A stretch of DNA of 64,000 nt from Natroniella sulfidigena. GTDB lineage: Bacteria; Bacillota; Halanaerobiia; Halobacteroidales; Halobacteroidaceae. Below the pieces are notes generated by a model. It had not been told where the DNA came from and did no database searches. It saw nothing but the letters and a program-made list of their open reading frames with translations. The stretch covers positions 1-64,000 of the forward strand of contig NZ_JALKBY010000013.1 in NCBI RefSeq assembly GCF_023223645.1. Direction: 5' to 3'. Positions within the stretch are counted from its first letter, which is position 1, and every line of letters begins with the position of its first letter. The position numbers and the translations under genes were made by a program. Of this stretch, positions 1 to 64,000 are shown one piece after another.

Positions 1-86
1 CCAATATCAACCCCCATTATATTGGAATCATCACTTTCTTCATTTTCTATATTAATAGTTACAGCAAAAAACCAACTTATGAAGAA
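1..86 (-). pseudogene. 5'-truncated TnpB (IS200/IS605 OrfB) fragment at window edge
   Basis: Read on the minus strand, these bases stay open after a TAG at 87-89 and encode FFISWFFAVTINIENEES followed by ...SNIMGVDIG at the edge. This pattern, a W-F-V-T beta strand, an acidic linker, then GVDIG, is the entry to the RuvC-like nuclease core of TnpB/OrfB of IS200/IS605 elements, where the Asp is the first catalytic residue. The roughly 170 residues that normally precede it are missing, because the alkaline phosphatase terminator lies immediately upstream. It is therefore probably an element remnant, though the rest lies outside the window. The call rests on about 28 residues. Confidence 0.45.
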
Positions 87-103
87 CTATTTATAATTTT
101 AAA

Positions 104-133
104 AAGGTCTCCTAGCTTAAACTAGAAGACCTT
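104..133 (-). terminator. Bidirectional terminator after alkaline phosphatase
   Basis: Hairpin with arms AAGGTCT-CTAG and CTAG-AGACCTT and a six-base loop, with one C/A mismatch. A T-tract follows on the minus strand, just past the stop of the alkaline phosphatase gene. Confidence 0.8.
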
Positions 134-140
134 CTTTTAA

Positions 141-1556
141 TTAATCTTGTTGAACTTGATATTCAAAACCAGATATATCAGCAATCATTTCTGGTATTTC
201 AGTATTATCTAAGATACCATCAAAATTTTCTGCTCCTACACCATAGGCAAAAACAGGAACAGTATTAGCAGTATGTCCTCCAGTGCTATCACTTCTTGCT
301 CTAGTCTTCCGATGCATTACTCCTCCATCATAATAATAAGCAATAATACTTCCAATCTCCCATCCAACTATGTGTTCAGCAACCAGTCTTCCCTCTGGAT
401 CATTTCCATCCCACACATTATCTTGAAACTCTTCTATCTCTTCATCACTAAGCTCAATATTGGCATATTCAGAGAAGACTTCCCTAATGCTTTCTGCAGT
501 ATAATTATCCGTTTCTTCATCCATTTCTAGCTGTTGGGCCATATATTCAGGAGATACACCAATTTCCTTAAAACTTTCAGTATCCATAACCTCTGATGCA
601 GCAATCCCCATCGTTTCATGATCGGATTTAACAATAACTAATGTATCACCATCTTCCTCTGCCCAATTAACAGCATACTCTACTGCTTCATCAAAATCAA
701 TCATCTCTCTCCAAATACCACCAAAGTCTGCTGCATGTGATGCATGATCTACCCGTGCTCCTTCTAACATTAGAAAGAATCCATCTTCATTTTGTGCAGC
801 AGTTTCAATTGCCTTTTCTGACATCTCTACAAGAGAAGGCTCTTCACTTTCTAAGATCTCTCTATCTCCTACATAATTCATAAAGGAAGGATGAAAGAGA
901 CCCAAAACCCTTGTCTCAGCAGTAGGTTCTATACTCGCTAATTCATTTCTATCCCGAGGGATTTCATACCCTTTTTCTTCAAAGGCAGCAATTAAATCTT
1001 CACCATCTTGTGCTTCAGGTTGGAAAAACCTCTCTCCACCACCTAAAGCTATATGATATTCATTTTCATAGATCTGTCGAGCTATCTCAGCTTGATTGCC
1101 CCGATCTTCTGTTTTAGCAACATAAGCTGCTGGTGTAGCATCGGTGACAGTATTGGTAGAAACAACACCAACTGTCTTACCTTGTTCTTTAAAGATATCT
1201 AAAATACTTGTCAATTCCTCACCATCCGGGCCAACACCAATCATACCATTATTAGTCTTAGCTGCATTGGCTAATGCTGTACCTGCTGCACCAGAATCAG
1301 TAACATCATAATCGGCTGAATAAGTTCTAGCTAATGCTACATGAGGCAGGGTTTCCATAAATAATTCTCCCTCTCTACCATGTTCAAACAGACGTGCAAC
1401 CTCCATTTGACCTGTTCCCATCCCATCAGCAATCATAACAATTACATTACTAGGACTTGCTTCCTCCTCTTCTTGCGGAGGGGTTTCTTGGGGTGCACAA
1501 GCTGCTAGCATAAAGGTCAAAATTACTACAAACAAGATCTTAAAATTCCGTTTCAT
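141..1556 (-). CDS. phoA: Alkaline phosphatase (PhoA family), lipoprotein
   Basis: Secreted phosphomonoesterase that releases phosphate from organic esters outside the membrane. The N-terminus is a lipoprotein signal (hydrophobic stretch, then LAAC), so the mature protein should be lipid-anchored at Cys20. Family motifs are intact. VIVMIADGMG holds the first metal-binding Asp, DSGAAGTAL the nucleophilic Ser, VDHASHAAD and SDHETMG bind zinc, and GGHTANTVP carries the last His. The 471 residues match the usual length of the family, and the acidic linker after the Cys (EEEEASPSN) is typical of surface proteins of halophiles. A GAGGAGG site lies 7 bases before the ATG. The gene stands alone with its own terminator; no Pho-type box was recognised upstream. 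Confidence 0.93.
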   Translation of the reverse strand: MKRNFKILFVVILTFMLAACAPQETPPQEEEEASPSNVIVMIADGMGTGQMEVARLFEHGREGELFMETLPHVALARTYSADYDVTDSGAAGTALANAAKTNNGMIGVGPDGEELTSILDIFKEQGKTVGVVSTNTVTDATPAAYVAKTEDRGNQAEIARQIYENEYHIALGGGERFFQPEAQDGEDLIAAFEEKGYEIPRDRNELASIEPTAETRVLGLFHPSFMNYVGDREILESEEPSLVEMSEKAIETAAQNEDGFFLMLEGARVDHASHAADFGGIWREMIDFDEAVEYAVNWAEEDGDTLVIVKSDHETMGIAASEVMDTESFKEIGVSPEYMAQQLEMDEETDNYTAESIREVFSEYANIELSDEEIEEFQDNVWDGNDPEGRLVAEHIVGWEIGSIIAYYYDGGVMHRKTRARSDSTGGHTANTVPVFAYGVGAENFDGILDNTEIPEMIADISGFEYQVQQD

Positions 1557-1663
1557 TTTATTGCCTCCTCGTATAATATATTTAAGATATGTTAGTATTA
1601 AAATTGACCTTTTGGCTATTATTTATTCTAAAACTCTACTCTAATTTAAATGATCAATTAACT

Positions 1664-2947
1664 CTATGCTTCAATCTTAATTACATTACTGACCTCTTTA
1701 ATTGCAGTCCGCTCTTTAATCTTTTTTAATGCTCGTTGAAGATTCTTTTCAATTACCGAATGAGTAAGAAAGACTAAACTTACTGACTTAGTTGCTTGAT
1801 CTGCTCCAATTACTTTGCTTACTCTAATATCATTATCTCCTAAAATCTTAGAAACAACAGCCAAACCTTTTTGTTTATCTGCAACCTGTAGGCGAATATA
1901 ATATTTAGAAGTTAGCTCTTGATGTGATTTTACCGTTTTAGCTTTATAAGCTCTCTTCTCATTCAAATCAGTGACTTGATAATCAATATTACGAGTAATA
2001 TCAATCACATCAGCTACAACAGCACTACCTGTCGGCAATGAACCAGCCCCTTGACCATAATAGATCAACTCTCCTACTGCATCTCCTTTAACCAACACAG
2101 CATTAAAGGCATCTTTGACTCCAGCCAAAGAATGATCTTGAGGAATCATCGCCGGTTGAACTCTAGCTTCTACCTCTCCATTGACCCTCTTAGCGATACC
2201 TAAAAGTTTAATTGTATATCCTAATTCTTGGGCGTATGTAATATCCTCTTGTGTTATCTGTGTAATCCCTTCTCTATAAATATTATCTAAACTGATAGCC
2301 CTACCAAAAGCAATAGCAGAAAGAATTGTTAATTTATAGGCTGCATCATAACCTTCTATATCAGAAGTAGGATCAGCTTCAGCATAACCTTTCTGTTGTG
2401 CTTCCGCTAATACTTCTTCAAATTCAGCTCCTTCATCAGCCATCTTAGTCAAAATATAATTCGTAGTTCCATTGACAATCCCTATTACTTTTTCAATCCG
2501 ATTGGCAGTTAATGATTGCTGTAAGGACTTGATAATTGGAATTCCACCCCCAACACTAGCTTCAAAATGAAGCTTAACTCCTTGCTTAGCTGCTAAAGCA
2601 AATAACTCATCTCCATATTTAGCAATCAACTCTTTGTTGGCTGTTACTACATGCTTTTTGGCTTCTAGAGCCTGCTCTACAAATCTTTTAGCCGGGCCAA
2701 CTCCTCCAATTAATTCAACAATAATATCTATCTCTGAATTACCTAATACTTCTTCTGACCTATCAGTCATTATACCAGTTGGAATATCAACAACTTTTTC
2801 TCTATCCAAATTCTTATCTAATACTTTAGTCAGCTCAATCCTACTTCCTGCCCTCTGATTAATACTCTCTTTATTCTTCAATAAAATCTCTGCTACTCCA
2901 CTACCTACAGTACCTAAACCTAAAATTCCTACTTTAACTGCCCCCAT
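1664..2947 (-). CDS. hom: Homoserine dehydrogenase
   Basis: Reduces aspartate semialdehyde to homoserine with NAD(P)H, the branch point to threonine and methionine. The N-terminal Rossmann motif GLGTVGSG, the catalytic-domain motifs VTANKELIA and NGTTNYILTKM, and a C-terminal ACT domain (about residues 350-425, a regulatory amino-acid-binding module) are all present at the usual length. Two in-frame ATGs sit at 2953 and 2947. GAGGAGGA abuts the first but is correctly spaced for the second, so 2947 is chosen. The gene lies directly behind a SAM-I riboswitch and its terminator, so transcription should fall when S-adenosylmethionine is plentiful, tying it to methionine supply rather than to threonine alone. 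The upstream neighbours (sda, kbl, tdh) degrade serine and threonine. Confidence 0.95.
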   Translation of the reverse strand: MGAVKVGILGLGTVGSGVAEILLKNKESINQRAGSRIELTKVLDKNLDREKVVDIPTGIMTDRSEEVLGNSEIDIIVELIGGVGPAKRFVEQALEAKKHVVTANKELIAKYGDELFALAAKQGVKLHFEASVGGGIPIIKSLQQSLTANRIEKVIGIVNGTTNYILTKMADEGAEFEEVLAEAQQKGYAEADPTSDIEGYDAAYKLTILSAIAFGRAISLDNIYREGITQITQEDITYAQELGYTIKLLGIAKRVNGEVEARVQPAMIPQDHSLAGVKDAFNAVLVKGDAVGELIYYGQGAGSLPTGSAVVADVIDITRNIDYQVTDLNEKRAYKAKTVKSHQELTSKYYIRLQVADKQKGLAVVSKILGDNDIRVSKVIGADQATKSVSLVFLTHSVIEKNLQRALKKIKERTAIKEVSNVIKIEA

Positions 2948-2975
2948 ACTCATTCCTCCTCATTTAAAATTTAAA

Positions 2976-3004
2976 AAGCCCCTTCTCTGATTGAGAAGAG
3001 GCTT
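2976..3004 (-). terminator. Riboswitch-controlled terminator upstream of hom
   Basis: Twelve-base-pair hairpin (AAGCCTCTTCTC / GAGAAGGGGCTT on the minus strand, one mismatch) followed by TTTTT. It sits between the SAM-I aptamer and the hom start and is the likely expression platform: it forms when SAM is bound. Confidence 0.85.
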
Positions 3005-3025
3005 AATTTACAATTTTACCCTCTT

Positions 3026-3138
3026 CTCTCATCTTTCAACCCCAAATTGGAATTGCAGGATGTGGCACCATTACTCTGTAAAACAGAGTCGGTTGCCGGG
3101 CTTCATCGGGCCAGTCCCTCCACCTCTCTTGATAAGAG
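3026..3138 (-). promoter_or_regulatory. SAM-I (S-box) riboswitch
   Basis: On the minus strand the run reads, in order, CTCTTATCAAGAGAGGTGGA, GGGACTGGCCCGATGAAGCC, CGGCAACC, a variable hairpin (GACTCTG/CAGAGT), GGTGCCACATCCTGC and GATGAGAG. These are the conserved blocks of the S-box aptamer. P1 pairs CTCTTATC with GATGAGAG (one G-U), and the GATGA/kink-turn region and the GGCAACC strand are intact. It ends about 80 bases before the hom start with a terminator hairpin between them. In the S-box family, bound S-adenosylmethionine stabilises P1 and frees the terminator, turning transcription off. Confidence 0.96.
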
Positions 3139-3218
3139 AAATACTAAATTTATGAAATTTAAAATAATTGTATCATTTAGATCACTTACTGTCAACAATA
3201 ACCCCAAGTTATTTTCAA

Positions 3219-4109
3219 TTAATTATTTAAAGTGAGTTCATTTTCAATCTTACGGGCTGTTGGTGTTGCTGCCAACCCACCTAAAGAGGTCTCCTTTAAT
3301 TCATTAGGTAAAGCATCCCCTACTTTCTTCATTGCTACTATTACTTCATCAACTGGAATTACACTTTCAATCCCTGCAAGGGCCATCTCGGCTGCTACTA
3401 AAGCATTACTTGCTCCTGTAGCATTTCTTTTAATACAAGGAACTTCTACTAAGCCAGCCACCGGATCACAAACTAACCCCAAAACAGTCTTCAGTGAAAT
3501 TGCTACTGCACTAGCTAATTGGTTATGGTCTCCTCCCATTAAATAAACAACAGCTCCAGCAGCCATTCCAGCAGCAGAACCACATTCAGCTTGACAACCA
3601 CCTTCTGCTCCTGAGACTGATGCCTGCTGAGCAATCGCCAATCCAATTCCAGAAGCTACAAATAGAGCGTCTATTACTTCTTCTTCCTTCTTTTCATATT
3701 TCTCAGCTACTGTTAATAAAGCTGCAGGTAAGATCCCACAAGAACCTGCTGTAGGAACTGCTACTATCGGCTCCATAGCAGCATTTACTTCTGCAATTGC
3801 TAAGGCTTTGGCAACTGCTTGTGAAATCACCGCTCCTATCAAGCTCTTTCCATCTTTTTCAGCCTCAGCAAGTAATCTACCATCCCCTCCTGTTAGTCCA
3901 CTTATGGAGGTTAAATCATCTTTCTCAAGCCCTTTTTGGGCTGCCTCTTTCATTACTTTTAAATTTTTCTTCATCAGTTCTCGAATTTCAGCTTCAGATC
4001 TTTCACTCAACTCTTGTTCCCGTAAGATAACAACTTCAGGAATCGAAAGCTCTTCTTTTTGAGCAAGTTCTATAAGTCCATTTATCGTCTTAAAATCATA
4101 CATCTCCAT
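3219..4109 (-). CDS. sdaAA: L-serine dehydratase, iron-sulfur-dependent, alpha subunit
   Basis: Catalytic half of the two-subunit 4Fe-4S L-serine dehydratase, which converts serine to pyruvate and ammonia. The cluster ligands of the family are recognisable in GSCGILPA, GGCQAECGS, VCDPVAGLVE and VPC, and the glycine-rich SVSGAEGGCQ region is intact. At 296 residues it is the length of Firmicute alpha subunits. The start ATG follows GGGAGG at 5 bases. It lies 9 bases downstream of sdaAB and is surely cotranscribed. No strong terminator was seen after it, so readthrough could reach the SAM riboswitch of hom. Confidence 0.95.
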   Translation of the reverse strand: MEMYDFKTINGLIELAQKEELSIPEVVILREQELSERSEAEIRELMKKNLKVMKEAAQKGLEKDDLTSISGLTGGDGRLLAEAEKDGKSLIGAVISQAVAKALAIAEVNAAMEPIVAVPTAGSCGILPAALLTVAEKYEKKEEEVIDALFVASGIGLAIAQQASVSGAEGGCQAECGSAAGMAAGAVVYLMGGDHNQLASAVAISLKTVLGLVCDPVAGLVEVPCIKRNATGASNALVAAEMALAGIESVIPVDEVIVAMKKVGDALPNELKETSLGGLAATPTARKIENELTLNN

Positions 4110-4118
4110 CTTGCCTCC

Positions 4119-4790
4119 CTATTTAACAGGTTTAATTATCCTAGCTTCTTTGATCTCAGCTATCTCTTTGATTGCTCTTAATTTCTTTGTCGTTAAATTA
4201 TGATCTAACTCAATTACTGCTGTCGCTAAAGCACCTTTATACTCTCGTAAGACCTTCATAAAAGCAATATTAAGCTCATCCTCTTCTAATACCCTAGATA
4301 TTTTGGCCATTACTCCTGGCTTATCTTGATGTAGAGTAATTAAGGTATGGTATTCTCCATTTAAATCTACATTAATCCCATCTATCTGCTTAATAACAAC
4401 ACTGCCCCCTCCAACAGAAGAGGCTACTATTGTAGTAGTCTTATCTGTTCTATCTTTAATTTCAAGTTTAGCAGTATTAGGGTGAACTCCATCCAACTCA
4501 ACTGGCAAATAATCAAACTCAATTCCTTTTTCTTCGGCCAACTCAAATGCGTTCTTAATCTTTGGATCAGCAGTCGATAATCCTAATAACCCTCCTAATA
4601 GAGCCTTATCAGTACCATGGCCTTGATAAGTCTCCTTAAACGATCCATGTAAATGAAACTTTACTTCTTCGATCTCTTCTGCTACAATTTCCCGGGCCAA
4701 ATTACCGATCCTTACTGCCCCAGCAGTATGAGAACTAGAAGGGCCAAGCATAATTGGCCCGATGATATCTAACAAGCTTAACTTACTCAT
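4119..4790 (-). CDS. sdaAB: L-serine dehydratase, iron-sulfur-dependent, beta subunit
   Basis: Regulatory and structural partner of SdaAA. The N-terminal beta domain carries the family signature IGPIMLGPSSSHTAGAVRIG. The C-terminal 75 residues form an ACT domain (HTLITLHQDKPGVMAKISRVL), which is probably a serine or effector site. Length 223, as in Bacillus and Clostridium. GGAGGG precedes the ATG. It is first in the sdaAB-sdaAA operon, and a terminator-like hairpin at 4852-4884 separates it from kbl, so it probably has its own promoter in 4791-4851. Confidence 0.94.
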   Translation of the reverse strand: MSKLSLLDIIGPIMLGPSSSHTAGAVRIGNLAREIVAEEIEEVKFHLHGSFKETYQGHGTDKALLGGLLGLSTADPKIKNAFELAEEKGIEFDYLPVELDGVHPNTAKLEIKDRTDKTTTIVASSVGGGSVVIKQIDGINVDLNGEYHTLITLHQDKPGVMAKISRVLEEDELNIAFMKVLREYKGALATAVIELDHNLTTKKLRAIKEIAEIKEARIIKPVK

Positions 4791-4851
4791 TATATCCCTC
4801 CACTACTAAGATAAATTATATTTACTATATTATTCCTAGGCTTAAAATTTA

Positions 4852-4884
4852 GAATCAGCAGGCCCTAAAGGAACCTACTGATTT
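4852..4884 (-). terminator. Terminator or attenuator between kbl and sdaAB
   Basis: Inverted repeat AATCAGCAGG / CCTACTGATT with one mismatch (G-T wobble on the minus strand) and a 13-base loop, 26 bases after kbl. The following T-tract is weak (CTAAATTTT). Confidence 0.5.
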
Positions 4885-4909
4885 TAAAGCTATTATCTTA
4901 TTATATTTA

Positions 4910-6079
4910 TTAAATCAATCCCATTTCCTTACCTACTTTTTCAAACTTCTCTAATGCAAAATCTAAATCTTCTTTACTGTGTGCTGCAGAAATCATTACC
5001 CTAATTCTAGCTGTATTCTTAGGCACAGTAGGAAAACCAATTGATTGAGCAAATATCTGTTCATCTAATAACTTACTACTAAATTCAGCTGCCTTCTCAG
5101 CAGTCCCAATCATAACAGGCGTAATTGGAGTTTCACTCTCTCCAGTATCAAACCCAAGCTGTTCCATCTTTTCTGTGAAGTATTCGCCATTATCCCATAG
5201 TTTCTGTACTAGCTCATCACTTTCTTGTAAGATATTAACTGACTCCATTACTGCTGCCATATCAGGAACAGTAGGAGCAGAGCTGAATAAAAATGGTCTT
5301 CCTTGTTGCTTTAGAAGTTCAATTAACTTCTTACTACCTGAGACACATCCACCGACAACACCTAATGCTTTAGAAAAAGTTCCTACCTCTACATCTATCT
5401 GTCCATGCAAATCAAAGTGATCTACAATACCTCTTCCATGAGAACCTAAAACTCCTTCCCCATGAGCATCATCAACCATTGTCATTACATCATATTTCTT
5501 AGCTAGCTTTGCAATCCCAGGTAAATCAGCAATATCACCATCCATACTGAATACCCCATCAACAACTATCAACTGCTTACAATCTTTATCTTGATCTTCT
5601 ATCAATAACTCTTCTAATTCATCCAACTTATCATGACCATAAACCTTAACCTTTGCTCCACTCAAACGACAACCATCAATAATACTAGCATGATTTAATG
5701 CATCACTATAAATAATATCGCCCTTACCAACCAAAGCTGGAATAGTAGCTAAGTTAGCATTAAAACCTGACTGAAAGACTATAGTAGCTTCAGCTTTCTT
5801 AAACTCTGTTAATTTTTCTTCCAACTCCTCATGTAAGGATAATGTTCCAGCAATCGTCCTTACTGCTCCTGGGCCAACCCCATATTCATCAATTGCTTCT
5901 TTAGCAGCTTCTACTAATCGTGGATCAGCAGCTAATCCTAAGTAATTATTAGAACAGAAATTTAGTACTTCTTCCCCTTCGATAGTTACCCAAGCACCTT
6001 GTCCACTTTCTAAAGTACGAATTTGATTATACAACCCTTCTGTTTCTAAACGTTCAATCTCCTTAGCGATAAATTCCAT
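4910..6079 (-). CDS. kbl: Glycine C-acetyltransferase (2-amino-3-ketobutyrate CoA ligase)
   Basis: PLP enzyme of the alpha-oxoamine synthase family that splits 2-amino-3-ketobutyrate with CoA into glycine and acetyl-CoA, the second step of threonine breakdown. The PLP lysine lies in [12 protein letters not shown], with [11 protein letters not shown] (the Asp that binds the pyridine nitrogen) and NNYLGLA also present. The 389 residues match the family. Homologues such as BioF and HemA share the fold, but adjacency to threonine dehydrogenase settles the assignment. GGGAGG precedes the ATG. An inverted-repeat element (6105-6215) separates it from tdh. Confidence 0.94.
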
Positions 6080-6104
6080 TATTTAAACCCTCCCATTTGA
6101 TAAT

Positions 6105-6215
6105 TCAGTGTACAGTTTACGGTTTACAGTTGACAGTTAAAACCTTAAAATCAAAAGCCTTAAGCTTTTAAGCTCTTGATCTTAACTGTAAACTGTACAC
6201 TGTCAACTGTTAACT
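6105..6215. repeat. Heptamer-built inverted repeat, copy 1
   Basis: The left arm reads as 7-base units CAGTTTA CGGTTTA CAGTTGA, then CAGTTAA. The right arm is the reverse, TTAACTG TAAACTG TACACTG, then TCAACTG TTAACT. Between them lies an A/T-rich core with AAAACCTTAAAAT and AAGCTTTTAAGCTC. The element fills the kbl-tdh spacer, and its right end runs into the stop codon of tdh. Related copies lie at 21755-21853 and 47521-47669. Confidence 0.8.
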
Positions 6216-7269
6216 ATTTTTTCAGCATATCTTCCTTATTAGGATAAAGAATTACCTTACCACAATTCCCTGATAAGACCAAATCAAAAGCCTCTTCATA
6301 ATCCTCAAACGCAAAACGATGAGTAATCAACGGCTCTAAATCTAATCCTCCCTCTAACAATGAAGCCATCTTATACCATGTATCCCACATCTGGCGACCA
6401 TTAATCCCATAGACAGTAGCTCCTTTGAAGATAATAGCATCAGATAGATTTATCTCCATCTCTTTAGATGGAATTCCTAATAAAGAAGCCCATCCTCCAC
6501 CTTTTAAAGCAGCAAAGCCTTGTCTAATAGCAGTAGGTTGTCCTGAAAACTCTAACATAACATCTACTCCACCTGTAGCCTCTTCAATCACCTCTACAGG
6601 ATCTTCCTCAGAAACATTTATAACCCTATCTGCCCCTAACTTCTTAGCTAAATCTAATCGGTATTCATTGATATCAGTAGCAAATATCTTTGCGGCACCA
6701 GAATATTCAGCCACAGCTACAGCCGCTAAGCCAATTGGCCCGCATCCAATGACAGCTACACTCTTACCAGTTAAATCATCCATCATAGCTGTATGTACAG
6801 CATTACCAAAAGGATCATAAATTGCTGCTATTTCTAGCGGAATATCAGAATCCATCTTCCAAATATTTTCTGCTGGCACACTAACATACTCCGCAAAACA
6901 ACCAACAGTATCAACACCGATAATCTCTACCTCTTGACAGATATGCCCCTGTCCAGTTCGACAATAAAAGCAACTACCACAAGTAAAATGTCCTTCAGCA
7001 GAAACAAAGTCTCCTTTTTCAATAGTATCTACATCTTCACCTATTTCTACTACTGTTCCACAAAATTCATGTCCAAAGATCAACGGTGGCTCTATCCGAG
7101 ACTGAGACCACTCATCCCACTTATAAATATGAGCATCAGTCCCACAGATAGCAGCAGCATCAACTTTAACCAACACCTCATCAGCACCGATTTGAGGAAT
7201 ATCTACTTCTACAAGTTTAGCACCTACATCAGCTTCTGTCTTCATTAGTGACTTCATTTTATTTTTCAT
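6214..7269 (-). CDS. tdh: L-threonine 3-dehydrogenase, zinc-dependent
   Basis: Oxidises threonine to 2-amino-3-ketobutyrate with NAD+, feeding Kbl. It is a medium-chain dehydrogenase: the catalytic zinc motifs AAICGTDAHIYKWDEW and GHEFCGTVVEIGED, the structural zinc cluster CGSCFYC...C, and the nucleotide site VIGCGPIGLAAVAVAE are all visible. The C-terminal GINGRQMWDTWYKM is typical of Tdh rather than of sorbitol or butanediol dehydrogenases. At 351 residues it is slightly longer than E. coli Tdh. AGGAGG lies 8 bases before the first ATG. It is first in the tdh-kbl pair; the region upstream is a 629-base divergent spacer shared with a symporter gene. Confidence 0.94.
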   Translation of the reverse strand: MKNKMKSLMKTEADVGAKLVEVDIPQIGADEVLVKVDAAAICGTDAHIYKWDEWSQSRIEPPLIFGHEFCGTVVEIGEDVDTIEKGDFVSAEGHFTCGSCFYCRTGQGHICQEVEIIGVDTVGCFAEYVSVPAENIWKMDSDIPLEIAAIYDPFGNAVHTAMMDDLTGKSVAVIGCGPIGLAAVAVAEYSGAAKIFATDINEYRLDLAKKLGADRVINVSEEDPVEVIEEATGGVDVMLEFSGQPTAIRQGFAALKGGGWASLLGIPSKEMEINLSDAIIFKGATVYGINGRQMWDTWYKMASLLEGGLDLEPLITHRFAFEDYEEAFDLVLSGNCGKVILYPNKEDMLKK

Positions 7270-7898
7270 TCCTAGTTCCTCCTAAGTTTTATTATTTGAT
7301 TATCTTTAGTTTAATCATTATTATTTGGAAATATAAATCCAACTTCCTCCTCTTTCAACAAGTGAAATTGCTGTAAATAAGATCCAACATCACCATTTTA
7401 TAATGTAACCTGGTCAATGTGACAAGTATTTTGCATCAATGCAATTTATCTGTCATCTTGAACCTTTATTAAGGCAGCTAGTTGTTGACAGTAATAAAAT
7501 AATAAATTAATTCAAACCTTGCTATGATAGGGTTTATTCCACCTACAAGCAAATAATTATTTTGTAGTGGCATCTTAATTGCATTAACTATTACTCAAGA
7601 GTATACCTATCTATTTACTCTGAAAATCACTCTGAAAAATTTCAATGCAAAATAATTTCATCCTTTTTCATCTAATATAAATATACACCAGATTAGTTCA
7701 GGCGAAGCAATTACATTGGAATAAATCATATTTATCACCATAATTATAACGATTTATATAAATTTTGTCAAATTGAATTTGAATATTATAAAATTCAAAA
7801 AAATTCTACAAAAAAGGAGGAATTTCTAAAAACATCTATAACTATTAACACTGGAGAAGTTAAACAAAATAATAATTAAAAAAGAGGAGCTGAAAATT
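7270..7898. other. 629-base divergent spacer between tdh and symporter gene
   Basis: No gene is convincing here. It must hold promoters for tdh (minus) and the symporter (plus). A perfect AAAAAAGGAGGAATT Shine-Dalgarno-like site near 7812-7826 is not followed by ATG, GTG or TTG at a usable distance; it may be a remnant leader. On the minus strand, GAGGAGG near 7348-7356 precedes TTG and a 16-codon reading frame, a weak candidate leader peptide for tdh. No known riboswitch was recognised. Confidence 0.6.
7765..7792 (+). promoter_or_regulatory. Candidate sigma-A promoter of the symporter gene
   Basis: TTGTCA, 16 bases, TATAAA, about 105 bases before the start codon. It matches the consensus well, but in A/T-rich sequence chance matches are common. 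Confidence 0.45.
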
Positions 7899-9065
7899 AT
7901 GCAAAAGTTAGGTTTATTACCAAAGTTATTATTAGGAATTGTATTTGGTATCATTGTAGGTCTATTCTTTCCAAACTGGTTTGCTAGGGCCTTCTACACT
8001 ATTACTAATGTATTTGGCGAGTTTTTGATGTACATTGTTCCACTTATTATCTTAGGATTTATTGTCCCAGGGATTGCAGAACTAGGGGATAAGGCTGGAA
8101 AGTTATTAGGAATTACAGTAGGAACAGCTTATTTATCTACAGTTATTGCTGGAGTTATAGCTTATTTTATTGGTGATGCTATATTACCTTCTATTATAGC
8201 TGATGGTGCTGTACAAAGTGCAGAAAATGGTGGAATTGAACCATTTTTAGCAATTGAAATGCCGCCATTAATGGGAGTAATGACAGCACTGATAACATCA
8301 TTTTTACTTGGTTTAGGAATTAGTCAAATCAAAGATGAACAGAATGTTATTTTAGATTTTATGTATGATTTCAGAAAAATCATTGTATTAGCAATAGAAA
8401 AAGTAATCATTCCATTCTTACCACTTTATATTGCTGGTGTCTTTGCTGATATGGCAGCTACAGGTGAAGTATTTGAAACTTTAGGAGTCTTTGGACAAGT
8501 ATTTGCTTTAGTGATAGCTTTACACCTAGGCTATTTAGTTGTCTTATTTTTAGTAGCGGGTCAAAGAAGTGGAAGTAACCCCTTCAAAAGTTTAAAAAAT
8601 ATGGTCCCAGCTTATACTACAGCATTGGGGACTATGTCTAGTGCTGCTACGTTACCTGTTACTCTAAAAAATGCTAAAAAGAATGAGGTATCTGAAGAGG
8701 TAGCTGATTTTGCAATTCCTTTATCAGCAACAATCCATCTAGCAGGTAGTACGATTACTTTAGTCTTATGTGCACTTACTGTTTTATTACTACATGGTGG
8801 ACAACCGGCTTTAGCTGAGTTCTTACCATTTATCATGAGTTTAGGTGTAGTAATGGTTGCTGCTCCAGGAGTGCCAGGAGGAGCTGTAATGGCTGCTATG
8901 GGACTAATGACTACTATTCTTGGATTTAGTGAACCTCAACAAGCATTAATGATTGGGTTATACATGGCTCAAGATGGTTTTGGAACTGCTTGTAATGTTA
9001 CTGGAGATGGAGCAATTGCTATGATAGTTGATTCTATATCCAACAAGTTCTCTAAAACTGCATAA
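7899..9065 (+). CDS. Dicarboxylate/amino acid:cation symporter (DAACS/SDF family)
   Basis: Integral membrane transporter of the sodium- or proton-coupled glutamate-transporter fold. The family signatures are a serine-rich hairpin (TMSSAATLPVTLK), then SATIHLAGSTITLVL, and NVTGDGAIAMIV near the C-terminus, which corresponds to the NMDGT/NVxGD substrate-site helix. About eight hydrophobic helices are spread over 388 residues, a little short for the family. GAGGAG precedes the ATG. It is divergent from tdh-kbl-sda and ends in a strong terminator, so it is monocistronic. The neighbourhood suggests uptake of serine, threonine or a related amino acid, but the substrate cannot be read from the sequence. 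Confidence 0.85.
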   Translation: MQKLGLLPKLLLGIVFGIIVGLFFPNWFARAFYTITNVFGEFLMYIVPLIILGFIVPGIAELGDKAGKLLGITVGTAYLSTVIAGVIAYFIGDAILPSIIADGAVQSAENGGIEPFLAIEMPPLMGVMTALITSFLLGLGISQIKDEQNVILDFMYDFRKIIVLAIEKVIIPFLPLYIAGVFADMAATGEVFETLGVFGQVFALVIALHLGYLVVLFLVAGQRSGSNPFKSLKNMVPAYTTALGTMSSAATLPVTLKNAKKNEVSEEVADFAIPLSATIHLAGSTITLVLCALTVLLLHGGQPALAEFLPFIMSLGVVMVAAPGVPGGAVMAAMGLMTTILGFSEPQQALMIGLYMAQDGFGTACNVTGDGAIAMIVDSISNKFSKTA

Positions 9066-9093
9066 TTGACTAAAAGTTAAATTTTAAATTTCT

Positions 9094-9127
9094 AAGGCCA
9101 TCTAATCTGACAAGATTAGATGGCCTT
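9094..9127 (+). terminator. Terminator after symporter gene
   Basis: Perfect 15-bp stem (AAGGCCATCTAATCT and its complement) with a four-base loop, then ATTT. A second hairpin without a T-tract (AAAGTGGG/CCCACTTT, 9163-9184) follows it. Confidence 0.85.
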
Positions 9128-9266
9128 ATTTAATCTCTAAAAATCATAATTTCCTAAAGAACAAAGTGGGCATTAGCCCACTTTAGGCTAAACTTAAGGT
9201 TAAGAATAAGTAAAATCAAAAAAGTTATCCACAACCTTTAAAAAGCATAGTTTCCTAAATAATAAA

Positions 9267-9310
9267 AAAAGTAGTTGCTAGGTGAATTAATTTACCTAGC
9301 AACTACTTTT
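9267..9310 (-). terminator. Terminator after ssb
   Basis: Perfect 17-bp stem (AAAAGTAGTTGCTAGGT and its complement) with a 10-base loop and T-runs on both sides, 37 bases past the ssb stop. It can work in both directions. Confidence 0.88.
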
Positions 9311-9346
9311 AACTTAGTATATTCTATTATACTTGCCTAAAAGTTT

Positions 9347-9730
9347 TTAAAAAGGAACATCAATCTCTTCTTTCTTTTGATTATTATTACCACTATTACC
9401 TTGCTTATCATTAGGCCAATCAAGAAAACTAACATCTCTGGCTACTACTTTAGGAGATTTTCTGTTAGTTCCATTATCATCTTTCCATGTGTCAATCTGC
9501 ATTCTACCTTCAACTGCAACTAGTCTCCCTTTACCTAGATGGTTAGCACATGTTTCCGCCTGTTTTCTCCAGACAGTTACATCAATAAAATCTACATCAC
9601 GCTCACCATTACTATTTTTATAATCTCGTTCTACAGCAAGAGCAAAGTTACAAACTGCTGTCCCTTGGGAAGTATACCTCAACTCTGGATCCCTTGTTAA
9701 TCTTCCAATTAAAATAACTTTATTCAACAT
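9347..9730 (-). CDS. ssb: Single-stranded DNA-binding protein
   Basis: OB-fold protein that coats single-stranded DNA in replication and repair. It opens with MLNKVILIGRLTRDPELRYT and continues with FIDVTVWRKQAETCANHLGKGRLVAVEGR, the canonical SSB core. A short Asn/Gln-rich linker leads to the tip EEIDVPF, the docking peptide for partner proteins (normally D-[DI]-[IL]-PF). At 127 residues it is short for a main SSB, because the linker is only about 20 residues. It is not beside rpsF/rpsR as the housekeeping copy usually is, so it may be a second SSB. AAAGGAG precedes the ATG. Confidence 0.93.
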   Translation of the reverse strand: MLNKVILIGRLTRDPELRYTSQGTAVCNFALAVERDYKNSNGERDVDFIDVTVWRKQAETCANHLGKGRLVAVEGRMQIDTWKDDNGTNRKSPKVVARDVSFLDWPNDKQGNSGNNNQKKEEIDVPF

Positions 9731-9867
9731 AATAAAACCATCTCCTTTTTTAATTTAAATCCTGTTCATGATAGGATACTTAACCATTATATGTACCTAC
9801 AAAGAATCTTTTTTACTCCATAAGTCTTATTTCATTATTCTAAAAAAGATTCCTGCAAATTTACAAT

Positions 9868-10221
9868 TTAATTTTCACTCTCTTCATTATTAGTTTCATC
9901 TTCTTCTGACTCTTCTCCAAAAAATAAATTGTTATCTTGTAAAAAACCTTCTAAACTCCCTTTTATACTTTCTTCATAATACTCTTTAAGCTCCTCATTT
10001 TGATCATAATATTCAATTGCAGTTTCTTTTATCTCTGCTATAAATTCCGTCTCTTGGTAATTTTGATAGATAAAAGTACCAACTAAAACAAATGATAATA
10101 CTACAGCTATCATTACAATTGCATTAAGAAGTTTCACTATAGCATATATCAATCTAAATGGAAAGGTTATTAATCCAAAAATAAAACCTATAAGTTTAAA
10201 CATTCTCTTCTTCAACCCCAT
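9868..10221 (-). CDS. Small membrane protein of unknown function
   Basis: I do not recognise a family. The first 20 residues are basic and amphipathic. One or two hydrophobic segments follow (about residues 9-28 and 30-52), then an acidic, probably helical tail ending EESEEDETNNEESEN. The layout suggests a single- or double-pass membrane protein with a charged tail. The start is uncertain: the ATG at 10221 has no Shine-Dalgarno site, and an ATG six codons later has a weak purine-rich GAAGAAGAG upstream. It lies alone between ssb and the ankyrin/FGE-domain gene. Confidence 0.6.
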   Translation of the reverse strand: MGLKKRMFKLIGFIFGLITFPFRLIYAIVKLLNAIVMIAVVLSFVLVGTFIYQNYQETEFIAEIKETAIEYYDQNEELKEYYEESIKGSLEGFLQDNNLFFGEESEEDETNNEESEN

Positions 10222-10422
10222 TTCAATTCACAATTAAATTCAAACTAATTAAATTTACACTATTACTAACATTGCTAGATAAGAAAAGAGACTAATCAGC
10301 CTTTTAGGTAACTGACCAGCCTATCACTCTTGATTATAATTTTTCATAGATTTCATTATAAATAGCCTCCATACTTTATTCAATTAGACGATACCATAGA
10401 ATAACTTTGAAGTCAAGTTGTT

Positions 10423-11466
10423 TTAAGAAGAGGTTCTTGCCAATCGAAAACCACAATCTCCTCGCTTATAAGATGGATCACGTTCGCGGCTACTACTTAC
10501 CTTACAGTTATGACCAGAGGTGTTGGCCCAAGAACCACCTCGTATAGCCCGAGCAACAAAATATCCCTCTGGAATATTATTCATCCATTCGCTCAAATTA
10601 CCGCTCATATCATATAGCCCTAGTTCATTAGGTTGCTTACGACCAACAGGTTGTGTTGAATTTGTATTTTCATTATACCAACCAACCTCATCTAAATTAT
10701 CACTACCTGCATATTTTGTTGGTTTACCCTCTGCTCCTCCACGGGCTGCATACTCCCATTCTCTACTTGTTAATAATCTATATCCATTAGCGTTATTATC
10801 CTCTGTTACTGTAGCTGAGACTATATTTTCTTCATCATATTCTATACCACGTATATTGTAATGCTTATCTAACCCCTTTTTTTGTGATAATTTATTACAG
10901 TATCTTATAGCATCATACCAAGTTATATTTTCTACAGGGTTATAGGGGCTTCTTGAAAATGTAGACGGATTAAACCCCATTAATTTTTCAAATTCTGATT
11001 GTGTTACCAAATACTTTCCAATATAAAAGTCATTCTCTACACTTATTGCTCCATTTTCTTTACTGGTTGTGCCTGCTTCAACTAATATCGTTTTAGAGGT
11101 GAAGCGAATATGAGGTTTACATTCTTGTTTGAGGAGATTATTTCTTCCTTTTCTCATTTCTTTTTGTAAAATTTTAATTACATCAAAAGTATCTGACACT
11201 TCTCTATATTTTTTAGCCAATTGTAACGCAGTTTCACCCTTATTGTTTGTAAGATTGACATCAGCACCTTTTTCAATCAAAAACCTTACAAACCCCGCAT
11301 TTCCCCTTGCTGCCGCTACCATTAAAGGAGTATTCCCATATTCATCTTTGATATTAACACTACCACCAAATATTTCTGTAAATTTTTCTATATTCTTAAT
11401 TGCTCTTTGGATATCATCTTTTTCTAATGCCTCAAATATTGCCTTGCTTATTTGCACATAATTCAA
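10423..11466 (-). CDS. Ankyrin-repeat protein with formylglycine-generating-enzyme-like (FGE-sulfatase) domain
   Basis: The N-terminal part holds ankyrin repeats (DEYGNTPLMVAAARGNAGFV, then FLIEKGADVN and GETALQLAKKY). The C-terminal 220 residues form an FGE-sulfatase/SUMF1 domain: YLVTQSEFEKLMGFNPS, PVENITWYDAIRYCNKLS, YRLLTSREWEYAARGG, GLYDMSGNLSEWM, RGGSW and CGFRLA. In true formylglycine-generating enzymes a Cys pair binds copper near the C-terminus; here only one Cys is visible in the matching stretch (HNCKVSSSRERD), so sulfatase activation is unlikely. No sulfatase is nearby. The start is taken as TTG at 11466, which follows AAAGGAG; an upstream TTG at 11511 has no such site. No signal peptide, so probably cytoplasmic. 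Confidence 0.82.
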   Translation of the reverse strand: MNYVQISKAIFEALEKDDIQRAIKNIEKFTEIFGGSVNIKDEYGNTPLMVAAARGNAGFVRFLIEKGADVNLTNNKGETALQLAKKYREVSDTFDVIKILQKEMRKGRNNLLKQECKPHIRFTSKTILVEAGTTSKENGAISVENDFYIGKYLVTQSEFEKLMGFNPSTFSRSPYNPVENITWYDAIRYCNKLSQKKGLDKHYNIRGIEYDEENIVSATVTEDNNANGYRLLTSREWEYAARGGAEGKPTKYAGSDNLDEVGWYNENTNSTQPVGRKQPNELGLYDMSGNLSEWMNNIPEGYFVARAIRGGSWANTSGHNCKVSSSRERDPSYKRGDCGFRLARTSS

Positions 11467-11701
11467 TTTATTTTTTCTCCTTTCTTTTAGCTGTTGATAA
11501 TTGATGATCAAACTGTAAATCTTCTATAATTTATCAATATTTTTTATTGTTCTCCTGTGGTTTGTATTTCTATATATTCCTCTAATCACCTCCATCAAAA
11601 CTACTTTAATTTATTTTTCACACTACTATATGTTTATACTTTAAAATCAGAAAAATAATGCGATCATTTAAAATATAAAGTATAATATAAAATAAAAGGA
11701 T

Positions 11702-12415
11702 GTGATAAAATTGCCTAAAAAAATATTAATCTTATCTCTATCATTTATCTTAATCAGTTCTACTATTGCTTTAGCTAATCTTAAAACCATATCTACAATT
11801 GGTTATAGTCAAATAGAAAAAACACCTGATTCGGGTATGATTAAAGCTGAAATAGTAGGTTTAGGAGCAGGTAAAGCAAATTTAGAACATAAATTAAGAC
11901 AACGATTAAATAACTTAAAGGATGAATTAACTAAAAAGAAAGAAGTCAATAAAGATAAAATTACAAAATCAGAGATTGAATCTAATAATATTGAAGCTAA
12001 TGATTATAAAGCAACAATAATCTTAACAATTGAATTTAATGAACAAGAAAAAGATTTGGCTACAGTTAGCTCTAATCTAATTGAGATTATTGATCAAGCT
12101 CATCCTCAAAGACGAGCAACTTATAATCAAAATTATGAATTCGATTATGAAATAATTCAAGCTTATTATACTTTTGAACAAGTAGAAAAATATCAACAAC
12201 AGTTATTTGAAACTGCTTTGGAGGTTAGTCAGCAAAAAGCAGAGTCTTTAGCTAAAATTAATAATTTTAGTTCAATTGAGATGATAAAGATCAAGGAACA
12301 AGAAAAAACAAAAGATTTGATGAATTATCAAGAAAAAATAGAACTTAATCAACCTCAAAAGCCAACTGCTCAATCTTTTTCTGAAAGATTAAGAGTTGAT
12401 TATCAGTTTAATTAA
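11702..12415 (+). CDS. SIMPL-domain (DUF541) exported protein
   Basis: An N-terminal hydrophobic signal (ILILSLSFILISSTIALA) is followed by a SIMPL-like body: an early TISTIGYSQIEKTPDSGMI strand, alternating beta strands, and a C-terminal helix rich in Gln/Lys with ALEVSQQKAESLAKINNFS, where the family places its conserved A-x-x-A-E-x-L-A helix. SIMPL proteins are envelope-associated and of uncertain role. The frame opens with GTG at 11702, but AAAGGA is better spaced for TTG at 11711. It is monocistronic, with a strong terminator after it. Confidence 0.72.
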   Translation: MIKLPKKILILSLSFILISSTIALANLKTISTIGYSQIEKTPDSGMIKAEIVGLGAGKANLEHKLRQRLNNLKDELTKKKEVNKDKITKSEIESNNIEANDYKATIILTIEFNEQEKDLATVSSNLIEIIDQAHPQRRATYNQNYEFDYEIIQAYYTFEQVEKYQQQLFETALEVSQQKAESLAKINNFSSIEMIKIKEQEKTKDLMNYQEKIELNQPQKPTAQSFSERLRVDYQFN

Positions 12416-12451
12416 TCTTAAGTCCACTACTTAACTGATAAAAATGATAAA

Positions 12452-12484
12452 AAAATCCTCCGGTCATTTAGACCGAAGGATTTT
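12452..12484. terminator. Bidirectional terminator between SIMPL gene and nucleotidase
   Basis: Fourteen-base arms AAAATCCTCCGGTC / GACCGAAGGATTTT (one mismatch) with a five-base loop. It serves the two converging genes. Confidence 0.88.
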
Positions 12485-12494
12485 GATTCTTGCA

Positions 12495-14522
12495 TTAGCT
12501 ATCTTGATTCAATAAATATTTATATATACCCCACTCATTATCATCTGTCCCAGCAAATTCGATCCTTGCTAAATCTTTATCTTCCATATATTCTCTCCCA
12601 ACTGGATCGGAAGCAAAAATAATATCCCCTTTAGTTTCAACCGGCTTTAACTCCCAGTTGCTCTCACGTTCAGGAGCTATTACATCTTTTTCTGCTACAT
12701 ACTCCATTATAACATCTTGATTTTTAACATCTCCAGGAGCAGCAGGCAGTAAACTTTGAGAGCCATCTAATACATCAGTAGCAGTACCGCTAGCTCGATG
12801 ATTATTAGTAGCCATTAGAAATTCCATATCATCAGTAACAGGTTGGCCCTTATAAGTAACATCTACAATTCTATTGCCAACTTTCTGGGTCACGTCTATT
12901 TTATAGTCTATTCCTAATATAGATTCATAATAAAAACCTTCAAAGTATTCATTAATCAATTCTTGATCCTCTTCTAAATCAGGATCTATTTGATTGAAGT
13001 TTTCTGCTGATTCTTCTAAAAACTCAACTAATTCTGCTCCAGTAACCTTAACTACTTGGAATAGGTTATCATAAATATATATATCAGTTATATCAGTTAT
13101 ATCTAATTTCCCTGGTTCTATATAAGTATAATCTGTAGGTCCTTGGCGACCAAATCTAAGTGGAGCAGCTGTTGAAATCACAGGTAAATCTTTATATTCT
13201 TCTTTCTTTGTCAATTCCAGTACTTCTTCGGTATACCATTTCTGAGCCTCCTGCGTTAAAGTAATAATAGCACTATCTTTAACCCGAGTAAAGTGAGTAG
13301 AAAGAAGGACTGCTGTTTCACCAATTGGAGTAGTTACATAATCAATGGTAGCTTCATGTTTTTCTTCTACCAACCCTACAATCTCAGGATGCTTTTTTAC
13401 CTCCTCATCTACATCTAAGATTCTTGATTTACCTCCTTTAACTTCCCAGTCTCCGCCATTGTAAACAACATCCAATTCAACAACTCCTAAATGGCTTCCC
13501 CAAGCTCCAGGCATAGCAGTAGGAACCCCATTAATCAAACCTTGTTCATTATCAATATTTTCTATATCATCATATTCACTGCCTCCTGGGAATTCATTAT
13601 GTTGATGTCCAAGTACCATTGCATCTATACCTTCAACCTGGCTTAAATAATAGCCAGCATTAACATCTTTATCATCAGGATCAATACCTGTATGAGCTGA
13701 GACTATAATTAAATCTGCTCCTTCTTCTTTCATTTGTGGAATAACTTTTTCAGCCTCTTCTATAATATCCTTTCCAACAACCTCTCCTTCTAGATAGGTA
13801 CTACCCCAAGACACAACTTCAGGAGAAACAAAGCCTACTACCCCGATATTAACCTCTTTACCATCTATCTCTCTATCTAAAATCACATAAGGAGTGAAGT
13901 AATTCTCTTCTGGATTATCATAATCATAAAGATTGGCATTTAACCAAGGAAAATCGGAACCTGCTTCCGCTCGCCTAAAATAATCAATACCATAATCTTG
14001 TAATTCATGATTACCTAATGTAGCAGCATCATAGCCCATTGCATTCATGGAATCTACTATAGTCGGATGTTCATCTTCATCTAGTGGTGATACAATAGGT
14101 TCCACATCTCCAGGAAGTTGATCAGCTTCTAAATTCCCTAACAGACTTCCCTGAATAACATCTCCGGAATCAAATAATAAGACATTATCGTGCTTTTTCT
14201 TTATCTCCTCCACCAAAGTAGCAACCTTGCTTAAGCCAATGTTTTCATCAGCTTCATTACTCATATAACTATAAGGCATTATATACTGGTGAAGATCAGT
14301 AGTACTTAGTAAAGTTAATTTATGTTCACTACTTAGCGGCGCAGAAGAGAAGCCCTTGGCAGTTCTATTGAAGCTACTAAAACCAAGACCAGTGACTACT
14401 GTTCCTGCTAATACCTTTCCTGTGTTGGCCAAGAATTTACGTCGTGATATCCCTTTCTTCTGTTGACTAGTTTCTAGTTGTTCTTTAATCTCTTTTGAAT
14501 TACCTTTGTTTTCTTTATCCAT
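12495..14522 (-). CDS. Tat-exported 5'/3'-nucleotidase or 2',3'-cyclic phosphodiesterase (UshA/CpdB family)
   Basis: Exported metallophosphoesterase that recovers phosphate and nucleosides from extracellular nucleotides. The N-terminus has a twin-arginine signal (ISRRKFLANTGKVLAG) after a 25-residue polar lead. The calcineurin-like domain shows the metal motifs STTDLHQY, LLFDSGDVIQGSLLG, TLGNHELQDYG, VSAHTGI and VLGHQHNE. The C-terminal half is the 5'-nucleotidase substrate domain, including MATNNHRASGTA. Length 675. The sequence does not decide between 5'-nucleotidase and cyclic-phosphodiesterase activity; the GLSKVATLVEEI spacing resembles CpdB. AGGGAG precedes the ATG. With the alkaline phosphatase it forms a second extracellular phosphate-scavenging enzyme. 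Confidence 0.88.
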   Translation of the reverse strand: MDKENKGNSKEIKEQLETSQQKKGISRRKFLANTGKVLAGTVVTGLGFSSFNRTAKGFSSAPLSSEHKLTLLSTTDLHQYIMPYSYMSNEADENIGLSKVATLVEEIKKKHDNVLLFDSGDVIQGSLLGNLEADQLPGDVEPIVSPLDEDEHPTIVDSMNAMGYDAATLGNHELQDYGIDYFRRAEAGSDFPWLNANLYDYDNPEENYFTPYVILDREIDGKEVNIGVVGFVSPEVVSWGSTYLEGEVVGKDIIEEAEKVIPQMKEEGADLIIVSAHTGIDPDDKDVNAGYYLSQVEGIDAMVLGHQHNEFPGGSEYDDIENIDNEQGLINGVPTAMPGAWGSHLGVVELDVVYNGGDWEVKGGKSRILDVDEEVKKHPEIVGLVEEKHEATIDYVTTPIGETAVLLSTHFTRVKDSAIITLTQEAQKWYTEEVLELTKKEEYKDLPVISTAAPLRFGRQGPTDYTYIEPGKLDITDITDIYIYDNLFQVVKVTGAELVEFLEESAENFNQIDPDLEEDQELINEYFEGFYYESILGIDYKIDVTQKVGNRIVDVTYKGQPVTDDMEFLMATNNHRASGTATDVLDGSQSLLPAAPGDVKNQDVIMEYVAEKDVIAPERESNWELKPVETKGDIIFASDPVGREYMEDKDLARIEFAGTDDNEWGIYKYLLNQDS

Positions 14523-14961
14523 TATTTAATCAACTCCCTTTATTTTTATTCTGTTCTCCCTAATCCAACCTTTCTCTTCTTTCATAACTAATGCACCTGA
14601 GCCATAAACTTATAGGTAAATTTATGATTATTAACTTATAATAGGCTTTAGACAACTCATAAACCAAGTATGAATTGTCAGACATCTTACGTTTAATTAT
14701 AATAAATTGCCCCTACTATGTCAAACAGTTTTATGGAATTTGGCATTAGTTTTAAATAAATGCAACTTCATTCAAGTTAACAAATCCATACCTTCTACTT
14801 TTAGTATTAAAAATAACAATAAAAAAACCAACTCGTAAAGCTAATAGTTAAAGTAAAATTCTTAACTATTAGCTAACAAGTTGGGTTAACTTCAAAAAGA
14901 GCTAAATCTTGCTTAGAGTCCCAATTAATATTTAAATCAAGAAAAGATAAAAAGAAATTAT
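14523..14961. other. 439-base spacer between nucleotidase and adk
   Basis: Apart from the terminator at 14826-14887 I see no gene. An imperfect inverted repeat GACAACTCAT / ATGAATTGTC (14651-14679) lies in the region that should hold the nucleotidase promoter and is a weak operator candidate. Confidence 0.5.
14826..14887 (-). terminator. Long terminator hairpin after adk
   Basis: Arms of about 26 bases (AACCCAACTTGTTAGCTAAT, then AGTTAAG, on the minus strand) pair with two small interruptions, followed by TTTTTTT. It lies 75 bases beyond the adk stop. Confidence 0.75.
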
Positions 14962-15612
14962 CTACTCTAAAGCATCTAACTCTTTTTCTATTCTTTCAAA
15001 GACTTGTTCAGGAGTCGTTTCTCCATCAATTACAAGTAATAGATCACGTTCTTGATAATATTCAATCAGTGGAGAAGTCTGTTCAGAATAAACAACCAAC
15101 CGTTCTTTAATCGTCTCTGGATTATCATCATCACGTTGATACAACTCCCCACCACATTCATCACAAACTCCTGCATCTTGTGGCGGATTAAACTCAACAT
15201 GAAAACTTGCTCCACATTCAGAACAGACTCGTCTGCCAGATAAACGATTAATAACCTCTTCATCACCAACATCAATATTAACTACAGCATCTAAAGCAAG
15301 TTCTAAATCTTGTAAGATATCGCTCAAAGCATTAGCTTGATCTACACTTCGAGGAAAGCCATCTAAAATAATCCCCTTTTGACAATCATCCCTAGATAAT
15401 CTCTCTTCAACCATTCCAACAGTTACTTCATCAGGTACTAACTTTCCTTGATCAATATATTCTTTAGCTTTTTTTCCTAAAGGAGTCTCATTTTTAATTG
15501 CCTCTCGAAAAATGTCTCCAGTAGCAACATGGGGAATAGAATACTTCTTTGCCAATCTCTTTGCCTGTGTTCCTTTACCTGCTCCCGGCGGGCCAACTAA
15601 CAATAAATGCAT
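14962..15612 (-). CDS. adk: Adenylate kinase, zinc-binding LID type
   Basis: Interconverts ATP + AMP and 2 ADP. The P-loop [14 protein letters not shown], the AMP-binding GDIFREAI and [10 protein letters not shown], and a LID domain with four cysteines (CSECG...CDECGG) that bind zinc are present, as in Gram-positive adenylate kinases. The length, 216, is normal. GAGGAG precedes the ATG. In most Firmicutes adk sits between secY and map in the ribosomal-protein operon; here it is a lone gene with its own terminator, so either the operon gene has moved or this is a second copy. Confidence 0.96.
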
Positions 15613-15698
15613 TTTTTACCACTCCTCTTAATTATTTGATAAATCCTTAATAATACCTTGCTAGAGAGCTTTGCCTAAATACCCTTATCTGGTATTAG

Positions 15699-15795
15699 AG
15701 CATACATAGTAGATAGTCAAAGTTTAATAAAATTATTTTTCAATATGTATGCTTTTAACTTCAACTATTTACTATTTATTACTCTCCTGCTCTTT
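15699..15795. repeat. Possible further inverted repeat with 7-base period
   Basis: AGCATACATA (15699-15708) is inverted at 15744-15753, and TAGTAGATAGTCAAAGTT is matched inverted, with changes, by AACTTCAACTATTTACTA. The units step by about seven bases, as in the element at 6105, but the AAAACCTTA core is absent, so membership in the same family is uncertain. Confidence 0.4.
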
Positions 15796-15974
15796 TTATA
15801 ATTATTGCAATCTTCTGTATTCTTATTTCTAGATATATCTCCAAACCCCTTCCTAATAATGTTTTTTATTCAAAGATTATCTTTTTTAAATAAATGAATC
15901 TTAATCTAAAACTATCAAGAAAAGCCCCCTCCAAGCTTTTAATTTAAGTAGTAAAGCTTATTGTTTAAATTGAT

Positions 15975-16001
15975 AAAAGCACCTTATAATAAGGTGCTTT
16001 T
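15975..16001. terminator. Bidirectional terminator
   Basis: Perfect 12-bp stem AAAAGCACCTTA with a three-base loop, flanked by A and T runs. It lies downstream of the Spy-like gene (minus). Confidence 0.85.
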
Positions 16002-16022
16002 TAATGATTTGAGTACATTATT

Positions 16023-16077
16023 TCCCCCATGGGCCAACGCTATAATATCATCCCTTATTACCTTTTCTTTAGCTAAA
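16023..16077 (-). pseudogene. 55-base duplicated fragment of the molybdopterin-binding gene
   Basis: Identical at 54 of 55 positions to 41178-41232 inside the molybdopterin-binding protein gene, in the same orientation. Read on the minus strand it would encode AKEKVIRDDIIALAHGG (Thr to Ile at the one change). No reading frame extends on either side, so it is a stranded gene fragment between the Spy-like gene and its terminator. Confidence 0.85.
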
Positions 16078-16132
16078 TAAGAATAATAGTTTTTAATATT
16101 CCAACTCTCTTTTTATCTTTTCAAATTACCCT

Positions 16133-16609
16133 TTACCAACCTCTCATCATTCCATGACCTCTACTTCTTCTCCCATCAAAAGAACTTCTAGTTCCATGAC
16201 AATCAAAACCAGTTCCATTCATTCTTTCTAACTGTTCAGCAGATAAGATGTCTCTTTTTGCTAACTGATACTCATCTTGTAAACTTCTTAGCTCTTCTCT
16301 TAAAATACTGATCTCATTTTGTAATTGGGCCAACTCATCTTGACTGGCATCTGACTGAGAATATAAATATCTTAAATCATCCCTTTTTCTCCGTAATTGA
16401 TCATTTAATTCCCTTGTTTGTTGGTAATACTCATCTTCTAAAGCTCTCATCTCTTCTAACTGCTCATTTGATAAATCTAAGTAATCATTATTATACTCAC
16501 TCTGAGACATCATATGCCCTCTCATTCCTGCTCTACCATACCCAAAAACTACAGATGACATTCCTAAGACTAATAACCCAACCAATACTAAACTAATAAT
16601 TCGCTTCAT
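16133..16609 (-). CDS. Spy/CpxP-like exported stress protein
   Basis: An N-terminal signal peptide (LVLVGLLVLGMSSVVFG) precedes a long charged coiled-coil body. LSNEQLEEMRALEDEYYQQT and ILSAEQLERM match the repeated L-[ST]-x-E-Q-x motif of the Spy/CpxP/ZraP (heavy-metal resistance) family. The tail is rich in Gly, Arg, His and Met (GRRSRGHGMMRGW), and with HMM near the N-terminus it could bind metal. Length 158 is typical. The gene has a strong AAGGAGGAGAT site. Its promoter carries three 11-base-spaced CTTAAT repeats, a layout of OmpR-family response regulators, which fits envelope-stress control of this family elsewhere. Confidence 0.82.
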   Translation of the reverse strand: MKRIISLVLVGLLVLGMSSVVFGYGRAGMRGHMMSQSEYNNDYLDLSNEQLEEMRALEDEYYQQTRELNDQLRRKRDDLRYLYSQSDASQDELAQLQNEISILREELRSLQDEYQLAKRDILSAEQLERMNGTGFDCHGTRSSFDGRRSRGHGMMRGW

Positions 16610-16645
16610 AATTTATCTCCTCCTTTTATTTTATTCTATACTCAT

Positions 16646-16689
16646 ATTATAAACAGTAAATATTAAGAAGCTATTAAGAAATTAATAAG
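16646..16689 (-). promoter_or_regulatory. Promoter with 11-bp direct-repeat operator (Spy-like gene)
   Basis: On the minus strand: TTATTA-like unit, CTTAAT, 5 bases, CTTAAT, 10 bases, TATAAT. The repeats step by 11 bases and cover the -35 position, as expected for an activator of the OmpR/PhoB class. The same arrangement with identical spacing stands before the chemoreceptor gene at 32223-32266. Confidence 0.7.
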
Positions 16690-16711
16690 ATTTCCTTAAA
16701 TATTTTATCTT

Positions 16712-18406
16712 TTAGAAAGAATTAGCTACACTTAATAAACGTTTAGTATAGTAATGTTGAGGATAATTGATTACTCTGACTGCAGGGCCTTGTTCTACTA
16801 TCTCACCTTGATAGAGTACTACAATCCTATCACTAACCTTACGGGCCAACGCTAAATCATGAGTAACAAATAACATAGCCATCCCTCTTTCATTCTGTAA
16901 ATCTAGCAATAATTTTAAAACTTGAGCCTGCACACCAGGATCTAAAGCCGAAGTAGGTTCATCAGCAATCAAAACCTTAGGTTCTAAAATCAAAGCTCTA
17001 GCAATAGCTAATCTCTGTAACTCTCCTCCACTCAAACCAGTAATCTGACTAGCTAAAAATTCCTGATCAGAAGGTAAATAGACCTGCTTTAAAGCTTGCT
17101 TGGTCTTCTTTAGTTGTAGGTCTTTATCTTTAAACCCTTGAATCTGAAGTGGTTCAGCCAAAATTTCAAAAACCGTAAACTTCTTATTAAAAGAGCTAGC
17201 TGGATCCTGCCAGATCATCTGTACCTGACTATGAAATTCTAAGCGTTTCTTCTTCCACTCAGCTAAATTGCTCTCTTTAAAGATAATCTCTCCACTACTC
17301 TTTGGGATCAATCCTGCAATCATCTTAGCTAAGGTACTTTTTCCCGAACCACTCTCACCTACTACTGAAACTATTTCACCCTCTTTAATGCTCAAATTAA
17401 CATCATTTACTGCAGTAAAGTACTCTTTATTGAACAAACTTCCTTGGTAGTATTTCTTAGTTACATCTTGTAGAGTGACTAATTCAACAATCCCTTCACG
17501 ATGGCAAGCTAAGAAGCGTTGGCTAGACTCTACCCTTTCCAATTCAGGCGACCGTAAAGCACACAGATCAACTGATTGAGTACAACGATCATAAAAAGGA
17601 CAACCCTTATCACTATACCGCTTCCCACTTCCTCGACGTAACCCTTGTAACTCTTGAGTCCTCTGCATAGTAGGATAAGATCTAATCAAAGCTCTAGTAT
17701 AAGGATGAGCTGGACTTTTCAAAATCTGACTAGGCTCAGCAATCTCTACTATCTTTCCTTGATAAAGCACCACGATTTTATCCACCAATTCTTTAAGTAA
17801 AAAGAAGTCATGAGAAATAACCATAATGCTCTTTTCTGTGCTAATCTCTTTAATTAAGCTAGCTATCTTCTCTTTAGTCAAAAAATCTAAAGAAGCAGTA
17901 GGTTCATCAAAGATGATCAACTCAGGATCATTGACCAATGCCATAGCAATTAAAGCTCGAGCCTTTTCACCTCCACTGAGATTATTTGGATATAAATTCA
18001 TCTTCTCAACCGAAAGTCCAGTCCGCTTTAATAACTTCTCAGCACGCAGAAAGGCTTTGTTCTTTTTTATTCTTTCATGTTGGATCATAGGTTCAGCCAC
18101 CTGACTTAAGATCGTATAGCCTGGATTGAGCAAATTATCTAGATTCTGCATTACCATAGCTATCTCATTCCATCTAATTTCTTCCCAATCTTGCTGCTCA
18201 TTTTCTAACAAGTTCTGCCCTTTAAAGATGACCTCTCCTGATACTTCACCTTCTAACAATCCCATAATACTCAATCCTAAGGTAGTTTTGCCGGTACCAC
18301 TTTCACCAATAATACCTACTTTTTCTCCCTCTTCAATCTTTAAATTCATCTTCTTTAAAATCCTAGTATTCCCACACTCTACTTGTAAATTCTTTAGTTC
18401 CAGCAT
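16712..18406 (-). CDS. Peptide/nickel-type ABC importer, fused double ATPase
   Basis: Two ATP-binding cassettes in one chain, equivalent to DppD plus DppF. The first has Walker A GESGTGKTTLG, signature LSGGEKARALIAM and IIFDEPTASLDF. The second has GESGSGKSTLAKM, LSGGELQRLAIARAL and LIADEPTSALDPG. Between them lies the oligopeptide-importer C-terminal extension with Cys-rich CPFYDRC...C...C, which in some relatives carries a 4Fe-4S cluster. GAGGGGG is positioned for the ATG at 18406 rather than the in-frame ATG at 18421, so 18406 is taken. It is last in the binding protein-permease-permease-ATPase operon; fusion of the two ATPases is seen in other peptide and metal importers. Confidence 0.93.
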   Translation of the reverse strand: MLELKNLQVECGNTRILKKMNLKIEEGEKVGIIGESGTGKTTLGLSIMGLLEGEVSGEVIFKGQNLLENEQQDWEEIRWNEIAMVMQNLDNLLNPGYTILSQVAEPMIQHERIKKNKAFLRAEKLLKRTGLSVEKMNLYPNNLSGGEKARALIAMALVNDPELIIFDEPTASLDFLTKEKIASLIKEISTEKSIMVISHDFFLLKELVDKIVVLYQGKIVEIAEPSQILKSPAHPYTRALIRSYPTMQRTQELQGLRRGSGKRYSDKGCPFYDRCTQSVDLCALRSPELERVESSQRFLACHREGIVELVTLQDVTKKYYQGSLFNKEYFTAVNDVNLSIKEGEIVSVVGESGSGKSTLAKMIAGLIPKSSGEIIFKESNLAEWKKKRLEFHSQVQMIWQDPASSFNKKFTVFEILAEPLQIQGFKDKDLQLKKTKQALKQVYLPSDQEFLASQITGLSGGELQRLAIARALILEPKVLIADEPTSALDPGVQAQVLKLLLDLQNERGMAMLFVTHDLALARKVSDRIVVLYQGEIVEQGPAVRVINYPQHYYTKRLLSVANSF

Positions 18407-18423
18407 CTTTAGCCCCCTCATTA

Positions 18424-19209
18424 TCAGACTAATTCTTGAGAGTCCTTACCATACTCTACCAGCACAATCCCTAAAATAGTCAGAGTCAAAAGAATTGCTG
18501 GCGGAAGTATCCACCAACTCCAGCCCCCCAAATAAATATAATCTAAACCATGTCGAATCATCTTACCCCAGCTTATTAAGCTAGGATCTCCTACTCCTAA
18601 AAAAGATAATCCTGCTTCTAAAAATACAGCTCGCCGGAAGATAAGTAAAAATTGGACAGAAAGTAAAGGCAGTAACTGCGATAAGAGATGTTTTAAAGTA
18701 ATGTGTAATTTACCTGCTCCAAATCCTTGAACTGCTACAATAAAATTACTTTTCAAAAGAGAGTTAGTCTGATTACGAATTATCCGTGCTCCATACTGCC
18801 AAAACAATAATGACAATACCATAACCATCCCCCATAAAGAAACTCGAAAATAAGCAGCAATCAATATTATAATCAACACTGTAGGAAGTGCAATAAAACC
18901 ATCGATCAACCTCATCCAAAAAGTATCATAAATCCCCTTAAATAAAGCTGAAGTTACCCCAATTAAAAAGCTTAGGAAAGTAGATAGCAAAGCTGTAGAA
19001 AAACCAATCACTACTGAAGTTCTAGCCCCATACAACAAACGGCTGAAGATATCCTCACCTAGATCATTAGTACCTAACAACTGACTACTATTAGGGGCCA
19101 AAAAAGATTGTCCTACATATTCACTAGGCTGATAAGGAGCAATCAACGGAGCAAAAATAGCTAGCACTACAATCATCCCAACCAAAATCAAACCTACCTT
19201 CCGCATCAA
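18424..19209 (-). CDS. ABC importer permease, DppC/NikC type
   Basis: Membrane subunit of the peptide/nickel importer. About five to six hydrophobic helices are seen, with an N-terminal segment ending before APLIAPYQPSEYVG, and the BPD-transp-1 coupling loop VAVQGFGAGKLHITLKHLL (EAA-type). LGTNDLGEDIFSRLLYGART is the DppC signature. Length 261, slightly short for the family. The start overlaps the end of the preceding permease by 4 bases (ATGA-type coupling), and the ATPase gene follows at once. Confidence 0.92.
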   Translation of the reverse strand: MMRKVGLILVGMIVVLAIFAPLIAPYQPSEYVGQSFLAPNSSQLLGTNDLGEDIFSRLLYGARTSVVIGFSTALLSTFLSFLIGVTSALFKGIYDTFWMRLIDGFIALPTVLIIILIAAYFRVSLWGMVMVLSLLFWQYGARIIRNQTNSLLKSNFIVAVQGFGAGKLHITLKHLLSQLLPLLSVQFLLIFRRAVFLEAGLSFLGVGDPSLISWGKMIRHGLDYIYLGGWSWWILPPAILLTLTILGIVLVEYGKDSQELV

Positions 19210-20165
19210 TATCCCCCTTTATCTACTCTATCAATTACAAGACCTGTTACAAAGTTAACTAATAGAACAATCAAGCTTAACAACAAAAGTGAACCCTGTA
19301 GCAATGGATAGTCTCTATTCAATAATGCTTGATAGATTAGAGTCCCCATTCCAGGATAAGAAAAGATATTCTCAACAAATAATGCTCCTCCCAAAAATGT
19401 ACCAAATCTGATACCTACTTGGGTTATTAAAGGAATCATAGCATTTCGAGCTCCATGAACATACTTGATTCGTTCTTGCTTTAGACCTTTGGCCCTAGCC
19501 AATTGTATAAAAGGCTGCTCAATAACCCCAAACATAGAGTTACGCATCAACAGATAACTACTTGGTAATCTAGTTAAAACCAAAGTTATTAAGGGCAAAG
19601 CTAAATGATGTAAGATATCTACTAACCAGACTAGACCCGTATAGCTGGCATGCGAAGTCATAGCTCCACCAGTAGGAAAGATGCTCAACTGCCAACTGAA
19701 AATAATCAACAATAATGACCCCACTACAATCCCTGGCATCCCATTAATAATCAATAATATTAATAAGAGTAATCTATCCTTTCGTTGATTATACTCCCAG
19801 CCTGACTCGACCCCTAGTACAAATCCAAGTAGAGTAGATAAAATTAATGAAGTCAAGAGCAATAACAATGTCCAGGGCAAATAGTTCATAACTACTTGCA
19901 CAACCGATTCTTCATAATAAAAAGAGTAACCAAGATCTAAGTTTAGCACAGTATTACTTAAATAATTAAAGAATTGACCAACTAGAGGCTTAGATAAGCC
20001 ATATCTTTCTTCTAAAGCTATTCTTAACTCTGGAGTAAGTTCTGTTAACGCATCTCCATACATAGCAGTAATTGGATCACCAGGCATCAATCTTGGTAAA
20101 ATAAAATTTAATAATAGAATAATTATTAATGCAATTAAATAGCCCGATAGCCTCTTCTCTTTCAT
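19206..20165 (-). CDS. ABC importer permease, DppB/NikB type
   Basis: Membrane subunit of the same importer. NFILPRLMPGDPITAMYGD near the N-terminus and RLPSSYLLMRNSMFGVIEQ, ARAKGL, and VENIFSYPGMGTLIYQALLNRDYPL at the C-terminal end are DppB hallmarks. About six transmembrane helices in 319 residues, the family length. It starts directly after the stop of the binding-protein gene and overlaps the next permease by 4 bases. Confidence 0.93.
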   Translation of the reverse strand: MKEKRLSGYLIALIIILLLNFILPRLMPGDPITAMYGDALTELTPELRIALEERYGLSKPLVGQFFNYLSNTVLNLDLGYSFYYEESVVQVVMNYLPWTLLLLLTSLILSTLLGFVLGVESGWEYNQRKDRLLLLILLIINGMPGIVVGSLLLIIFSWQLSIFPTGGAMTSHASYTGLVWLVDILHHLALPLITLVLTRLPSSYLLMRNSMFGVIEQPFIQLARAKGLKQERIKYVHGARNAMIPLITQVGIRFGTFLGGALFVENIFSYPGMGTLIYQALLNRDYPLLQGSLLLLSLIVLLVNFVTGLVIDRVDKGGY

Positions 20166-21719
20166 CTAATCAAAATCCCTTTCAATTAATGCTAACTTAT
20201 TTAGTGGGTGAGGGATTCCTATAGCAATTCCTCCTGCAGTATAAAACCAGGGAATAGTGCCATCAGAAGCCCAATATTCTTCAGGATAATAGAGTGTTAT
20301 TGCTAGTAATTCTTCAGCATAAATACCTTGAATATCCTCTACAACCTCTAATCTTCTATCTTGCTCCATTATTGTTAATTGCTTTTCCAGTTGATCTATT
20401 AACTGTTGATTTTCTTTAAAGCGAACACTCTTAGGATCATCATCTAGAATCATCTGATTAAGAACCATCGGATCTCCTCCTAATCCTCCATGTCCACTAA
20501 TCGCTAAATCAAAATTCCAATTATCAATTTTAGTATCTAATGAAGCTTCGTCAAGCACTCTAATTTCAACTTCAATACCTACTTGTTTTAAATTCTGCTT
20601 AATAATCTCTGAAATTCTATCTTCCTGCGTTAGCAGAGTAAATTCCAGACTTTGATCACCTTTAGTATACACTCCATCTTCCTTACTATAGCCTAACTCT
20701 TCAATTAAATTTCTAGACTTTTGAGGATTATAATCATATTCAGGCAACTCTTTAGCTGCCCACTTACTATCAGGTGAAATTAAACCTTGACTACCTTCAA
20801 CTCCATAACCTCTTAGTCCCCTCTCCACTAACTCTTCACGATTGATTGCATGGGCCAACGCTTGTCTAAACTTTCGCTGATCGAAAGGTTCTTGATGCTG
20901 ATTAAACATCAACTTGTTGGCCCAAAAGTGATTACCAGTCATTAACTCAAAGCCGGCTTCTGCAAGACTCTCTACAGCTTCAGGCATTACCTCTACTATA
21001 TTCAGCTCACCACGCTGCAATTCAACTTCAGGACTATTAGTCTTGACAAAAATAAGTTCTTCAACAATTGGATCTCCCCCATAGTAATCCTCATTAGCCT
21101 GATAAAAATAACTTCCTTGAGTCCGGTTATACTCTGCAAGTTGATAAGGGCCAGTTCCAACAACAGCCTCTGTAGCAGTAAATTCCCTTGGCTTCTCTAT
21201 CTCAGCCCAGATATGTTCAGGCAAAATAGGCACCACTCCAGCCACCCGCTCTAAAAATGGAGCATAAGGCTGACTGAGATAGACTCTAACTTGATAGTCA
21301 TCTATTAATTCCACCTTTTCTACAGCATTTAAGTTGGCCCAGCCATAGGGGTTTTCTTGTAAATAATTAAAGGTAAAGACTACATCTTGGCCAGTAAATT
21401 CAGTACCATCATGCCAGTTCACATCACGACGCAGGTTAAAAGTAAAATAATTCTCTTCTTCCTCATAAGACCAATCCTCAGCCAAAGCAGAAACAAAACC
21501 ACTTTCATCTTTCCAGATCAAAGTATCAAAGATAAGGCTCATCCTTAAATAACCTGGCCCTCTAAGATAATGTCTGTGTGGTGTAGGATAACCCCAATCC
21601 CCCCTTTGATCGCCGATCTTTAATACCTCTACTTCTGCTTCTGAATTATTCGATAGGTTAAAAAAACCTATTCCAACTACTAAACTGAGCAATAAAATGA
21701 CTAATAAAAGCTTCTTCAC
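20166..21719 (-). CDS. ABC importer substrate-binding protein (family 5)
   Basis: Extracellular binding protein for the importer. After a hydrophobic signal (LLLVILLLSLVVGIGFF) the family-5 features appear: FNLRRDVNWHDGTEFTGQDV, VGTGPYQLAEYNRTQGSYF, and FDQRKFRQALAHAINREEL. There is no clear lipobox, so a non-lipidated or N-terminally anchored protein is likely. The start is taken as GTG at 21719, preceded by GGAGGGG, because the upstream ATG at 21737 has no suitable site. First gene of the four-gene operon. The family binds peptides, nickel complexes, heme or opines; the adjacent FmdE-fusion gene hints at a metal or cofactor cargo, but this is inference. Confidence 0.9.
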   Translation of the reverse strand: MKKLLLVILLLSLVVGIGFFNLSNNSEAEVEVLKIGDQRGDWGYPTPHRHYLRGPGYLRMSLIFDTLIWKDESGFVSALAEDWSYEEEENYFTFNLRRDVNWHDGTEFTGQDVVFTFNYLQENPYGWANLNAVEKVELIDDYQVRVYLSQPYAPFLERVAGVVPILPEHIWAEIEKPREFTATEAVVGTGPYQLAEYNRTQGSYFYQANEDYYGGDPIVEELIFVKTNSPEVELQRGELNIVEVMPEAVESLAEAGFELMTGNHFWANKLMFNQHQEPFDQRKFRQALAHAINREELVERGLRGYGVEGSQGLISPDSKWAAKELPEYDYNPQKSRNLIEELGYSKEDGVYTKGDQSLEFTLLTQEDRISEIIKQNLKQVGIEVEIRVLDEASLDTKIDNWNFDLAISGHGGLGGDPMVLNQMILDDDPKSVRFKENQQLIDQLEKQLTIMEQDRRLEVVEDIQGIYAEELLAITLYYPEEYWASDGTIPWFYTAGGIAIGIPHPLNKLALIERDFD

Positions 21720-21754
21720 TGCTACCCCTCCTTCCATTACCTTTTAATTGATAT

Positions 21755-21853
21755 ATTGTGTCAGTGTGAGTGGTATGTGTGAGTAAAAGCAAAACCTTAG
21801 CCCTTATGATCTTGACCTCACCCACACTCACACACATAACTGACACATAATTG
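21755..21853. repeat. Heptamer-built inverted repeat, copy 2
   Basis: Left arm TGTCAGT GTGAGTG GTATGTG TGAG; right arm CTCACCC ACACTCA CACACAT AACTGAC ACA, which is the left arm inverted with its units in another order. The core contains AAAACCTTAGCCCTTATGATC, comparable to the core of the copy at 6105. It lies between the TrmO-FmdE fusion gene and the binding-protein gene. Confidence 0.75.
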
Positions 21854-21881
21854 TAATACCGCTTCACTTCAACACCGCTGC

Positions 21882-22976
21882 TTATTTAATTAAATTCAAA
21901 CCACGCCCATCAAGCTGTAAATAGCTCTCACCTGCACAGCTAATACAGTAGTCACCATCTTCTTTACTTACTGCCTTTGGCCCCATAATCTTTTCACCAC
22001 ATTCAGCACAAAACTTATTTTCAAAGATCGGAGCATACTCAGGAAGCTCTACTTCCAAATCCTCTTCAATATGAAATAGCTCTTCTACTGGCTGATCAAT
22101 CATCTCAAAAGCAATCTCATTCCACAGTTGATTCAACTTCTCTTTATCCTCAGCAGTTCCTGCCCTATTTACTACTACCTTCTCAAAAAGCTTTTTAGCT
22201 TCAGGATAAGACTTATCAAGAAAACCTACCTCATCTTTAAAACGCAACCGAATTCCTCGTCCCTCACGAGTAGTTATAGTCACAGCAGTCTTTCCATAAT
22301 CCTTATAGATCAAAGCATTATTCCCAAATGAACAACCTGTAGCATACTGCACCCCATCACTGAAACAACTATTTGTCTCTATAATTGCTACTACTTCTTC
22401 CATCCCATCGGATTGAATACCAAGCCTATCTAAAGCATAAATTCCTGCTTTAACCCCTAAACTTACAAAAGGACAGAAATGACCATGTAGCTCACCCGCT
22501 TTGATCAAAATACCTTCAATATCTTTTTTCTTAATCATCTGCTCAATCTCTGCCCGTGGATTTTCTTTTAACTCTACTTTATTAACTACAGCCGGATGAT
22601 CCATGACAGCAGCATACGGTTTAAGATCGATGATTGGAGTTCCATCTATAGCATCCAATCCTTTCACCCTCAGCTTTCTACCATTTCTCTCTAATAATTC
22701 CACAGTAGTAATCGCTATTGGAGATGGTCTTCTAGGACTTCTACTAGCAAAGACCCCCTTAACCCCACCATAACGCCTTTCACCTTTGAGTTGATACCCT
22801 TCAGCAAGATGGAGGTTGAAGATAACCTGCAAATAATCACTCTCTTCAATCCGATAAAGCCCTTCTTCATATTCAGCCTTAACCTCTATTATACTTTCAT
22901 GCTTCCTCATCTCTTCTGGGCCAACTGGTTCTTTAAATTTACTCTTAACTACTCCAATACTCTCAACTTCAACCAT
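21882..22976 (-). CDS. Fusion of TrmO-like (TsaA) tRNA methyltransferase domain and FmdE domain with zinc finger
   Basis: Residues 1-125 or so form a TsaA/TrmO beta-barrel (IGVVKSKFKEPVGPEEM, GGVKGVFASRSPRRPSPIAI, GLDAIDGTPIIDLKPYA), the family that N6-methylates t6A37 in tRNA. About residues 135-280 form an FmdE domain (GELHGHFCPFVSLGVKAG, ETNSCFSDGVQYATGCSFGN) named after a subunit linked to the molybdenum/tungsten formylmethanofuran dehydrogenase. The C-terminus has a CxxC...CxxC zinc finger. FmdE proteins occur in bacteria beside ABC importers and are thought to bind metal or pterin cofactors. AAGGAG is spaced for ATG at 22976, not 23024. It is upstream of the ABC operon on the same strand, separated by a repeat element. 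Confidence 0.88.
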   Translation of the reverse strand: MVEVESIGVVKSKFKEPVGPEEMRKHESIIEVKAEYEEGLYRIEESDYLQVIFNLHLAEGYQLKGERRYGGVKGVFASRSPRRPSPIAITTVELLERNGRKLRVKGLDAIDGTPIIDLKPYAAVMDHPAVVNKVELKENPRAEIEQMIKKKDIEGILIKAGELHGHFCPFVSLGVKAGIYALDRLGIQSDGMEEVVAIIETNSCFSDGVQYATGCSFGNNALIYKDYGKTAVTITTREGRGIRLRFKDEVGFLDKSYPEAKKLFEKVVVNRAGTAEDKEKLNQLWNEIAFEMIDQPVEELFHIEEDLEVELPEYAPIFENKFCAECGEKIMGPKAVSKEDGDYCISCAGESYLQLDGRGLNLIK

Positions 22977-23383
22977 TAATATCACTCCTTTAATTATGAT
23001 TAGATACTCACCATTGTCTGCCAATCAAACTCAGACCCCATCCCTTTAACTAAGGAAAACCTATTTTTATACCAGCATTTGATATATCCAAGGGGTTAGG
23101 GAGGGGGTCTGAATTTTAATATTCCCCCTTGGGAGTCTGGCTTTACCACCAAATTATTTTCACCATCACTATCGAAACCATCTTCGTAACACCATTTAAT
23201 AAATTGTAGCACTTTGTTATTCTTTATTCTCTAACAAATTATTCATTCCTGCATAAATTAAAAATTTTCTGTTAAATTATTGGAAAGCTACTCTTAGAAT
23301 GACTTTTAACCAATTGAACTCATAGATAGCTGTATAAAAATTAAATTTATTCAAAGACTAAACTATAAAAGAAGGAGATTCAA
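22977..23383. other. 407-base divergent spacer
   Basis: Holds the candidate leader above (23031-23140) on the minus strand. The rest, up to the cupin gene on the plus strand, is A/T-rich with no clear gene. Confidence 0.55.
23031..23140 (-). promoter_or_regulatory. Candidate structured leader RNA of the TrmO-FmdE gene
   Basis: A G/C-rich inverted repeat of 15 of 16 bases (TCAGACCCCATCCCT at 23031-23045 and its near-complement ending GGGGTCTGA at 23112) brackets about 45 bases, 55 bases upstream of the start codon. The distal arm can instead pair as AGGGGG (23102-23107) with CCCCCT (23124-23129), giving two mutually exclusive hairpins. A third GTCTGG copy follows at 23135. It matches no riboswitch class I know; Moco and tungsten-cofactor RNA motifs were considered and not seen. 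Confidence 0.45.
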
Positions 23384-23734
23384 ATGAAGAAATTTAAGCT
23401 CACTGACTATATTGTAGAACCAAAAGGTAAGCTAGCTAAAAGAGTAATCTACCAAGATGAAAATGTCACTTCTTTCATTCTAAATATTTATAAAGGGGAA
23501 TCATTACCTAGTCATACCCACTTCGACTGTACTATGCTACTCCAGGTAATCCAAGGCAGAGCTAATCTCAGTATAAATAATAAGACCTCTTCTATTAGAA
23601 AAAATGATCTAATACAAATAACTGGCTCAGAAAGTATGTCTATTGAAAATATCGGCGCTCAAACCCTGATTTTATATATTACTACCTCTCCCTCTTCTCC
23701 TTCTGATAAGTATTCTGTTAATGTTGACTTATAG
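23384..23734 (+). CDS. Small cupin-domain protein
   Basis: Single cupin barrel of 116 residues: LPSHTHFDCTMLLQVIQGRA is the first metal-site motif (two His), followed by LSINNKTSSIRKNDLIQI and a second half with SIENIGAQTLILYI. The usual second-motif His is not evident, so metal binding may be partial or absent. Such small cupins act as sensors or enzymes; the role cannot be deduced. GAAGGAGA precedes the ATG at 8 bases, and a perfect terminator follows. It is transcribed alone, divergent from the TrmO-FmdE gene. Confidence 0.8.
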   Translation: MKKFKLTDYIVEPKGKLAKRVIYQDENVTSFILNIYKGESLPSHTHFDCTMLLQVIQGRANLSINNKTSSIRKNDLIQITGSESMSIENIGAQTLILYITTSPSSPSDKYSVNVDL

Positions 23735-23740
23735 ATCTAA

Positions 23741-23768
23741 AGATAACCATACTTAAGTATGGTTATCT
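23741..23768 (+). terminator. Palindromic terminator after cupin gene
   Basis: Perfect 28-base palindrome built on AGATAACCATACTT and its complement, flanked by A-rich and CTTTC sequence. It can serve both convergent genes. Confidence 0.8.
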
Positions 23769-23793
23769 CTTTCATAACTTTCCTTAGAAGCCC

Positions 23794-25335
23794 TTAACGT
23801 AGTTCATATTCTTGTGTGAATTGATAATTAGAAAAATCTATAGTTCTAGACCTTCCTTCTTTCGTAATGCTAATCTTATATGGCTCTTTAGAATCTTCTA
23901 TAATTATTTCCTTATTTTCAATATCTGTTATGCTTACAGTATGCTTAGTCCCACACAACATAGAAAAGGCTGTACTAATAAGCTTTAACCACTTTTCCCT
24001 TGCCTTAGCCTCTGCTAAACTCGGTACCCTAGTTGAAATTAATTTTAGCTTTTTATAAACATGATCAACCGGTTGTAACACACACATCGTCCAAAAACAT
24101 TCAAGTTCTTCAGCCCTTGACTCTCTACCTAATTGAACTAATCCTTGCAAACATAAGCGACCAACTTCATAATTATCTCTTTTTATAGCAGAACATCCTA
24201 ACCAACTTAAAGCATCTAAACACCTATATAAATATTCAGTATTACGGGCAGTTACAGCTTGTTGGCCCATTTCCTTTATGAAATGTGTCAAGTTGCCAAG
24301 CTTTGCGTCAAAAAGAGGCTCTTCAGAAGGATTATCTAATCCTTTCTGGACTGCTTGTCTTACAACTATGATTGGAATTAAGGCAGAATCATCATCTTGT
24401 TCTTGTAATAAATTTTTTGCTACTATAACCATCTTATTTAATACTGCTTTAAATAACCTTGAGGTTTGATTTAATCTTGCTGCTTCTCTTTTAATAAATA
24501 AGTCAGCTACTTCTAAAAACTTGATTGCAAAAATATTACTTTTATCTAATTCATATGATGCAATAGCTAAACGTAAAATATTTTGCTGGGCATGGCGTAA
24601 CAATAATGATTTTACTTTATAAGCTGGTGATACGCTTTCAACTAATCTTTTATTCTCTATCCATTTTCCAGCTTCTAATGACCTCTCTATTACTCTACCA
24701 AATGTATGAACATCAGAATTTTCTATTGCTAATCGACCTAAACTGGCTAAGATATTAAACGGATCATCTTTATGAAAATGAGGCAGTACCCTTTCAGACC
24801 ACTCATGTTCAGGTATATCTCCCCCTTGCGAAAGCTCCAACCTCTTTATTTCTTGTAAATGATTATCTATATCTTGACTATATCGCTCTAAAAAGTTATC
24901 CACTTTCTTTTTAGAACAAGTTCTATTTAACATCACTATTGGGTTAGATTCATATCTAGATACTTTGGTTAATAGTATACTTGCACAGGCAATAAGAGGA
25001 ATCATAATTAAAGCAATTGGCGCAACTAAACTACTATTTATTATAAGTACTATCAATGGAGAAATCGCCAATAAAAGCAATAATCCTGAAGTAATAATTT
25101 GAACCTGGGTAATTGACTCAAGTAATGCCCGATAAGGTGAAAATTGATATTCTAAAAAAGAAAAGTTGACTGCAAAAATAGCAATTGTCAAGCCTATCGA
25201 AATCAAATCTGAATTATAATCGATTAAGTATAAATTCCAACTCCAGATACCTAAAAAAAACGATAATCCAATAAACGGTAGAACCCACAGCAGTTTAATA
25301 ACTTTATAAAAATATACTTTTAGTTTAGAAAACAA
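23794..25335 (-). CDS. Membrane protein of unknown function
   Basis: I do not recognise a family. Four hydrophobic segments lie in the first 125 residues (about 12-35, 43-58, 75-97, 100-123), followed by about 390 soluble residues that are mostly helical, with repeated leucine-rich helix patterns that could be TPR- or HEAT-like, and a short C-terminal beta segment (ISITKEGRSRTIDF). Five cysteines occur in the soluble part. The start codon is TTG at 25335, with AAGGAG 11 bases upstream. It is downstream of the 4Fe-4S membrane protein on the same strand, 132 bases away, and could be cotranscribed. Confidence 0.7.
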   Translation of the reverse strand: MFSKLKVYFYKVIKLLWVLPFIGLSFFLGIWSWNLYLIDYNSDLISIGLTIAIFAVNFSFLEYQFSPYRALLESITQVQIITSGLLLLLAISPLIVLIINSSLVAPIALIMIPLIACASILLTKVSRYESNPIVMLNRTCSKKKVDNFLERYSQDIDNHLQEIKRLELSQGGDIPEHEWSERVLPHFHKDDPFNILASLGRLAIENSDVHTFGRVIERSLEAGKWIENKRLVESVSPAYKVKSLLLRHAQQNILRLAIASYELDKSNIFAIKFLEVADLFIKREAARLNQTSRLFKAVLNKMVIVAKNLLQEQDDDSALIPIIVVRQAVQKGLDNPSEEPLFDAKLGNLTHFIKEMGQQAVTARNTEYLYRCLDALSWLGCSAIKRDNYEVGRLCLQGLVQLGRESRAEELECFWTMCVLQPVDHVYKKLKLISTRVPSLAEAKAREKWLKLISTAFSMLCGTKHTVSITDIENKEIIIEDSKEPYKISITKEGRSRTIDFSNYQFTQEYELR

Positions 25336-25467
25336 TTTACGCTAGTCTCCTTAATTCTTTATCCAGTATCTTAAGCAGAAAATTTAAGTTTTTCTAAGTT
25401 TTTCATGGACACATCCTTTTTAAATTATAATTTCCAACATCAACTTGGATGTATCCACAGGTTAAGA

Positions 25468-26049
25468 TTAGACCTTGTTTTTTTGATCATGTTTCTCTTT
25501 TAATGGGCACTGCTGGCATGGATTATCTTCTTCATTTTCTACAGCTTCTTTTTTTTGCATTGATGAAATCTTTTTTCGAGCTTTAATAGCTTTTGTAGAC
25601 AGAGTACCCATTGGACAGATTGTACACCAAGTTCGTGGTTGATAAAATACTCCTAAGACAATACCAACAAGGGTAGTAATGATAATCAAACGTACAAATA
25701 CAAGTCCTATCTGAGCCAAATCCCCTTGAGCCCTAATTATCCCCACTGCAAAATTACTCAGCAAAAAGAGGACAAATAGATTTTTAAAAGTAGAAGAATA
25801 AAAGAATTTCGGCGGTCTGCCCCTTGTACTTATAGTCTTTATTAACGAACCTAGGAAACTGCCCCGCGGACAGTAACTACTACACCAAATCCGCTTCTTT
25901 GTAAAAAAACCTACTACAACTGGTGCCAGCATACATACTAAAGCAATTATTCCAATGACTGGATAGATTATTCCTACTGCCAAAAATAATATAAAAACTG
26001 TCCAGACAATATCTGCTACCTTTAACTTCTTAGCTTTATCATCTCCCAT
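25468..26049 (-). CDS. NapH-like 4Fe-4S membrane protein
   Basis: Four or so hydrophobic helices with two Cys motifs on one membrane face (IWCSSYCPRGSFLGS and WCTICPMGTLSTKA), the pattern of NapH/CcoG/YccM-type electron-transfer proteins, and an additional C-terminal CQQCPLKE. At 198 residues it is a short version lacking the full C-terminal double ferredoxin domain. It may carry electrons across or into the membrane for an unidentified reductase. GGAGGTGAT is placed for the ATG at 26049, so the five residues before it are dropped. Confidence 0.82.
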   Translation of the reverse strand: MGDDKAKKLKVADIVWTVFILFLAVGIIYPVIGIIALVCMLAPVVVGFFTKKRIWCSSYCPRGSFLGSLIKTISTRGRPPKFFYSSTFKNLFVLFLLSNFAVGIIRAQGDLAQIGLVFVRLIIITTLVGIVLGVFYQPRTWCTICPMGTLSTKAIKARKKISSMQKKEAVENEEDNPCQQCPLKEKHDQKNKV

Positions 26050-26184
26050 GACTATCACCTCCAATAAAGGACCTTTATCTAAATTATTCCCCTTTAAAAT
26101 AGTATCTACTATTAATAATCCTTGGTAATTAAATCCAAACTGTAATTTTGTTTAAATTCTTAAGTTATCAATAATTTGATCACC

Positions 26185-26213
26185 TTGACAAATATTACGG
26201 AATTTATTATAAT
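26185..26213 (+). promoter_or_regulatory. Consensus sigma-A promoter
   Basis: TTGACA, 17 bases, TATAAT: a perfect match to the consensus. It lies 35 bases before the first gene of the three-gene plus-strand operon, which implies strong basal expression. Confidence 0.88.
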
Positions 26214-26248
26214 AACACTAAACACTATCCTGAGGGGGAGGGGTATAT

Positions 26249-26503
26249 ATGAAATTCAGTCAAAATTTAGGTCAAATAGCTACCGATAATAAGAAACATG
26301 ATTTAGAAAAATTATCTACTGAAGAATTGAAAGCACTCTTAAAGAAGAAGAAGGAGATCCATGAAGACATAGAACAAGAAATGAGCTTCGCCTTAAACCA
26401 AACAGGAATTCACTTACCTGGTAACACTAAGGAAAAATACGGAAAACAATTAGCTAGATTAGAAAAGGAAATTAATAAGATTGAAGAACTATTAGCTGAC
26501 TAA
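26249..26503 (+). CDS. Small helical protein of unknown function
   Basis: Eighty-four residues, charged and helical, with a likely coiled-coil pair (LEKLSTEELKALLKKKKEI and LARLEKEINKIEELL) around a short NQTGIHLPGN turn. No family recognised. It has an excellent GGGGGAGGGG site and a perfect promoter, and starts an operon with an MFS transporter and a CMD-domain protein. It could be a small regulator or scaffold of that operon. Confidence 0.65.
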   Translation: MKFSQNLGQIATDNKKHDLEKLSTEELKALLKKKKEIHEDIEQEMSFALNQTGIHLPGNTKEKYGKQLARLEKEINKIEELLAD

Positions 26504-26527
26504 TTTATTTAAAAAGGAGTTAACATA

Positions 26528-27712
26528 TTGAATAAAGAAAAGAAGTTATTATTAATCTTAGGTCTATTAGCCTTTCTAGTTCAAGGAGATAATACTGTTA
26601 TTTCTCCTATCCTACCAGGAATAGCTGGAGAACTTGATCTAGCAATTCCTACAGCAGCTACAGCAATTACAGCGTATATGCTACCTTTTGGCCTATTTTC
26701 TCTAATCTATGGCCCTTTAGCAGATAAATTCGGTAAAGCATATGTAATTAATATTGCTTCCTTTGGAACAGCCGTATTCAGTAGTGCTAGCGGCTTAGCT
26801 TATTCTTATTTTTCTTTAATCGGCTTTAGAGGGATCAATGGAATCTTTGCAGCAGGGATCATTCCTTTAGCTTTATCATTAATCGGTGATCTTTTTGAAA
26901 AGAAAGAAAAGCAGAATGCAATTGGAATGTTTATGGGATTTATGTTTTTAGGCCAAGGAGTTGCTACAGCCATTGGAGGTACTTTAGCTCAATTTGCTAG
27001 TTGGCGTTGGGTATTTTTAATTTATGGAGTTTTAGAGCTAATTATAGCAGTTATCATGTTCCATAAAATAAAGAGTCGTTCAACCAAAAAATCACCTACA
27101 TCCAAAGGAATTATTGAATATTATAGCTCACTATTGAATAAAAGATTGATCAAGCCTATTTTAGCATCAATATTCTTTGTAGGCTATGCAGTTTTTGGAA
27201 CATTTTCTTATTTGGGCTCTTATTTAGATGACTCCTTTCAATATCCAGTTTTAACTATCGGCTTAATTTTAACTGGCTTTGGAATAGCTTCAGTAATTGG
27301 AGGCAGAAGATCAGGGAATATTAAAGAAAAGATGGGCTTTAAAATTATCTTTCTTGGCGCAATAATTGCCAGTTTATCAATAGTCTTATTTAGTTATGCT
27401 ACAAATACATGGTTATTCTTTTTAAGCATGGCTGGGTTTGGATTAGGCTTTGTTTTCTTGCAATCTACTTTGGTAACTACAGCTCAACAGATTGGAGCTA
27501 AAAATACAGGAACAGTGATGGCCTTAGTAGCCTTTTGTATCATTACTGGTGGAGGAGTTGGAACCTTCATCAATGGAATAATCTTAACAAGCTTTAGCTA
27601 TACATTTATATTCAACATAGCAGCTAGCATCTTATTACTCCTAGGCTTAATCGTAGGAACTAGATTAATGGGAACTGAAGAACAGGTCCAAAAATTAGCT
27701 AAAGCACAATAA
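26528..27712 (+). CDS. MFS transporter (drug:H+ antiporter type)
   Basis: Twelve hydrophobic segments in 394 residues. The loop between helices 2 and 3 reads YGPLADKFGKAYVI, the A-type MFS motif (G-x-L-A-D-x-x-G-[RK]), and GFRGINGIFAAGIIPLALSLIGDLF matches helices 4-5 of DHA1 efflux proteins. This suggests export of a small molecule, unspecified. Start codon TTG at 26528, 8 bases after AAAGGAG. It is the second gene of the operon, 24 bases after the small helical protein. Confidence 0.88.
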   Translation: MNKEKKLLLILGLLAFLVQGDNTVISPILPGIAGELDLAIPTAATAITAYMLPFGLFSLIYGPLADKFGKAYVINIASFGTAVFSSASGLAYSYFSLIGFRGINGIFAAGIIPLALSLIGDLFEKKEKQNAIGMFMGFMFLGQGVATAIGGTLAQFASWRWVFLIYGVLELIIAVIMFHKIKSRSTKKSPTSKGIIEYYSSLLNKRLIKPILASIFFVGYAVFGTFSYLGSYLDDSFQYPVLTIGLILTGFGIASVIGGRRSGNIKEKMGFKIIFLGAIIASLSIVLFSYATNTWLFFLSMAGFGLGFVFLQSTLVTTAQQIGAKNTGTVMALVAFCIITGGGVGTFINGIILTSFSYTFIFNIAASILLLLGLIVGTRLMGTEEQVQKLAKAQ

Positions 27713-27727
27713 AAGGAGGAATCAATT

Positions 27728-28063
27728 ATGAATGCTAAAGAAACAATAGAAAATTTAACTAACAGTGTAGAAGGTTTGAGTAAAAAGTTACCTGAACAGA
27801 TGGATAATTTTCAGAATTTTGCTGAGAGTGTAATCAGTGATGGAGCTTTAAGTACTAAAATGAAGCTTATAATTGCTGTTAGTGTAGCAATCACTAAAAG
27901 GTGTGAATATTGTATAGTAATGAATTTAAAAAAGGCAATTGATGCAGGTGTTACTAAAGAGGAATTATTAGAAGCCTGTAGTGTTGTTATGTTATTAGAT
28001 GGAGGGCCAGCTATGGCTTACACCACCTTTTTAGAAGAAAAGTATGATGAATTAACCTCTTAA
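27728..28063 (+). CDS. Carboxymuconolactone-decarboxylase-family (AhpD-like) protein
   Basis: 111 residues with the CMD core TKMKLIIAVSVAITKRCEYCIVMNLKKAIDAGVTKEELLEA. The CEYC pair, with a His-to-Asn change three residues on (CxxC...H in AhpD becomes CEYCIVMN), suggests thiol-redox chemistry is possible but without the AhpD proton-relay His. Family members handle peroxides, aldehydes or protocatechuate derivatives. AAAGGAGG lies before the ATG. It is last in the operon, ending in a terminator. Confidence 0.87.
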   Translation: MNAKETIENLTNSVEGLSKKLPEQMDNFQNFAESVISDGALSTKMKLIIAVSVAITKRCEYCIVMNLKKAIDAGVTKEELLEACSVVMLLDGGPAMAYTTFLEEKYDELTS

Positions 28064-28068
28064 TATAG

Positions 28069-28101
28069 AAAGACCCAGATCTTAAAAAGATCTGGGTCTT
28101 T
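28069..28101 (+). terminator. Terminator of the MFS-CMD operon
   Basis: Perfect 14-bp stem AAAGACCCAGATCT with a five-base loop, starting six bases past the stop. Confidence 0.9.
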
Positions 28102-28201
28102 AGTATCCATAATCCCGATTATAAAAATGAAGTTTCTATAATAAGCTCTTCTAGATTACTCTTTATCGGAAGACCAAAACCATGATTACAGATATATCCA
28201 A

Positions 28202-30688
28202 TTAGATGAATAAATTCATATTTGATTCTTCAGCATTACTGATAAAGCTTGCTACTCCTCCTACTTCAACACCATCAATTAACTCCTCTTTCTTAATCCC
28301 CATCACATCCATAGACATTTGACAGGCAACAAGTCTTACTCCATTTAACTTTGCTTGACCAATTAAGGCTTCTAAAGAATCTACTCCCTTATCTTTCATT
28401 ACTTTTCTAATCATCTTAGCACCCATTCCAAACATATTCATATTAGATAGCTGTAACTTCTTACTTCCACGAGGCATCATCCAGCCAAACATTCTATCCA
28501 TCAAGCTCTTTTTAACCTTCCCTGGTTTATCTTTTCTTAAGGCATTTAATCCCCAGAAAGTGAAGAATAAAGTTACTTCACTACCCATAGAAGCTGCACC
28601 ATTAGCAATAATAAAAGAGGCAATAGCCTTATCTAGATCTCCACTAAAGACTACCATAGTCTTCTTATTCTTATCATTCTCTATCATAGTAGTAGCTTCT
28701 GTTTGCCCCTTTTGAATCACTGCTTTTACTTGACCATCCTGTTGACCACTCTCTAATAATCTATTTCCTGTACTCTTACACCAAGCTTCAATATCTGCTA
28801 TAAATCCTGGGTCAGTAGCTATAACCTCTAAGATATCCCCCTTATCTAACTCTTCTATCTTTTTATAAACTTTCATAATTGGCCCAGGACATTGTAAGCC
28901 ACAGGCATCTAACTCCACTCTTTTTCCTTCTTGTGTCATTTTAGCTTTCTTAGCCATAGCTTGTCCCTCCTTAGGATTGGAAACAATAGACTGCTCTTCA
29001 GATTCAGATCTATTATAGTCAGTCTTTAATTCTTTTTTATCGGTCATAACCTCTTTATATAACTTATAACCACCACTCAAATTCTTAACCTTAGAGAATC
29101 CATGCTGAGTTAGGATTCTAGAGGCAATATATCCTCTTAAACCAACTGCACAATAAACTATTATCTCTTTATCTTTATCAAGCTCTTCTATTCTTTCTCT
29201 CAAGCTATTAAGAGGAATATTGATCGAACCTTCAATCTTTCCTACTTGAGCTTCTATCTCTTCTCTAACATCTAACAGGATAGTATCATCATCTAATTCA
29301 TCAATTTCATGCCAATAAGTGACATCAACTATACCATTTAAGATATTTCCTGCTGTAAAACCAGCCATATTAACTGGATCTTTAGCAGAACCAAAAGGTG
29401 GAGCATAAGCCAACTCTAACTCCTGTAAATCAAAGACTGTCTTACCAAATTTAATAGCCGCAGCTATTAAATCAATCCTCTTGTCGACCCCCTTATAACC
29501 AAGGATTTGAGCACCCAATAACTTACCTTCTTGTGGGGTATAAATAATTTTAATCGTCATTGGAAATGATCCCGGATAATAACCAGCATGACTTTGAGAA
29601 GTTGTATAAGATACCTGATAGTCAATACCTGCTTGTTTAAGCTGCTTTTCATTATTACCTGTAGCAGCAACTGTTAGATCAAAAGCTTTGGCTATGCTTG
29701 TACCTTGAGTTCCCCTAAACTTTTTCTTTTCCCCTACAATATTACCTGCTACAATTCTACCTTGCTTATTCGCTGGCCCAGCTAAAGGAATATGAGCAGC
29801 CTCCTTACTAACATAATCAACTACCTCAATAGCATCACCAATAGCATAAATACTCTGATCAGAGGTTTGAAGATATTCATCTACCTTAATAGCCCCTGTC
29901 TGACCCAGTTCTAGCCCAGCTTCTTTAGCTAGTTTAACATTAGGGTTTACCCCCATAGCTAACATTACTAAGTCAGCTTCTAGCTCCTTTCCACTTGCTA
30001 AAGTAACAACCTGCTTTGCCCCTTCTTCTCTAAAAGAATTAACTTTATCAGATAGATAGAGGTTTATATCTTTGGCCCTCATATGATTATGAAGCTGAGC
30101 TGCCATCTCAGTATCTAGTGACCCTAAAACTTGAGGGGCCAACTCAACTACTGAAACATCAACTCCACGCTCATGTAAGTTCTCTGCCATCTCTAATCCA
30201 ATATATCCTGCTCCAACAACAACTGCTCGTTCTGGATTATTCATATCAATAAATTCTTTAATTCTATCTGTATCAGAAATATCTCTTAGAGTAAATATAT
30301 TCTCTCCATCAATACCTGGTAATGGAGGTTGAATAGGATTGGCCCCTGGAGATAAAACTAAACAATCATAACTTTCTTGATACTCTTCTCTTTTTTGCCT
30401 ATCCCTAACCCTAACCTCCTTTTTCTCTCTATCAATACTTAATACCTCATTCTTTACCCTTACATCAATGTTGAATCTAGCAGCCATAGCCTCTGGTGTT
30501 TGAAGCAGTAATTTATCCCGTTCTTCAATTACTTCACCTATATGATAAGGTAAACCACAATTAGCAAAAGATATATGCTCACCTTTCTCAAAGATAATAA
30601 TTTCTGCCTCTTCATCTAACCTTCTTAGCCTAGCAGCCGTACTTGCTCCTCCAGCTACTCCTCCAACTATTAATATCTTTTTGTCCAT
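28202..30688 (-). CDS. CoA-disulfide reductase fused to rhodanese, TusA and DsrE-like domains
   Basis: Four sulfur-handling domains in one 828-residue chain. Residues 1-445 are an FAD/NAD(P)H CoA-disulfide (or persulfide) reductase: ILIVGGVAGGASTAARLRR, active Cys in SFANCGLPYHIG, second Rossmann site VVVGAGYIGLEMAE. About 460-560 is a rhodanese with IVYCAVGLRGYIA as the sulfur-carrying Cys loop. About 590-660 is TusA/SirA (ELDACGLQCPGPIMKVYK, Cys-Pro). The last 155 residues are DsrE/DsrF-like (VVFSGDLDKAIASFIIANGA, with Cys in LVACQMSMDVMG). The order suggests persulfide transfer along the chain with reduction at the flavin. AAAGGA precedes the ATG. It stands alone. Each part is well matched; the physiological substrate is not known. 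Confidence 0.92.
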   Translation of the reverse strand: MDKKILIVGGVAGGASTAARLRRLDEEAEIIIFEKGEHISFANCGLPYHIGEVIEERDKLLLQTPEAMAARFNIDVRVKNEVLSIDREKKEVRVRDRQKREEYQESYDCLVLSPGANPIQPPLPGIDGENIFTLRDISDTDRIKEFIDMNNPERAVVVGAGYIGLEMAENLHERGVDVSVVELAPQVLGSLDTEMAAQLHNHMRAKDINLYLSDKVNSFREEGAKQVVTLASGKELEADLVMLAMGVNPNVKLAKEAGLELGQTGAIKVDEYLQTSDQSIYAIGDAIEVVDYVSKEAAHIPLAGPANKQGRIVAGNIVGEKKKFRGTQGTSIAKAFDLTVAATGNNEKQLKQAGIDYQVSYTTSQSHAGYYPGSFPMTIKIIYTPQEGKLLGAQILGYKGVDKRIDLIAAAIKFGKTVFDLQELELAYAPPFGSAKDPVNMAGFTAGNILNGIVDVTYWHEIDELDDDTILLDVREEIEAQVGKIEGSINIPLNSLRERIEELDKDKEIIVYCAVGLRGYIASRILTQHGFSKVKNLSGGYKLYKEVMTDKKELKTDYNRSESEEQSIVSNPKEGQAMAKKAKMTQEGKRVELDACGLQCPGPIMKVYKKIEELDKGDILEVIATDPGFIADIEAWCKSTGNRLLESGQQDGQVKAVIQKGQTEATTMIENDKNKKTMVVFSGDLDKAIASFIIANGAASMGSEVTLFFTFWGLNALRKDKPGKVKKSLMDRMFGWMMPRGSKKLQLSNMNMFGMGAKMIRKVMKDKGVDSLEALIGQAKLNGVRLVACQMSMDVMGIKKEELIDGVEVGGVASFISNAEESNMNLFI

Positions 30689-30850
30689 TTTATATCAGTC
30701 CTTTCTCCTATTTGATCAAATTCTATGATTTTTATCAGATAAATTTGTAATAATTTTAACTACTGCTCTTAATTATAAAGATGGTGTATTGACTATATCT
30801 TTAGCTTTTTGCTAATTACATAGTAGTTTATCTCTAATCCATTTCTTTTC

Positions 30851-32161
30851 TTATAGATCAAATTCCTGAACACTTTCTTCTAGGTTTTCAGAAAAACTCG
30901 TCAACTCTTCTGCCGAAATGGCAGTCTCTTTTGCACTTGAAGAAACATCTTTAACTATTTCATTAATAACTTCAGTATTACTAACAACTGTCTCTAATTT
31001 CTCCTCTTCTTCTTTAGTAACCTCCTTAATTTCTAACATCTCACTAGCTAATTGACTTACATTTTCCTTAATCTCTTCAAATCCTTTCACAGTATCTAAA
31101 GTACTTTCAATTCCCTTTTTAATCAACTTATAATTATCATTACTATTCGTTACAGCTAGCTCAGCTTCTAGCTGAAATCCTTCAATCAATTCTCTAATCT
31201 CAATCGTTGATTTTTTAACATTGGCAGCCAATTCTCGAATTTCTTCAGCAACTACTGCAAAACCCTGCCCTGTTTTATTACTTCTAGCTGCTTCTATAGC
31301 TGCATTTAAAGCTAAAATATTAGTCTGTTCAGCAATATCATCTATAGTTTCAACCACATCACTAATTTGATGGGATTTATTATTTAATTCTTTGATGGTC
31401 TGATTTAATTTTTGAGTAGTTATATCAATTTTTTTCATATCGTTAATTAAATCATTATTATTTTTGGCCCCCTCTATAGCTAGTTTATTGGTTACCGTAG
31501 TTAATTCAGTAGAATAATCAACTTTTTGCACAGTATCTTCAACTAAATCGTTAAACTCCTGAAGTAATAGTAGATTCTCCTCAGTACTATCTGCTTGCCT
31601 TTCTGTCACAACAGATACTTCCTGAGATACTGCACTCAACTGTTGGCTAGCAGCATTAACTTGTTCTGACTCTTGATTTATTCTTCCAATCAATGCTCTT
31701 AACCTAGCAGTCATCTGGTTAAATATATCCGCTAACTCTTCAATTTCATCTCTAGTATTCACCTCGATTGTTGTATTTAAATTACCATTAGCAATTTTTC
31801 TAGCACCATTTATTAATTTTTTAATAGGCACTGTAGTTAACATAGTAACAATTATACCTAATAATAATGCTGTAATCCCCATCACTACTATCCCTTTAAA
31901 TAATACATCTTTGATATCTTCAGTCATCTCTTTAACCCCTCTAGTATGCTCCATCATACCAAAAACAAGAGATTTAATTTCTTCCTTATTTAGCTCTTCA
32001 ATATCTTTTAAATTATCATGCTGTGAATCTAAATTTTCTAAAGAATTATTTAATGCAACTAGCTGTTTGTTACTTACATAAACCATCCCTCCTAAAACCA
32101 AAGTAACTATTATTGAACATGCTAATAATTTGCTCATCAAATTAATCTTAATTCTCTTCAT
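30851..32161 (-). CDS. Methyl-accepting chemotaxis protein
   Basis: Membrane chemoreceptor. Two transmembrane helices (about residues 8-30 and 86-110) bracket a very short external domain of about 55 residues, mostly helical, so it may sense membrane state or partner proteins rather than bind a ligand by a classical fold. A HAMP domain (about 110-165, [18 protein letters not shown]) leads to a long signalling hairpin whose tip is the invariant [28 protein letters not shown]. Potential methylation sites (EE/QE pairs) flank it. AGGGAGGG precedes the ATG. The promoter shares its repeated CTTAAT operator with the Spy-like gene, so it may belong to an envelope-stress regulon. Confidence 0.95.
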
Positions 32162-32222
32162 TTAAATTCGCCCTCCCTTTAGTACCCTTACCTTATTCTT
32201 ACTATTTTGACCAACATGCATT

Positions 32223-32266
32223 ATTATAACAAAGGAATATTAAGATAAAATTAAGATAAAATTAAA
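32223..32266 (-). promoter_or_regulatory. Promoter with 11-bp direct-repeat operator (chemoreceptor gene)
   Basis: On the minus strand: TTTAAT, CTTAAT and CTTAAT stepped by 11 bases, then 10 bases, then TATAAT. The spacing is identical to that at 16646-16689 before the Spy-like gene, so both are likely bound by the same OmpR-class regulator. Confidence 0.7.
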
Positions 32267-32387
32267 ATTTTGAAGCTATATCATAATAGGTTTAGAGTTT
32301 TTTCGGTAAATTTAACTATACTTATCAAAAAACGAATAGACGACTTAGGTCCTATAGTCAAGAGATTGCGCAGGGGCTAATAAAAAA

Positions 32388-32423
32388 AAGAAGTTGAAGT
32401 AAGTATACTTACTTCAACTTCTT
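32388..32423 (-). terminator. Perfect palindromic terminator after MATE gene
   Basis: Thirty-six-base perfect palindrome with 18-base arms (AAGAAGTTGAAGTAAGTA), followed on the minus strand by eight T. The outer 13 bases of each arm recur exactly at 37568-37603. Confidence 0.88.
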
Positions 32424-32489
32424 AAATAATTCTGGAAACATCAAATACTTTTAAAAACTTCCCCTCTACTCTTTACCTACTTCTAATCC

Positions 32490-33887
32490 TCATGCTGCTA
32501 GCTTTTCTTCTTCCGTAACCTTAATGTTTAACCACTTTTCAGACTTATAACGCCACAGATTTAAGCCTGCCATCACAAAAAGGTTAACACCCATAGCCAT
32601 CCAAAATCCTAATAACCCATATCCTAATGAATAGCCAAAAAGTAGGCCTAAAGTTAACCTTACTCCCCAGTCTCCAACAATTGTGCTATACATTGGCCAC
32701 TTAGTGTCTCCGCCACCTCTTAAAGCCCCTGCTAAGACTATAATCAATCCAAATAATGCTTGAATTACTATCATGAACCTTAAGATTGGTAATACTAAAT
32801 TTATTACTTCCAAATCTGTAGTAAATAACTTAATAATTGGATGAGCAAAAATGAACATAGGGATTGAAATTACAATCAATAGCCCTGTAGATAAATAGGC
32901 TGTCTGTTTTGCATATTCTTTAGCCAAGTCTTTTTTACCAGCTCCTAAACTTTGCCCAACTAAAGTTGTTGCTGCAGTAGCAAAGCCAAAACCGATCATA
33001 ATAGGTACTAATTCTATATTCATTACAATTGCATTAGCAGCAAGAGTTAACGTTCCTAAAGCCGCAATCAAAATTGTATAGATAATTTGTGAACTTTGCC
33101 TAACTAGTTGTTCAATTGCTGCCGGAATTCCAATAGTAAAGATCTCTTTAATCATCTTAAAATCAACCTTTAAGCTAGACTTGTTAAGCTCCAGTTTTAA
33201 GATTGAATTTCCTCTAATTAAGACTATAAAACCTGCTATAGTTCCAACAACCCTAGATAAAATAGTTCCTATGGCTGCTCCTGCTACTCCTAAAGCAGGG
33301 AAGACTCCGACCCCAAAGATAAGCAGGTAATTTATAACTACATTACAGATGTTTGAAATGATCATGATATAAAGAGGAGTCTTCATATCACCAATCCCTT
33401 GCAAAATAGCTGTAATAAGCATCATCGGTAGAGCAAAAACCATTGAACTAAAGATTATTCTTAAATAAATACTACCTTGATCTAATACAGCACCATCTAC
33501 TTCTTCCATCAAAACCATCATCATCTCCAGTAAAGATTGAGAAGTTAAAAAGCCAATTAGGGCCAATATTAATGACAGAACAATCCCACTAATCAGTGCG
33601 TTGACCATGACTTTGTTGGCTTGCTTATGATTTTTGGCCCCTACATAGCGAGCTACTAAGGCAGTTGCTCCTATGCTTAAAGCAGATATAGCACCTACTA
33701 CTACCATAATTAATCTATTACTCATATCTACAGCTGCTAAGGCTGTTGGCCCTATACTTCCTATCATCATTACATCTATCATTCCAATCACACTTTGTAA
33801 AAACATCATCAATAATGCGGGCCAAGCTAATTTTAATATATTTTTTCTTATATCTGTTGTTGTTTTAGTACTATCTAATTCTAGCAT
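32490..33887 (-). CDS. MATE-family multidrug efflux transporter
   Basis: Twelve hydrophobic helices in about 465 residues with the NorM-type repeats: IRKNILKLAWPALLMMFLQS, SIGPTALAAVDMSNR, ATALVARYVGAK in the first half and GIPAAIEQLVRQSSQ, ATAATTLVGQSLGAGKK in the second. It probably exports cationic drugs or metabolites using sodium or protons. AGAGGA is correctly spaced for ATG at 33887, which is 2 bases from the marR stop codon; the in-frame ATG at 33920 lies inside marR. It is cotranscribed with the MarR gene, which is its likely repressor. Confidence 0.93.
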   Translation of the reverse strand: MLELDSTKTTTDIRKNILKLAWPALLMMFLQSVIGMIDVMMIGSIGPTALAAVDMSNRLIMVVVGAISALSIGATALVARYVGAKNHKQANKVMVNALISGIVLSLILALIGFLTSQSLLEMMMVLMEEVDGAVLDQGSIYLRIIFSSMVFALPMMLITAILQGIGDMKTPLYIMIISNICNVVINYLLIFGVGVFPALGVAGAAIGTILSRVVGTIAGFIVLIRGNSILKLELNKSSLKVDFKMIKEIFTIGIPAAIEQLVRQSSQIIYTILIAALGTLTLAANAIVMNIELVPIMIGFGFATAATTLVGQSLGAGKKDLAKEYAKQTAYLSTGLLIVISIPMFIFAHPIIKLFTTDLEVINLVLPILRFMIVIQALFGLIIVLAGALRGGGDTKWPMYSTIVGDWGVRLTLGLLFGYSLGYGLLGFWMAMGVNLFVMAGLNLWRYKSEKWLNIKVTEEEKLAA

Positions 33888-33888
33888 C

Positions 33889-34353
33889 TTAATTTTCCTC
33901 TTCCCATTTAATATTTTCAAAATCTTCTTCCATATCCTTTAAAATTGGAGTTAGCAGTTCAATTAGTTCATCTTGTTGTCCTGAATCTAGACCTCTTAAT
34001 GATCTTAGTAAAAACTTTTGTCTGACTTCTACAATAGAATTCAATATACTCTCTCCGTTAGAAGTAACTTCTAATAAAACTTCCCTTCTATCCTCTGGAT
34101 TTCGATACCTCTCCACTAACTCTTCCTTTACCAATGCATCTATAATTACAGTTAACGTACTATTTGCCATATAAGCCTTCTTAGTTAATCCCGTCATATT
34201 TATAGGTTGTAACTTATCAAGTAACCACAAAATATGAAATCGTGGTGGAGTTAATCCTAGTTTTAAAACTTCTTCCTTAGTGTGTAAGAAAATAAACTTA
34301 TGAATATCTTTTAATAGATTATCAATCTTCTTCACCCTTTTATTAGATTTCAC
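33889..34353 (-). CDS. MarR-family transcriptional regulator
   Basis: Winged-helix dimer of 154 residues: LGLTPPRFHILWLLDKL, MTGLTKKAYMANSTLTVIID (recognition helix) and LVERYRNPEDRREVLLEVT (wing with D-x-R). Start codon GTG at 34353. It leads the marR-MATE operon and is preceded by a perfect 15-base inverted repeat, so autorepression and control of the MATE pump are likely. The effector is unknown. Confidence 0.94.
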   Translation of the reverse strand: MKSNKRVKKIDNLLKDIHKFIFLHTKEEVLKLGLTPPRFHILWLLDKLQPINMTGLTKKAYMANSTLTVIIDALVKEELVERYRNPEDRREVLLEVTSNGESILNSIVEVRQKFLLRSLRGLDSGQQDELIELLTPILKDMEEDFENIKWEEEN

Positions 34354-34375
34354 TTTTAATCAACACTTCCTTTAT

Positions 34376-34420
34376 TTTTGATTTATAATATTTATAACTA
34401 CTAAGTATTATAAATCAAAA
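34376..34420. promoter_or_regulatory. Operator candidate of the marR-MATE operon
   Basis: Perfect inverted repeat with 15-base arms TTTTGATTTATAATA / TATTATAAATCAAAA separated by 15 bases, 23-67 bases upstream of the marR start. It contains A/T-rich -10-like sequence, so bound MarR would block transcription. Confidence 0.75.
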
Positions 34421-34507
34421 TAATTCTTTCTGCAACTAATTCTTTAATCCATTTTAAGAAGTTCAAATTTTACTTGAGTTTATTTACCCTTCTCACACCA
34501 ACCTCTT

Positions 34508-35593
34508 TCATATATACTCTTCTCTCCTTTTCAACCTCCAAATTTGAAGACCATGAGTAAATATCACCTTACAAATCGCATAAGTAGGAACAACCAATAT
34601 CATACCAATTAAACCGATCAAACTACCTGCTCCCAATATCAAAAACATAATTGTAATAGGATGCATCTTTAACTTTCTTCCAATCACTTGAGGTGCTATA
34701 AGGTTACTTTCTATCTGTTGAATAATAAAAACAACACCTACAGTAATCAATGCTATCATTGGTGATTGAAAGAGTCCAACAACTACAGCAGGAACGGTTC
34801 CAATCCACGGGCCAAAATAAGGAATAATATTTGTAACACCTGCTATTACAGCTAATAATAATGCATAATCTAGTCCAATGATAAGAAAAGCAAGATAACA
34901 TAAAGTACCTACACAAAGACAAACAATTCCCTGTCCTCGTATATAAGCACTCAAGGTCTTATCAATATCCTGCAAAGTTGATTGGGCATCATCACGTTGT
35001 TTCTCATTAAAGATACTCACAATAGACCTTCCAAGCTTCTCCCCATCCTTTAATAGATAATAAAGAATAAATGGAACAATAATTAATACAAGTACTAGAT
35101 TCACTAGTGTTCCTAAAAAAGCTAATATATCCGAAGCAAGATTTGTAGTCATCTGATTAATTGAATCACCTAACTCAAAGATAAACTCTTCTATATTTAA
35201 CATCTCACTTAATGGATACCGTTGGAAAAAATCACTTTCTTGAATATCAATTAAACTACTTTGAATTTCAGAAATAATAACAGGCATATTCTCAATCAAA
35301 CTATAAAACTGTCGTTGCAGTAAAGGTCCAACAATAAATAATAGACTTATCAGAATATAAACTAAAATAAGATATAATAACAAAATAGACATTCTTCTTG
35401 ATAATCTCTTCTCCATTATACTAACAGCAGGTCTCAACAAATAAAAAAGAAATCCTGATAGAATAATCGGGATGAATAAAGTTTCAAATATAACAACAAA
35501 AGGGTTAAAGACCCAATTGATCAATGAGCCAACATATATGATTAAAAATAGCAAGAGGATTCCATAACCAATTTTAAATATTTTTTCAACCAT
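34508..35593 (-). CDS. AI-2E family transporter (UPF0118)
   Basis: Seven or eight hydrophobic helices in 361 residues. The family pattern is visible: paired N-terminal helices, a long amphipathic loop (about residues 95-150), then LLLAVIAGVTNIIPYFGPWIG, FIIQQIESNLIAPQVIG and a final VVPTYAICKVI. Members export varied substrates (autoinducer-2 in one case, sodium/proton exchange in halophilic relatives); a role in Na+/H+ exchange is plausible here but unproven. AAAAGGAG precedes the ATG. Confidence 0.9.
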   Translation of the reverse strand: MVEKIFKIGYGILLLFLIIYVGSLINWVFNPFVVIFETLFIPIILSGFLFYLLRPAVSIMEKRLSRRMSILLLYLILVYILISLLFIVGPLLQRQFYSLIENMPVIISEIQSSLIDIQESDFFQRYPLSEMLNIEEFIFELGDSINQMTTNLASDILAFLGTLVNLVLVLIIVPFILYYLLKDGEKLGRSIVSIFNEKQRDDAQSTLQDIDKTLSAYIRGQGIVCLCVGTLCYLAFLIIGLDYALLLAVIAGVTNIIPYFGPWIGTVPAVVVGLFQSPMIALITVGVVFIIQQIESNLIAPQVIGRKLKMHPITIMFLILGAGSLIGLIGMILVVPTYAICKVIFTHGLQIWRLKRREEYI

Positions 35594-35625
35594 TCTTTAA
35601 CTCCTTTTCAATAAAATTTCTTAAA

Positions 35626-35781
35626 TTACAACTCGATACCTAATGAACTTATCCACAGTAGATAAGATTTTAAATTAACCCCTTTTACTTCTTGTTCCTG
35701 CTCCTTTGGCTGCGGAGGAGGTTCTTGTTCTTCTTCAGCAGGAACACATCCACCTATTATGTAAAGTTTATGGCAGAACAT
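35626..35781 (-). pseudogene. Lipoprotein-like relic or small ORF
   Basis: A 51-codon frame beginning MFCHKLYIIGGCVPAEEEQE and continuing with PPPQPKEQEQE looks like a lipobox Cys and acidic/proline linker of a lipoprotein, ending soon after. No Shine-Dalgarno site precedes the ATG, and the body of the protein is missing, so it is more likely a remnant than a gene. Confidence 0.4.
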
Positions 35782-35851
35782 ACATTATTTTATCACATTA
35801 CAAAAAAATAATGTATTACAAAATAAATTGAATCATAAGATCAATCGCTAA

Positions 35852-35947
35852 TTAGGTTGGTATATCAATATTTTGACCAGCTGTAATTATATCAGGATTT
35901 GGTGTTGTTATGAGATTAGATGGAGGAAAGTTACCATAGATAATCAA
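35852..35947 (-). pseudogene. C-terminal relic of a LysM-domain protein
   Basis: The minus strand encodes IYGNFPPSNLITTPNPDI then ITAGQNIDIPT and a stop. This is the second half of a LysM domain (asparagine-proline turn, G-Q-x-[IL]-x-[IV]-P end). An in-frame stop precedes it, so no intact protein is possible. It lies just downstream of the intact LysM gene and its terminator. Confidence 0.6.
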
Positions 35948-35959
35948 TTAACTTTTCAT

Positions 35960-35988
35960 AAAAAAATCCCCCTAGTATCAATACTAGG
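35960..35988 (-). terminator. Terminator after LysM protein gene
   Basis: CCTAGTAT / ATACTAGG with a two-base loop, flanked by a run of seven T on the minus strand. Confidence 0.82.
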
Positions 35989-36028
35989 AGGTAATTAAAA
36001 TTAGGAGGCCAATAATTTCAACAATCTA

Positions 36029-37036
36029 TTAATTATAATCAGTTGTAACCCATCTTGTTTTACTATCTTCATCCAAAGGAATTATAATAGTAGTTCCCTC
36101 AGCTAATTTTTCATTAGCATCTTCTAAATAATTCGCTTCAAGAATAGAGCGATTTGTTATACTATTTTCATAAGAAAGATCAAAGATATACTCTCCACCC
36201 TCTGCAACTTCATAGATCTTATGCTCAGCAAAGAAGGCTGGATTAACAGGCATCAATATCTTTTGACCTGCAATTACATCTTCATCTTCCTCTAGTTGAT
36301 TAATTCTTCTTAATATATCTTCTGTAATCTCAAATTTTTCTGCAATCTCTGTTAAAGTTTCATTTTGAGTAGCTTGATAATAATTATCAAGTTTTTGATT
36401 CATTCTTCTTAAATAAGCAAGCTTATTTGAATTATCCAAAGGAATAACTAATTCAATTCCTTCTTCAATTCCTTCAGAATCAGAAATATCATTTGTATCT
36501 AAAATCTCAGAAACACTTACCCCAAATGTATTTGCAATATCATTGATCTCTTCATCTTCTTGAACTGTATGAACAAAATATTGGGGAACAACCTCTGTTG
36601 ATTCATCTTCTTGCTCTACTTCTTCCTCTTCATTTTCTGTATTATCATTTACAGGAATTAGGATTTCTTCTCCTACATATAACTCAGAAGAATTTTCAAT
36701 CTCATTTAGCTCAATTAATTCTTCTACAGTTACATCATATTCTTGAGCAATACTCCATAAACCTTCCCCTGTTTTGATAGTATGATAAGTATAACTATCA
36801 CTACTATCCTCATAATTGAAATTAATAGTAACTACTAATCTTTGTCCTATATAGATATTAGTAGGACTAGATATATCATTTTGATCAATTATGATCTCAA
36901 CAGGTACATCTACCTTTTCAGAAATTTCATATAACGAATCTCCACTTTGAACAGTATAGACATCTTGAGCTTCTGCTTGTACTACTGGTACAGTAATCAT
37001 TGCAGCCAATAAAGTAATAAATAGAAATTTCTTCAT
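36029..37036 (-). CDS. Secreted protein with multiple LysM domains
   Basis: Signal peptide (FLFITLLAAMITVPVVQAEA), then five LysM-like units over 310 residues: YTVQSGDSLYEISEKVDVPV, YHTIKTGEGLWSIAQEYDVT, FVHTVQEDEEINDIANTFGV, YQATQNETLTEIAEKFEIT and a divergent last one beginning YEVAEGGEYIFDLSYENSI. LysM units bind peptidoglycan or chitin-like glycans; no catalytic domain is attached, so it probably acts as a wall-binding or spore/envelope structural protein. It is very acidic, as expected for a secreted protein of a halophile. GAGAGGAG precedes the ATG. A relic of a similar domain lies downstream. Confidence 0.9.
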   Translation of the reverse strand: MKKFLFITLLAAMITVPVVQAEAQDVYTVQSGDSLYEISEKVDVPVEIIIDQNDISSPTNIYIGQRLVVTINFNYEDSSDSYTYHTIKTGEGLWSIAQEYDVTVEELIELNEIENSSELYVGEEILIPVNDNTENEEEEVEQEDESTEVVPQYFVHTVQEDEEINDIANTFGVSVSEILDTNDISDSEGIEEGIELVIPLDNSNKLAYLRRMNQKLDNYYQATQNETLTEIAEKFEITEDILRRINQLEEDEDVIAGQKILMPVNPAFFAEHKIYEVAEGGEYIFDLSYENSITNRSILEANYLEDANEKLAEGTTIIIPLDEDSKTRWVTTDYN

Positions 37037-37224
37037 TATAATTTCTCCTCTCTTTTTTTCACTGATTATTATGCTAACATAAGTTATAATTTAGAGCAAT
37101 GGTAAAGTTAGTATCTAGTATTTAAAAGATTCATAAAATCAATGATAATGGTAAATCAATTAAATTTTATTGCCCATAAATATCACTTACTTCTGATAAA
37201 ACAGACAAATTGAAAGGAGAAAAC

Positions 37225-37603
37225 ATGAAATCAAATTACTTTATCGGAATAACTTTATTATTAGTAGTTCTTCTTTTTGGCTTTACCTTAAGAGGATTAG
37301 GAGTTATAACAATTCCCTGAAATTGCTCAACGCATGGTAGAAGACTGATTTATCTTTTATTGGCATTCTTCACTTTATATCAAGCCAAAGGTTTGCTTTC
37401 TATACCAGATTCTCAAATTGACTTTTTAGATAGAATAGGTTACTTATTTTTTATTTCATCTTTAGCTAATTTAACTACATTACTGGTTGATCTCAACCTT
37501 TATGATATAATCATTCCAGCAGCCCTTTGGACTATTGGAATGATTGCCATTGCAGTTATAGAAAGAGAAGAAGTTGAAGTAAATATATTCACTTCAACTT
37601 CTT
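37225..37603 (+). pseudogene. Broken LiaI-like small membrane protein gene
   Basis: A good site (GAAAGGAG) and ATG at 37225 start MKSNYFIGITLLLVVLLFGF, then TLRGLGVITIP, which hits TGA at 37318. Shifting frame continues the sense as EIAQRMVED, TGA, FIF, and a second shift gives LLAFFTLYQAKGLLSIPDSQ and two further hydrophobic helices to about 37565. The three pieces join into one plausible three-helix membrane protein resembling the LiaI/DUF5668 type, so at least two indels and a nonsense codon have inactivated it. The remaining frame runs through the hairpin at 37568. A divergent LiaF-like gene lies opposite, which supports the identification. Confidence 0.6.
37568..37603. repeat. Hairpin repeat, second copy of the MATE terminator stem
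   Basis: AAGAAGTTGAAGT / ACTTCAACTTCTT with a 10-base loop, then TTTTG. The 13-base arms are identical to those at 32388-32423. It may serve as the terminator for both the broken plus-strand gene and the LiaF-like gene. Confidence 0.8.
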
Positions 37604-37643
37604 TTGAGTATCAAAAGAGGTCTGCTGATAATTATGTATTGTG

Positions 37644-38180
37644 TTAATATTCAGCAACCTCTAAAGAACCGAATACAACATTAGCCTCTATCTCTATATA
37701 CTTATCATCTTCTGTAAAATCTTCAGACTGATAAATGGATTCACCAAAGACAATATTATTTCCATCTGGCATTCTAACACTAGAAAAAGCTGAGCTAGCT
37801 ACTATCTTTAGTGGAATACTAGGATCTACCTTAATTCTACTTGAACTAAAGATATTATTTATCTCTAATTCCATATTGTTATCCAGTTCAAGATTAGAAA
37901 GATCAATCTCTCCGCTACTAAAGATAATATTGTACTCTTTATCAGCTTCATTAGTTACTGCTATTCTTCTTTCACCAAATAATACTGTATTCTTATCAGT
38001 TCTAAATACTGGTCCTCCTAATAATATAGTTATTCCTAAATAAATAAAAAACAAAGAAACTATAACCCTAAAAAAAGGCAAGTGAATATTAAAACTTTTT
38101 AAAATTGAAGAAATACCAAATAAGATCAATAAAACTCCCCAAAATAGACTACTACTAAAGATAAATCCAGCTTTCATCAT
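37644..38180 (-). CDS. LiaF-like membrane protein (cell-wall-active antibiotic response)
   Basis: Two or three transmembrane helices (about residues 5-25, 35-60) followed by an acidic beta-helical domain with repeated short strands (YNIIFSSGEIDLSNLELD, INNIFSSSRIKVDPSIPLKI, ANVVFGSLEV), the DUF2154/LiaF C-terminal pattern. LiaF modulates the LiaRS envelope-stress system in Bacillus; no liaRS genes are in the window. AGGAGG is spaced for ATG at 38180, so the TTG at 38186 is not used. The convergent neighbour is the broken LiaI-like gene. Confidence 0.82.
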   Translation of the reverse strand: MMKAGFIFSSSLFWGVLLILFGISSILKSFNIHLPFFRVIVSLFFIYLGITILLGGPVFRTDKNTVLFGERRIAVTNEADKEYNIIFSSGEIDLSNLELDNNMELEINNIFSSSRIKVDPSIPLKIVASSAFSSVRMPDGNNIVFGESIYQSEDFTEDDKYIEIEANVVFGSLEVAEY

Positions 38181-38220
38181 TAACAACCTCCTTTAAAATT
38201 TTCCTATCTTCTTTTCAGAC

Positions 38221-39294
38221 TCAATCATTACATTTAAACAACTTTTTAATTACTTTCAGCATAAACCTAAGGCTTTTTCTCTGATAAGAAAGATCATTAA
38301 AATTCCCAATCAAATAAGTATCCAACTCTGGGTGATAAAACATAAAGACACCTGTCACACCGACACAGCCCCAAGAATTATATTTTTTAGGCATCAATAA
38401 TGGAATAGTTTTAAACTGCCAAATACCATACCCATATCCTATTCCAAAGTGAAGTTTAGCCGGATCTTTCATCATTTTCTTTAAAGTAGCTTCGGACACA
38501 ATTTGATATGTTGCTAAAGCTTTCATGAATTTTAGCAAATCTTGATTAGTAGCCACAACTCCCCCACCAGCATAATCAATCCCAGCATAACCTTGTAGGT
38601 CATTTATTCTTTTTCCCTGAATATAAAGATCTGCCATTGGATACGAAGATTCCTTCTTAGGTGTAGAATAATGGAGCATAAATGAATGATCCATCCCCAA
38701 AGGATTAAAGATATACTCTTTTAATACCTCGTGAAATTGCATTTCTGTAATATTTTCAATAATTAATCCTAACAGATGATAATTGGTATCTGTATAATTT
38801 AACTTTTCCCCTGGCGGAGACTTAGTTTCTAAATTATCCTTGGCCCAGATAATGGCTTCACGCGGACTCATCTTAAAATCAAAATTCTCAAAAAGATCAT
38901 CCAACAATGGCCAAAAATTATCAGGCAAGCCTGATGTCTGTTTCAACAGATGCTTGATTTTAATATCAGCTGTATAGTCTTGGCCCTTATAAATATGTAA
39001 ACCATTCAATAACTCCTGATCTAAGTACTGTGTAATACTATCATCAAAAGATAACTCCCCCTTCTCGAACAAAATACTAATTATAGTCGATGTAAACAGC
39101 TTACCAACACTAGCAATATAATGAGGTTGCTCAGGGTCAGCTGAAATACTGCCTGTTGAACCTGCTGCGATATTCATATCAAAATCTAATTTTTCCGAAT
39201 GAACTAATAAATAACCATTATTTACTTTAGAATCTTTTTCTACCTTTTTTCTGAACAACTCCTCAATTGAGACTTTCACTTCTTCTTTTTTCAT
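38221..39294 (-). CDS. Serine hydrolase, beta-lactamase class C/PBP-like family
   Basis: Beta-lactamase fold with the serine motif IASVGKLFT (S-x-x-K), the second motif LNYTDTNYHLLG (Y-x-N), and GIGYGYGIWQFK near the usual HxG position. No signal peptide is seen, so it is probably a cytoplasmic esterase or peptidase rather than a secreted beta-lactamase. GAGGTG is placed for ATG at 39294; the frame extends to 39318 without support. It overlaps no gene but follows the tetR stop by 17 bases, and the pair is likely one operon. Confidence 0.85.
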   Translation of the reverse strand: MKKEEVKVSIEELFRKKVEKDSKVNNGYLLVHSEKLDFDMNIAAGSTGSISADPEQPHYIASVGKLFTSTIISILFEKGELSFDDSITQYLDQELLNGLHIYKGQDYTADIKIKHLLKQTSGLPDNFWPLLDDLFENFDFKMSPREAIIWAKDNLETKSPPGEKLNYTDTNYHLLGLIIENITEMQFHEVLKEYIFNPLGMDHSFMLHYSTPKKESSYPMADLYIQGKRINDLQGYAGIDYAGGGVVATNQDLLKFMKALATYQIVSEATLKKMMKDPAKLHFGIGYGYGIWQFKTIPLLMPKKYNSWGCVGVTGVFMFYHPELDTYLIGNFNDLSYQRKSLRFMLKVIKKLFKCND

Positions 39295-39310
39295 TTTCAA
39301 CACCTCTTTT

Positions 39311-39892
39311 TTAATCAATTTCTTGCTTCTGAAGGCGAGTTGCTGTAATCACATCCGTTCCCATACTTGCTAAAAGCTCTACGTGTTTTTCTTCTCCAAA
39401 ATCTTCGGGAAGCAAATCATTAGCAATCATAACTGAAAGGCCCAACTGAAAAACCCTCATCTTTAACAAAATCATCTCTAGTTCTTCTTCATTAAACTTT
39501 TCCAATTCGGGAGCACTGGACATTTCTCGTATGATATCATTGCCCAACTTTTCTTCATAATCTTCCATATAATTATTTTTCTTCAATACTAAGTCTCGAA
39601 ATAATAGACTATACTCTTTAGCAAAACGCAAACTGGCTATACCCATATCTAGAAACCTATCACCTGTACCTTCTTCCATTGACATCTGGTGGTTAAGTTC
39701 AAGAATCTTATGAACTACTGTCCTCTTTAACTCTTCAATATCTTCAAAATTGACATAGATAGGTGCTACTGAGCTTCCTAGTTCATTAGCTACTTTCCTT
39801 GCTGTAAGACCTTCAATCCCTTCTATTTTTACTACTTCAATTGCTGAATCAATAATTTGCTGTTTAGAAAATTTCCTTTTAGGTGACACCAT
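39311..39892 (-). CDS. TetR/AcrR-family transcriptional regulator
   Basis: N-terminal helix-turn-helix (FSKQQIIDSAIEVVKIEGIE, LTARKVANELGSSVAPIYVNF) followed by a helical ligand-binding domain of about 140 residues. Length 193. AAGGAG precedes the ATG. It is first in a pair with the serine hydrolase and is preceded by a palindrome (39944-39963) suited to TetR-dimer binding, so it probably represses its own operon. Confidence 0.93.
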   Translation of the reverse strand: MVSPKRKFSKQQIIDSAIEVVKIEGIEGLTARKVANELGSSVAPIYVNFEDIEELKRTVVHKILELNHQMSMEEGTGDRFLDMGIASLRFAKEYSLLFRDLVLKKNNYMEDYEEKLGNDIIREMSSAPELEKFNEEELEMILLKMRVFQLGLSVMIANDLLPEDFGEEKHVELLASMGTDVITATRLQKQEID

Positions 39893-39943
39893 TTATCTAC
39901 TCCTTTATATATCCAGTTTCTTTAAATATTAGCAAGTTCTAAT

Positions 39944-39963
39944 TATGTAACGCTTGTTATATA
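39944..39963. promoter_or_regulatory. Candidate TetR operator
   Basis: TATGTAACGCTTGTTATATA: arms ATGTAAC / GTTATAT (one mismatch) round a four-base centre, about 60 bases upstream of tetR. A second overlapping A/T palindrome continues to 39976. Confidence 0.55.
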
Positions 39964-40025
39964 ACAATAATTATATACCTTTTTTAAAGAAAGTCAAGTA
40001 TATTTTTTGAAGTTTCAGAAATAAA

Positions 40026-40045
40026 AAACACCCTCCCGGGTGTTT
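40026..40045 (-). terminator. Terminator after ybjQ-like gene
   Basis: AAACACCC / GGGTGTTT with a four-base loop, followed by T on the minus strand. Confidence 0.8.
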
Positions 40046-40051
40046 AAATAA

Positions 40052-40366
40052 TTAATTTAATTTTACAGCAGTTCCATAAGCTAAAATCTCTGCAGCTCCT
40101 TGCATAACCTGAGAAGTAGAAAAACGAACATTGACAACCGCATCCGCTCCCAACCTTTCAGCTTCTTTAATCATCCTATCAATAGCTTCTTCTCTAGCTT
40201 CAGAAATCATTTTAGTATATCCCTTGACTTCTCCGCCAATCAAATTCTTTAGTGAAGCTCCAATATCATTTCCAATATGTTTAGCTTTAATAGTATTTCC
40301 TTTTACTAAACCTAAAGTTTGCTTGATCTTTTCATCTGCAATTTCTTCTGTATTTGTGACTAGCAT
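40052..40366 (-). CDS. YbjQ/UPF0145 family protein
   Basis: 104 residues matching the UPF0145 family (pentamer-forming, sometimes called heavy-metal-binding): KGNTIKAKHIGNDIGASLKN, then GYTKMISEAREEAIDRMIKE, ADAVVNVRFSTSQVMQGAAE and ILAYGTAVKL. Function in the family is unclear. AGGAGG precedes the ATG. It stands alone, with its own terminator and a perfect inverted repeat upstream. Confidence 0.9.
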   Translation of the reverse strand: MLVTNTEEIADEKIKQTLGLVKGNTIKAKHIGNDIGASLKNLIGGEVKGYTKMISEAREEAIDRMIKEAERLGADAVVNVRFSTSQVMQGAAEILAYGTAVKLN

Positions 40367-40385
40367 AATAATCCTCCTAATAATC

Positions 40386-40423
40386 GTTTGTTTATAGTAT
40401 ATTCTACTTAACTATAAACAAAC
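40386..40423. promoter_or_regulatory. Operator candidate upstream of ybjQ-like gene
   Basis: Perfect 13-base inverted repeat GTTTGTTTATAGT / ACTATAAACAAAC with a 12-base spacer. On the minus strand it includes TATACT, a likely -10, so a repressor dimer bound here would cover the promoter. Confidence 0.65.
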
Positions 40424-40590
40424 TAGTTATTTTAACTTTCTTAGAGGTCTCCTCTTCTATATAAGTTGAATTTAACTTTTTCACCCAAGCCTTTTGAGTT
40501 TAAAAGAATTTAAGTGAATTAAATTGAAACAAATCATTAATTCAAATTATATACTACTTCAATTCTTAAATAGTACTGAAATTAAAACCT

Positions 40591-40950
40591 TTAATTCTGT
40601 TCTACAAACTGAATACTAACCCCATTAGGATCTTTGACAAAGAAGAACCTAATATTAGGAACAGGTTGAAATGGGCCAACTACCTCCAACCCTTCCTCCT
40701 TAACAAAATCAAGCTGTTCATCAAAAGACTCCACCTCAAAACCCAAAGAAATTCCCTCTGGATTATCAGCAGCCTCTTTATTAGGATCAAAGATCAATTC
40801 AACCTTAGTCTCACCACTACCTAAAAAAGCAATCTCAATTTCCTCTTCAATTGTAAACTCCTGACTTACTTCAAGTCCTACAATCTTCTGATAAAACTCC
40901 AAAGACTCTTCCATATCCCCGACTGTAATAGTACACCAATTAAATTTCAT
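40591..40950 (-). CDS. Glyoxalase/VOC-family protein
   Basis: Single vicinal-oxygen-chelate domain of 119 residues: TVGDMEESLEFYQKIVGLEV, AFLGSGETKVELIFDP, and the closing FVKDPNGVSIQFVE, where Glu is a metal ligand. The first ligand (His in glyoxalase I) is replaced by Thr (CTITVGD), so it is not a standard lactoylglutathione lyase; other VOC activities are possible. GGGAGG precedes the ATG. Single gene. Confidence 0.87.
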   Translation of the reverse strand: MKFNWCTITVGDMEESLEFYQKIVGLEVSQEFTIEEEIEIAFLGSGETKVELIFDPNKEAADNPEGISLGFEVESFDEQLDFVKEEGLEVVGPFQPVPNIRFFFVKDPNGVSIQFVEQN

Positions 40951-41046
40951 ACTTTATTCCTCCCTCTTAAAATTAATTGTCTGCTTAATTTTAAACCTTT
41001 CAACTAAATAATTCTATAATAAACAAATATTTTTAAGAGCTTCTTT

Positions 41047-41081
41047 TCTACTCTTTACCTATTTCTAATCTTCATGCTGCT
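41047..41081 (-). repeat. 35-base duplicate of the MATE gene 3' end
   Basis: Matches 32465-32499, which spans the last codons and stop of the MATE gene, at 33 of 35 positions and in the same orientation. It is stranded in the spacer just after the molybdopterin-binding gene, without reading frame. Confidence 0.75.
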
Positions 41082-41120
41082 GAAATATCTTCTTTATTTA
41101 TCAAACAGCTATTAATCGCA

Positions 41121-42143
41121 TCATCTTTTTCCAAAAGGACACACCGGATAACGACAGACATCACATTGTAAGCATAATCCCCCATGGGCCAACGCTATAA
41201 TATCATCCCTTGTTACCTTTTCTTTAGCTAAAATTGATGGGAATACTAAATCAAAGACAGTTGCCTGATGATACATTCCACAAGCTGGCACCCCTAAAAT
41301 AGGTACTTGCCCTAAATAAGCTAACATAAACATTGAGCCTGGCAATACCGGTGCCCCATAACTTTCAACTTCAGCCCCAGTTGCTCTAATTCCAGTCGGC
41401 GTTACATCATCAGGATCAACAGACATTCCTCCTGCCGTAATAATAACTTCTGCTCCTGCTTCTACCAAATCCAAAATCCCTTTCTTAATCTCTTCTACAT
41501 CATCGGGAACATACTTAACCTCCAAAATTTCTGATTCAAATTCAGCTACCTTTTCTTCAAATACTGCTGCAAATCGATCCTCTATTTCTCCATAATAAAC
41601 CTCATCGCCGGTAATCAAAACACCTATTTGGAACGAAAAGAATGTAGCAACCTTAAGAATATCCTCTTCTTTCTGACAGACAATTTCAATCTCTTCAATC
41701 TTCTCTTCTTCAATTACTAACGGATTAATTCTGGTTCCAGCTACTACCTGCCCCTCTTCAACTACTGTATTCGTATGCAAAGTAGCTAAAACAATATCAT
41801 CTAAACCATTTATCTCCTTTAACAAATCCAAATCTATCTTTAATAACCCTTTTTGTTCAGCTACCAAATTCATCTTTCCTTCACTTGGCCCACTAATTTT
41901 AATATTTTCTCCTTGTACTCCCTTAGCTATTCTTTCTGCTGCTTCATTTTCATGGCATTGATCAGCTTCCAACTCCAACGAATAAATATGGTTCTTACCC
42001 ATCTTCTTTAAAACAGGGATATCTTCAGCTTTAATTACATGTCCTTTTTTAAATTTAGCTCCTTTAAACTCTCCAGGAATTATTTGCGTCAAATCATGTC
42101 CTAAGATCATTCCTACTGCTTCTTCAACAGCTACTTTTTTCAT
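41121..42143 (-). CDS. Molybdopterin-binding (MoaB/MoeA-domain) protein of the hydroxylase cluster
   Basis: About 340 residues with a MoCF-biosynthesis domain in the middle (FQIGVLITGDEVYYGEIED, VEAGAEVIITAGGMSVDPDD, PVLPGSMFMLAYLGQVPILG VPACGMY), the fold that binds molybdopterin in MoeA and MogA. The C-terminus is a Cys-rich tail (GGLCLQCDVCRYPVCPFGK) that could bind a metal or Fe-S cluster. Proteins with this layout accompany xanthine-dehydrogenase-like genes and presumably load the cofactor. It is last in the cluster, after yqeB. A 55-base piece of its 3' part is duplicated at 16023-16077. Confidence 0.9.
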   Translation of the reverse strand: MKKVAVEEAVGMILGHDLTQIIPGEFKGAKFKKGHVIKAEDIPVLKKMGKNHIYSLELEADQCHENEAAERIAKGVQGENIKISGPSEGKMNLVAEQKGLLKIDLDLLKEINGLDDIVLATLHTNTVVEEGQVVAGTRINPLVIEEEKIEEIEIVCQKEEDILKVATFFSFQIGVLITGDEVYYGEIEDRFAAVFEEKVAEFESEILEVKYVPDDVEEIKKGILDLVEAGAEVIITAGGMSVDPDDVTPTGIRATGAEVESYGAPVLPGSMFMLAYLGQVPILGVPACGMYHQATVFDLVFPSILAKEKVTRDDIIALAHGGLCLQCDVCRYPVCPFGKR

Positions 42144-42184
42144 CTTATTCCTTCCTTTCTGCTTAAAGTATTAATTAAATTATT

Positions 42185-42985
42185 TCAACTATTATCCATT
42201 GCCAAAGTTGCTACAACAACTGCTCCCCCAATAGTTCGTGCCTTATCTGAAATAGTATAACAATTTTTAACTCTTTTTCTAGGATCTATATCACCTAACT
42301 TAGTACCTGCCTTAACCTTAACATCTGATTTTAATAACCCTCTAATAATTCCACTAATCTCTGCTACTACCTTTTCCTCCTCTACATAACCAATAACCTC
42401 TCCAGTTTGAATTGGATCTCCAATCTCACAAGCAGATTCAAATTGACCATCAGTCGGACTCTTTAAAACTCTTTCGTTAGTATACCCAGCAACATCACCT
42501 GGGACTCCAGTATTAGGTTTAGCTTGCCCTTGGTAAATTACCCTACCTAAATCATGGCCCCGCTCAGTCTCTATTACTGCATCCACATCTTTACCTGCCT
42601 CAAAACCTGGCCCCAATCCAATTACAATTGGAGCATCATCAATCTCAGTTCCTAAATTCTTCTTAGCCATAATTGCATCTACTACTACCTGAGGCTTAAA
42701 AAAATCAATCACATCTCCTAGTGGATCAACAATAATTGGTACTCGATGATTACTAATCTCCTCTTCTATTTGCTCAAAATCTTCAACCTTCTTAGCAACT
42801 ACCCCTTCTACTTCAACCTGCTCTTCATAAACAGCCTGCGCAAAAGAAACAGTCCTGCGGACTACTAAAGGCTCTGCAATTTCTGTAGCTACTACTTCAA
42901 ACCCTGCCTGGTACAAATTATAGATTACACCAGTTGCTAAATCTCCAGCTCCCCTAACTACAACTCTTTTTTTACTACCAACCAT
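42185..42985 (-). CDS. yqeB: Selenium-dependent molybdenum hydroxylase accessory protein YqeB
   Basis: 266 residues with an N-terminal Rossmann-like entry VVVRGAGDLATGVIYNL and conserved VDPLGDVIDFFKPQVVVDAI, GLGPGFEAGKDVDAVIETER GH and KAGTKLGDIDPR. These match the EF2563/YqeB family, found with selD, yqeC and labile-selenium molybdenum hydroxylases (genomic association work in enterococci and clostridia). Its biochemical role is not established, but it is required for mature enzyme in some species. A GAGGGGTG site precedes the ATG. It is between the Mo subunit gene and the molybdopterin-binding gene. Confidence 0.92.
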   Translation of the reverse strand: MVGSKKRVVVRGAGDLATGVIYNLYQAGFEVVATEIAEPLVVRRTVSFAQAVYEEQVEVEGVVAKKVEDFEQIEEEISNHRVPIIVDPLGDVIDFFKPQVVVDAIMAKKNLGTEIDDAPIVIGLGPGFEAGKDVDAVIETERGHDLGRVIYQGQAKPNTGVPGDVAGYTNERVLKSPTDGQFESACEIGDPIQTGEVIGYVEEEKVVAEISGIIRGLLKSDVKVKAGTKLGDIDPRKRVKNCYTISDKARTIGGAVVVATLAMDNS

Positions 42986-43097
42986 CCACTTTTCACCCCT
43001 CTAAAACAAAGGATAACAAAAAAGTCTGACTCCTATTCAAAATAGCAGCCAGACTAACTATACTCTTAAAATATTTATTAAATAAGCAAGTACCTTT

Positions 43098-45395
43098 TTA
43101 ATTTGATTCTTCTTTCTCCTTCAGTGCCTCTAACAATCTTTCAGGAGTAATCGGCAATTCCTTAACTCTAATTCCCACTGCATCATAAATCGCATTAGCA
43201 ATAGCAGGTGCAGAAGGTACTAAACCTGATTCTCCAATACTTTTTGCACCAAAAGCTCCCGTTTCACTAGCTGCTTCTACAACAATAGGATGTATATTCG
43301 GCATATCAACAGAAGTTAATACTTTATAATCAGAGAAATTAGCATTTAGAGGTTCTCCTTTATCGTTATACTGCATTTGTTCAGTTAATGCAAACCCCAC
43401 ACCCTGCTGAACAGCACCTTCAATCTGTCCTTCAACAGATGGTGGATGAATCATAGTTCCTGCATCGTGAGCAGCTACAAAATCAATAACATCAACTTTA
43501 CCTGTTTCTATATCTACTTCTACTTCTACAAATTGAACCGCATAGACAGGTGGATTCCCAGGTGGTTCAGTTGATGCTGCTCCCATAATTTGATGCCCAT
43601 GCTCTCCAAAGTGTGCTTCATAAGAGACATCCTCAATAGAAGTCCTTTCCTTGGGATCTTCTTTTTTAAATACATAACCATCTTTAGTCTCTAACTCATC
43701 AGGCTCACAATCCATCATTTTACTAGCCATTTTAAGTAAGCCTTCTCTTGCTTCTAAAGCTGCTTGTTCAACGGCATAACCTCCAGCATAAATCTGACGA
43801 CTAGCATGACTTCCAATTTCAAATCCAGCTACATCTGTATCAGCATCTTGAGTAATAACAACATCTTCAAATTTAACCCCTAATGTTTCAGCACAGATCT
43901 GACTAAGTGCTGTAGCTGATCCAGTTCCTAAATCAGAACAAGCATAAGTTAAATTAACCGACCCATCTTCATTAATTTTAACATTAGCAGAAGAATTTTC
44001 GTGCAGTTCAGGTACAGCACCACTAACATGCATCATATAACCTAAACCAACACCTCTTCGTTTGGTTCCAGTATCCTTCTCTCTATTTCTCTTTTCTTCC
44101 CAGTTGATTGCTTTCATACCCTTTTCCATACACTCTTCTAATCCACAACTTTCAATCGGCATCTTACTCCATAACCAGACATCATCTTTACAGGGATGAT
44201 TCTTTAAACGCATTTCAGTAGGATCGATTTCTAACTCTTCAGCAATTTTATCTACTTGTGATTCAACTGCGAAAGCAACCTGTGGGTTTCCATACCCTCT
44301 AAATGCTCCTGCCGGTGGAGTATTAGTATGGACTGTACGACCTTCTGATTTAAGATTAGGAGTTTTATACATTGCTAAAAACCACCCGGTTAGAACTGCT
44401 GTTAGAGATGGTCCATGAGTAACATAAGCACCTGTGTCAACTAAGACCTCCATCTGTCTAGCAGTAAATGTTCCATCTTCTTTGACACCAGTCTTTAAAG
44501 TAATAGTAGTTGGATGTCTAGATTCTGTAAAAAATGACTCTTCTCGATCATAAGCAACCTTAACTGGTTTGCGTGTAACCTTAGCTAAGATAGCAGCAAT
44601 AGGTTCATTTACAATCCCTAATCTACTACCAAAACCTCCACCGATGAAAGGCTTAATTATTTGTATATCACGAATCCGCATTCCTAAAGCTTGAGCAGTA
44701 ATTTTTCTAACCAAATGTGGCATTTGAGTCGAAGTAGTAATCTTTATTCGATCATTTAGCCCCACCTCAGCTATTGCAACTCCACAAGGTTCCATAGAAG
44801 CTTGAAATACTTTTTGCGTCTCATATGTGTCCTCAAAGATATAGTCAGCATCTTCAAAACCTTCTTCCACATCTCCAATAACAGCAGGTATTTTTCCACA
44901 AATATTCCCGTCAATATGTTCTTGTGGTCCTTTTTGGTCAGTATGAATAAGCACTTCTTTTTCCTCTAAGGCTTCCTTAGAATCTAAAATAATTGGTAAC
45001 TCTTTGTATTCAACCTCAATCAGCTCTAGTGCTTTTTTAGCTGTCTCTTCATCAACCGCTGCTACCCCAGCAATTGGATCTCCAACAAACCTAGCTTTAT
45101 CACTAAATATATATTGATCTTCAATTAAGATAGCAGCTTCTGAAGGTGGAAACCCTGCAAAATTAAATGGGATTTTTGGTGTATCTTCATAAGTTAAAAC
45201 CGCTTCTACTCCATCTAGTGCCTCTGCTTTAGATGTATCTATATTAACAATTTCGGCATGTGCATAAGGACTTCTTAACACCTTCCCAACCAGCATATTC
45301 CTAACATACATATCATCAACATATCTAGCCTGACCAGTTACTTTAGCTTTAGCATCAACCTTAACCTCTTCCTTTCCAACAGTAGAATATCCCAT
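43098..45395 (-). CDS. xdhA: Xanthine dehydrogenase-like molybdenum hydroxylase, Mo-binding subunit
   Basis: Large catalytic subunit with the molybdopterin cofactor. It hydroxylates purines or other N-heterocycles. The family segments are visible: KVTGQARYVDDMY at the start, KPFIGGGFGSRLG, GAFRGYGNPQVAFA and, near residue 722, GAFGAKSIGESG with the catalytic Glu. Length 765 equals the separate-subunit form. The associated yqeB, yqeC and mocA genes mark it as the selenium-dependent kind, in which a labile selenium ligand, not selenocysteine, is at the Mo. It is the last subunit gene in the order FAD, 2Fe-2S, Mo. The exact substrate, purine or otherwise, is not determined by sequence alone. Confidence 0.93.
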   Translation of the reverse strand: MGYSTVGKEEVKVDAKAKVTGQARYVDDMYVRNMLVGKVLRSPYAHAEIVNIDTSKAEALDGVEAVLTYEDTPKIPFNFAGFPPSEAAILIEDQYIFSDKARFVGDPIAGVAAVDEETAKKALELIEVEYKELPIILDSKEALEEKEVLIHTDQKGPQEHIDGNICGKIPAVIGDVEEGFEDADYIFEDTYETQKVFQASMEPCGVAIAEVGLNDRIKITTSTQMPHLVRKITAQALGMRIRDIQIIKPFIGGGFGSRLGIVNEPIAAILAKVTRKPVKVAYDREESFFTESRHPTTITLKTGVKEDGTFTARQMEVLVDTGAYVTHGPSLTAVLTGWFLAMYKTPNLKSEGRTVHTNTPPAGAFRGYGNPQVAFAVESQVDKIAEELEIDPTEMRLKNHPCKDDVWLWSKMPIESCGLEECMEKGMKAINWEEKRNREKDTGTKRRGVGLGYMMHVSGAVPELHENSSANVKINEDGSVNLTYACSDLGTGSATALSQICAETLGVKFEDVVITQDADTDVAGFEIGSHASRQIYAGGYAVEQAALEAREGLLKMASKMMDCEPDELETKDGYVFKKEDPKERTSIEDVSYEAHFGEHGHQIMGAASTEPPGNPPVYAVQFVEVEVDIETGKVDVIDFVAAHDAGTMIHPPSVEGQIEGAVQQGVGFALTEQMQYNDKGEPLNANFSDYKVLTSVDMPNIHPIVVEAASETGAFGAKSIGESGLVPSAPAIANAIYDAVGIRVKELPITPERLLEALKEKEESN

Positions 45396-45397
45396 TC

Positions 45398-45880
45398 TTA
45401 CACTCCTTTCTCTCTTAAATATTTAGCTGCTTCCAAGATAGCCTCAACGATCTTTTCATAACCAGTACAACGACACAAATTACCCGAAATAGCTCGCCGT
45501 ACTTCTACTTCACTAGGTTCAGGATTATCATCCAACAAACCTTTAGCAGTTAAGACCATACCAGGAGTACAAAAACCACATTGAATCGCACCAGTTTCTA
45601 CAAAAGCCTGTTGAATTGGATGTAACTCTCCATCTTCACCTTCTAATCCCTCAATAGTTAGCACCTTCTTACCATCAATATCTACTGCTAACATAAGACA
45701 AGAACTAACTGGCTTCCCATCAACTAAAATAGTACAACTTCCACAATCTCCTTCATCACATCCTCTTTTAGTCCCCGTCAAACCTAATTCATTACGAATC
45801 AAATCAAGTAGCGTTAAATTTACAGGTATCTCCAAGCTATAATCTTCATTATTTAAGGTAAATTGAATTGCTACTTCCAT
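45398..45880 (-). CDS. Xanthine dehydrogenase-like hydroxylase, 2Fe-2S subunit
   Basis: Small electron-transfer subunit with two [2Fe-2S] clusters. The plant-ferredoxin-type cluster uses [16 protein letters not shown] and SSC. The second uses CGFCTPG and NLCRCTGY, in a four-helix domain. Length 160 is typical. GGAGGG precedes the ATG. The stop codon is 2 bases from the start of the Mo-subunit gene, so they are coupled. Confidence 0.96.
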
Positions 45881-45899
45881 CTCTTTTCCCTCCTTATTC

Positions 45900-46733
45900 T
45901 TAATCAGCTGACTTAATAGCCCTTTTAACTAATACTCCAGTTACCTCTTTACGATACCAATCTGTAGAACGTTGATCAGTAATTGGGGTAATACTATCAG
46001 TTATCACTTTAACTAACTTGTTTAAGTTATTCTCACTAATTTCATCAAACCAATCCAAATCTAATAATAATGGTGTTGGAGCTACACCACCTAAAGCTAC
46101 CTTCAATCCAGATATATTTCCACCTTTATCTATATAACTAACAGCACTATTTACTATAGCAATCTCATGAGCTTTCCTCTTACCTTCCTTTAAAAAGGAA
46201 CTCTTTAATTCTTGAACAGGAGCAGGCAAAATTACAGAAAGAACAAAATCTCCATCTTCTAATTTAGTCTGACCAGGGCCAACAAAGAAATCTTTAAGCC
46301 TTAGCAAGATCTCTTGCTCCTTCTTTCTAACCCTCAACTTAGCATCATAAACCAAAAGTGCCGGAATAAGATCAGCAGCCGGCGAAGCATTACAGATATT
46401 CCCCACCACTGTTGCCAAATTTCTAGTCAAAGGAGAACTATGTTCTAAAGCACTCTCTAATAAAGCAGGGTAATGCTCCTGAACCGCCTGATTCTCAATC
46501 AACTGATTTACACTTACCAACGCACCTATTTCTAATCCTTCTTCATCAAAATTAATAAAGTTTAACTCTTCAATCCGTTTTAAATTAACCAGATTCTCTA
46601 AGTCAATTTGACCATGCTTCCACCTTAACATCAAATCAGTTCCACCCGCTAATAAATGATAATCTTTTCTTTCATTTAAAACATCTACCGCTTCTTCAAT
46701 AGTTTCAGGTTGATATAGTTTGAAATTTTTCAT
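45900..46733 (-). CDS. Xanthine dehydrogenase-like hydroxylase, FAD subunit
   Basis: FAD-binding subunit (PCMH-type): [17 protein letters not shown] is the FAD pyrophosphate loop, [18 protein letters not shown] the second signature, and [17 protein letters not shown] lies in the C-terminal CO-dehydrogenase-flavoprotein-like domain. Length 277. GGAGGGA precedes the ATG. First of the three subunit genes, with a 103-base spacer upstream towards mocA. Confidence 0.94.
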
Positions 46734-46836
46734 CTTGCTCCCTCCTCTCGTTATACATATTTCTGCTTTTATTCATTTTCTCCTTCTTAATTGTCTGAAA
46801 ATTTATACTTTTTTCTGTTTTTTATGACAAATTAAA

Positions 46837-47445
46837 CTAAGAATCGACAAATTGATCTCTAATTACTTTCATTAACCTTTCGTAATCAGCTTTAGTATCA
46901 ATATCAAAACTAACACCACTATCATCTACTAATACTTCATTAACCTTTGTTTGGTATTTAACCAATAAATCCCTAGCTCCTTTGTCCCCTCTAACCTCAA
47001 GCATCTCCTTTTTTAATTTTCTAGCAAAGATTACTGGATTGCCCCGTTGTTCTTTATACTCTGGAACTACTATTAATTCTTCACCTGACTTAAATTCACT
47101 GATCAACTGATTAATTGTCTCTTTTTTAACTAATGGTAAATCTCCTAACATACAAAGAATTCCCGTAGTTTCATCATCGACCTCTTCTAACCCCGCAACC
47201 AAAGAAGTACTCTGCCCTTGTTGATAATCAGGATTATAACAAAACCTAACATCATAATCTATCAGTACCTCTTTTATTTTTTCAGCCTGATATCCTAAAA
47301 CAACAATGATCTCATCTACATCTGACTCTACTAAAGTAGTTATAACCTGCTCTATCATTCTTTTTTTTCCTACATAAACCAACTGCTTAATCTCATCTCC
47401 AAATCTAGCCGATACTCCAGCTGCCAACACTATAGCCGTTATCAC
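46837..47445 (-). CDS. mocA: Molybdenum cofactor cytidylyltransferase (MocA)
   Basis: NTP-transferase fold: AIVLAAGVSARFGDEIKQLV is the nucleotide-binding signature (usual A-G-x-S-x-R-[FM]-G), then CMLGDLPLVKKETINQLI for metal and GNPVIFARKL. MocA attaches CMP to Mo-molybdopterin, giving the MCD form used by xanthine-dehydrogenase-type enzymes. Length 202. The start is GTG at 47445 after GGGGGGTG. A perfect 13-bp hairpin (47489-47519) and a heptamer repeat element separate it from yqeC, so the cluster may be transcribed in two parts. Confidence 0.92.
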   Translation of the reverse strand: MITAIVLAAGVSARFGDEIKQLVYVGKKRMIEQVITTLVESDVDEIIVVLGYQAEKIKEVLIDYDVRFCYNPDYQQGQSTSLVAGLEEVDDETTGILCMLGDLPLVKKETINQLISEFKSGEELIVVPEYKEQRGNPVIFARKLKKEMLEVRGDKGARDLLVKYQTKVNEVLVDDSGVSFDIDTKADYERLMKVIRDQFVDS

Positions 47446-47488
47446 TCTTAAACACCCCCCTTAATTAGCTTATCCTCTTCTAAATTAC

Positions 47489-47519
47489 AATTATGTGGCA
47501 CTTTTAGTGCCACATAATT
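47489..47519. repeat. Perfect 13-bp hairpin beside the heptamer repeat
   Basis: AATTATGTGGCAC and its complement with a TTTTA loop. It abuts the repeat element at 47521. There is no T-tract, so an intrinsic terminator is unlikely; a processing or boundary role is possible. Confidence 0.6.
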
Positions 47520-47520
47520 G

Positions 47521-47669
47521 AGTTGACAGTTTACGGTTTACAGTTTACAGTTAATATCAAAATCTTAAGAGCTATAAAAAACCTTAAAATTATAGCTTTA
47601 GATTGGTTTTGGGTTTAAGTTTTAAATGGTTTTAACTGTCAACCGTCAACTGTTCACTGTCAACTGATA
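47521..47669. repeat. Heptamer-built inverted repeat, copy 3
   Basis: Left arm: GTTGACAG then CAGTTTA-type units (TTTACGG TTTACAG TTTACAG TTAA). Right arm: TTAACTG TCAACCG TCAACTG TTCACTG TCAACTG. The core includes AAAAACCTTAAAATTATAGC, comparable with AAAACCTTAAAATCAAAAGC in the copy at 6105. It lies between yqeC and mocA. Confidence 0.8.
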
Positions 47670-47721
47670 TAAAATTCAATTTCTATATTAGCACAACGGG
47701 TTATATTCTTAATTTTAACTC

Positions 47722-48447
47722 TCAATTTTTAATCATCACTTCCTCAACTCCTGCTCTTGCCAATCTTTGAGCTAGTCTGGTAGCTTCACAAGGTCTATCC
47801 ATCTCACCTACCTGATTTAAAATCACAACAACTCTACTCTTTTTCTGTTGGCCCGATAAATCATATCCTTCCTGAGCTAACAACACTTGCTCTATTAGAT
47901 CAATCGTAATTGGTTGACCTATTTCAAAATCATTACTAATCTTGTTTAACAAACCAACACGATGTAAATTTTCTGCATTTAACTCACAACCTACTATCCT
48001 CATTCCTACCATTATCACTAACAAATCCGTACTCTCAGCAACAACAGGCTCTTGAGAATTAGGAATCTTAAAATCTCTACAAGCAGCTCCATCTGCTTCA
48101 ACTAATAATATTGATTCACTTTTAAGCTCAGCTAATCGATCAAGCCATTCTTGATCAAGACCAATCAACTTCCCTTCTTTAGTAACTTTTTTGGCTAATC
48201 CTACTAATCTCTTTTCAAAATTATCTACTTCTTGGGCCAGTTGATTAAATTGATCACTAATCAATAAAGAATCAACCTTACCTTCAAGCTCTGAAAATAA
48301 CATTTTAGTTGTTGTTGTTGCTATTATTTTACATGTGTATAGCTCCTTCAACTCCTCTAATAATCTCACCAAAGTTGAAGTCTTTCCCCCAGCTCCTACT
48401 ATAGAAACTACTTCACCTGGTCTAATCTTTAATTTTTGGGCTAGCAT
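47722..48447 (-). CDS. yqeC: Selenium-dependent hydroxylase accessory protein YqeC
   Basis: P-loop protein of 241 residues: VSIVGAGGKTSTLVRLLEEL is the nucleotide-binding loop, then IIATTTTKMLFSE and LLVEADGAACRDFKIPNSQE PVV. This matches the YqeC family found with selD and labile-selenium molybdenum hydroxylases. It may act as an ATPase in cofactor maturation. The ATG follows GAGGAATT and starts 4 bases after the xdhC stop, so it is coupled to that gene. Confidence 0.9.
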   Translation of the reverse strand: MLAQKLKIRPGEVVSIVGAGGKTSTLVRLLEELKELYTCKIIATTTTKMLFSELEGKVDSLLISDQFNQLAQEVDNFEKRLVGLAKKVTKEGKLIGLDQEWLDRLAELKSESILLVEADGAACRDFKIPNSQEPVVAESTDLLVIMVGMRIVGCELNAENLHRVGLLNKISNDFEIGQPITIDLIEQVLLAQEGYDLSGQQKKSRVVVILNQVGEMDRPCEATRLAQRLARAGVEEVMIKN

Positions 48448-48451
48448 GAAA

Positions 48452-49531
48452 TTAATTCCTCACATTAATAACTTCAATAAAGACGTCCATCTTGCCTCCA
48501 CAGATCATACCTTCATCCGCTGCCAGATCACTAGAAAAATTAAGTTGATAACTAATAGCTTGCTCTGAGCTATGAAATAAATCCAAAGCCTTCTGCTTAA
48601 CCTCTGCTTCTCCACAGCCTCCACCAATTGTACCGACTGTTCTCCCATCTCGTAAAATTAATAATTTGGCCCCTGGCTTGCGAGGAGTAGAACCACTTGT
48701 CTTAATAATAGTTGCTAATGCCAACTGATCATATTCCTCTTGATAATCAGCTAAAAAATCAATAGCCTCTTCTCCTAACCTACCACTATCTTTCTCACTT
48801 CTTCTAACTTTAATTATTTCTGATAAAATACTAATTGCAATCTCTGGTACAGTCTCCGAACCAATATCGATTCCAATTGGAGCTTTAACACGATTTATCT
48901 CTCTTTCAGAATAACCTGTTTCTCTCAAGCTATCAAAAATAGCCTTTACTTTTCGTTGACTACCTAACATACCAATATAGCGAACATTAAAATCCAAAAT
49001 CTGCTCCAAGCAGTCATAATCATAGCGATGTCCTCTAGTAGCAACTACTATGTAATCAGCTTGAGTAATCTCCAATTCAGCCGTTAATTTCTTAAAATCA
49101 AGACAAAGCACCTGATCAGCTTCTGGAAATAATCCCTTATTAGCAAATTTAGGTCTATCATCAACAATTACTAACTCAAAATCAAGCTCCTTAGCAAATT
49201 GATATAAACTCTGGCCAATATGCCCTCCTCCCAAAATAATTAATCGTGGATTAAGCTTATAAGGCTCAACAGAAAAGAGTAAAGATTCAGACTTCAGTTG
49301 ACAAACTTTCAATTCATTACCTGTCAAAACTTCTTTAGCTTGGTTCACTACTTTATCTAACTCATTCTCTTTTAAGCAAATATCTGTTGGAGTTAAATAA
49401 TCCCCATCTTCCTTAACTAACATCTTCTTTCCCAACAATTCAGGATTAGATGATTCTATAATTGTAACTAAAGCTATCTTCTCTTTATCTTCTACGCTAG
49501 TCAATAGTTCAGAAAAAATATCAATTGACAT
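48452..49531 (-). CDS. xdhC: XdhC/CoxI-family maturation factor with doubled XdhC-CoxI domain
   Basis: Middle region (about residues 100-235) is an XdhC Rossmann domain: LIILGGGHIGQSLYQFAKEL, VIVDDRPKFANKGLFPEADQ, YIVVATRGHRYDYDCLEQIL, KAPIGIDIGSETVPEIAIS. A CoxI-type segment precedes it (ALVTIIESSNPELLGKKML) and another follows (ALATIIKTSGSTPRKPGAKLL, GTIGGGCGEAEV with the conserved Cys). XdhC proteins bind and sulfurate molybdenum cofactor before insertion. GGAGGAAAT is spaced for ATG at 49531; the frame up to 49627 is unsupported. First gene of the cluster. Confidence 0.92.
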   Translation of the reverse strand: MSIDIFSELLTSVEDKEKIALVTIIESSNPELLGKKMLVKEDGDYLTPTDICLKENELDKVVNQAKEVLTGNELKVCQLKSESLLFSVEPYKLNPRLIILGGGHIGQSLYQFAKELDFELVIVDDRPKFANKGLFPEADQVLCLDFKKLTAELEITQADYIVVATRGHRYDYDCLEQILDFNVRYIGMLGSQRKVKAIFDSLRETGYSEREINRVKAPIGIDIGSETVPEIAISILSEIIKVRRSEKDSGRLGEEAIDFLADYQEEYDQLALATIIKTSGSTPRKPGAKLLILRDGRTVGTIGGGCGEAEVKQKALDLFHSSEQAISYQLNFSSDLAADEGMICGGKMDVFIEVINVRN

Positions 49532-49754
49532 AATTATTTCCTCCTTCAATAAATTAAATTCAAATAAACCAAAAGATAATTTAACATGATTATTAAACTT
49601 TTTTAAAAAATAAAAAGACTTCCCCACTTTTATTAAACTTATTTAGAAAATAAGCAAACAAAAAGGATGAAGTCATTAAAAATAACATTCAACAATCAAG
49701 TACATTCCCCTGCAAAAAAATAATAAAATCATACACTTTATTTACCTCTGGTAT

Positions 49755-49885
49755 CATTACTTATTGAAATATCAAATTTTGCTGATAATATATCCAATGA
49801 TAAAACCAAAAAGATAAACAGCTATTATATCCTCTTCTTCTTTAAAGTAACCTTTTATCTAATTCCCCTTCAATCTCAATCACCT
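49755..49885 (-). pseudogene. Relic of an MNT-type nucleotidyltransferase (antitoxin) gene
   Basis: The minus strand encodes VIEIEGELDKRLL, a frameshift, KGYFKEEEDIIAVYLFGFII, GY, and a second shift into SAKFDISI. This follows the start of MNT/minimal nucleotidyltransferases (…ediiavYLFGSyatG…SDiDi), but with Ser of the GS motif changed to Phe and two frameshifts. It lies 1 kb from the intact HepT-MntA pair, suggesting decay of a related module. Confidence 0.55.
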
Positions 49886-49939
49886 AAATCACCTCTTACC
49901 CTTATAATACCATAATTTGATAACCTTTAAAATAAAAAA

Positions 49940-49964
49940 AGTCAGCTTTGTCTAGAAACTGACT
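49940..49964 (-). terminator. Terminator-like hairpin
   Basis: AGTCAG / CTGACT with a 13-base loop, then TTTTTTT on the minus strand. Its sequence resembles the hairpin at 59211-59236. Confidence 0.55.
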
Positions 49965-50049
49965 AGAGATTAATCATTTTTGTTGGCCCGCTACTTAAGA
50001 GCAATACTAAATATAGATCCAAAATTCCTTACCCAAATTCAACCAAACC

Positions 50050-50106
50050 ATTTAAGTAATATTATTAGGTAAGTGCTTATTACAAGGGAGAGAATCTTTT
50101 GGAAGT
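50050..50106 (+). repeat. Copy of the ylbJ leader region
   Basis: Matches 63717-63790: TTTAAGTAATATTATTA, then GGTAAGT[G/A]CTTATTACAAGG and GAATCTTTTGGAA, with an 18-20 base segment missing between two AATATTATTA repeats. It ends just past the position of the ylbJ start codon, and no coding sequence follows. Confidence 0.8.
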
Positions 50107-50186
50107 TAGGAAATAATGGTGCAATAGCTCCGAGAATATTATGATAAAAAGCTCTACTTCAAAAATTATTCCTATAATAAAAAAGC

Positions 50187-50200
50187 CTACCATATGGTAG
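50187..50200 (-). terminator. Terminator of the mntA-hepT operon
   Basis: CTACCATATGGTAG palindrome, extended by one G/C-rich pair, followed by TTTTTTATT on the minus strand, 22 bases past the HepT stop. Confidence 0.7.
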
Positions 50201-50221
50201 ACATTAATCTTAATAATATTA

Positions 50222-50638
50222 TTAGCCCTTGCCTTCTTTTTTCAACTTAGCCAATAACTTTTTTGCTTTGTTACTCCTTTTCTTCTTTAACCTTTTATAT
50301 CCTTTAACCTCAAAGATCCTTTTTAATCCCTTCTCTAAATCATCTAATTCTTTTTCAACTATATTCCACACTAAGACAAGATCAACTCCTGAATAATCAT
50401 GAATTAATTTATTTCTAGTACCTATTATCTCTCTCCAAGGAATACTATCAAATTCTTCTTGTAACTCTTTACTAATTTTATTAGCTGCTTCTCCTACTAT
50501 TTCAAGTTGCCTAATAACAGCACTATGTACTAGCTCGTCTTCTATAAACTTTTCTAAACCAATATCCTTAGTAAATTTTTTAATTCTTCCAATAGCATCT
50601 AAAATATCATTCAAATATAATTGATTATCCTTTGACAT
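50222..50638 (-). CDS. hepT: HepT-like RNase toxin (DUF86)
   Basis: HEPN-superfamily toxin. The RX4HXY motif that defines the ribonuclease site is present as RNKLIHDYSGVD, with VGEAANKISKELQEE upstream. It cuts RNA (tRNA in some cases) and is neutralised when MntA adenylylates its Tyr. GGGGGATG lies before ATG at 50638, which removes the apparent overlap with mntA. The last 35 residues are a strongly basic, unusual extension (KRLKKKRSNKAKKLLAKLKK). Downstream of mntA, in the expected antitoxin-toxin order. Confidence 0.92.
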   Translation of the reverse strand: MSKDNQLYLNDILDAIGRIKKFTKDIGLEKFIEDELVHSAVIRQLEIVGEAANKISKELQEEFDSIPWREIIGTRNKLIHDYSGVDLVLVWNIVEKELDDLEKGLKRIFEVKGYKRLKKKRSNKAKKLLAKLKKEGKG

Positions 50639-50652
50639 AACATCCCCCTTTA

Positions 50653-50952
50653 TCAACAATACAACAGCTTTACATCCTTTTCTATCTCATCAACTATATA
50701 TGGACTAATAGATTCCTCTGTTAATAAATCAACCTTTCTACCAAATAAATTTGTTAATTTGTTTTCTAATCTGATCAAATCAAATAGAGTCTTATCTTTA
50801 TTTTTATATTTAATAATAATATCAATATCACTTTCTTCTTTTTCCTCACCTCTAGAAACAGAACCAAAAATACCCATTATTTCAATCCCTTCAGCCTCGC
50901 AAATTTGATTAATCTCTTGTTCGTAACATTTTAAATCAAGCATTCTATTCAC
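50653..50952 (-). CDS. mntA: MntA-like antitoxin, minimal nucleotidyltransferase
   Basis: 99 residues with the polymerase-beta-type nucleotidyltransferase motif GSVSRGEEKEESDIDIIIKY (G-S-x10-D-x-D), then the KVDLLTEE third Asp. MntA transfers AMP to HepT. It starts 14 bases upstream of hepT. AGAGGTG precedes the ATG. Together they form the type VII HepT-MntA module, usually on mobile or defensive regions. Confidence 0.93.
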   Translation of the reverse strand: MNRMLDLKCYEQEINQICEAEGIEIMGIFGSVSRGEEKEESDIDIIIKYKNKDKTLFDLIRLENKLTNLFGRKVDLLTEESISPYIVDEIEKDVKLLYC

Positions 50953-51151
50953 CTCTTCTACTTCTTATATCATCATTATATCATAATATACTTAATCCTC
51001 AACTTGTTTATTCTCATTCCTTATTTATTATTATACGTGTTAACTAGGTTCTTGTCCAAAAGCTCTAGGGGACGTAACATTCAGCTATATACTTTAAAAC
51101 TCTGTTACTAAGACTTATTAGTAACCTAATCCCATAATTTTGACTACTCTA

Positions 51152-54100
51152 CTAGATTATCTCCTGCAACCTTTCACCTTGCTCACCATTGACAAAATAA
51201 AGATATCCATTTACTTCTTCCTGCCCACTTATCTTCTTAACTGCTTGTTGATAGATCTTGATTTGCTCTCTATATTTCTCTACTAACTCTACTATATCTT
51301 CTGGCTTATTAATTCGGTTCGTCTTCCAATCAACTACCGCTAATCTTCCATCATCCTCTTTGAAAATAAAATCAATTATTCCTCTGATCTTATTCTCTTC
51401 AGTTTCTAGATAAAAAGGAACCTCTCCTTGATATTTAGCTTTGATTAGTCGTTCAAACTGCTTACAACTTCTAAGTTTAGAAATCATATCTACTACTTCA
51501 TCCTTCAGGCCTTTATACTGCTTATGCTCAGGATATAAGTTGAAAAGATAATCGAAATCTACTTCTAAACCCTTAGAGAGCAATTCAATTCCTTTATGGA
51601 CTATACTACCTTTCAACCCTCCATAATCATCATTTAATAATGAAATATTAAGCTGCTGCTCACCTTCAACTTCCTGCTTATCCTTCATTAATTGGGAGGG
51701 AGTTACTATCTTCTTGCCATAATTAAAATCAGCTGTCAGATCTATTATGTTATCTTGAACAAAGCTTTCAGACTCCTCTTGAATAGTTATTGAATCATCG
51801 CTCCCTTTACTAATAGCTATTACTAACTTTCTGCCTTCTAATTCAACCTTAATTTGATCGCTCTCTTTCTTTCTTGCTAGAAACTCTGCTAAATCATAAT
51901 TTAACCCCTCATCTAGTAACCATTTAAAGCTATTATGTAACTTAGGCTTCTTTTCATCTACTACTCCAGACAAAAATAACATCTCTTCTGCTCTGGTAAC
52001 TGCTACATAAAAGACCCTCTTCTCTTCCATCAGCTCTCTCTTTTTAAGCTCTTGTTTTAGAATACCATAGGTGAAATTCTCTTCCTTCTTTAACTGCTCA
52101 TTATAATATCTTAAGCCCAGATAGTTTTTATTCTCTATCTCATCACAGATAATAGTCGAAGTATTACTTCTCAGTCTACTATTCATATTAGCTAAAAAGA
52201 CTACAGGAAACTCCTTACCTTTAGAGGCATGGATGGTCATTAATCTCACCTTACCTTGCTCCCCACTTTCTGCTACTTCTGCTGTTTCTTCTTGTTCTTG
52301 ATTATTAATTAGCAATTCTAATTCCTTAACAAATTTATATAGATCTCCTTCATTATGGTAGCTAAATTCAGCAGCCTCCTTTAATAGCTTTTCTAAATTA
52401 GCCAACCGTTGCCCTGATAAATAACTCCTATATGCTCCACAATCGATCAAGATAGTATCGATCAAACGATCAATACTAACTCTATTCCTTAACTCTAACC
52501 AGCGATTAAACCTTTCTTTACTCTGCTGATCAATCTTAAATACCCGCTCTAATAAGCTCTCATCAGTAAACCTATAATTTTTACTATCAACCATCAGACT
52601 AAATAATTGATCATCACTTAAAGCAAATAATGGGCTTCTCATTAAACCAAAGGTAGTTAAATCATCTTGGGGAAAGATAAGACTCTTTAACGCTAAATAG
52701 ATATCATAAATCTCCTGTCGTTGATAAAATCCTACTCCGCTTACCGTTTGATAAGGAATATTATACGCTTCTAAAGCCTCTTCATACGCCTTCAACCTAG
52801 TTCTACTTCTGATCAAGATAGCTATATCTCCATAATCAACAGCAACCTTACCTCCATCTTTAGCTATCTTCTTCTGAGAATTATTTACTAACCACTTGAT
52901 CTTGCTAGCAATAGTCTCCCCTTCAGCCTCTGCACTACTATAATCTTGATCACTATCAGGCTTAGCAGTAGCTAATATTTCTAGATGTGAATCTAATTGC
53001 TCCCTCACCTCTTCAGAAAATCTAACTCCACGTCCATAGTCAAGAGATTGATAAGCTACATCATACTCATTCTCTTCAACCATTATCTTGGCAAAGACTA
53101 GATTAACAAAGTCGATAATCCCTTGGTTAGAACGAAAATTATCCTTGAGCTTAATCACCTGATCCTCTTTCTTAGTAGGAGAAATCTCTTCTAAGACCTG
53201 ATTAAAGATCCTAATATCTGCCCTTCTAAAACCATAAATTGACTGCTTGGGATCTCCTACTAAAAATAACTTATTTGGGGCCAACTCTTGATAGGAACGA
53301 TCAACAGTTACTAACGGGCCAACAATCTGCCACTGAAGCGGATTGGTATCTTGAAACTCATCAACCATAATAAAGCTAAACTCAGCCCTTAACTGTTGGA
53401 CTAAATCATAATCCTGCTTGAATAACTCTACAGTCTGTTGCTCTAAATCTAAGTAATCTAAATATCCCTTACTCTCTTTTAAGTGCTGATACTCCTCTTT
53501 GATTAATTGATAGATTCTTAATATTGATCCTAATATTTCAGGCTCTAGCAAAGCATCATCCTGCTCAGTAACTATAATTGGAGTACCATTCTTGTGAGGC
53601 ATTAACTCTAGGATAGCACTCCTTAATCTCTTATGTAGCTTATTAACAGCTAGTTTGCTTTGATTGCCACCTTCCCAATCCCCTGCTGTCATTGCTCTGT
53701 AGATACTAAGCTCTTTATCTTTATCAAAGTTATAAAAACAGCGAATCAGCTCAAAATGTAACTCTAACAACTCCAGCTTGGTATTATTCTTTTGATCTTT
53801 AGAATACTCACTCAGCTTACTAGCTAAATTCTCATATAACTTAATTATCTTTTTAACTACAATAACACCTTCAGACTCATTCTGAGGTTGATACTGATCT
53901 AAAGCTTGAATCATTCCTTGGATCTCTTCATCTGCTAGATAGTCCTTAATTACTCTCAAGTTGATATCATAAACTAGCTCTCCTAAATCACCATTGATCT
54001 GATTTGAATCCCTACTAACTAATAGCTCATCTAATCTACCTCTGATAGTCAACATACTCTTAAAGAGATCAACTGACTTCCTCTTACCATAACTGAAAGT

Positions 54101-54640
54101 TAGTTGCCATAAATCCTGATAAACCTCTTGCTCAGATGACCCCCTAATCCGATCTATAACATTAATGATTGCCTCATCCTTTAACCGTTCCTCTTCAATC
54201 CCTTCTAAAACTCTAAAGTCAGCTCTGACCCCTGCCTTAAAGAAGTATTTACGTAAGATCTCACTACACAAAGAATGGATTGTAGAGATTCTTCCCTGAT
54301 TTAAATTATCCAAAATATAAAAGATCCACTCCGACTCCTTTGAACTTAGCTGATCGCTATTTTGACTGAGATACTGCTCAAATCTCTCTCTAATTCTATC
54401 TTTCATCTCTCCAGCTGCTTTTTTAGTAAAGGTAATCGCTATAATCTTATTTAAAGCATCCTGCTGATACATCAAACCACCTTCTGCAACTGGACGCAAT
54501 AATATCTCTAAATAACGCTCCGTTAAGACTCTAGTCTTACCACTTCCTGCTCCCGCATTAATCGCTAAATTCTTATCTAAAGTAATTACTGCCTGCGCCT
54601 GTTCAGCAGTAAACTCAATCCCTCTAATCTGTTGGCCCAT
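51152..54640 (-). CDS. addA: AddA helicase-nuclease (ATP-dependent, UvrD-type)
   Basis: Subunit A of the AddAB recombination machine that resects double-strand breaks to Chi. Superfamily-1A helicase motifs: FTAEQAQAVI and AGAGSGKTRVLTERYLEIL (Walker A), IMVDEFQDTNPLQW (Walker B), LFLVGDPKQSIYGFRRADI, VRLMTIHASKGKEFPVVFL, and YVAVTRAEEML. The C-terminus has a RecB-type PD-(D/E)xK nuclease with GIIDFIFKEDDGRLAVVDWK TN and a Tyr. Length 1162, as in Firmicutes. It follows addB with 0-base spacing. No terminator of note follows. Confidence 0.95.
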   Translation of the reverse strand: MGQQIRGIEFTAEQAQAVITLDKNLAINAGAGSGKTRVLTERYLEILLRPVAEGGLMYQQDALNKIIAITFTKKAAGEMKDRIRERFEQYLSQNSDQLSSKESEWIFYILDNLNQGRISTIHSLCSEILRKYFFKAGVRADFRVLEGIEEERLKDEAIINVIDRIRGSSEQEVYQDLWQLTFSYGKRKSVDLFKSMLTIRGRLDELLVSRDSNQINGDLGELVYDINLRVIKDYLADEEIQGMIQALDQYQPQNESEGVIVVKKIIKLYENLASKLSEYSKDQKNNTKLELLELHFELIRCFYNFDKDKELSIYRAMTAGDWEGGNQSKLAVNKLHKRLRSAILELMPHKNGTPIIVTEQDDALLEPEILGSILRIYQLIKEEYQHLKESKGYLDYLDLEQQTVELFKQDYDLVQQLRAEFSFIMVDEFQDTNPLQWQIVGPLVTVDRSYQELAPNKLFLVGDPKQSIYGFRRADIRIFNQVLEEISPTKKEDQVIKLKDNFRSNQGIIDFVNLVFAKIMVEENEYDVAYQSLDYGRGVRFSEEVREQLDSHLEILATAKPDSDQDYSSAEAEGETIASKIKWLVNNSQKKIAKDGGKVAVDYGDIAILIRSRTRLKAYEEALEAYNIPYQTVSGVGFYQRQEIYDIYLALKSLIFPQDDLTTFGLMRSPLFALSDDQLFSLMVDSKNYRFTDESLLERVFKIDQQSKERFNRWLELRNRVSIDRLIDTILIDCGAYRSYLSGQRLANLEKLLKEAAEFSYHNEGDLYKFVKELELLINNQEQEETAEVAESGEQGKVRLMTIHASKGKEFPVVFLANMNSRLRSNTSTIICDEIENKNYLGLRYYNEQLKKEENFTYGILKQELKKRELMEEKRVFYVAVTRAEEMLFLSGVVDEKKPKLHNSFKWLLDEGLNYDLAEFLARKKESDQIKVELEGRKLVIAISKGSDDSITIQEESESFVQDNIIDLTADFNYGKKIVTPSQLMKDKQEVEGEQQLNISLLNDDYGGLKGSIVHKGIELLSKGLEVDFDYLFNLYPEHKQYKGLKDEVVDMISKLRSCKQFERLIKAKYQGEVPFYLETEENKIRGIIDFIFKEDDGRLAVVDWKTNRINKPEDIVELVEKYREQIKIYQQAVKKISGQEEVNGYLYFVNGEQGERLQEII

Positions 54641-57472
54641 TTATAACTCCTCCTTTCTACAAAAGAGTTGACTTTGACAATAACTACATCCACTCTGCTC
54701 TTCTTCTAGTGAGTACTTACCCTGCTTGATCCCTTGAATACAAGATTTAATCAACTCCTTAGTCTCTTCTAATCTTGCTCTAAACTCTTCAGTCCTTTGA
54801 TCCTGATTAGTTTTCTGGATTACCCCACTATTAATTATCTTCTTACAGCCGATCCTATCATCTGGTCTCAATCCATAATAGCTACCAAAGGCAACATCAG
54901 CCCCAAACTCTTTTTCCACCGCCATAATATAAAGTGGAATTTGAATCGGATTAGTAGTTAAATTTTTATTAGTAACCTTACCACTCTTATAATCAATCAC
55001 ACCATAGACATCCTGCTTCTGATTATAATCTATCCGATCAACCCTTCCTGAAAACTTATACCCTTCAATCACTTCTAGAGATTTAAACTCCCACTCTGCC
55101 TCTGCAAAACTAAAATCATCGATCTTAGTCCTACCTAGTTTAGCCTCCTTCTCTGCAGCTAAGAATTCTTCAAAGATTGGCCCTAGTTGCTTATCTTGTA
55201 AATAACGATGCCCTTCTGCTTGCCAATAGAAATTTTTCTCAAACAATGGATAATTAGAGAGTACTTGCTCGACTACATTAAGTAATTTTTCTTCAGCAAA
55301 TTGATAATTGTCATCATTAACCCTATCTCCAAACTGACCATGAAATTCCTCTACAATCTGATGTAATATTCTCCCGCGTTCTACATTATGTACTTCTTCA
55401 TTATATTCAACAGTTCCTAATTCAAAAATATGATCAACAAGAAAGGCAAACGGACAACTATTATATTTTTCCAACATATGAGCAGAATAATTGTAATCAG
55501 CATTGAATTTATTCTCCAACCACCTTAAATTATCTTCATCTTCAAGTAATCCCTGACAGCTACTGACCTCTTTACTAGCCCCTCTAACCTTTTGCGCCTC
55601 CTTAGTAGAATAAATAACTTTATTACCTTCAGCTATCTTACCCAAAATCTGCTCCTGATCTACTACTCTAAACAACTCCTGTAAATATGATGTAAGTAAC
55701 GGTTGATCCTCATCTATAGCAGATGAATAAGTAACTATAACCTCTTTATTAGCTGCCAAAATATTATTAAAGAGAGTATATCTATCCTTGACCTGCTTGT
55801 CCTCTAGATCAACCCCCAACAATTCTAAATAACCCTTTAATGGCTCTTTGCTTACAGCAGGATATTGACTCTGGCTCATACCTAACAAGAAGATGTAGTC
55901 AAAATCTCCTGCCCTCAACTCTAAATTTCCTGTAACTTTAATCCCTCGCTGATTAGCAGGCTTATATTTACCTTCTAACATAGCTTCCTGCAATAAATCT
56001 ATCCACTGGCTAATGGCTCTTTTCTCAGTTCCAAAAACCTTATTTAAGCCCTCAATTATCCCCTGGATACCTTGCCAAGCTGCTAATAAATCATCATTAT
56101 TAGCTAAATCTACTTTTAACCCAAATTTCAACTCGATTAATAACTCACTCAACTTTCCCACAAATTTTCTAAACTGAACCTTTTCTTTTAGATCCCACTC
56201 TAAGACCTCTCTAAACAATCTCAAGACTTGATTAACCTCTTCTAACTCATCTACTTGAACCTCTTCTTCTAGATTATTAATTAACTTCCAACCTTCAACC
56301 TCAAATCTTAAACTCTTAAGTACCAGCTCTAAATCATCGGTGATCTTTCTTCCTAAGCCAAAATTAATTAAGTCATTATCTACTACAGCCAGTAACTGTT
56401 GATGATCAAAATTACCATCCAATACCTCCAATAATGCAAAGGCTGCCTTAGCAACTGGTGAAGCCAATAAAGGAAGAGAGATCCTGTTATCATAAACTAA
56501 ATTATAATCAGCAAAAACACGATCTAAATCAGGTAAATAGTCCTCAGGACGAGAGAAGGCTAGTCCAATTCTATCAAGAGCTATACCTGTCTGGGCCAAC
56601 TCCCTGATCTTTTTAGCCACAAAGTTTAGCTCATCCATCCTACTTTTAGCCTCTACTATCTGCAATTTATGCTCCAGATACTGCTCCCAGTTATACTTTT
56701 CTGCTTTAATCTGATTAGAAAAGAGATCCTGAATCAATCGATTATCTTGACTGGTTTTATCAACTAAAACAAAGCCTTCTGCTTCTAATCTAGCCACTAC
56801 ACTATCTAAATTACTAAATAACTTTTTCTTCTGCTGATGATAATCGATCAAGATCACAAAATCTTCCACATACTCTGCTAACTTCAAAATCAACTCTAAC
56901 TCTACCCCTCTAATCACATAGAATCTAGCCAAAAATATCCTCTTTAGCTCAGGATAAAGATAAGTAAAATCTTCTGCTGATAATTTATCTAAGAGCACTT
57001 GATAAGCTTGCCATTTACTAATAAATCCTGACCCCTTTAATTTAGCCTGAAACTGCTGATAAATCTCTACTAACTCTCTTAATACCGAATCAACACCTTC
57101 ATACTTAGATAGATCTATCATTTCTGCATCAATATTATTGATAAATTCCAATAAATATTTCACAGAATTATGATCAAAGTAATCATAATCTTGACTCTTC
57201 AATACTTCCTCTAATATATACTTTAGTTCATTATCAGTTAATATCTGAGACTGACCATCTACTTTGAAATACAACTCTCTAAATAAATGATCTAGAGAGA
57301 TTATATTATTTAATTCTATTGCTTGTTCTTTACTATTTCTTAAAAGCTTCTCTCTCATAGTATTTTGCATTTCAAAGTAAGGGACTACATATAATAAATC
57401 TTCTTCTTTCAAATAGTAATCTAATCCTCTATTCTGCAATGGATTAGTCTCGCTATAGATTAACCTCTTCAT
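54641..57472 (-). CDS. addB: AddB-like nuclease subunit with 4Fe-4S cluster
   Basis: Partner of AddA. The C-terminal region has the nuclease motif FSGRVDRIDYNQKQDVYGVI DYKSG and the four cysteines of the AddB iron-sulfur nuclease (YNSCPFAFL, then CSYCQSQLFC, C-x2-C-x5-C). The N-terminus has no Walker A (LYVVPYFEMQNTMREKLL stands where AddB has a P-loop), as in RexB, so ATP binding is doubtful. Length about 943, shorter than the usual 1100-1200 for AddB. GAGGGTGG is spaced for ATG at 57472. It precedes addA in the usual order. Confidence 0.9.
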   Translation of the reverse strand: MKRLIYSETNPLQNRGLDYYLKEEDLLYVVPYFEMQNTMREKLLRNSKEQAIELNNIISLDHLFRELYFKVDGQSQILTDNELKYILEEVLKSQDYDYFDHNSVKYLLEFINNIDAEMIDLSKYEGVDSVLRELVEIYQQFQAKLKGSGFISKWQAYQVLLDKLSAEDFTYLYPELKRIFLARFYVIRGVELELILKLAEYVEDFVILIDYHQQKKKLFSNLDSVVARLEAEGFVLVDKTSQDNRLIQDLFSNQIKAEKYNWEQYLEHKLQIVEAKSRMDELNFVAKKIRELAQTGIALDRIGLAFSRPEDYLPDLDRVFADYNLVYDNRISLPLLASPVAKAAFALLEVLDGNFDHQQLLAVVDNDLINFGLGRKITDDLELVLKSLRFEVEGWKLINNLEEEVQVDELEEVNQVLRLFREVLEWDLKEKVQFRKFVGKLSELLIELKFGLKVDLANNDDLLAAWQGIQGIIEGLNKVFGTEKRAISQWIDLLQEAMLEGKYKPANQRGIKVTGNLELRAGDFDYIFLLGMSQSQYPAVSKEPLKGYLELLGVDLEDKQVKDRYTLFNNILAANKEVIVTYSSAIDEDQPLLTSYLQELFRVVDQEQILGKIAEGNKVIYSTKEAQKVRGASKEVSSCQGLLEDEDNLRWLENKFNADYNYSAHMLEKYNSCPFAFLVDHIFELGTVEYNEEVHNVERGRILHQIVEEFHGQFGDRVNDDNYQFAEEKLLNVVEQVLSNYPLFEKNFYWQAEGHRYLQDKQLGPIFEEFLAAEKEAKLGRTKIDDFSFAEAEWEFKSLEVIEGYKFSGRVDRIDYNQKQDVYGVIDYKSGKVTNKNLTTNPIQIPLYIMAVEKEFGADVAFGSYYGLRPDDRIGCKKIINSGVIQKTNQDQRTEEFRARLEETKELIKSCIQGIKQGKYSLEEEQSGCSYCQSQLFCRKEEL

Positions 57473-57601
57473 TACACATACCACCCTCATTAGTAATTTA
57501 TTGGCTTAAAACCAATATTATCTTACCATAGTATTCAAATTCTATACTTTCTTTAATTATCCTTGATAAGAGCAAGCGGGCCAACAGTTACATACAATTA
57601 A

Positions 57602-57630
57602 AAGGCCAGATCCGTTTAGAATCTGACCTT
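57602..57630 (-). terminator. Hairpin after the radical SAM/small ORF unit
   Basis: AAGGCCAGAT / ATCTGACCTT (one mismatch) with a nine-base loop. The following T run is short, so efficiency is uncertain. Confidence 0.55.
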
Positions 57631-57645
57631 AAATCCTATTTATAC

Positions 57646-57705
57646 TTAATTTAACTCTTTCTTTATCTTATCAACAATTTTTATATCGGCTGGTACATTA
57701 ACCAT
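57646..57705 (-). CDS. Possible 19-residue ORF downstream of radical SAM gene
   Basis: ATG at 57705, 4 bases after the radical SAM stop, encodes MVNVPADIKIVDKIKKELN, then TAA. AAAGGATG lies 8 bases upstream, within the end of the preceding gene, so it could be translationally coupled. A hairpin follows. It may be a real microprotein or the fragment left from a longer gene; there is no family match I can name. Confidence 0.35.
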   Translation of the reverse strand: MVNVPADIKIVDKIKKELN

Positions 57706-57709
57706 ACTA

Positions 57710-59098
57710 TCATCCTTTATCATTTAATATGCTATCAAATGTATTTTTAAAATCCGAAACTACCTCTTTTTCTTTTATAAAATTCTTATGCTTCCCTTTC
57801 AAACCACAATACATTTTTTTACCATAGTCCATTTCTCGATTACAAATATAATCTTCTAAGCTATCTAATTCTATCTCTTCATTGTGATGGCATATTATAA
57901 AATTCAAATCATTCTCATTACAAAGATTTCTCAATTTTTTATATTGTTCTTCTAATTCTTCTTTTTTTATATAAAAATCTTTACCTTCTTTTTTCATTTC
58001 ATCTCTTATATCAAATTTTTTTGGAAAACGATTATGCTCATCTTCTTCTAAGGCATCATTTATAAATTTAACAGTACCTTTATATTCATCTTCATCCTTA
58101 TCATAAAAATTAGCTCTTAACCCATCCACAATTATTATTTTAGTTCCTCTCTTTTTTATCTCTGTAATTAAGTTTTTCATAGCCATTTCAAATACTTCTT
58201 TCAATATTTCTTTTAGTTTACCTTTTTCAACCTCTTCATATAAATTTTCATTTACATTCTTATATATTTTCATAGGATATAAAGGACTAATTCTCACTGC
58301 AGTCGTAATTCCTTTATCATTTAATTTACCTAATGCTTCCAATCTCTCATCAGGACTAGGAGCTCCAGGCTCAAGACAGTTAGCTAATTCTTCATCCAAA
58401 GTAGTAATTGTCATTTGAACATAGTAATTTTTTCTTTTTTCTTTGAGTTTATCTAAATACATATCTTCTGCAATCAAACTGCTTTTAGTAACAATTTTAG
58501 CTGGATAATCATAATCATTTAGCACTCCTAATAATTCACATGTGCTTTTTCTTGTTTTCTCAATTTCTTGAAACGGATCAGTTACTCCACCTATTCTTAA
58601 AGGAAGTTTCTGTGAAATTAGATATTTAGGTTCTTCTTTGATAATTTTAGCACTATCATTACAATCGATTAATTTAAGTTGTTTTTCTTCATTATTTTCA
58701 TTTTCTATCTCCTCAAATATATTTTTTAGATATTTTACTGAATACACAGTTTGAGCATTTTTCCTTCCATAATTATTAAGTCCATTTTCATTTCCTCTCT
58801 CAATATATATATCTTTTTGAAAACAATAAGCACAATTATGATAACATCCATTTCCATATGGATCAAAATGCAGTGGATAATAACACTTTTGTTCTCTTCT
58901 TAATTTCAAGTTATATCCAGAACCTTTTTCTTCTTTCAAAATAGCTTCTAAATTCTCCATCATGTAAGATAACTTTTTAGAAATGTATTTTTCTTTTAAC
59001 TCATTCGAAAGATCATTTTCTAAAGCTATTTTTTTAAGTTTTTCTATCATTTTCTTTAAAAGCTTTTCGTTTTTCTTGAAATAATTATCTTTTTCCAT
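57710..59098 (-). CDS. Radical SAM protein of the spore-photoproduct-lyase-like group
   Basis: Radical S-adenosylmethionine enzyme. The cluster motif is CYHNCAYCF (C-x3-C-x2-C) at about residues 95-105, preceded by a YPLHFDPYGNG segment, with GGVTDPFQEIEKTRKSTCEL and IVTKSSLI later, the layout of the SplB-like DNA-repair photolyase family. It may repair DNA or modify a macromolecule. The N-terminal 85 residues are a charged helical region not seen in SplB. Codon and residue use (very Lys/Asn/Glu/Ile-rich) differ from addAB, suggesting separate origin. AGGAGGT is spaced for ATG at 59098. It lies between addB and the McrBC-like pair, with its own terminators either side. Confidence 0.85.
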   Translation of the reverse strand: MEKDNYFKKNEKLLKKMIEKLKKIALENDLSNELKEKYISKKLSYMMENLEAILKEEKGSGYNLKLRREQKCYYPLHFDPYGNGCYHNCAYCFQKDIYIERGNENGLNNYGRKNAQTVYSVKYLKNIFEEIENENNEEKQLKLIDCNDSAKIIKEEPKYLISQKLPLRIGGVTDPFQEIEKTRKSTCELLGVLNDYDYPAKIVTKSSLIAEDMYLDKLKEKRKNYYVQMTITTLDEELANCLEPGAPSPDERLEALGKLNDKGITTAVRISPLYPMKIYKNVNENLYEEVEKGKLKEILKEVFEMAMKNLITEIKKRGTKIIIVDGLRANFYDKDEDEYKGTVKFINDALEEDEHNRFPKKFDIRDEMKKEGKDFYIKKEELEEQYKKLRNLCNENDLNFIICHHNEEIELDSLEDYICNREMDYGKKMYCGLKGKHKNFIKEKEVVSDFKNTFDSILNDKG

Positions 59099-59210
59099 CT
59101 TATACCTCCTGATGAATGATATTACTTTCATAAGTGATTATATTAACTGATCTAGTTAACTATTCGTATATTCAAAAATTAACACTATTAAAAATATCAT
59201 ATAACAAAAA

Positions 59211-59236
59211 AAGCCAGCTTCGTTAGAAACTGACTT
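59211..59236 (-). terminator. Terminator after McrC-like gene
   Basis: AAGCCAGCTTC / GAAACTGACTT with a four-base loop (two mismatches), then TTTTTTT on the minus strand, 65 bases past the McrC-like stop. It separates that operon from the radical SAM gene. Confidence 0.75.
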
Positions 59237-59301
59237 TAAACAAAATTACTATTCTTTTTAAAATAATTTCGTAATAATATATTTGCTTTCTTCTGATTCT
59301 T

Positions 59302-61725
59302 TTAAATCATATTATCAATTGCTAAACTACTCTCAATTTTATCTCTATTAATTTCAACTATTTTGCCATTTATTCTTGCTTTTTTATCTGCCAATAGTTC
59401 AATCTTATTCTCAGCTAACATATAGTAATCTTGATATCTTTTTAACTTCTGACCACTCTCTTTAGCTAACCTTTTCAATATCTTATATAACCTAACCTCC
59501 TGCCTACTCTCTATCTTCAACTCATGAATAGTAGTAGCATTCTCTAGCAAATATAAGGTCGTATAATTTATAAGAACTACACCATATTCTACAGGTTCTA
59601 TCTTTCTTTCTAACTCTTGAATCTCCTCAAGTTCAATCCTTAGATATACCTTACCTCTCTTACTAGAATTAGCCGGTAAGACTTCACACTCACCTCTTTT
59701 ATACTCTCTAACCTTATCAACTTTTGCAAAATATTTTATTCCGCTATCATCTCCAAAGGTACTTTCTGGTTGATAAAAGGCTACATATTCTACTCCACTA
59801 CGAAGATTAGATAGTCTTTTTAATGGAAGATGAAAGAATTGATGATTTATATAAACTTCTAAATGTTCTGGATCTTTTATATTAACAACCATTACATTCT
59901 GTAATTTAAACTTAGCATAATTATCTAAGTCATCATAAGCTTGATGGCGAATTATACTCTCTTGTGCTTCAATCTCTGTCTCATCTAATATTTCTTCTAA
60001 ATGCTTACGAATCAAACTTGTACTACCAGGCAGCATTGGAAAACCACCTATATTAACCTTATCTATACTCTTGTAAAATTTATGGTTCATATACTCTTTT
60101 TCATTGCTGTAAGGAAACATTACATAAGCACCAAGGGTTTGATAATTAAAATGGTCATTCTCTTCTAAATCAGTTACAATAGCATCTCGATAACGATGCA
60201 TTACATTAATATCTTCTTCCTTAGGGCCAATCCCCCCTTGAGGTGAAATACTGATTCGATACTTGGCATCAAAGATATAAATCCGCCTTTTATCTTCATC
60301 TTCACTCTGCAGACAGAGTACATTATCTGGTATCTGAGTATTTGTAGGCAAGCTCCTATAAGCCTTATTATACCATAATTCAATCTCTCTTCCTGCTTGA
60401 TTAACATACCTCATCACTGCCTCTTCATCTTGAACAAGTGACAAGTGTAACCCCCTATTATCAGCCCTAATAATTCCATATTCCGATATATTATAACCTA
60501 GCTGATTCAATATCTCATTTAATTTAATATAACACCAGACCTCATATAGACGCCAAATCTTTTTAGGGGTAATATTATAAAGATCCTGACTCAAACTTAA
60601 TCCTTTCTTTAACATCAAATAATAATAATTGACCTCTTTATAACCTGGTGCCATCTGAAATACAAGGCTTGAGTTAATTCTTCCTTTTAGATTGCCTACC
60701 TGATCATAAAAACCATTAATCCTTCCTTTCAGTTCACCTTCTACCTTTGATAAAAATTCATAATAATCATTGTCTCGTCCATATTCCTCTATAATAATCC
60801 TTTTAATCTTTCTGATTCTCTTCAAAACCCTCTTCAACATATACTTAATATAGCGATTTTCAAAAATATCATAAGTTATTCGCTTCTTCTTTTCTATAAC
60901 TTTTTCTGGAAGATATCTTTCTCCATCAATCTCAATTCCTTCTTTCTCCTTTATCAACTTAGCAGGGTTGTGTCGCAAATAATCAACTGTCTTTCGAGAA
61001 ATTCTCTTTGTCTGCTCTAGATTTCTAACCCTCTCTATATTTAACAAGCGATGTTTTGGTCTCTTTTCTACTTGATCTAATGCTTCTTTTAACCTATTAT
61101 AGATAGTCTTTAAAATATAGTAGAACTCATTAGGTGTCTGATCTTCTGTATCTATCAGCCCTGATTTATGATAAGTCTTACCTAAGAATTTAAAAGCTAA
61201 AGCTGTAATCTCCTCATTTACCTCTTTCATAATCTCAGTATAATCCTTGCGATAATCCATCTTAGCAGGAAATACTTCAATCGTAAAGGTTAATACTTGA
61301 TGACCATTTACTAAAATTGAAAAATCACTATAACCAACTTCCCCTCTAAATTTAAAACTCCCAACTAAATGACCTCCAAAATCATTAACCTCATTCTCAA
61401 TTCTTTCATCTACATGATATAAATCAATCTTATTTTCATCTTTATCTTTATTCTCAATAAAGATCTGATAGTTCCCAGTATCAAAAAAGGCTGGATACAT
61501 AAGTTGACTATTATTTGTCCCTAATTCTCCATTAGACTGAATCGTTTTAATTCTCCCTATAGAACAATTTTTTACTACTTCTACATTGAAATGAGCTGGA
61601 GTATTAAAATTATCGATAATCTCTTTAGTATAGCCTTTTACTTTCCCACTAACACTTACAGTAAACAAATCTGTCTCTATTAATATTAATCTCTTTTCTT
61701 TAGACCCAGTATGATGTAAATCCAT
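59302..61725 (-). CDS. McrC-like/DUF2357-DUF524 nuclease of a modification-dependent restriction system
   Basis: Large protein whose region about residues 360-560 holds the DUF524-type nuclease: LYEVWCYIKLNEILNQLGY, and IYIFDAKYRISISPQGG, with EEDINVMHRYRDAI, a PD-(D/E)xK pattern (D-x-K). The N-terminal half is the DUF2357 beta-rich domain, the C-terminal 200 residues are unassigned. Such proteins pair with McrB-type AAA+ GTPases to cut modified DNA. GAGAGGG is spaced for ATG at 61725; the ATG at 61731 is too close. It overlaps the end of the McrB-like gene by 26 bases, so the two are translationally coupled. Confidence 0.85.
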   Translation of the reverse strand: MDLHHTGSKEKRLILIETDLFTVSVSGKVKGYTKEIIDNFNTPAHFNVEVVKNCSIGRIKTIQSNGELGTNNSQLMYPAFFDTGNYQIFIENKDKDENKIDLYHVDERIENEVNDFGGHLVGSFKFRGEVGYSDFSILVNGHQVLTFTIEVFPAKMDYRKDYTEIMKEVNEEITALAFKFLGKTYHKSGLIDTEDQTPNEFYYILKTIYNRLKEALDQVEKRPKHRLLNIERVRNLEQTKRISRKTVDYLRHNPAKLIKEKEGIEIDGERYLPEKVIEKKKRITYDIFENRYIKYMLKRVLKRIRKIKRIIIEEYGRDNDYYEFLSKVEGELKGRINGFYDQVGNLKGRINSSLVFQMAPGYKEVNYYYLMLKKGLSLSQDLYNITPKKIWRLYEVWCYIKLNEILNQLGYNISEYGIIRADNRGLHLSLVQDEEAVMRYVNQAGREIELWYNKAYRSLPTNTQIPDNVLCLQSEDEDKRRIYIFDAKYRISISPQGGIGPKEEDINVMHRYRDAIVTDLEENDHFNYQTLGAYVMFPYSNEKEYMNHKFYKSIDKVNIGGFPMLPGSTSLIRKHLEEILDETEIEAQESIIRHQAYDDLDNYAKFKLQNVMVVNIKDPEHLEVYINHQFFHLPLKRLSNLRSGVEYVAFYQPESTFGDDSGIKYFAKVDKVREYKRGECEVLPANSSKRGKVYLRIELEEIQELERKIEPVEYGVVLINYTTLYLLENATTIHELKIESRQEVRLYKILKRLAKESGQKLKRYQDYYMLAENKIELLADKKARINGKIVEINRDKIESSLAIDNMI

Positions 61726-63355
61726 TTTCATACCCTCTCAACATTGCAATTATTTTTTCTACACTCTTTTGATAAGTTGCATATTCTAATTGTTTTTCTG
61801 CATCTTTTAGATAATCAGGTCTATCCATTATCTCTACTTCATTACAATAATTATATAAATCTATTAAAGCAGCTTTTATATTAAGATCACTACCAATAAT
61901 TTTAGGTAAGATCTTTTGACAAATTTGATAGTCAAAAGCTAATTCTTCATTTAATAAACTCATCTTATGATTTTCTAGCATATAAAATACTATCTCATCC
62001 CTAGTTCTATAAGCAAAGTGATAATTATACTTCTTTAATATTTGATTTATTTCTTCAACCTTTTGATTAATCTCTTTAACATATCCCTTATCTTCTTTTA
62101 AAGCATCTTGAATTGTTAAAAATGACTGCTTTAAAAATTGATTTGCAGCAGTTTCCACTTCGACTCCTTCTTTAATAAAATCTAATCTTGATAAATTTAC
62201 ATCTGTAAATTCAATACTATTAGTCCTATCTAAGACCTTATTACTGAAACCAAAGGTAGTATCATCCATATTTACTGTTCCTATTACATATAAATTTTCT
62301 GGTATATATAAATCTTCATATTCTGATTCAGTGAGATTATTAATTAATTGATCTGTCTTAATTTGCCCTTCTTCTCTTCTTTTAGATTCAATTAGACTTA
62401 AATAATCACTGAAATAATACTCTATTCGGGCCAAGTTCATCTCATCTAAGCAAACAAAATATGGCTTATCTTTATTATTAATAGCTTCTACAATTACCTC
62501 TGTCAATTCTCCTGGAATGAATTCATCCTTTATATTTTTATATCCTATTAATTCCGCTGCATCGTTCCAATTAGGTTTTACAGAAACCATTTTAAAGCGA
62601 TTATTTTTAGTCGTAGCTCCCACAGCTTCAGCAAAGATACGAACCAGTTTAGATTTTCCTGTCCCACTAATTCCAGATAAGATTACAAATGATTTTGTCT
62701 TTAAGGATAAATAAAAATTAGCAATCTCTTCATAAGAGTAGATATAGCCTTTGGATAATATGTATTTATGAATCTTATTAATGTAGTTTTTATAATCTTC
62801 TATTTCTTCTACCTCCTCTAACTCATCATCTTTAGCAATAGAGTTATCCATTGCCGTAATAGCATCATCTATGCTATTGAATTTTGACAATAAGTTATTT
62901 AATTTAGTGTTACTAATATAAGAAAACCCCTGTGGAGTAAAATTAGGAGAATAATCAACTGCTTCATTAAATGTTGATAAGTCAATATCTACGTCCTTTA
63001 ATATTTCAACAAGGAAAATATATTCCCAGGTTTCTCCATTTGAATTTGTACCCCAAGCTTCTTCAGCTAGCTCTCTATTTTGAATTTTACCTGTCACTTT
63101 ACCATACTTTATAAAATTTTGATTACTACCATATATTAAAAACCTATCACCTTTATCTAACCTTTCCCAGTTACTAATATTACTACTTCCTGGGGTTGCT
63201 CCCCACATCTTTATTTTTTTAGAATACCCCAATTCCTTTAATGCTTCATCATCTATAAGGTGAAAATAATTTTCTAAAGGAAAATCATTTTCAATTGTAT
63301 CTTCAAGATGTTTTTGAGCAGCAGAATTGCTAGCTGTAAAATAAAATAGCTTCAT
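61700..63355 (-). CDS. McrB-like AAA+ GTPase with EVE-like N-terminal reader domain
   Basis: Residues 1-150 resemble an EVE (PUA-like) domain: MWGATPGSSNISNWERLDKG DRFLIYGS, GKVTGK, WGTNSNGETWEYIFLVEIL, a fold that reads modified bases such as 5-hydroxymethylcytosine. The AAA+ core follows: LSGISGTGKSKLVRIFAEA (Walker A), FVCLDEMNLARIEYYFSDY (Walker B), VIGTVNMDDTTFGFSNKVLD RTN (sensor/G-specific motif of McrB). Length 551. The domain pair defines type IV-like restriction. AGGAGGAGGA precedes the ATG. It starts the operon and is followed by the DUF2357/DUF524 nuclease. Confidence 0.9.
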   Translation of the reverse strand: MKLFYFTASNSAAQKHLEDTIENDFPLENYFHLIDDEALKELGYSKKIKMWGATPGSSNISNWERLDKGDRFLIYGSNQNFIKYGKVTGKIQNRELAEEAWGTNSNGETWEYIFLVEILKDVDIDLSTFNEAVDYSPNFTPQGFSYISNTKLNNLLSKFNSIDDAITAMDNSIAKDDELEEVEEIEDYKNYINKIHKYILSKGYIYSYEEIANFYLSLKTKSFVILSGISGTGKSKLVRIFAEAVGATTKNNRFKMVSVKPNWNDAAELIGYKNIKDEFIPGELTEVIVEAINNKDKPYFVCLDEMNLARIEYYFSDYLSLIESKRREEGQIKTDQLINNLTESEYEDLYIPENLYVIGTVNMDDTTFGFSNKVLDRTNSIEFTDVNLSRLDFIKEGVEVETAANQFLKQSFLTIQDALKEDKGYVKEINQKVEEINQILKKYNYHFAYRTRDEIVFYMLENHKMSLLNEELAFDYQICQKILPKIIGSDLNIKAALIDLYNYCNEVEIMDRPDYLKDAEKQLEYATYQKSVEKIIAMLRGYENGFTSYWV

Positions 63356-63784
63356 TTTAATCTTCCTCCTCCTTGCTAAAAACCGACCATAAAATAATTT
63401 ATAAATAAATTATATCTCATCACTCACTTAGAATTGAATCAGTTATCTAAAAAAAATAAAGTTCTAATTACTCTTTATCTCACTCTAAATTATCATTTTT
63501 TGATAAAAAATTAAATCTTACCAAATATTATCTTGTGTTAGTTTATCTTTTCTATACTTCTATTAAAACCCCTCCTGCAAATCAATATAAATAAGCCTAC
63601 CTTACTTATTATAGAATTGATTTAAAATAATCGCCCTAGCAGTAGTTCCTAGCTTGGCCCCAGTCGCACCCTACTATTAGATCACCTTTCTATTCTTTTA
63701 ACTCTCTCCTAAACAATTTAAGTAATATTATTAACAACGATAAAATATTATTAGGTAAGTACTTATTACAAGGGAAGGAATCTT
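63356..63784. other. 429-base spacer between McrB-like gene and ylbJ
   Basis: No intact gene. On the minus strand, 63603-63668 encodes ATGAKLGTTARAIILNQFYN K and a stop, apparently the tail of a lost gene; stops lie just upstream. The right end (63717-63784) is the ylbJ leader, with an internal direct repeat AATATTATTA and a copy elsewhere at 50050-50106. Confidence 0.55.
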
Positions 63785-64000
63785 TTGGAAACAGAGCTCA
63801 ATAAAAAAATCATAAATCTCAAAGCCTTAATTGCAATCTTTGTCACCATTTCACTGGTTATTTATTCCGAACAGGCATTCGAAGCAGCAGTTAATGGCTT
63901 ACATACTTGGTGGAAGATCGTCTTCCCTGCCCTATTACCTTTTTTCATTATCGCTGAGATCTTGATGGGATTAGGTGTAGTTCACTTCATGGGTGCCTTA
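63785..64000 (+). CDS. ylbJ: YlbJ-like sporulation integral membrane protein (partial)
   Basis: First 72 codons of a membrane protein: ALIAIFVTISLVIYSEQAFE, AAVNGLHTWWKIVFPALLPF FIIAEILMGLGVVHFMGAL. The TWWKIVFPALLPFFI motif followed by GLGVVHF is characteristic of YlbJ, a sporulation membrane protein needed for cortex formation in Bacillus. Start is TTG at 63785, preceded by GAAGGA. The gene continues past the window end. It is the main sequence sign that this organism makes endospores. Confidence 0.85.
   Translation, partial: METELNKKIINLKALIAIFVTISLVIYSEQAFEAAVNGLHTWWKIVFPALLPFFIIAEILMGLGVVHFMGAL

Follow-up and report, generated by a model that had tools for sequence, protein, structure and literature searches.

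What does a domain of the tRNA-methyltransferase family TrmO do in the same polypeptide as an FmdE domain and a zinc finger, in a gene placed directly ahead of an ABC importer of the peptide/nickel type? This arrangement lies in the window analysed here, a 64,000-nucleotide stretch of the Natroniella sulfidigena genome. A sequence-only reading had taken it as a sign of uptake and use of a metal or metal-cofactor complex, not of ordinary peptides. Our analysis supports that part of the reading through a NikR-type site shared with NikKLMQO-like genes of the same genome, through NikR and LarBCE genes beside the fusion in relatives, and through two conserved histidines in the binding protein. On the grounds of regulation and context, the metal is most likely nickel. 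We consider it probable that the fusion acts in the cytoplasm as an accessory to nickel uptake, is produced jointly with an importer of the NikA/Opp family, and is repressed by NikR under nickel-replete conditions.

Architecture of the fusion and its operon

The features of the locus are collected in the table below; AAAGGAGTG lies 5' of the ATG of the fusion gene. A TTG at 23024, listed as an alternative start, is less likely to be used, because the fusions of relatives align from the ATG. Pfam confirms the three domains that had been read from the sequence and that are conserved in relatives: TrmO_N at residues 17-126 (1e-26; 93.7 bits against a cut-off of 26.8), FmdE (PF02663; 3e-38; 131.3 bits against 22.9), and zf-dskA_traR, which at 2e-5 sits at the Pfam cut-off. 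The finger's four cysteines (323, 326, 344, and 347) are invariant across 12 aligned fusions. A search of 121 related genomes returned 13 further full-length fusions in one frame, which excludes an assembly artefact, together with one broken copy. In the N. sulfidigena genome, the fusion is both the sole TrmO_N match and the sole FmdE match. An AlphaFold model built from the 12 fusions is weak (pLDDT 61, pTM 0.46) and inadequate for site geometry; a fold search with it led to AF0241 and to FmdE structures.

Features of the fusion locus (window positions)
Feature	Positions	Strand	Remarks
TrmO-like / FmdE / zinc-finger fusion	21882..22976	-	ATG start; 364 aa; ORF and Pfam
TrmO-like AdoMet-binding beta-barrel domain	22593..22976	-	residues 1-128
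FmdE domain with H164-x-H166-x-C168 and C204	22074..22490	-	residues 163-301
C4 zinc finger	21921..22025	-	residues 318-352
Candidate NikR-type operator GTGCTAC-N13-GTGTTAC (direct orientation)	23186..23212	-	236 bp upstream of ATG
Leader block shared with the closest relative	23223..23257	-	35 bp at 89% identity; immediately 5' of operator
Dispersed repeat that forms a long hairpin in the gap after the fusion	21758..21857	.	not part of the system
Family-5 solute-binding protein (SBP_bac_5) with H56 and H416	20166..21737	-	Pfam
Permease, NikB/OppB type (BPD_transp_1)	19206..20165	-	Pfam/NCBIfam
Permease, NikC/OppC type (BPD_transp_1)	18424..19209	-	Pfam/NCBIfam
Single-chain ATPase, two ABC domains resembling NikD and NikE	16712..18421	-	Pfam/NCBIfam

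The FmdE domain carries its presumptive metal site intact: H164, H166, C168, and C204 are invariant in the 12 aligned fusions and correspond to the four ligands in the FmdE structure B8FYU2, where the site holds mixed Zn/Ni (PMC2954224), although the nickel in that crystal may be a trace from purification. With the solved FmdE proteins (B8FYU2_DESHY, 2glz; Q9HJ63_THEAC, 2gvi; Q2LQ23_SYNAS, 3d00; PMC2954224) the fusion shares the core fold, the HxHxC...C site, a C-terminal treble-clef zinc finger, and metal-ion transporters as neighbours. It differs from them in that its FmdE domain is joined to an AdoMet-binding barrel and tied to a NikR-type regulon and to LarBCE. The same study noted in 2010 that most FmdE genes adjoin metal-ion transporters and lie outside fmd operons, and already listed an FmdE-UPF0066 architecture (NTD-UPF0066).

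The importer follows on the same strand, as had been proposed, and Pfam recognizes its binding protein, a pair of permeases, and an ATPase that carries two ABC domains. A family-5 binding protein, NikB/C-type permeases, and NikD/E-type ATPase halves are common to this operon and the NikABCDE, Opp, and Cnt importers. In contrast to these, the ATPases are fused, the bit scores fall short of the NCBIfam equivalog cut-offs for NikA (137.8/393), NikB (171.5/447), and NikC (144.1/358), and the binding protein has H56 and H416 in place of the Trp of peptide binders. For the binding protein and the permeases, no NCBIfam nickel or peptide model that could decide the ligand scores above its cut-off. The ATPase scores above the NikD and NikE cut-offs, which says little, because it also passes the cut-off of an unrelated ATPase model. 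H56 occurs in each of the nine importers linked to the system and is missing from six other family-5 proteins, while H416 is kept in eight of the nine and replaced in the six others by Trp, as in DppA.

Between the fusion and the binding-protein gene lie 144 bp, compared with 22 bp in the closest relative, and most of this gap is the dispersed repeat. Its inverted repeat resembles an attenuator (z -3.3), a reading that we rejected, since a second copy is present elsewhere in the genome (G000:C3:24632-24731, 91% over 100 bp). Directly past the importer, on the same strand, a Metal_resist (CpxP-like) protein is encoded at 16133-16609.

A NikR-type site and the genomic context

NikR sites of a delta-proteobacterial regulon have been described as GTGTTAC half-sites in inverted or everted orientation, separated by N13/14, ahead of nikMQO, nikK, and related genes (PMC545781). 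The candidate operator of the fusion matches two such half-sites, 13 bp apart, with one mismatch, in direct and not inverted orientation. Allowing at most one mismatch, GTGTTAC-N13-GTGTTAC has a single match in the 2.6-Mb genome, upstream of the fusion operon. At two mismatches, matches lie beside nikR (C3:32182 and C3:32286) and ahead of nickel/cobalt transport genes, namely an operon with DUF4198, NikL, CbiM, and CbiQ (C3:36347) and, at a distance of 45 bp, a second CbiM gene (C3:68537); the operator pattern gave 12 matches and a control pattern two. NikR itself is encoded at G000:C3:31198-31425 (106.6 bits; RHH and NikR_C). The inverted or everted NikR pattern, scanned in its everted form, has no match in the window.

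The pattern recurs in relatives. In the closest one, a perfect copy lies 59 bp upstream of the fusion, and across 14 genomes five of the seven matches with at most one mismatch fall in nickel loci. In five loci from relatives of the same class, an everted, palindromic GTAACAC-N13-GTGTTAC directly precedes nikR. Half-site, spacing, and NikKLMQO targets are common to this genome and the delta-proteobacterial regulon, whereas the delta-proteobacterial GTGTTAC-N13/14-GTAACAC is replaced here by a direct repeat and the TrmO-FmdE/Opp operon is a member. We infer that the direct arrangement is a variant site to which NikR would bind. Its distance from the ATG reflects about 165 bp of additional sequence in the leader (22977-23186) relative to the closest relative, an apparent insertion that can fold into a strong hairpin. 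The conserved block at 23223-23257 is likely the promoter region.

The genes around the fusion in related genomes point in the same direction. The closest relative carries the fusion together with the same importer (73-80% identity), and in six other relatives the fusion is the final gene after a FecBCD importer. One of these six loci (L116) reads radical SAM, LarE, LarB, LarC1, LarC2, NikR, FecBCD, fusion; NikR and Lar markers occur at four more of them (L115, L117, L119, and L126), and at another fusion locus (L121) NikR and Lar genes are present and the upstream importer is absent. Fusions without importers, which the sequence-only reading had named as evidence against itself, do occur: for six of the 15, all from one genus, the roughly 9 kb examined contain no importer, and these orphans lack a GTGTTAC pair within 400 bp. 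The other nine, however, adjoin importers or NikR/Lar genes, so the six do not overturn the metal reading. In two of three checked genomes with importer-less fusions, nikR is found elsewhere with FecCD beside it. A genome of the same genus as the window genome (L153, 9153-12593) contains two FmdE genes, a 128-aa binding-protein fragment, an OppB fragment, and a perfect GTAACAC-N13-GTGTTAC site, and this looks like a decaying copy of the importer locus. The fusion is absent from five of the seven other family members and from many further relatives.

Unfused forms keep similar company. Separate FmdE-zinc-finger and TrmO genes stand together behind the same type of importer in two loci (L127, L128), an FmdE-zinc-finger gene precedes such an importer in two more (L129, L130), and an archaeon has FecBCD, FmdE, and TrmO in succession. 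Of 30 standalone FmdE genes, 16 lie at most five genes away from one for an importer, Cbi, or NikR. Neighbours of short TrmO-like genes include Opp-type importers (L137, L141, L145), LarEBC (L142, L148), and CbiM/CbiQ (L136); some TrmO-like genes adjoin cobalt/B12 or molybdate-type genes. Nickel/cobalt markers adjoin 6/13 close standalone TrmO-like genes compared with 3/68 genes of a reference set consisting mostly of ordinary TrmO from a genome-contig search (Fisher p = 3e-4), in counts that are drawn from related genomes and therefore overstate independence. Among random genes from 18 arbitrarily placed 20-kb stretches, none of 347 lies beside such markers.

Several individual loci were recorded in passing. 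A Heimdallarchaeota MAG (L060, 9554-10879) encodes a 441-aa LarC (Ni_insertion) with TrmO_N inserted at 165-281, an anecdote given that it was seen in one of 56 genomes searched. In Clostridium tetanomorphum (L201, 7344-11027), a 1228-aa protein in which TrmO_N precedes a UvrA-like ABC ATPase that includes the UvrA DNA-binding domain adjoins a FecBCD-type importer. A Methanomicrobiales MAG (L199, 8362-10465) has a TrmO-like gene between the binding protein and the permease of a molybdate/tungstate-type importer, a Thermoplasmatota MAG (L203, 6610-9690) has one adjoining a heavy-metal P-type ATPase, and a Syntrophomonas MAG (L204, 7049-11862) has an NMT1-type ABC importer, TrmO-like, FmdE, and QRPTase (ModD-like) genes in a row.

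The barrel and alternative readings

The best structural and sequence match to the barrel is TrmO/YaeB (UPF0066), and especially AF0241 (2nv4), the closest solved structure, which contains AdoMet. R79, D108, and K119 of the barrel match the AF0241 AdoMet contacts R82, D111, and K122, and alanine mutants of the matching Arg, Asp, and Lys in E. coli TrmO lose activity or have it lowered (PMC4132733). There are also differences. AF0241 Q22 aligns with E22 of the barrel, and most clade members have Glu or Lys there, in a part of the alignment that is unsure. The Asn of the RPNP motif, found in 8/8 DPRxxY proteins and 77/80 other TrmO, is Ser85 in the barrel, and the C-terminal DPRxxY domain, which E. 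coli TrmO needs (PMC4132733), is missing in every fused or close standalone form. In the tree, the barrel groups with short TrmO-like proteins from nickel loci (27 rows, 96% SH-aLRT) and not with DPRxxY TrmO; the alignment has few columns, and only the starred forks are trustworthy. Fused and unfused forms interleave in this tree, which implies repeated fusion or fission, or an old fusion that was later lost. Given the missing DPRxxY domain, the Asn-to-Ser change, and the grouping with short nickel-locus forms, it is improbable that the barrel works as a tRNA enzyme.

These observations bear directly on the alternative that the barrel functions as a genuine TrmO, N6-methylating t6A37 in tRNA-Thr, with an incidental or regulatory link to nickel. 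It passes the curated TIGR00104 TrmO cut-off (104.6 bits against 93.25), is the only TrmO_N in its genome, and keeps the AdoMet-site residues; yet this reading is very unlikely in view of the features just described, of the second, more distant TrmO in several relatives, and of the patchy occurrence noted above. Somewhat less improbable, if still unlikely, is a metal-sensing regulator of the importer without enzymatic activity, in which FmdE would sense the metal, the finger would contact DNA, RNA, or the ATPase, and the barrel would read AdoMet. A finger and a metal site within one protein, a neighbourhood that stays steady across three importer types, and the regulatory role suggested for FmdE-zinc-finger proteins (PMC2954224) would all suit it, but NikR already fills that role in most of these genomes, and short TrmO-like proteins keep the nickel context without FmdE or a finger. 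The AdoMet pocket, and the presence of opine and metallophore importers in the same importer family, could instead mean that the barrel converts AdoMet into a small nickel-binding molecule, which the importer then retrieves. This we regard as highly unlikely, as the operon contains neither an exporter nor a second biosynthetic gene, and TrmO-like genes also accompany free-ion importers and Lar genes, where a chelator would not be needed.

The metal, too, could be another one. Cobalt or a corrinoid is rather unlikely, despite a cobalamin riboswitch upstream of one FecBCD-fusion operon (L114), CbiMNQO beside FmdE in two loci (L129, L132), and CobA/BtuR near a short TrmO-like gene (L138): the operator shared within the window genome belongs to the NikR type and recurs beside nikR and NikKL-like genes, LarBCE and NikR are present in other relatives, and Rfam finds no cobalamin riboswitch in the window. 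Nor does Rfam place any riboswitch near the fusion operon; a SAM riboswitch lies at 3026-3138 on the minus strand. For the link to molybdenum, tungsten, or a pterin cofactor that the sequence-only reading had also raised, we found no support. FmdE is named after formylmethanofuran dehydrogenase, and one archaeal operon for a molybdate-type importer includes a TrmO-like gene, but with most FmdE genes outside fmd operons and no Mo riboswitch or Mo gene adjoining the operon, uptake of these substrates is extremely unlikely.

Proposed role and implications

For the nickel-uptake accessory role that we favour, the domains, ligand residues, operon, shared operator, and conserved nickel-locus context can be read directly from the sequences. 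From these we infer nickel binding, repression by NikR, and any catalysis with its substrate. Several points weigh against this role: the operator is a direct repeat 236 bp from the start codon, one relative has the cobalamin riboswitch, some TrmO-like genes keep cobalt/B12 or molybdate-type company, and six fusions stand without an importer. The importer would bring in nickel, probably chelated, and the HxHxC...C site of FmdE would take the metal after import, with the zinc finger holding a dimer or a partner. The AdoMet-binding barrel might then carry out methyl transfer, or another AdoMet-dependent step, on the ligand of nickel or on a partner protein. Nickel would thereby be freed for enzymes such as CO dehydrogenase; the genome encodes four members of the Prismane family (PF03063), to which CODH and hybrid-cluster protein belong. 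A broader proposal, which we put forward tentatively, is that the DPRxxY-less TrmO-like proteins (archaeal-type YaeB), at least in this clade, are AdoMet-dependent enzymes of transition-metal uptake and not tRNA enzymes, and work with FmdE on imported nickel or cobalt, the fusion being their one-polypeptide form.

The placement of FmdE beside metal transporters and the architecture itself were already known in 2010. This analysis adds the nickel regulon, the setting among Lar and NikR genes, and a link to nickel that the TrmO-like domain has independently; our search of the open-licence literature found no paper linking TrmO/TsaA to nickel. The results suggest that labels of tRNA-modifying enzymes may, in some lineages, cover proteins of nickel uptake or handling. 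If the nickel role is true, many tRNA methyltransferase labels in databases would be wrong, with the fusion itself scoring above a curated TrmO cut-off; the function of DPRxxY-less YaeB proteins would become directly testable; and FmdE, so far known just as a neighbour of metal transporters, could be assigned both a metal and a partner. Nickel uptake that includes an AdoMet-dependent step would, if true, be new chemistry in metal homeostasis.
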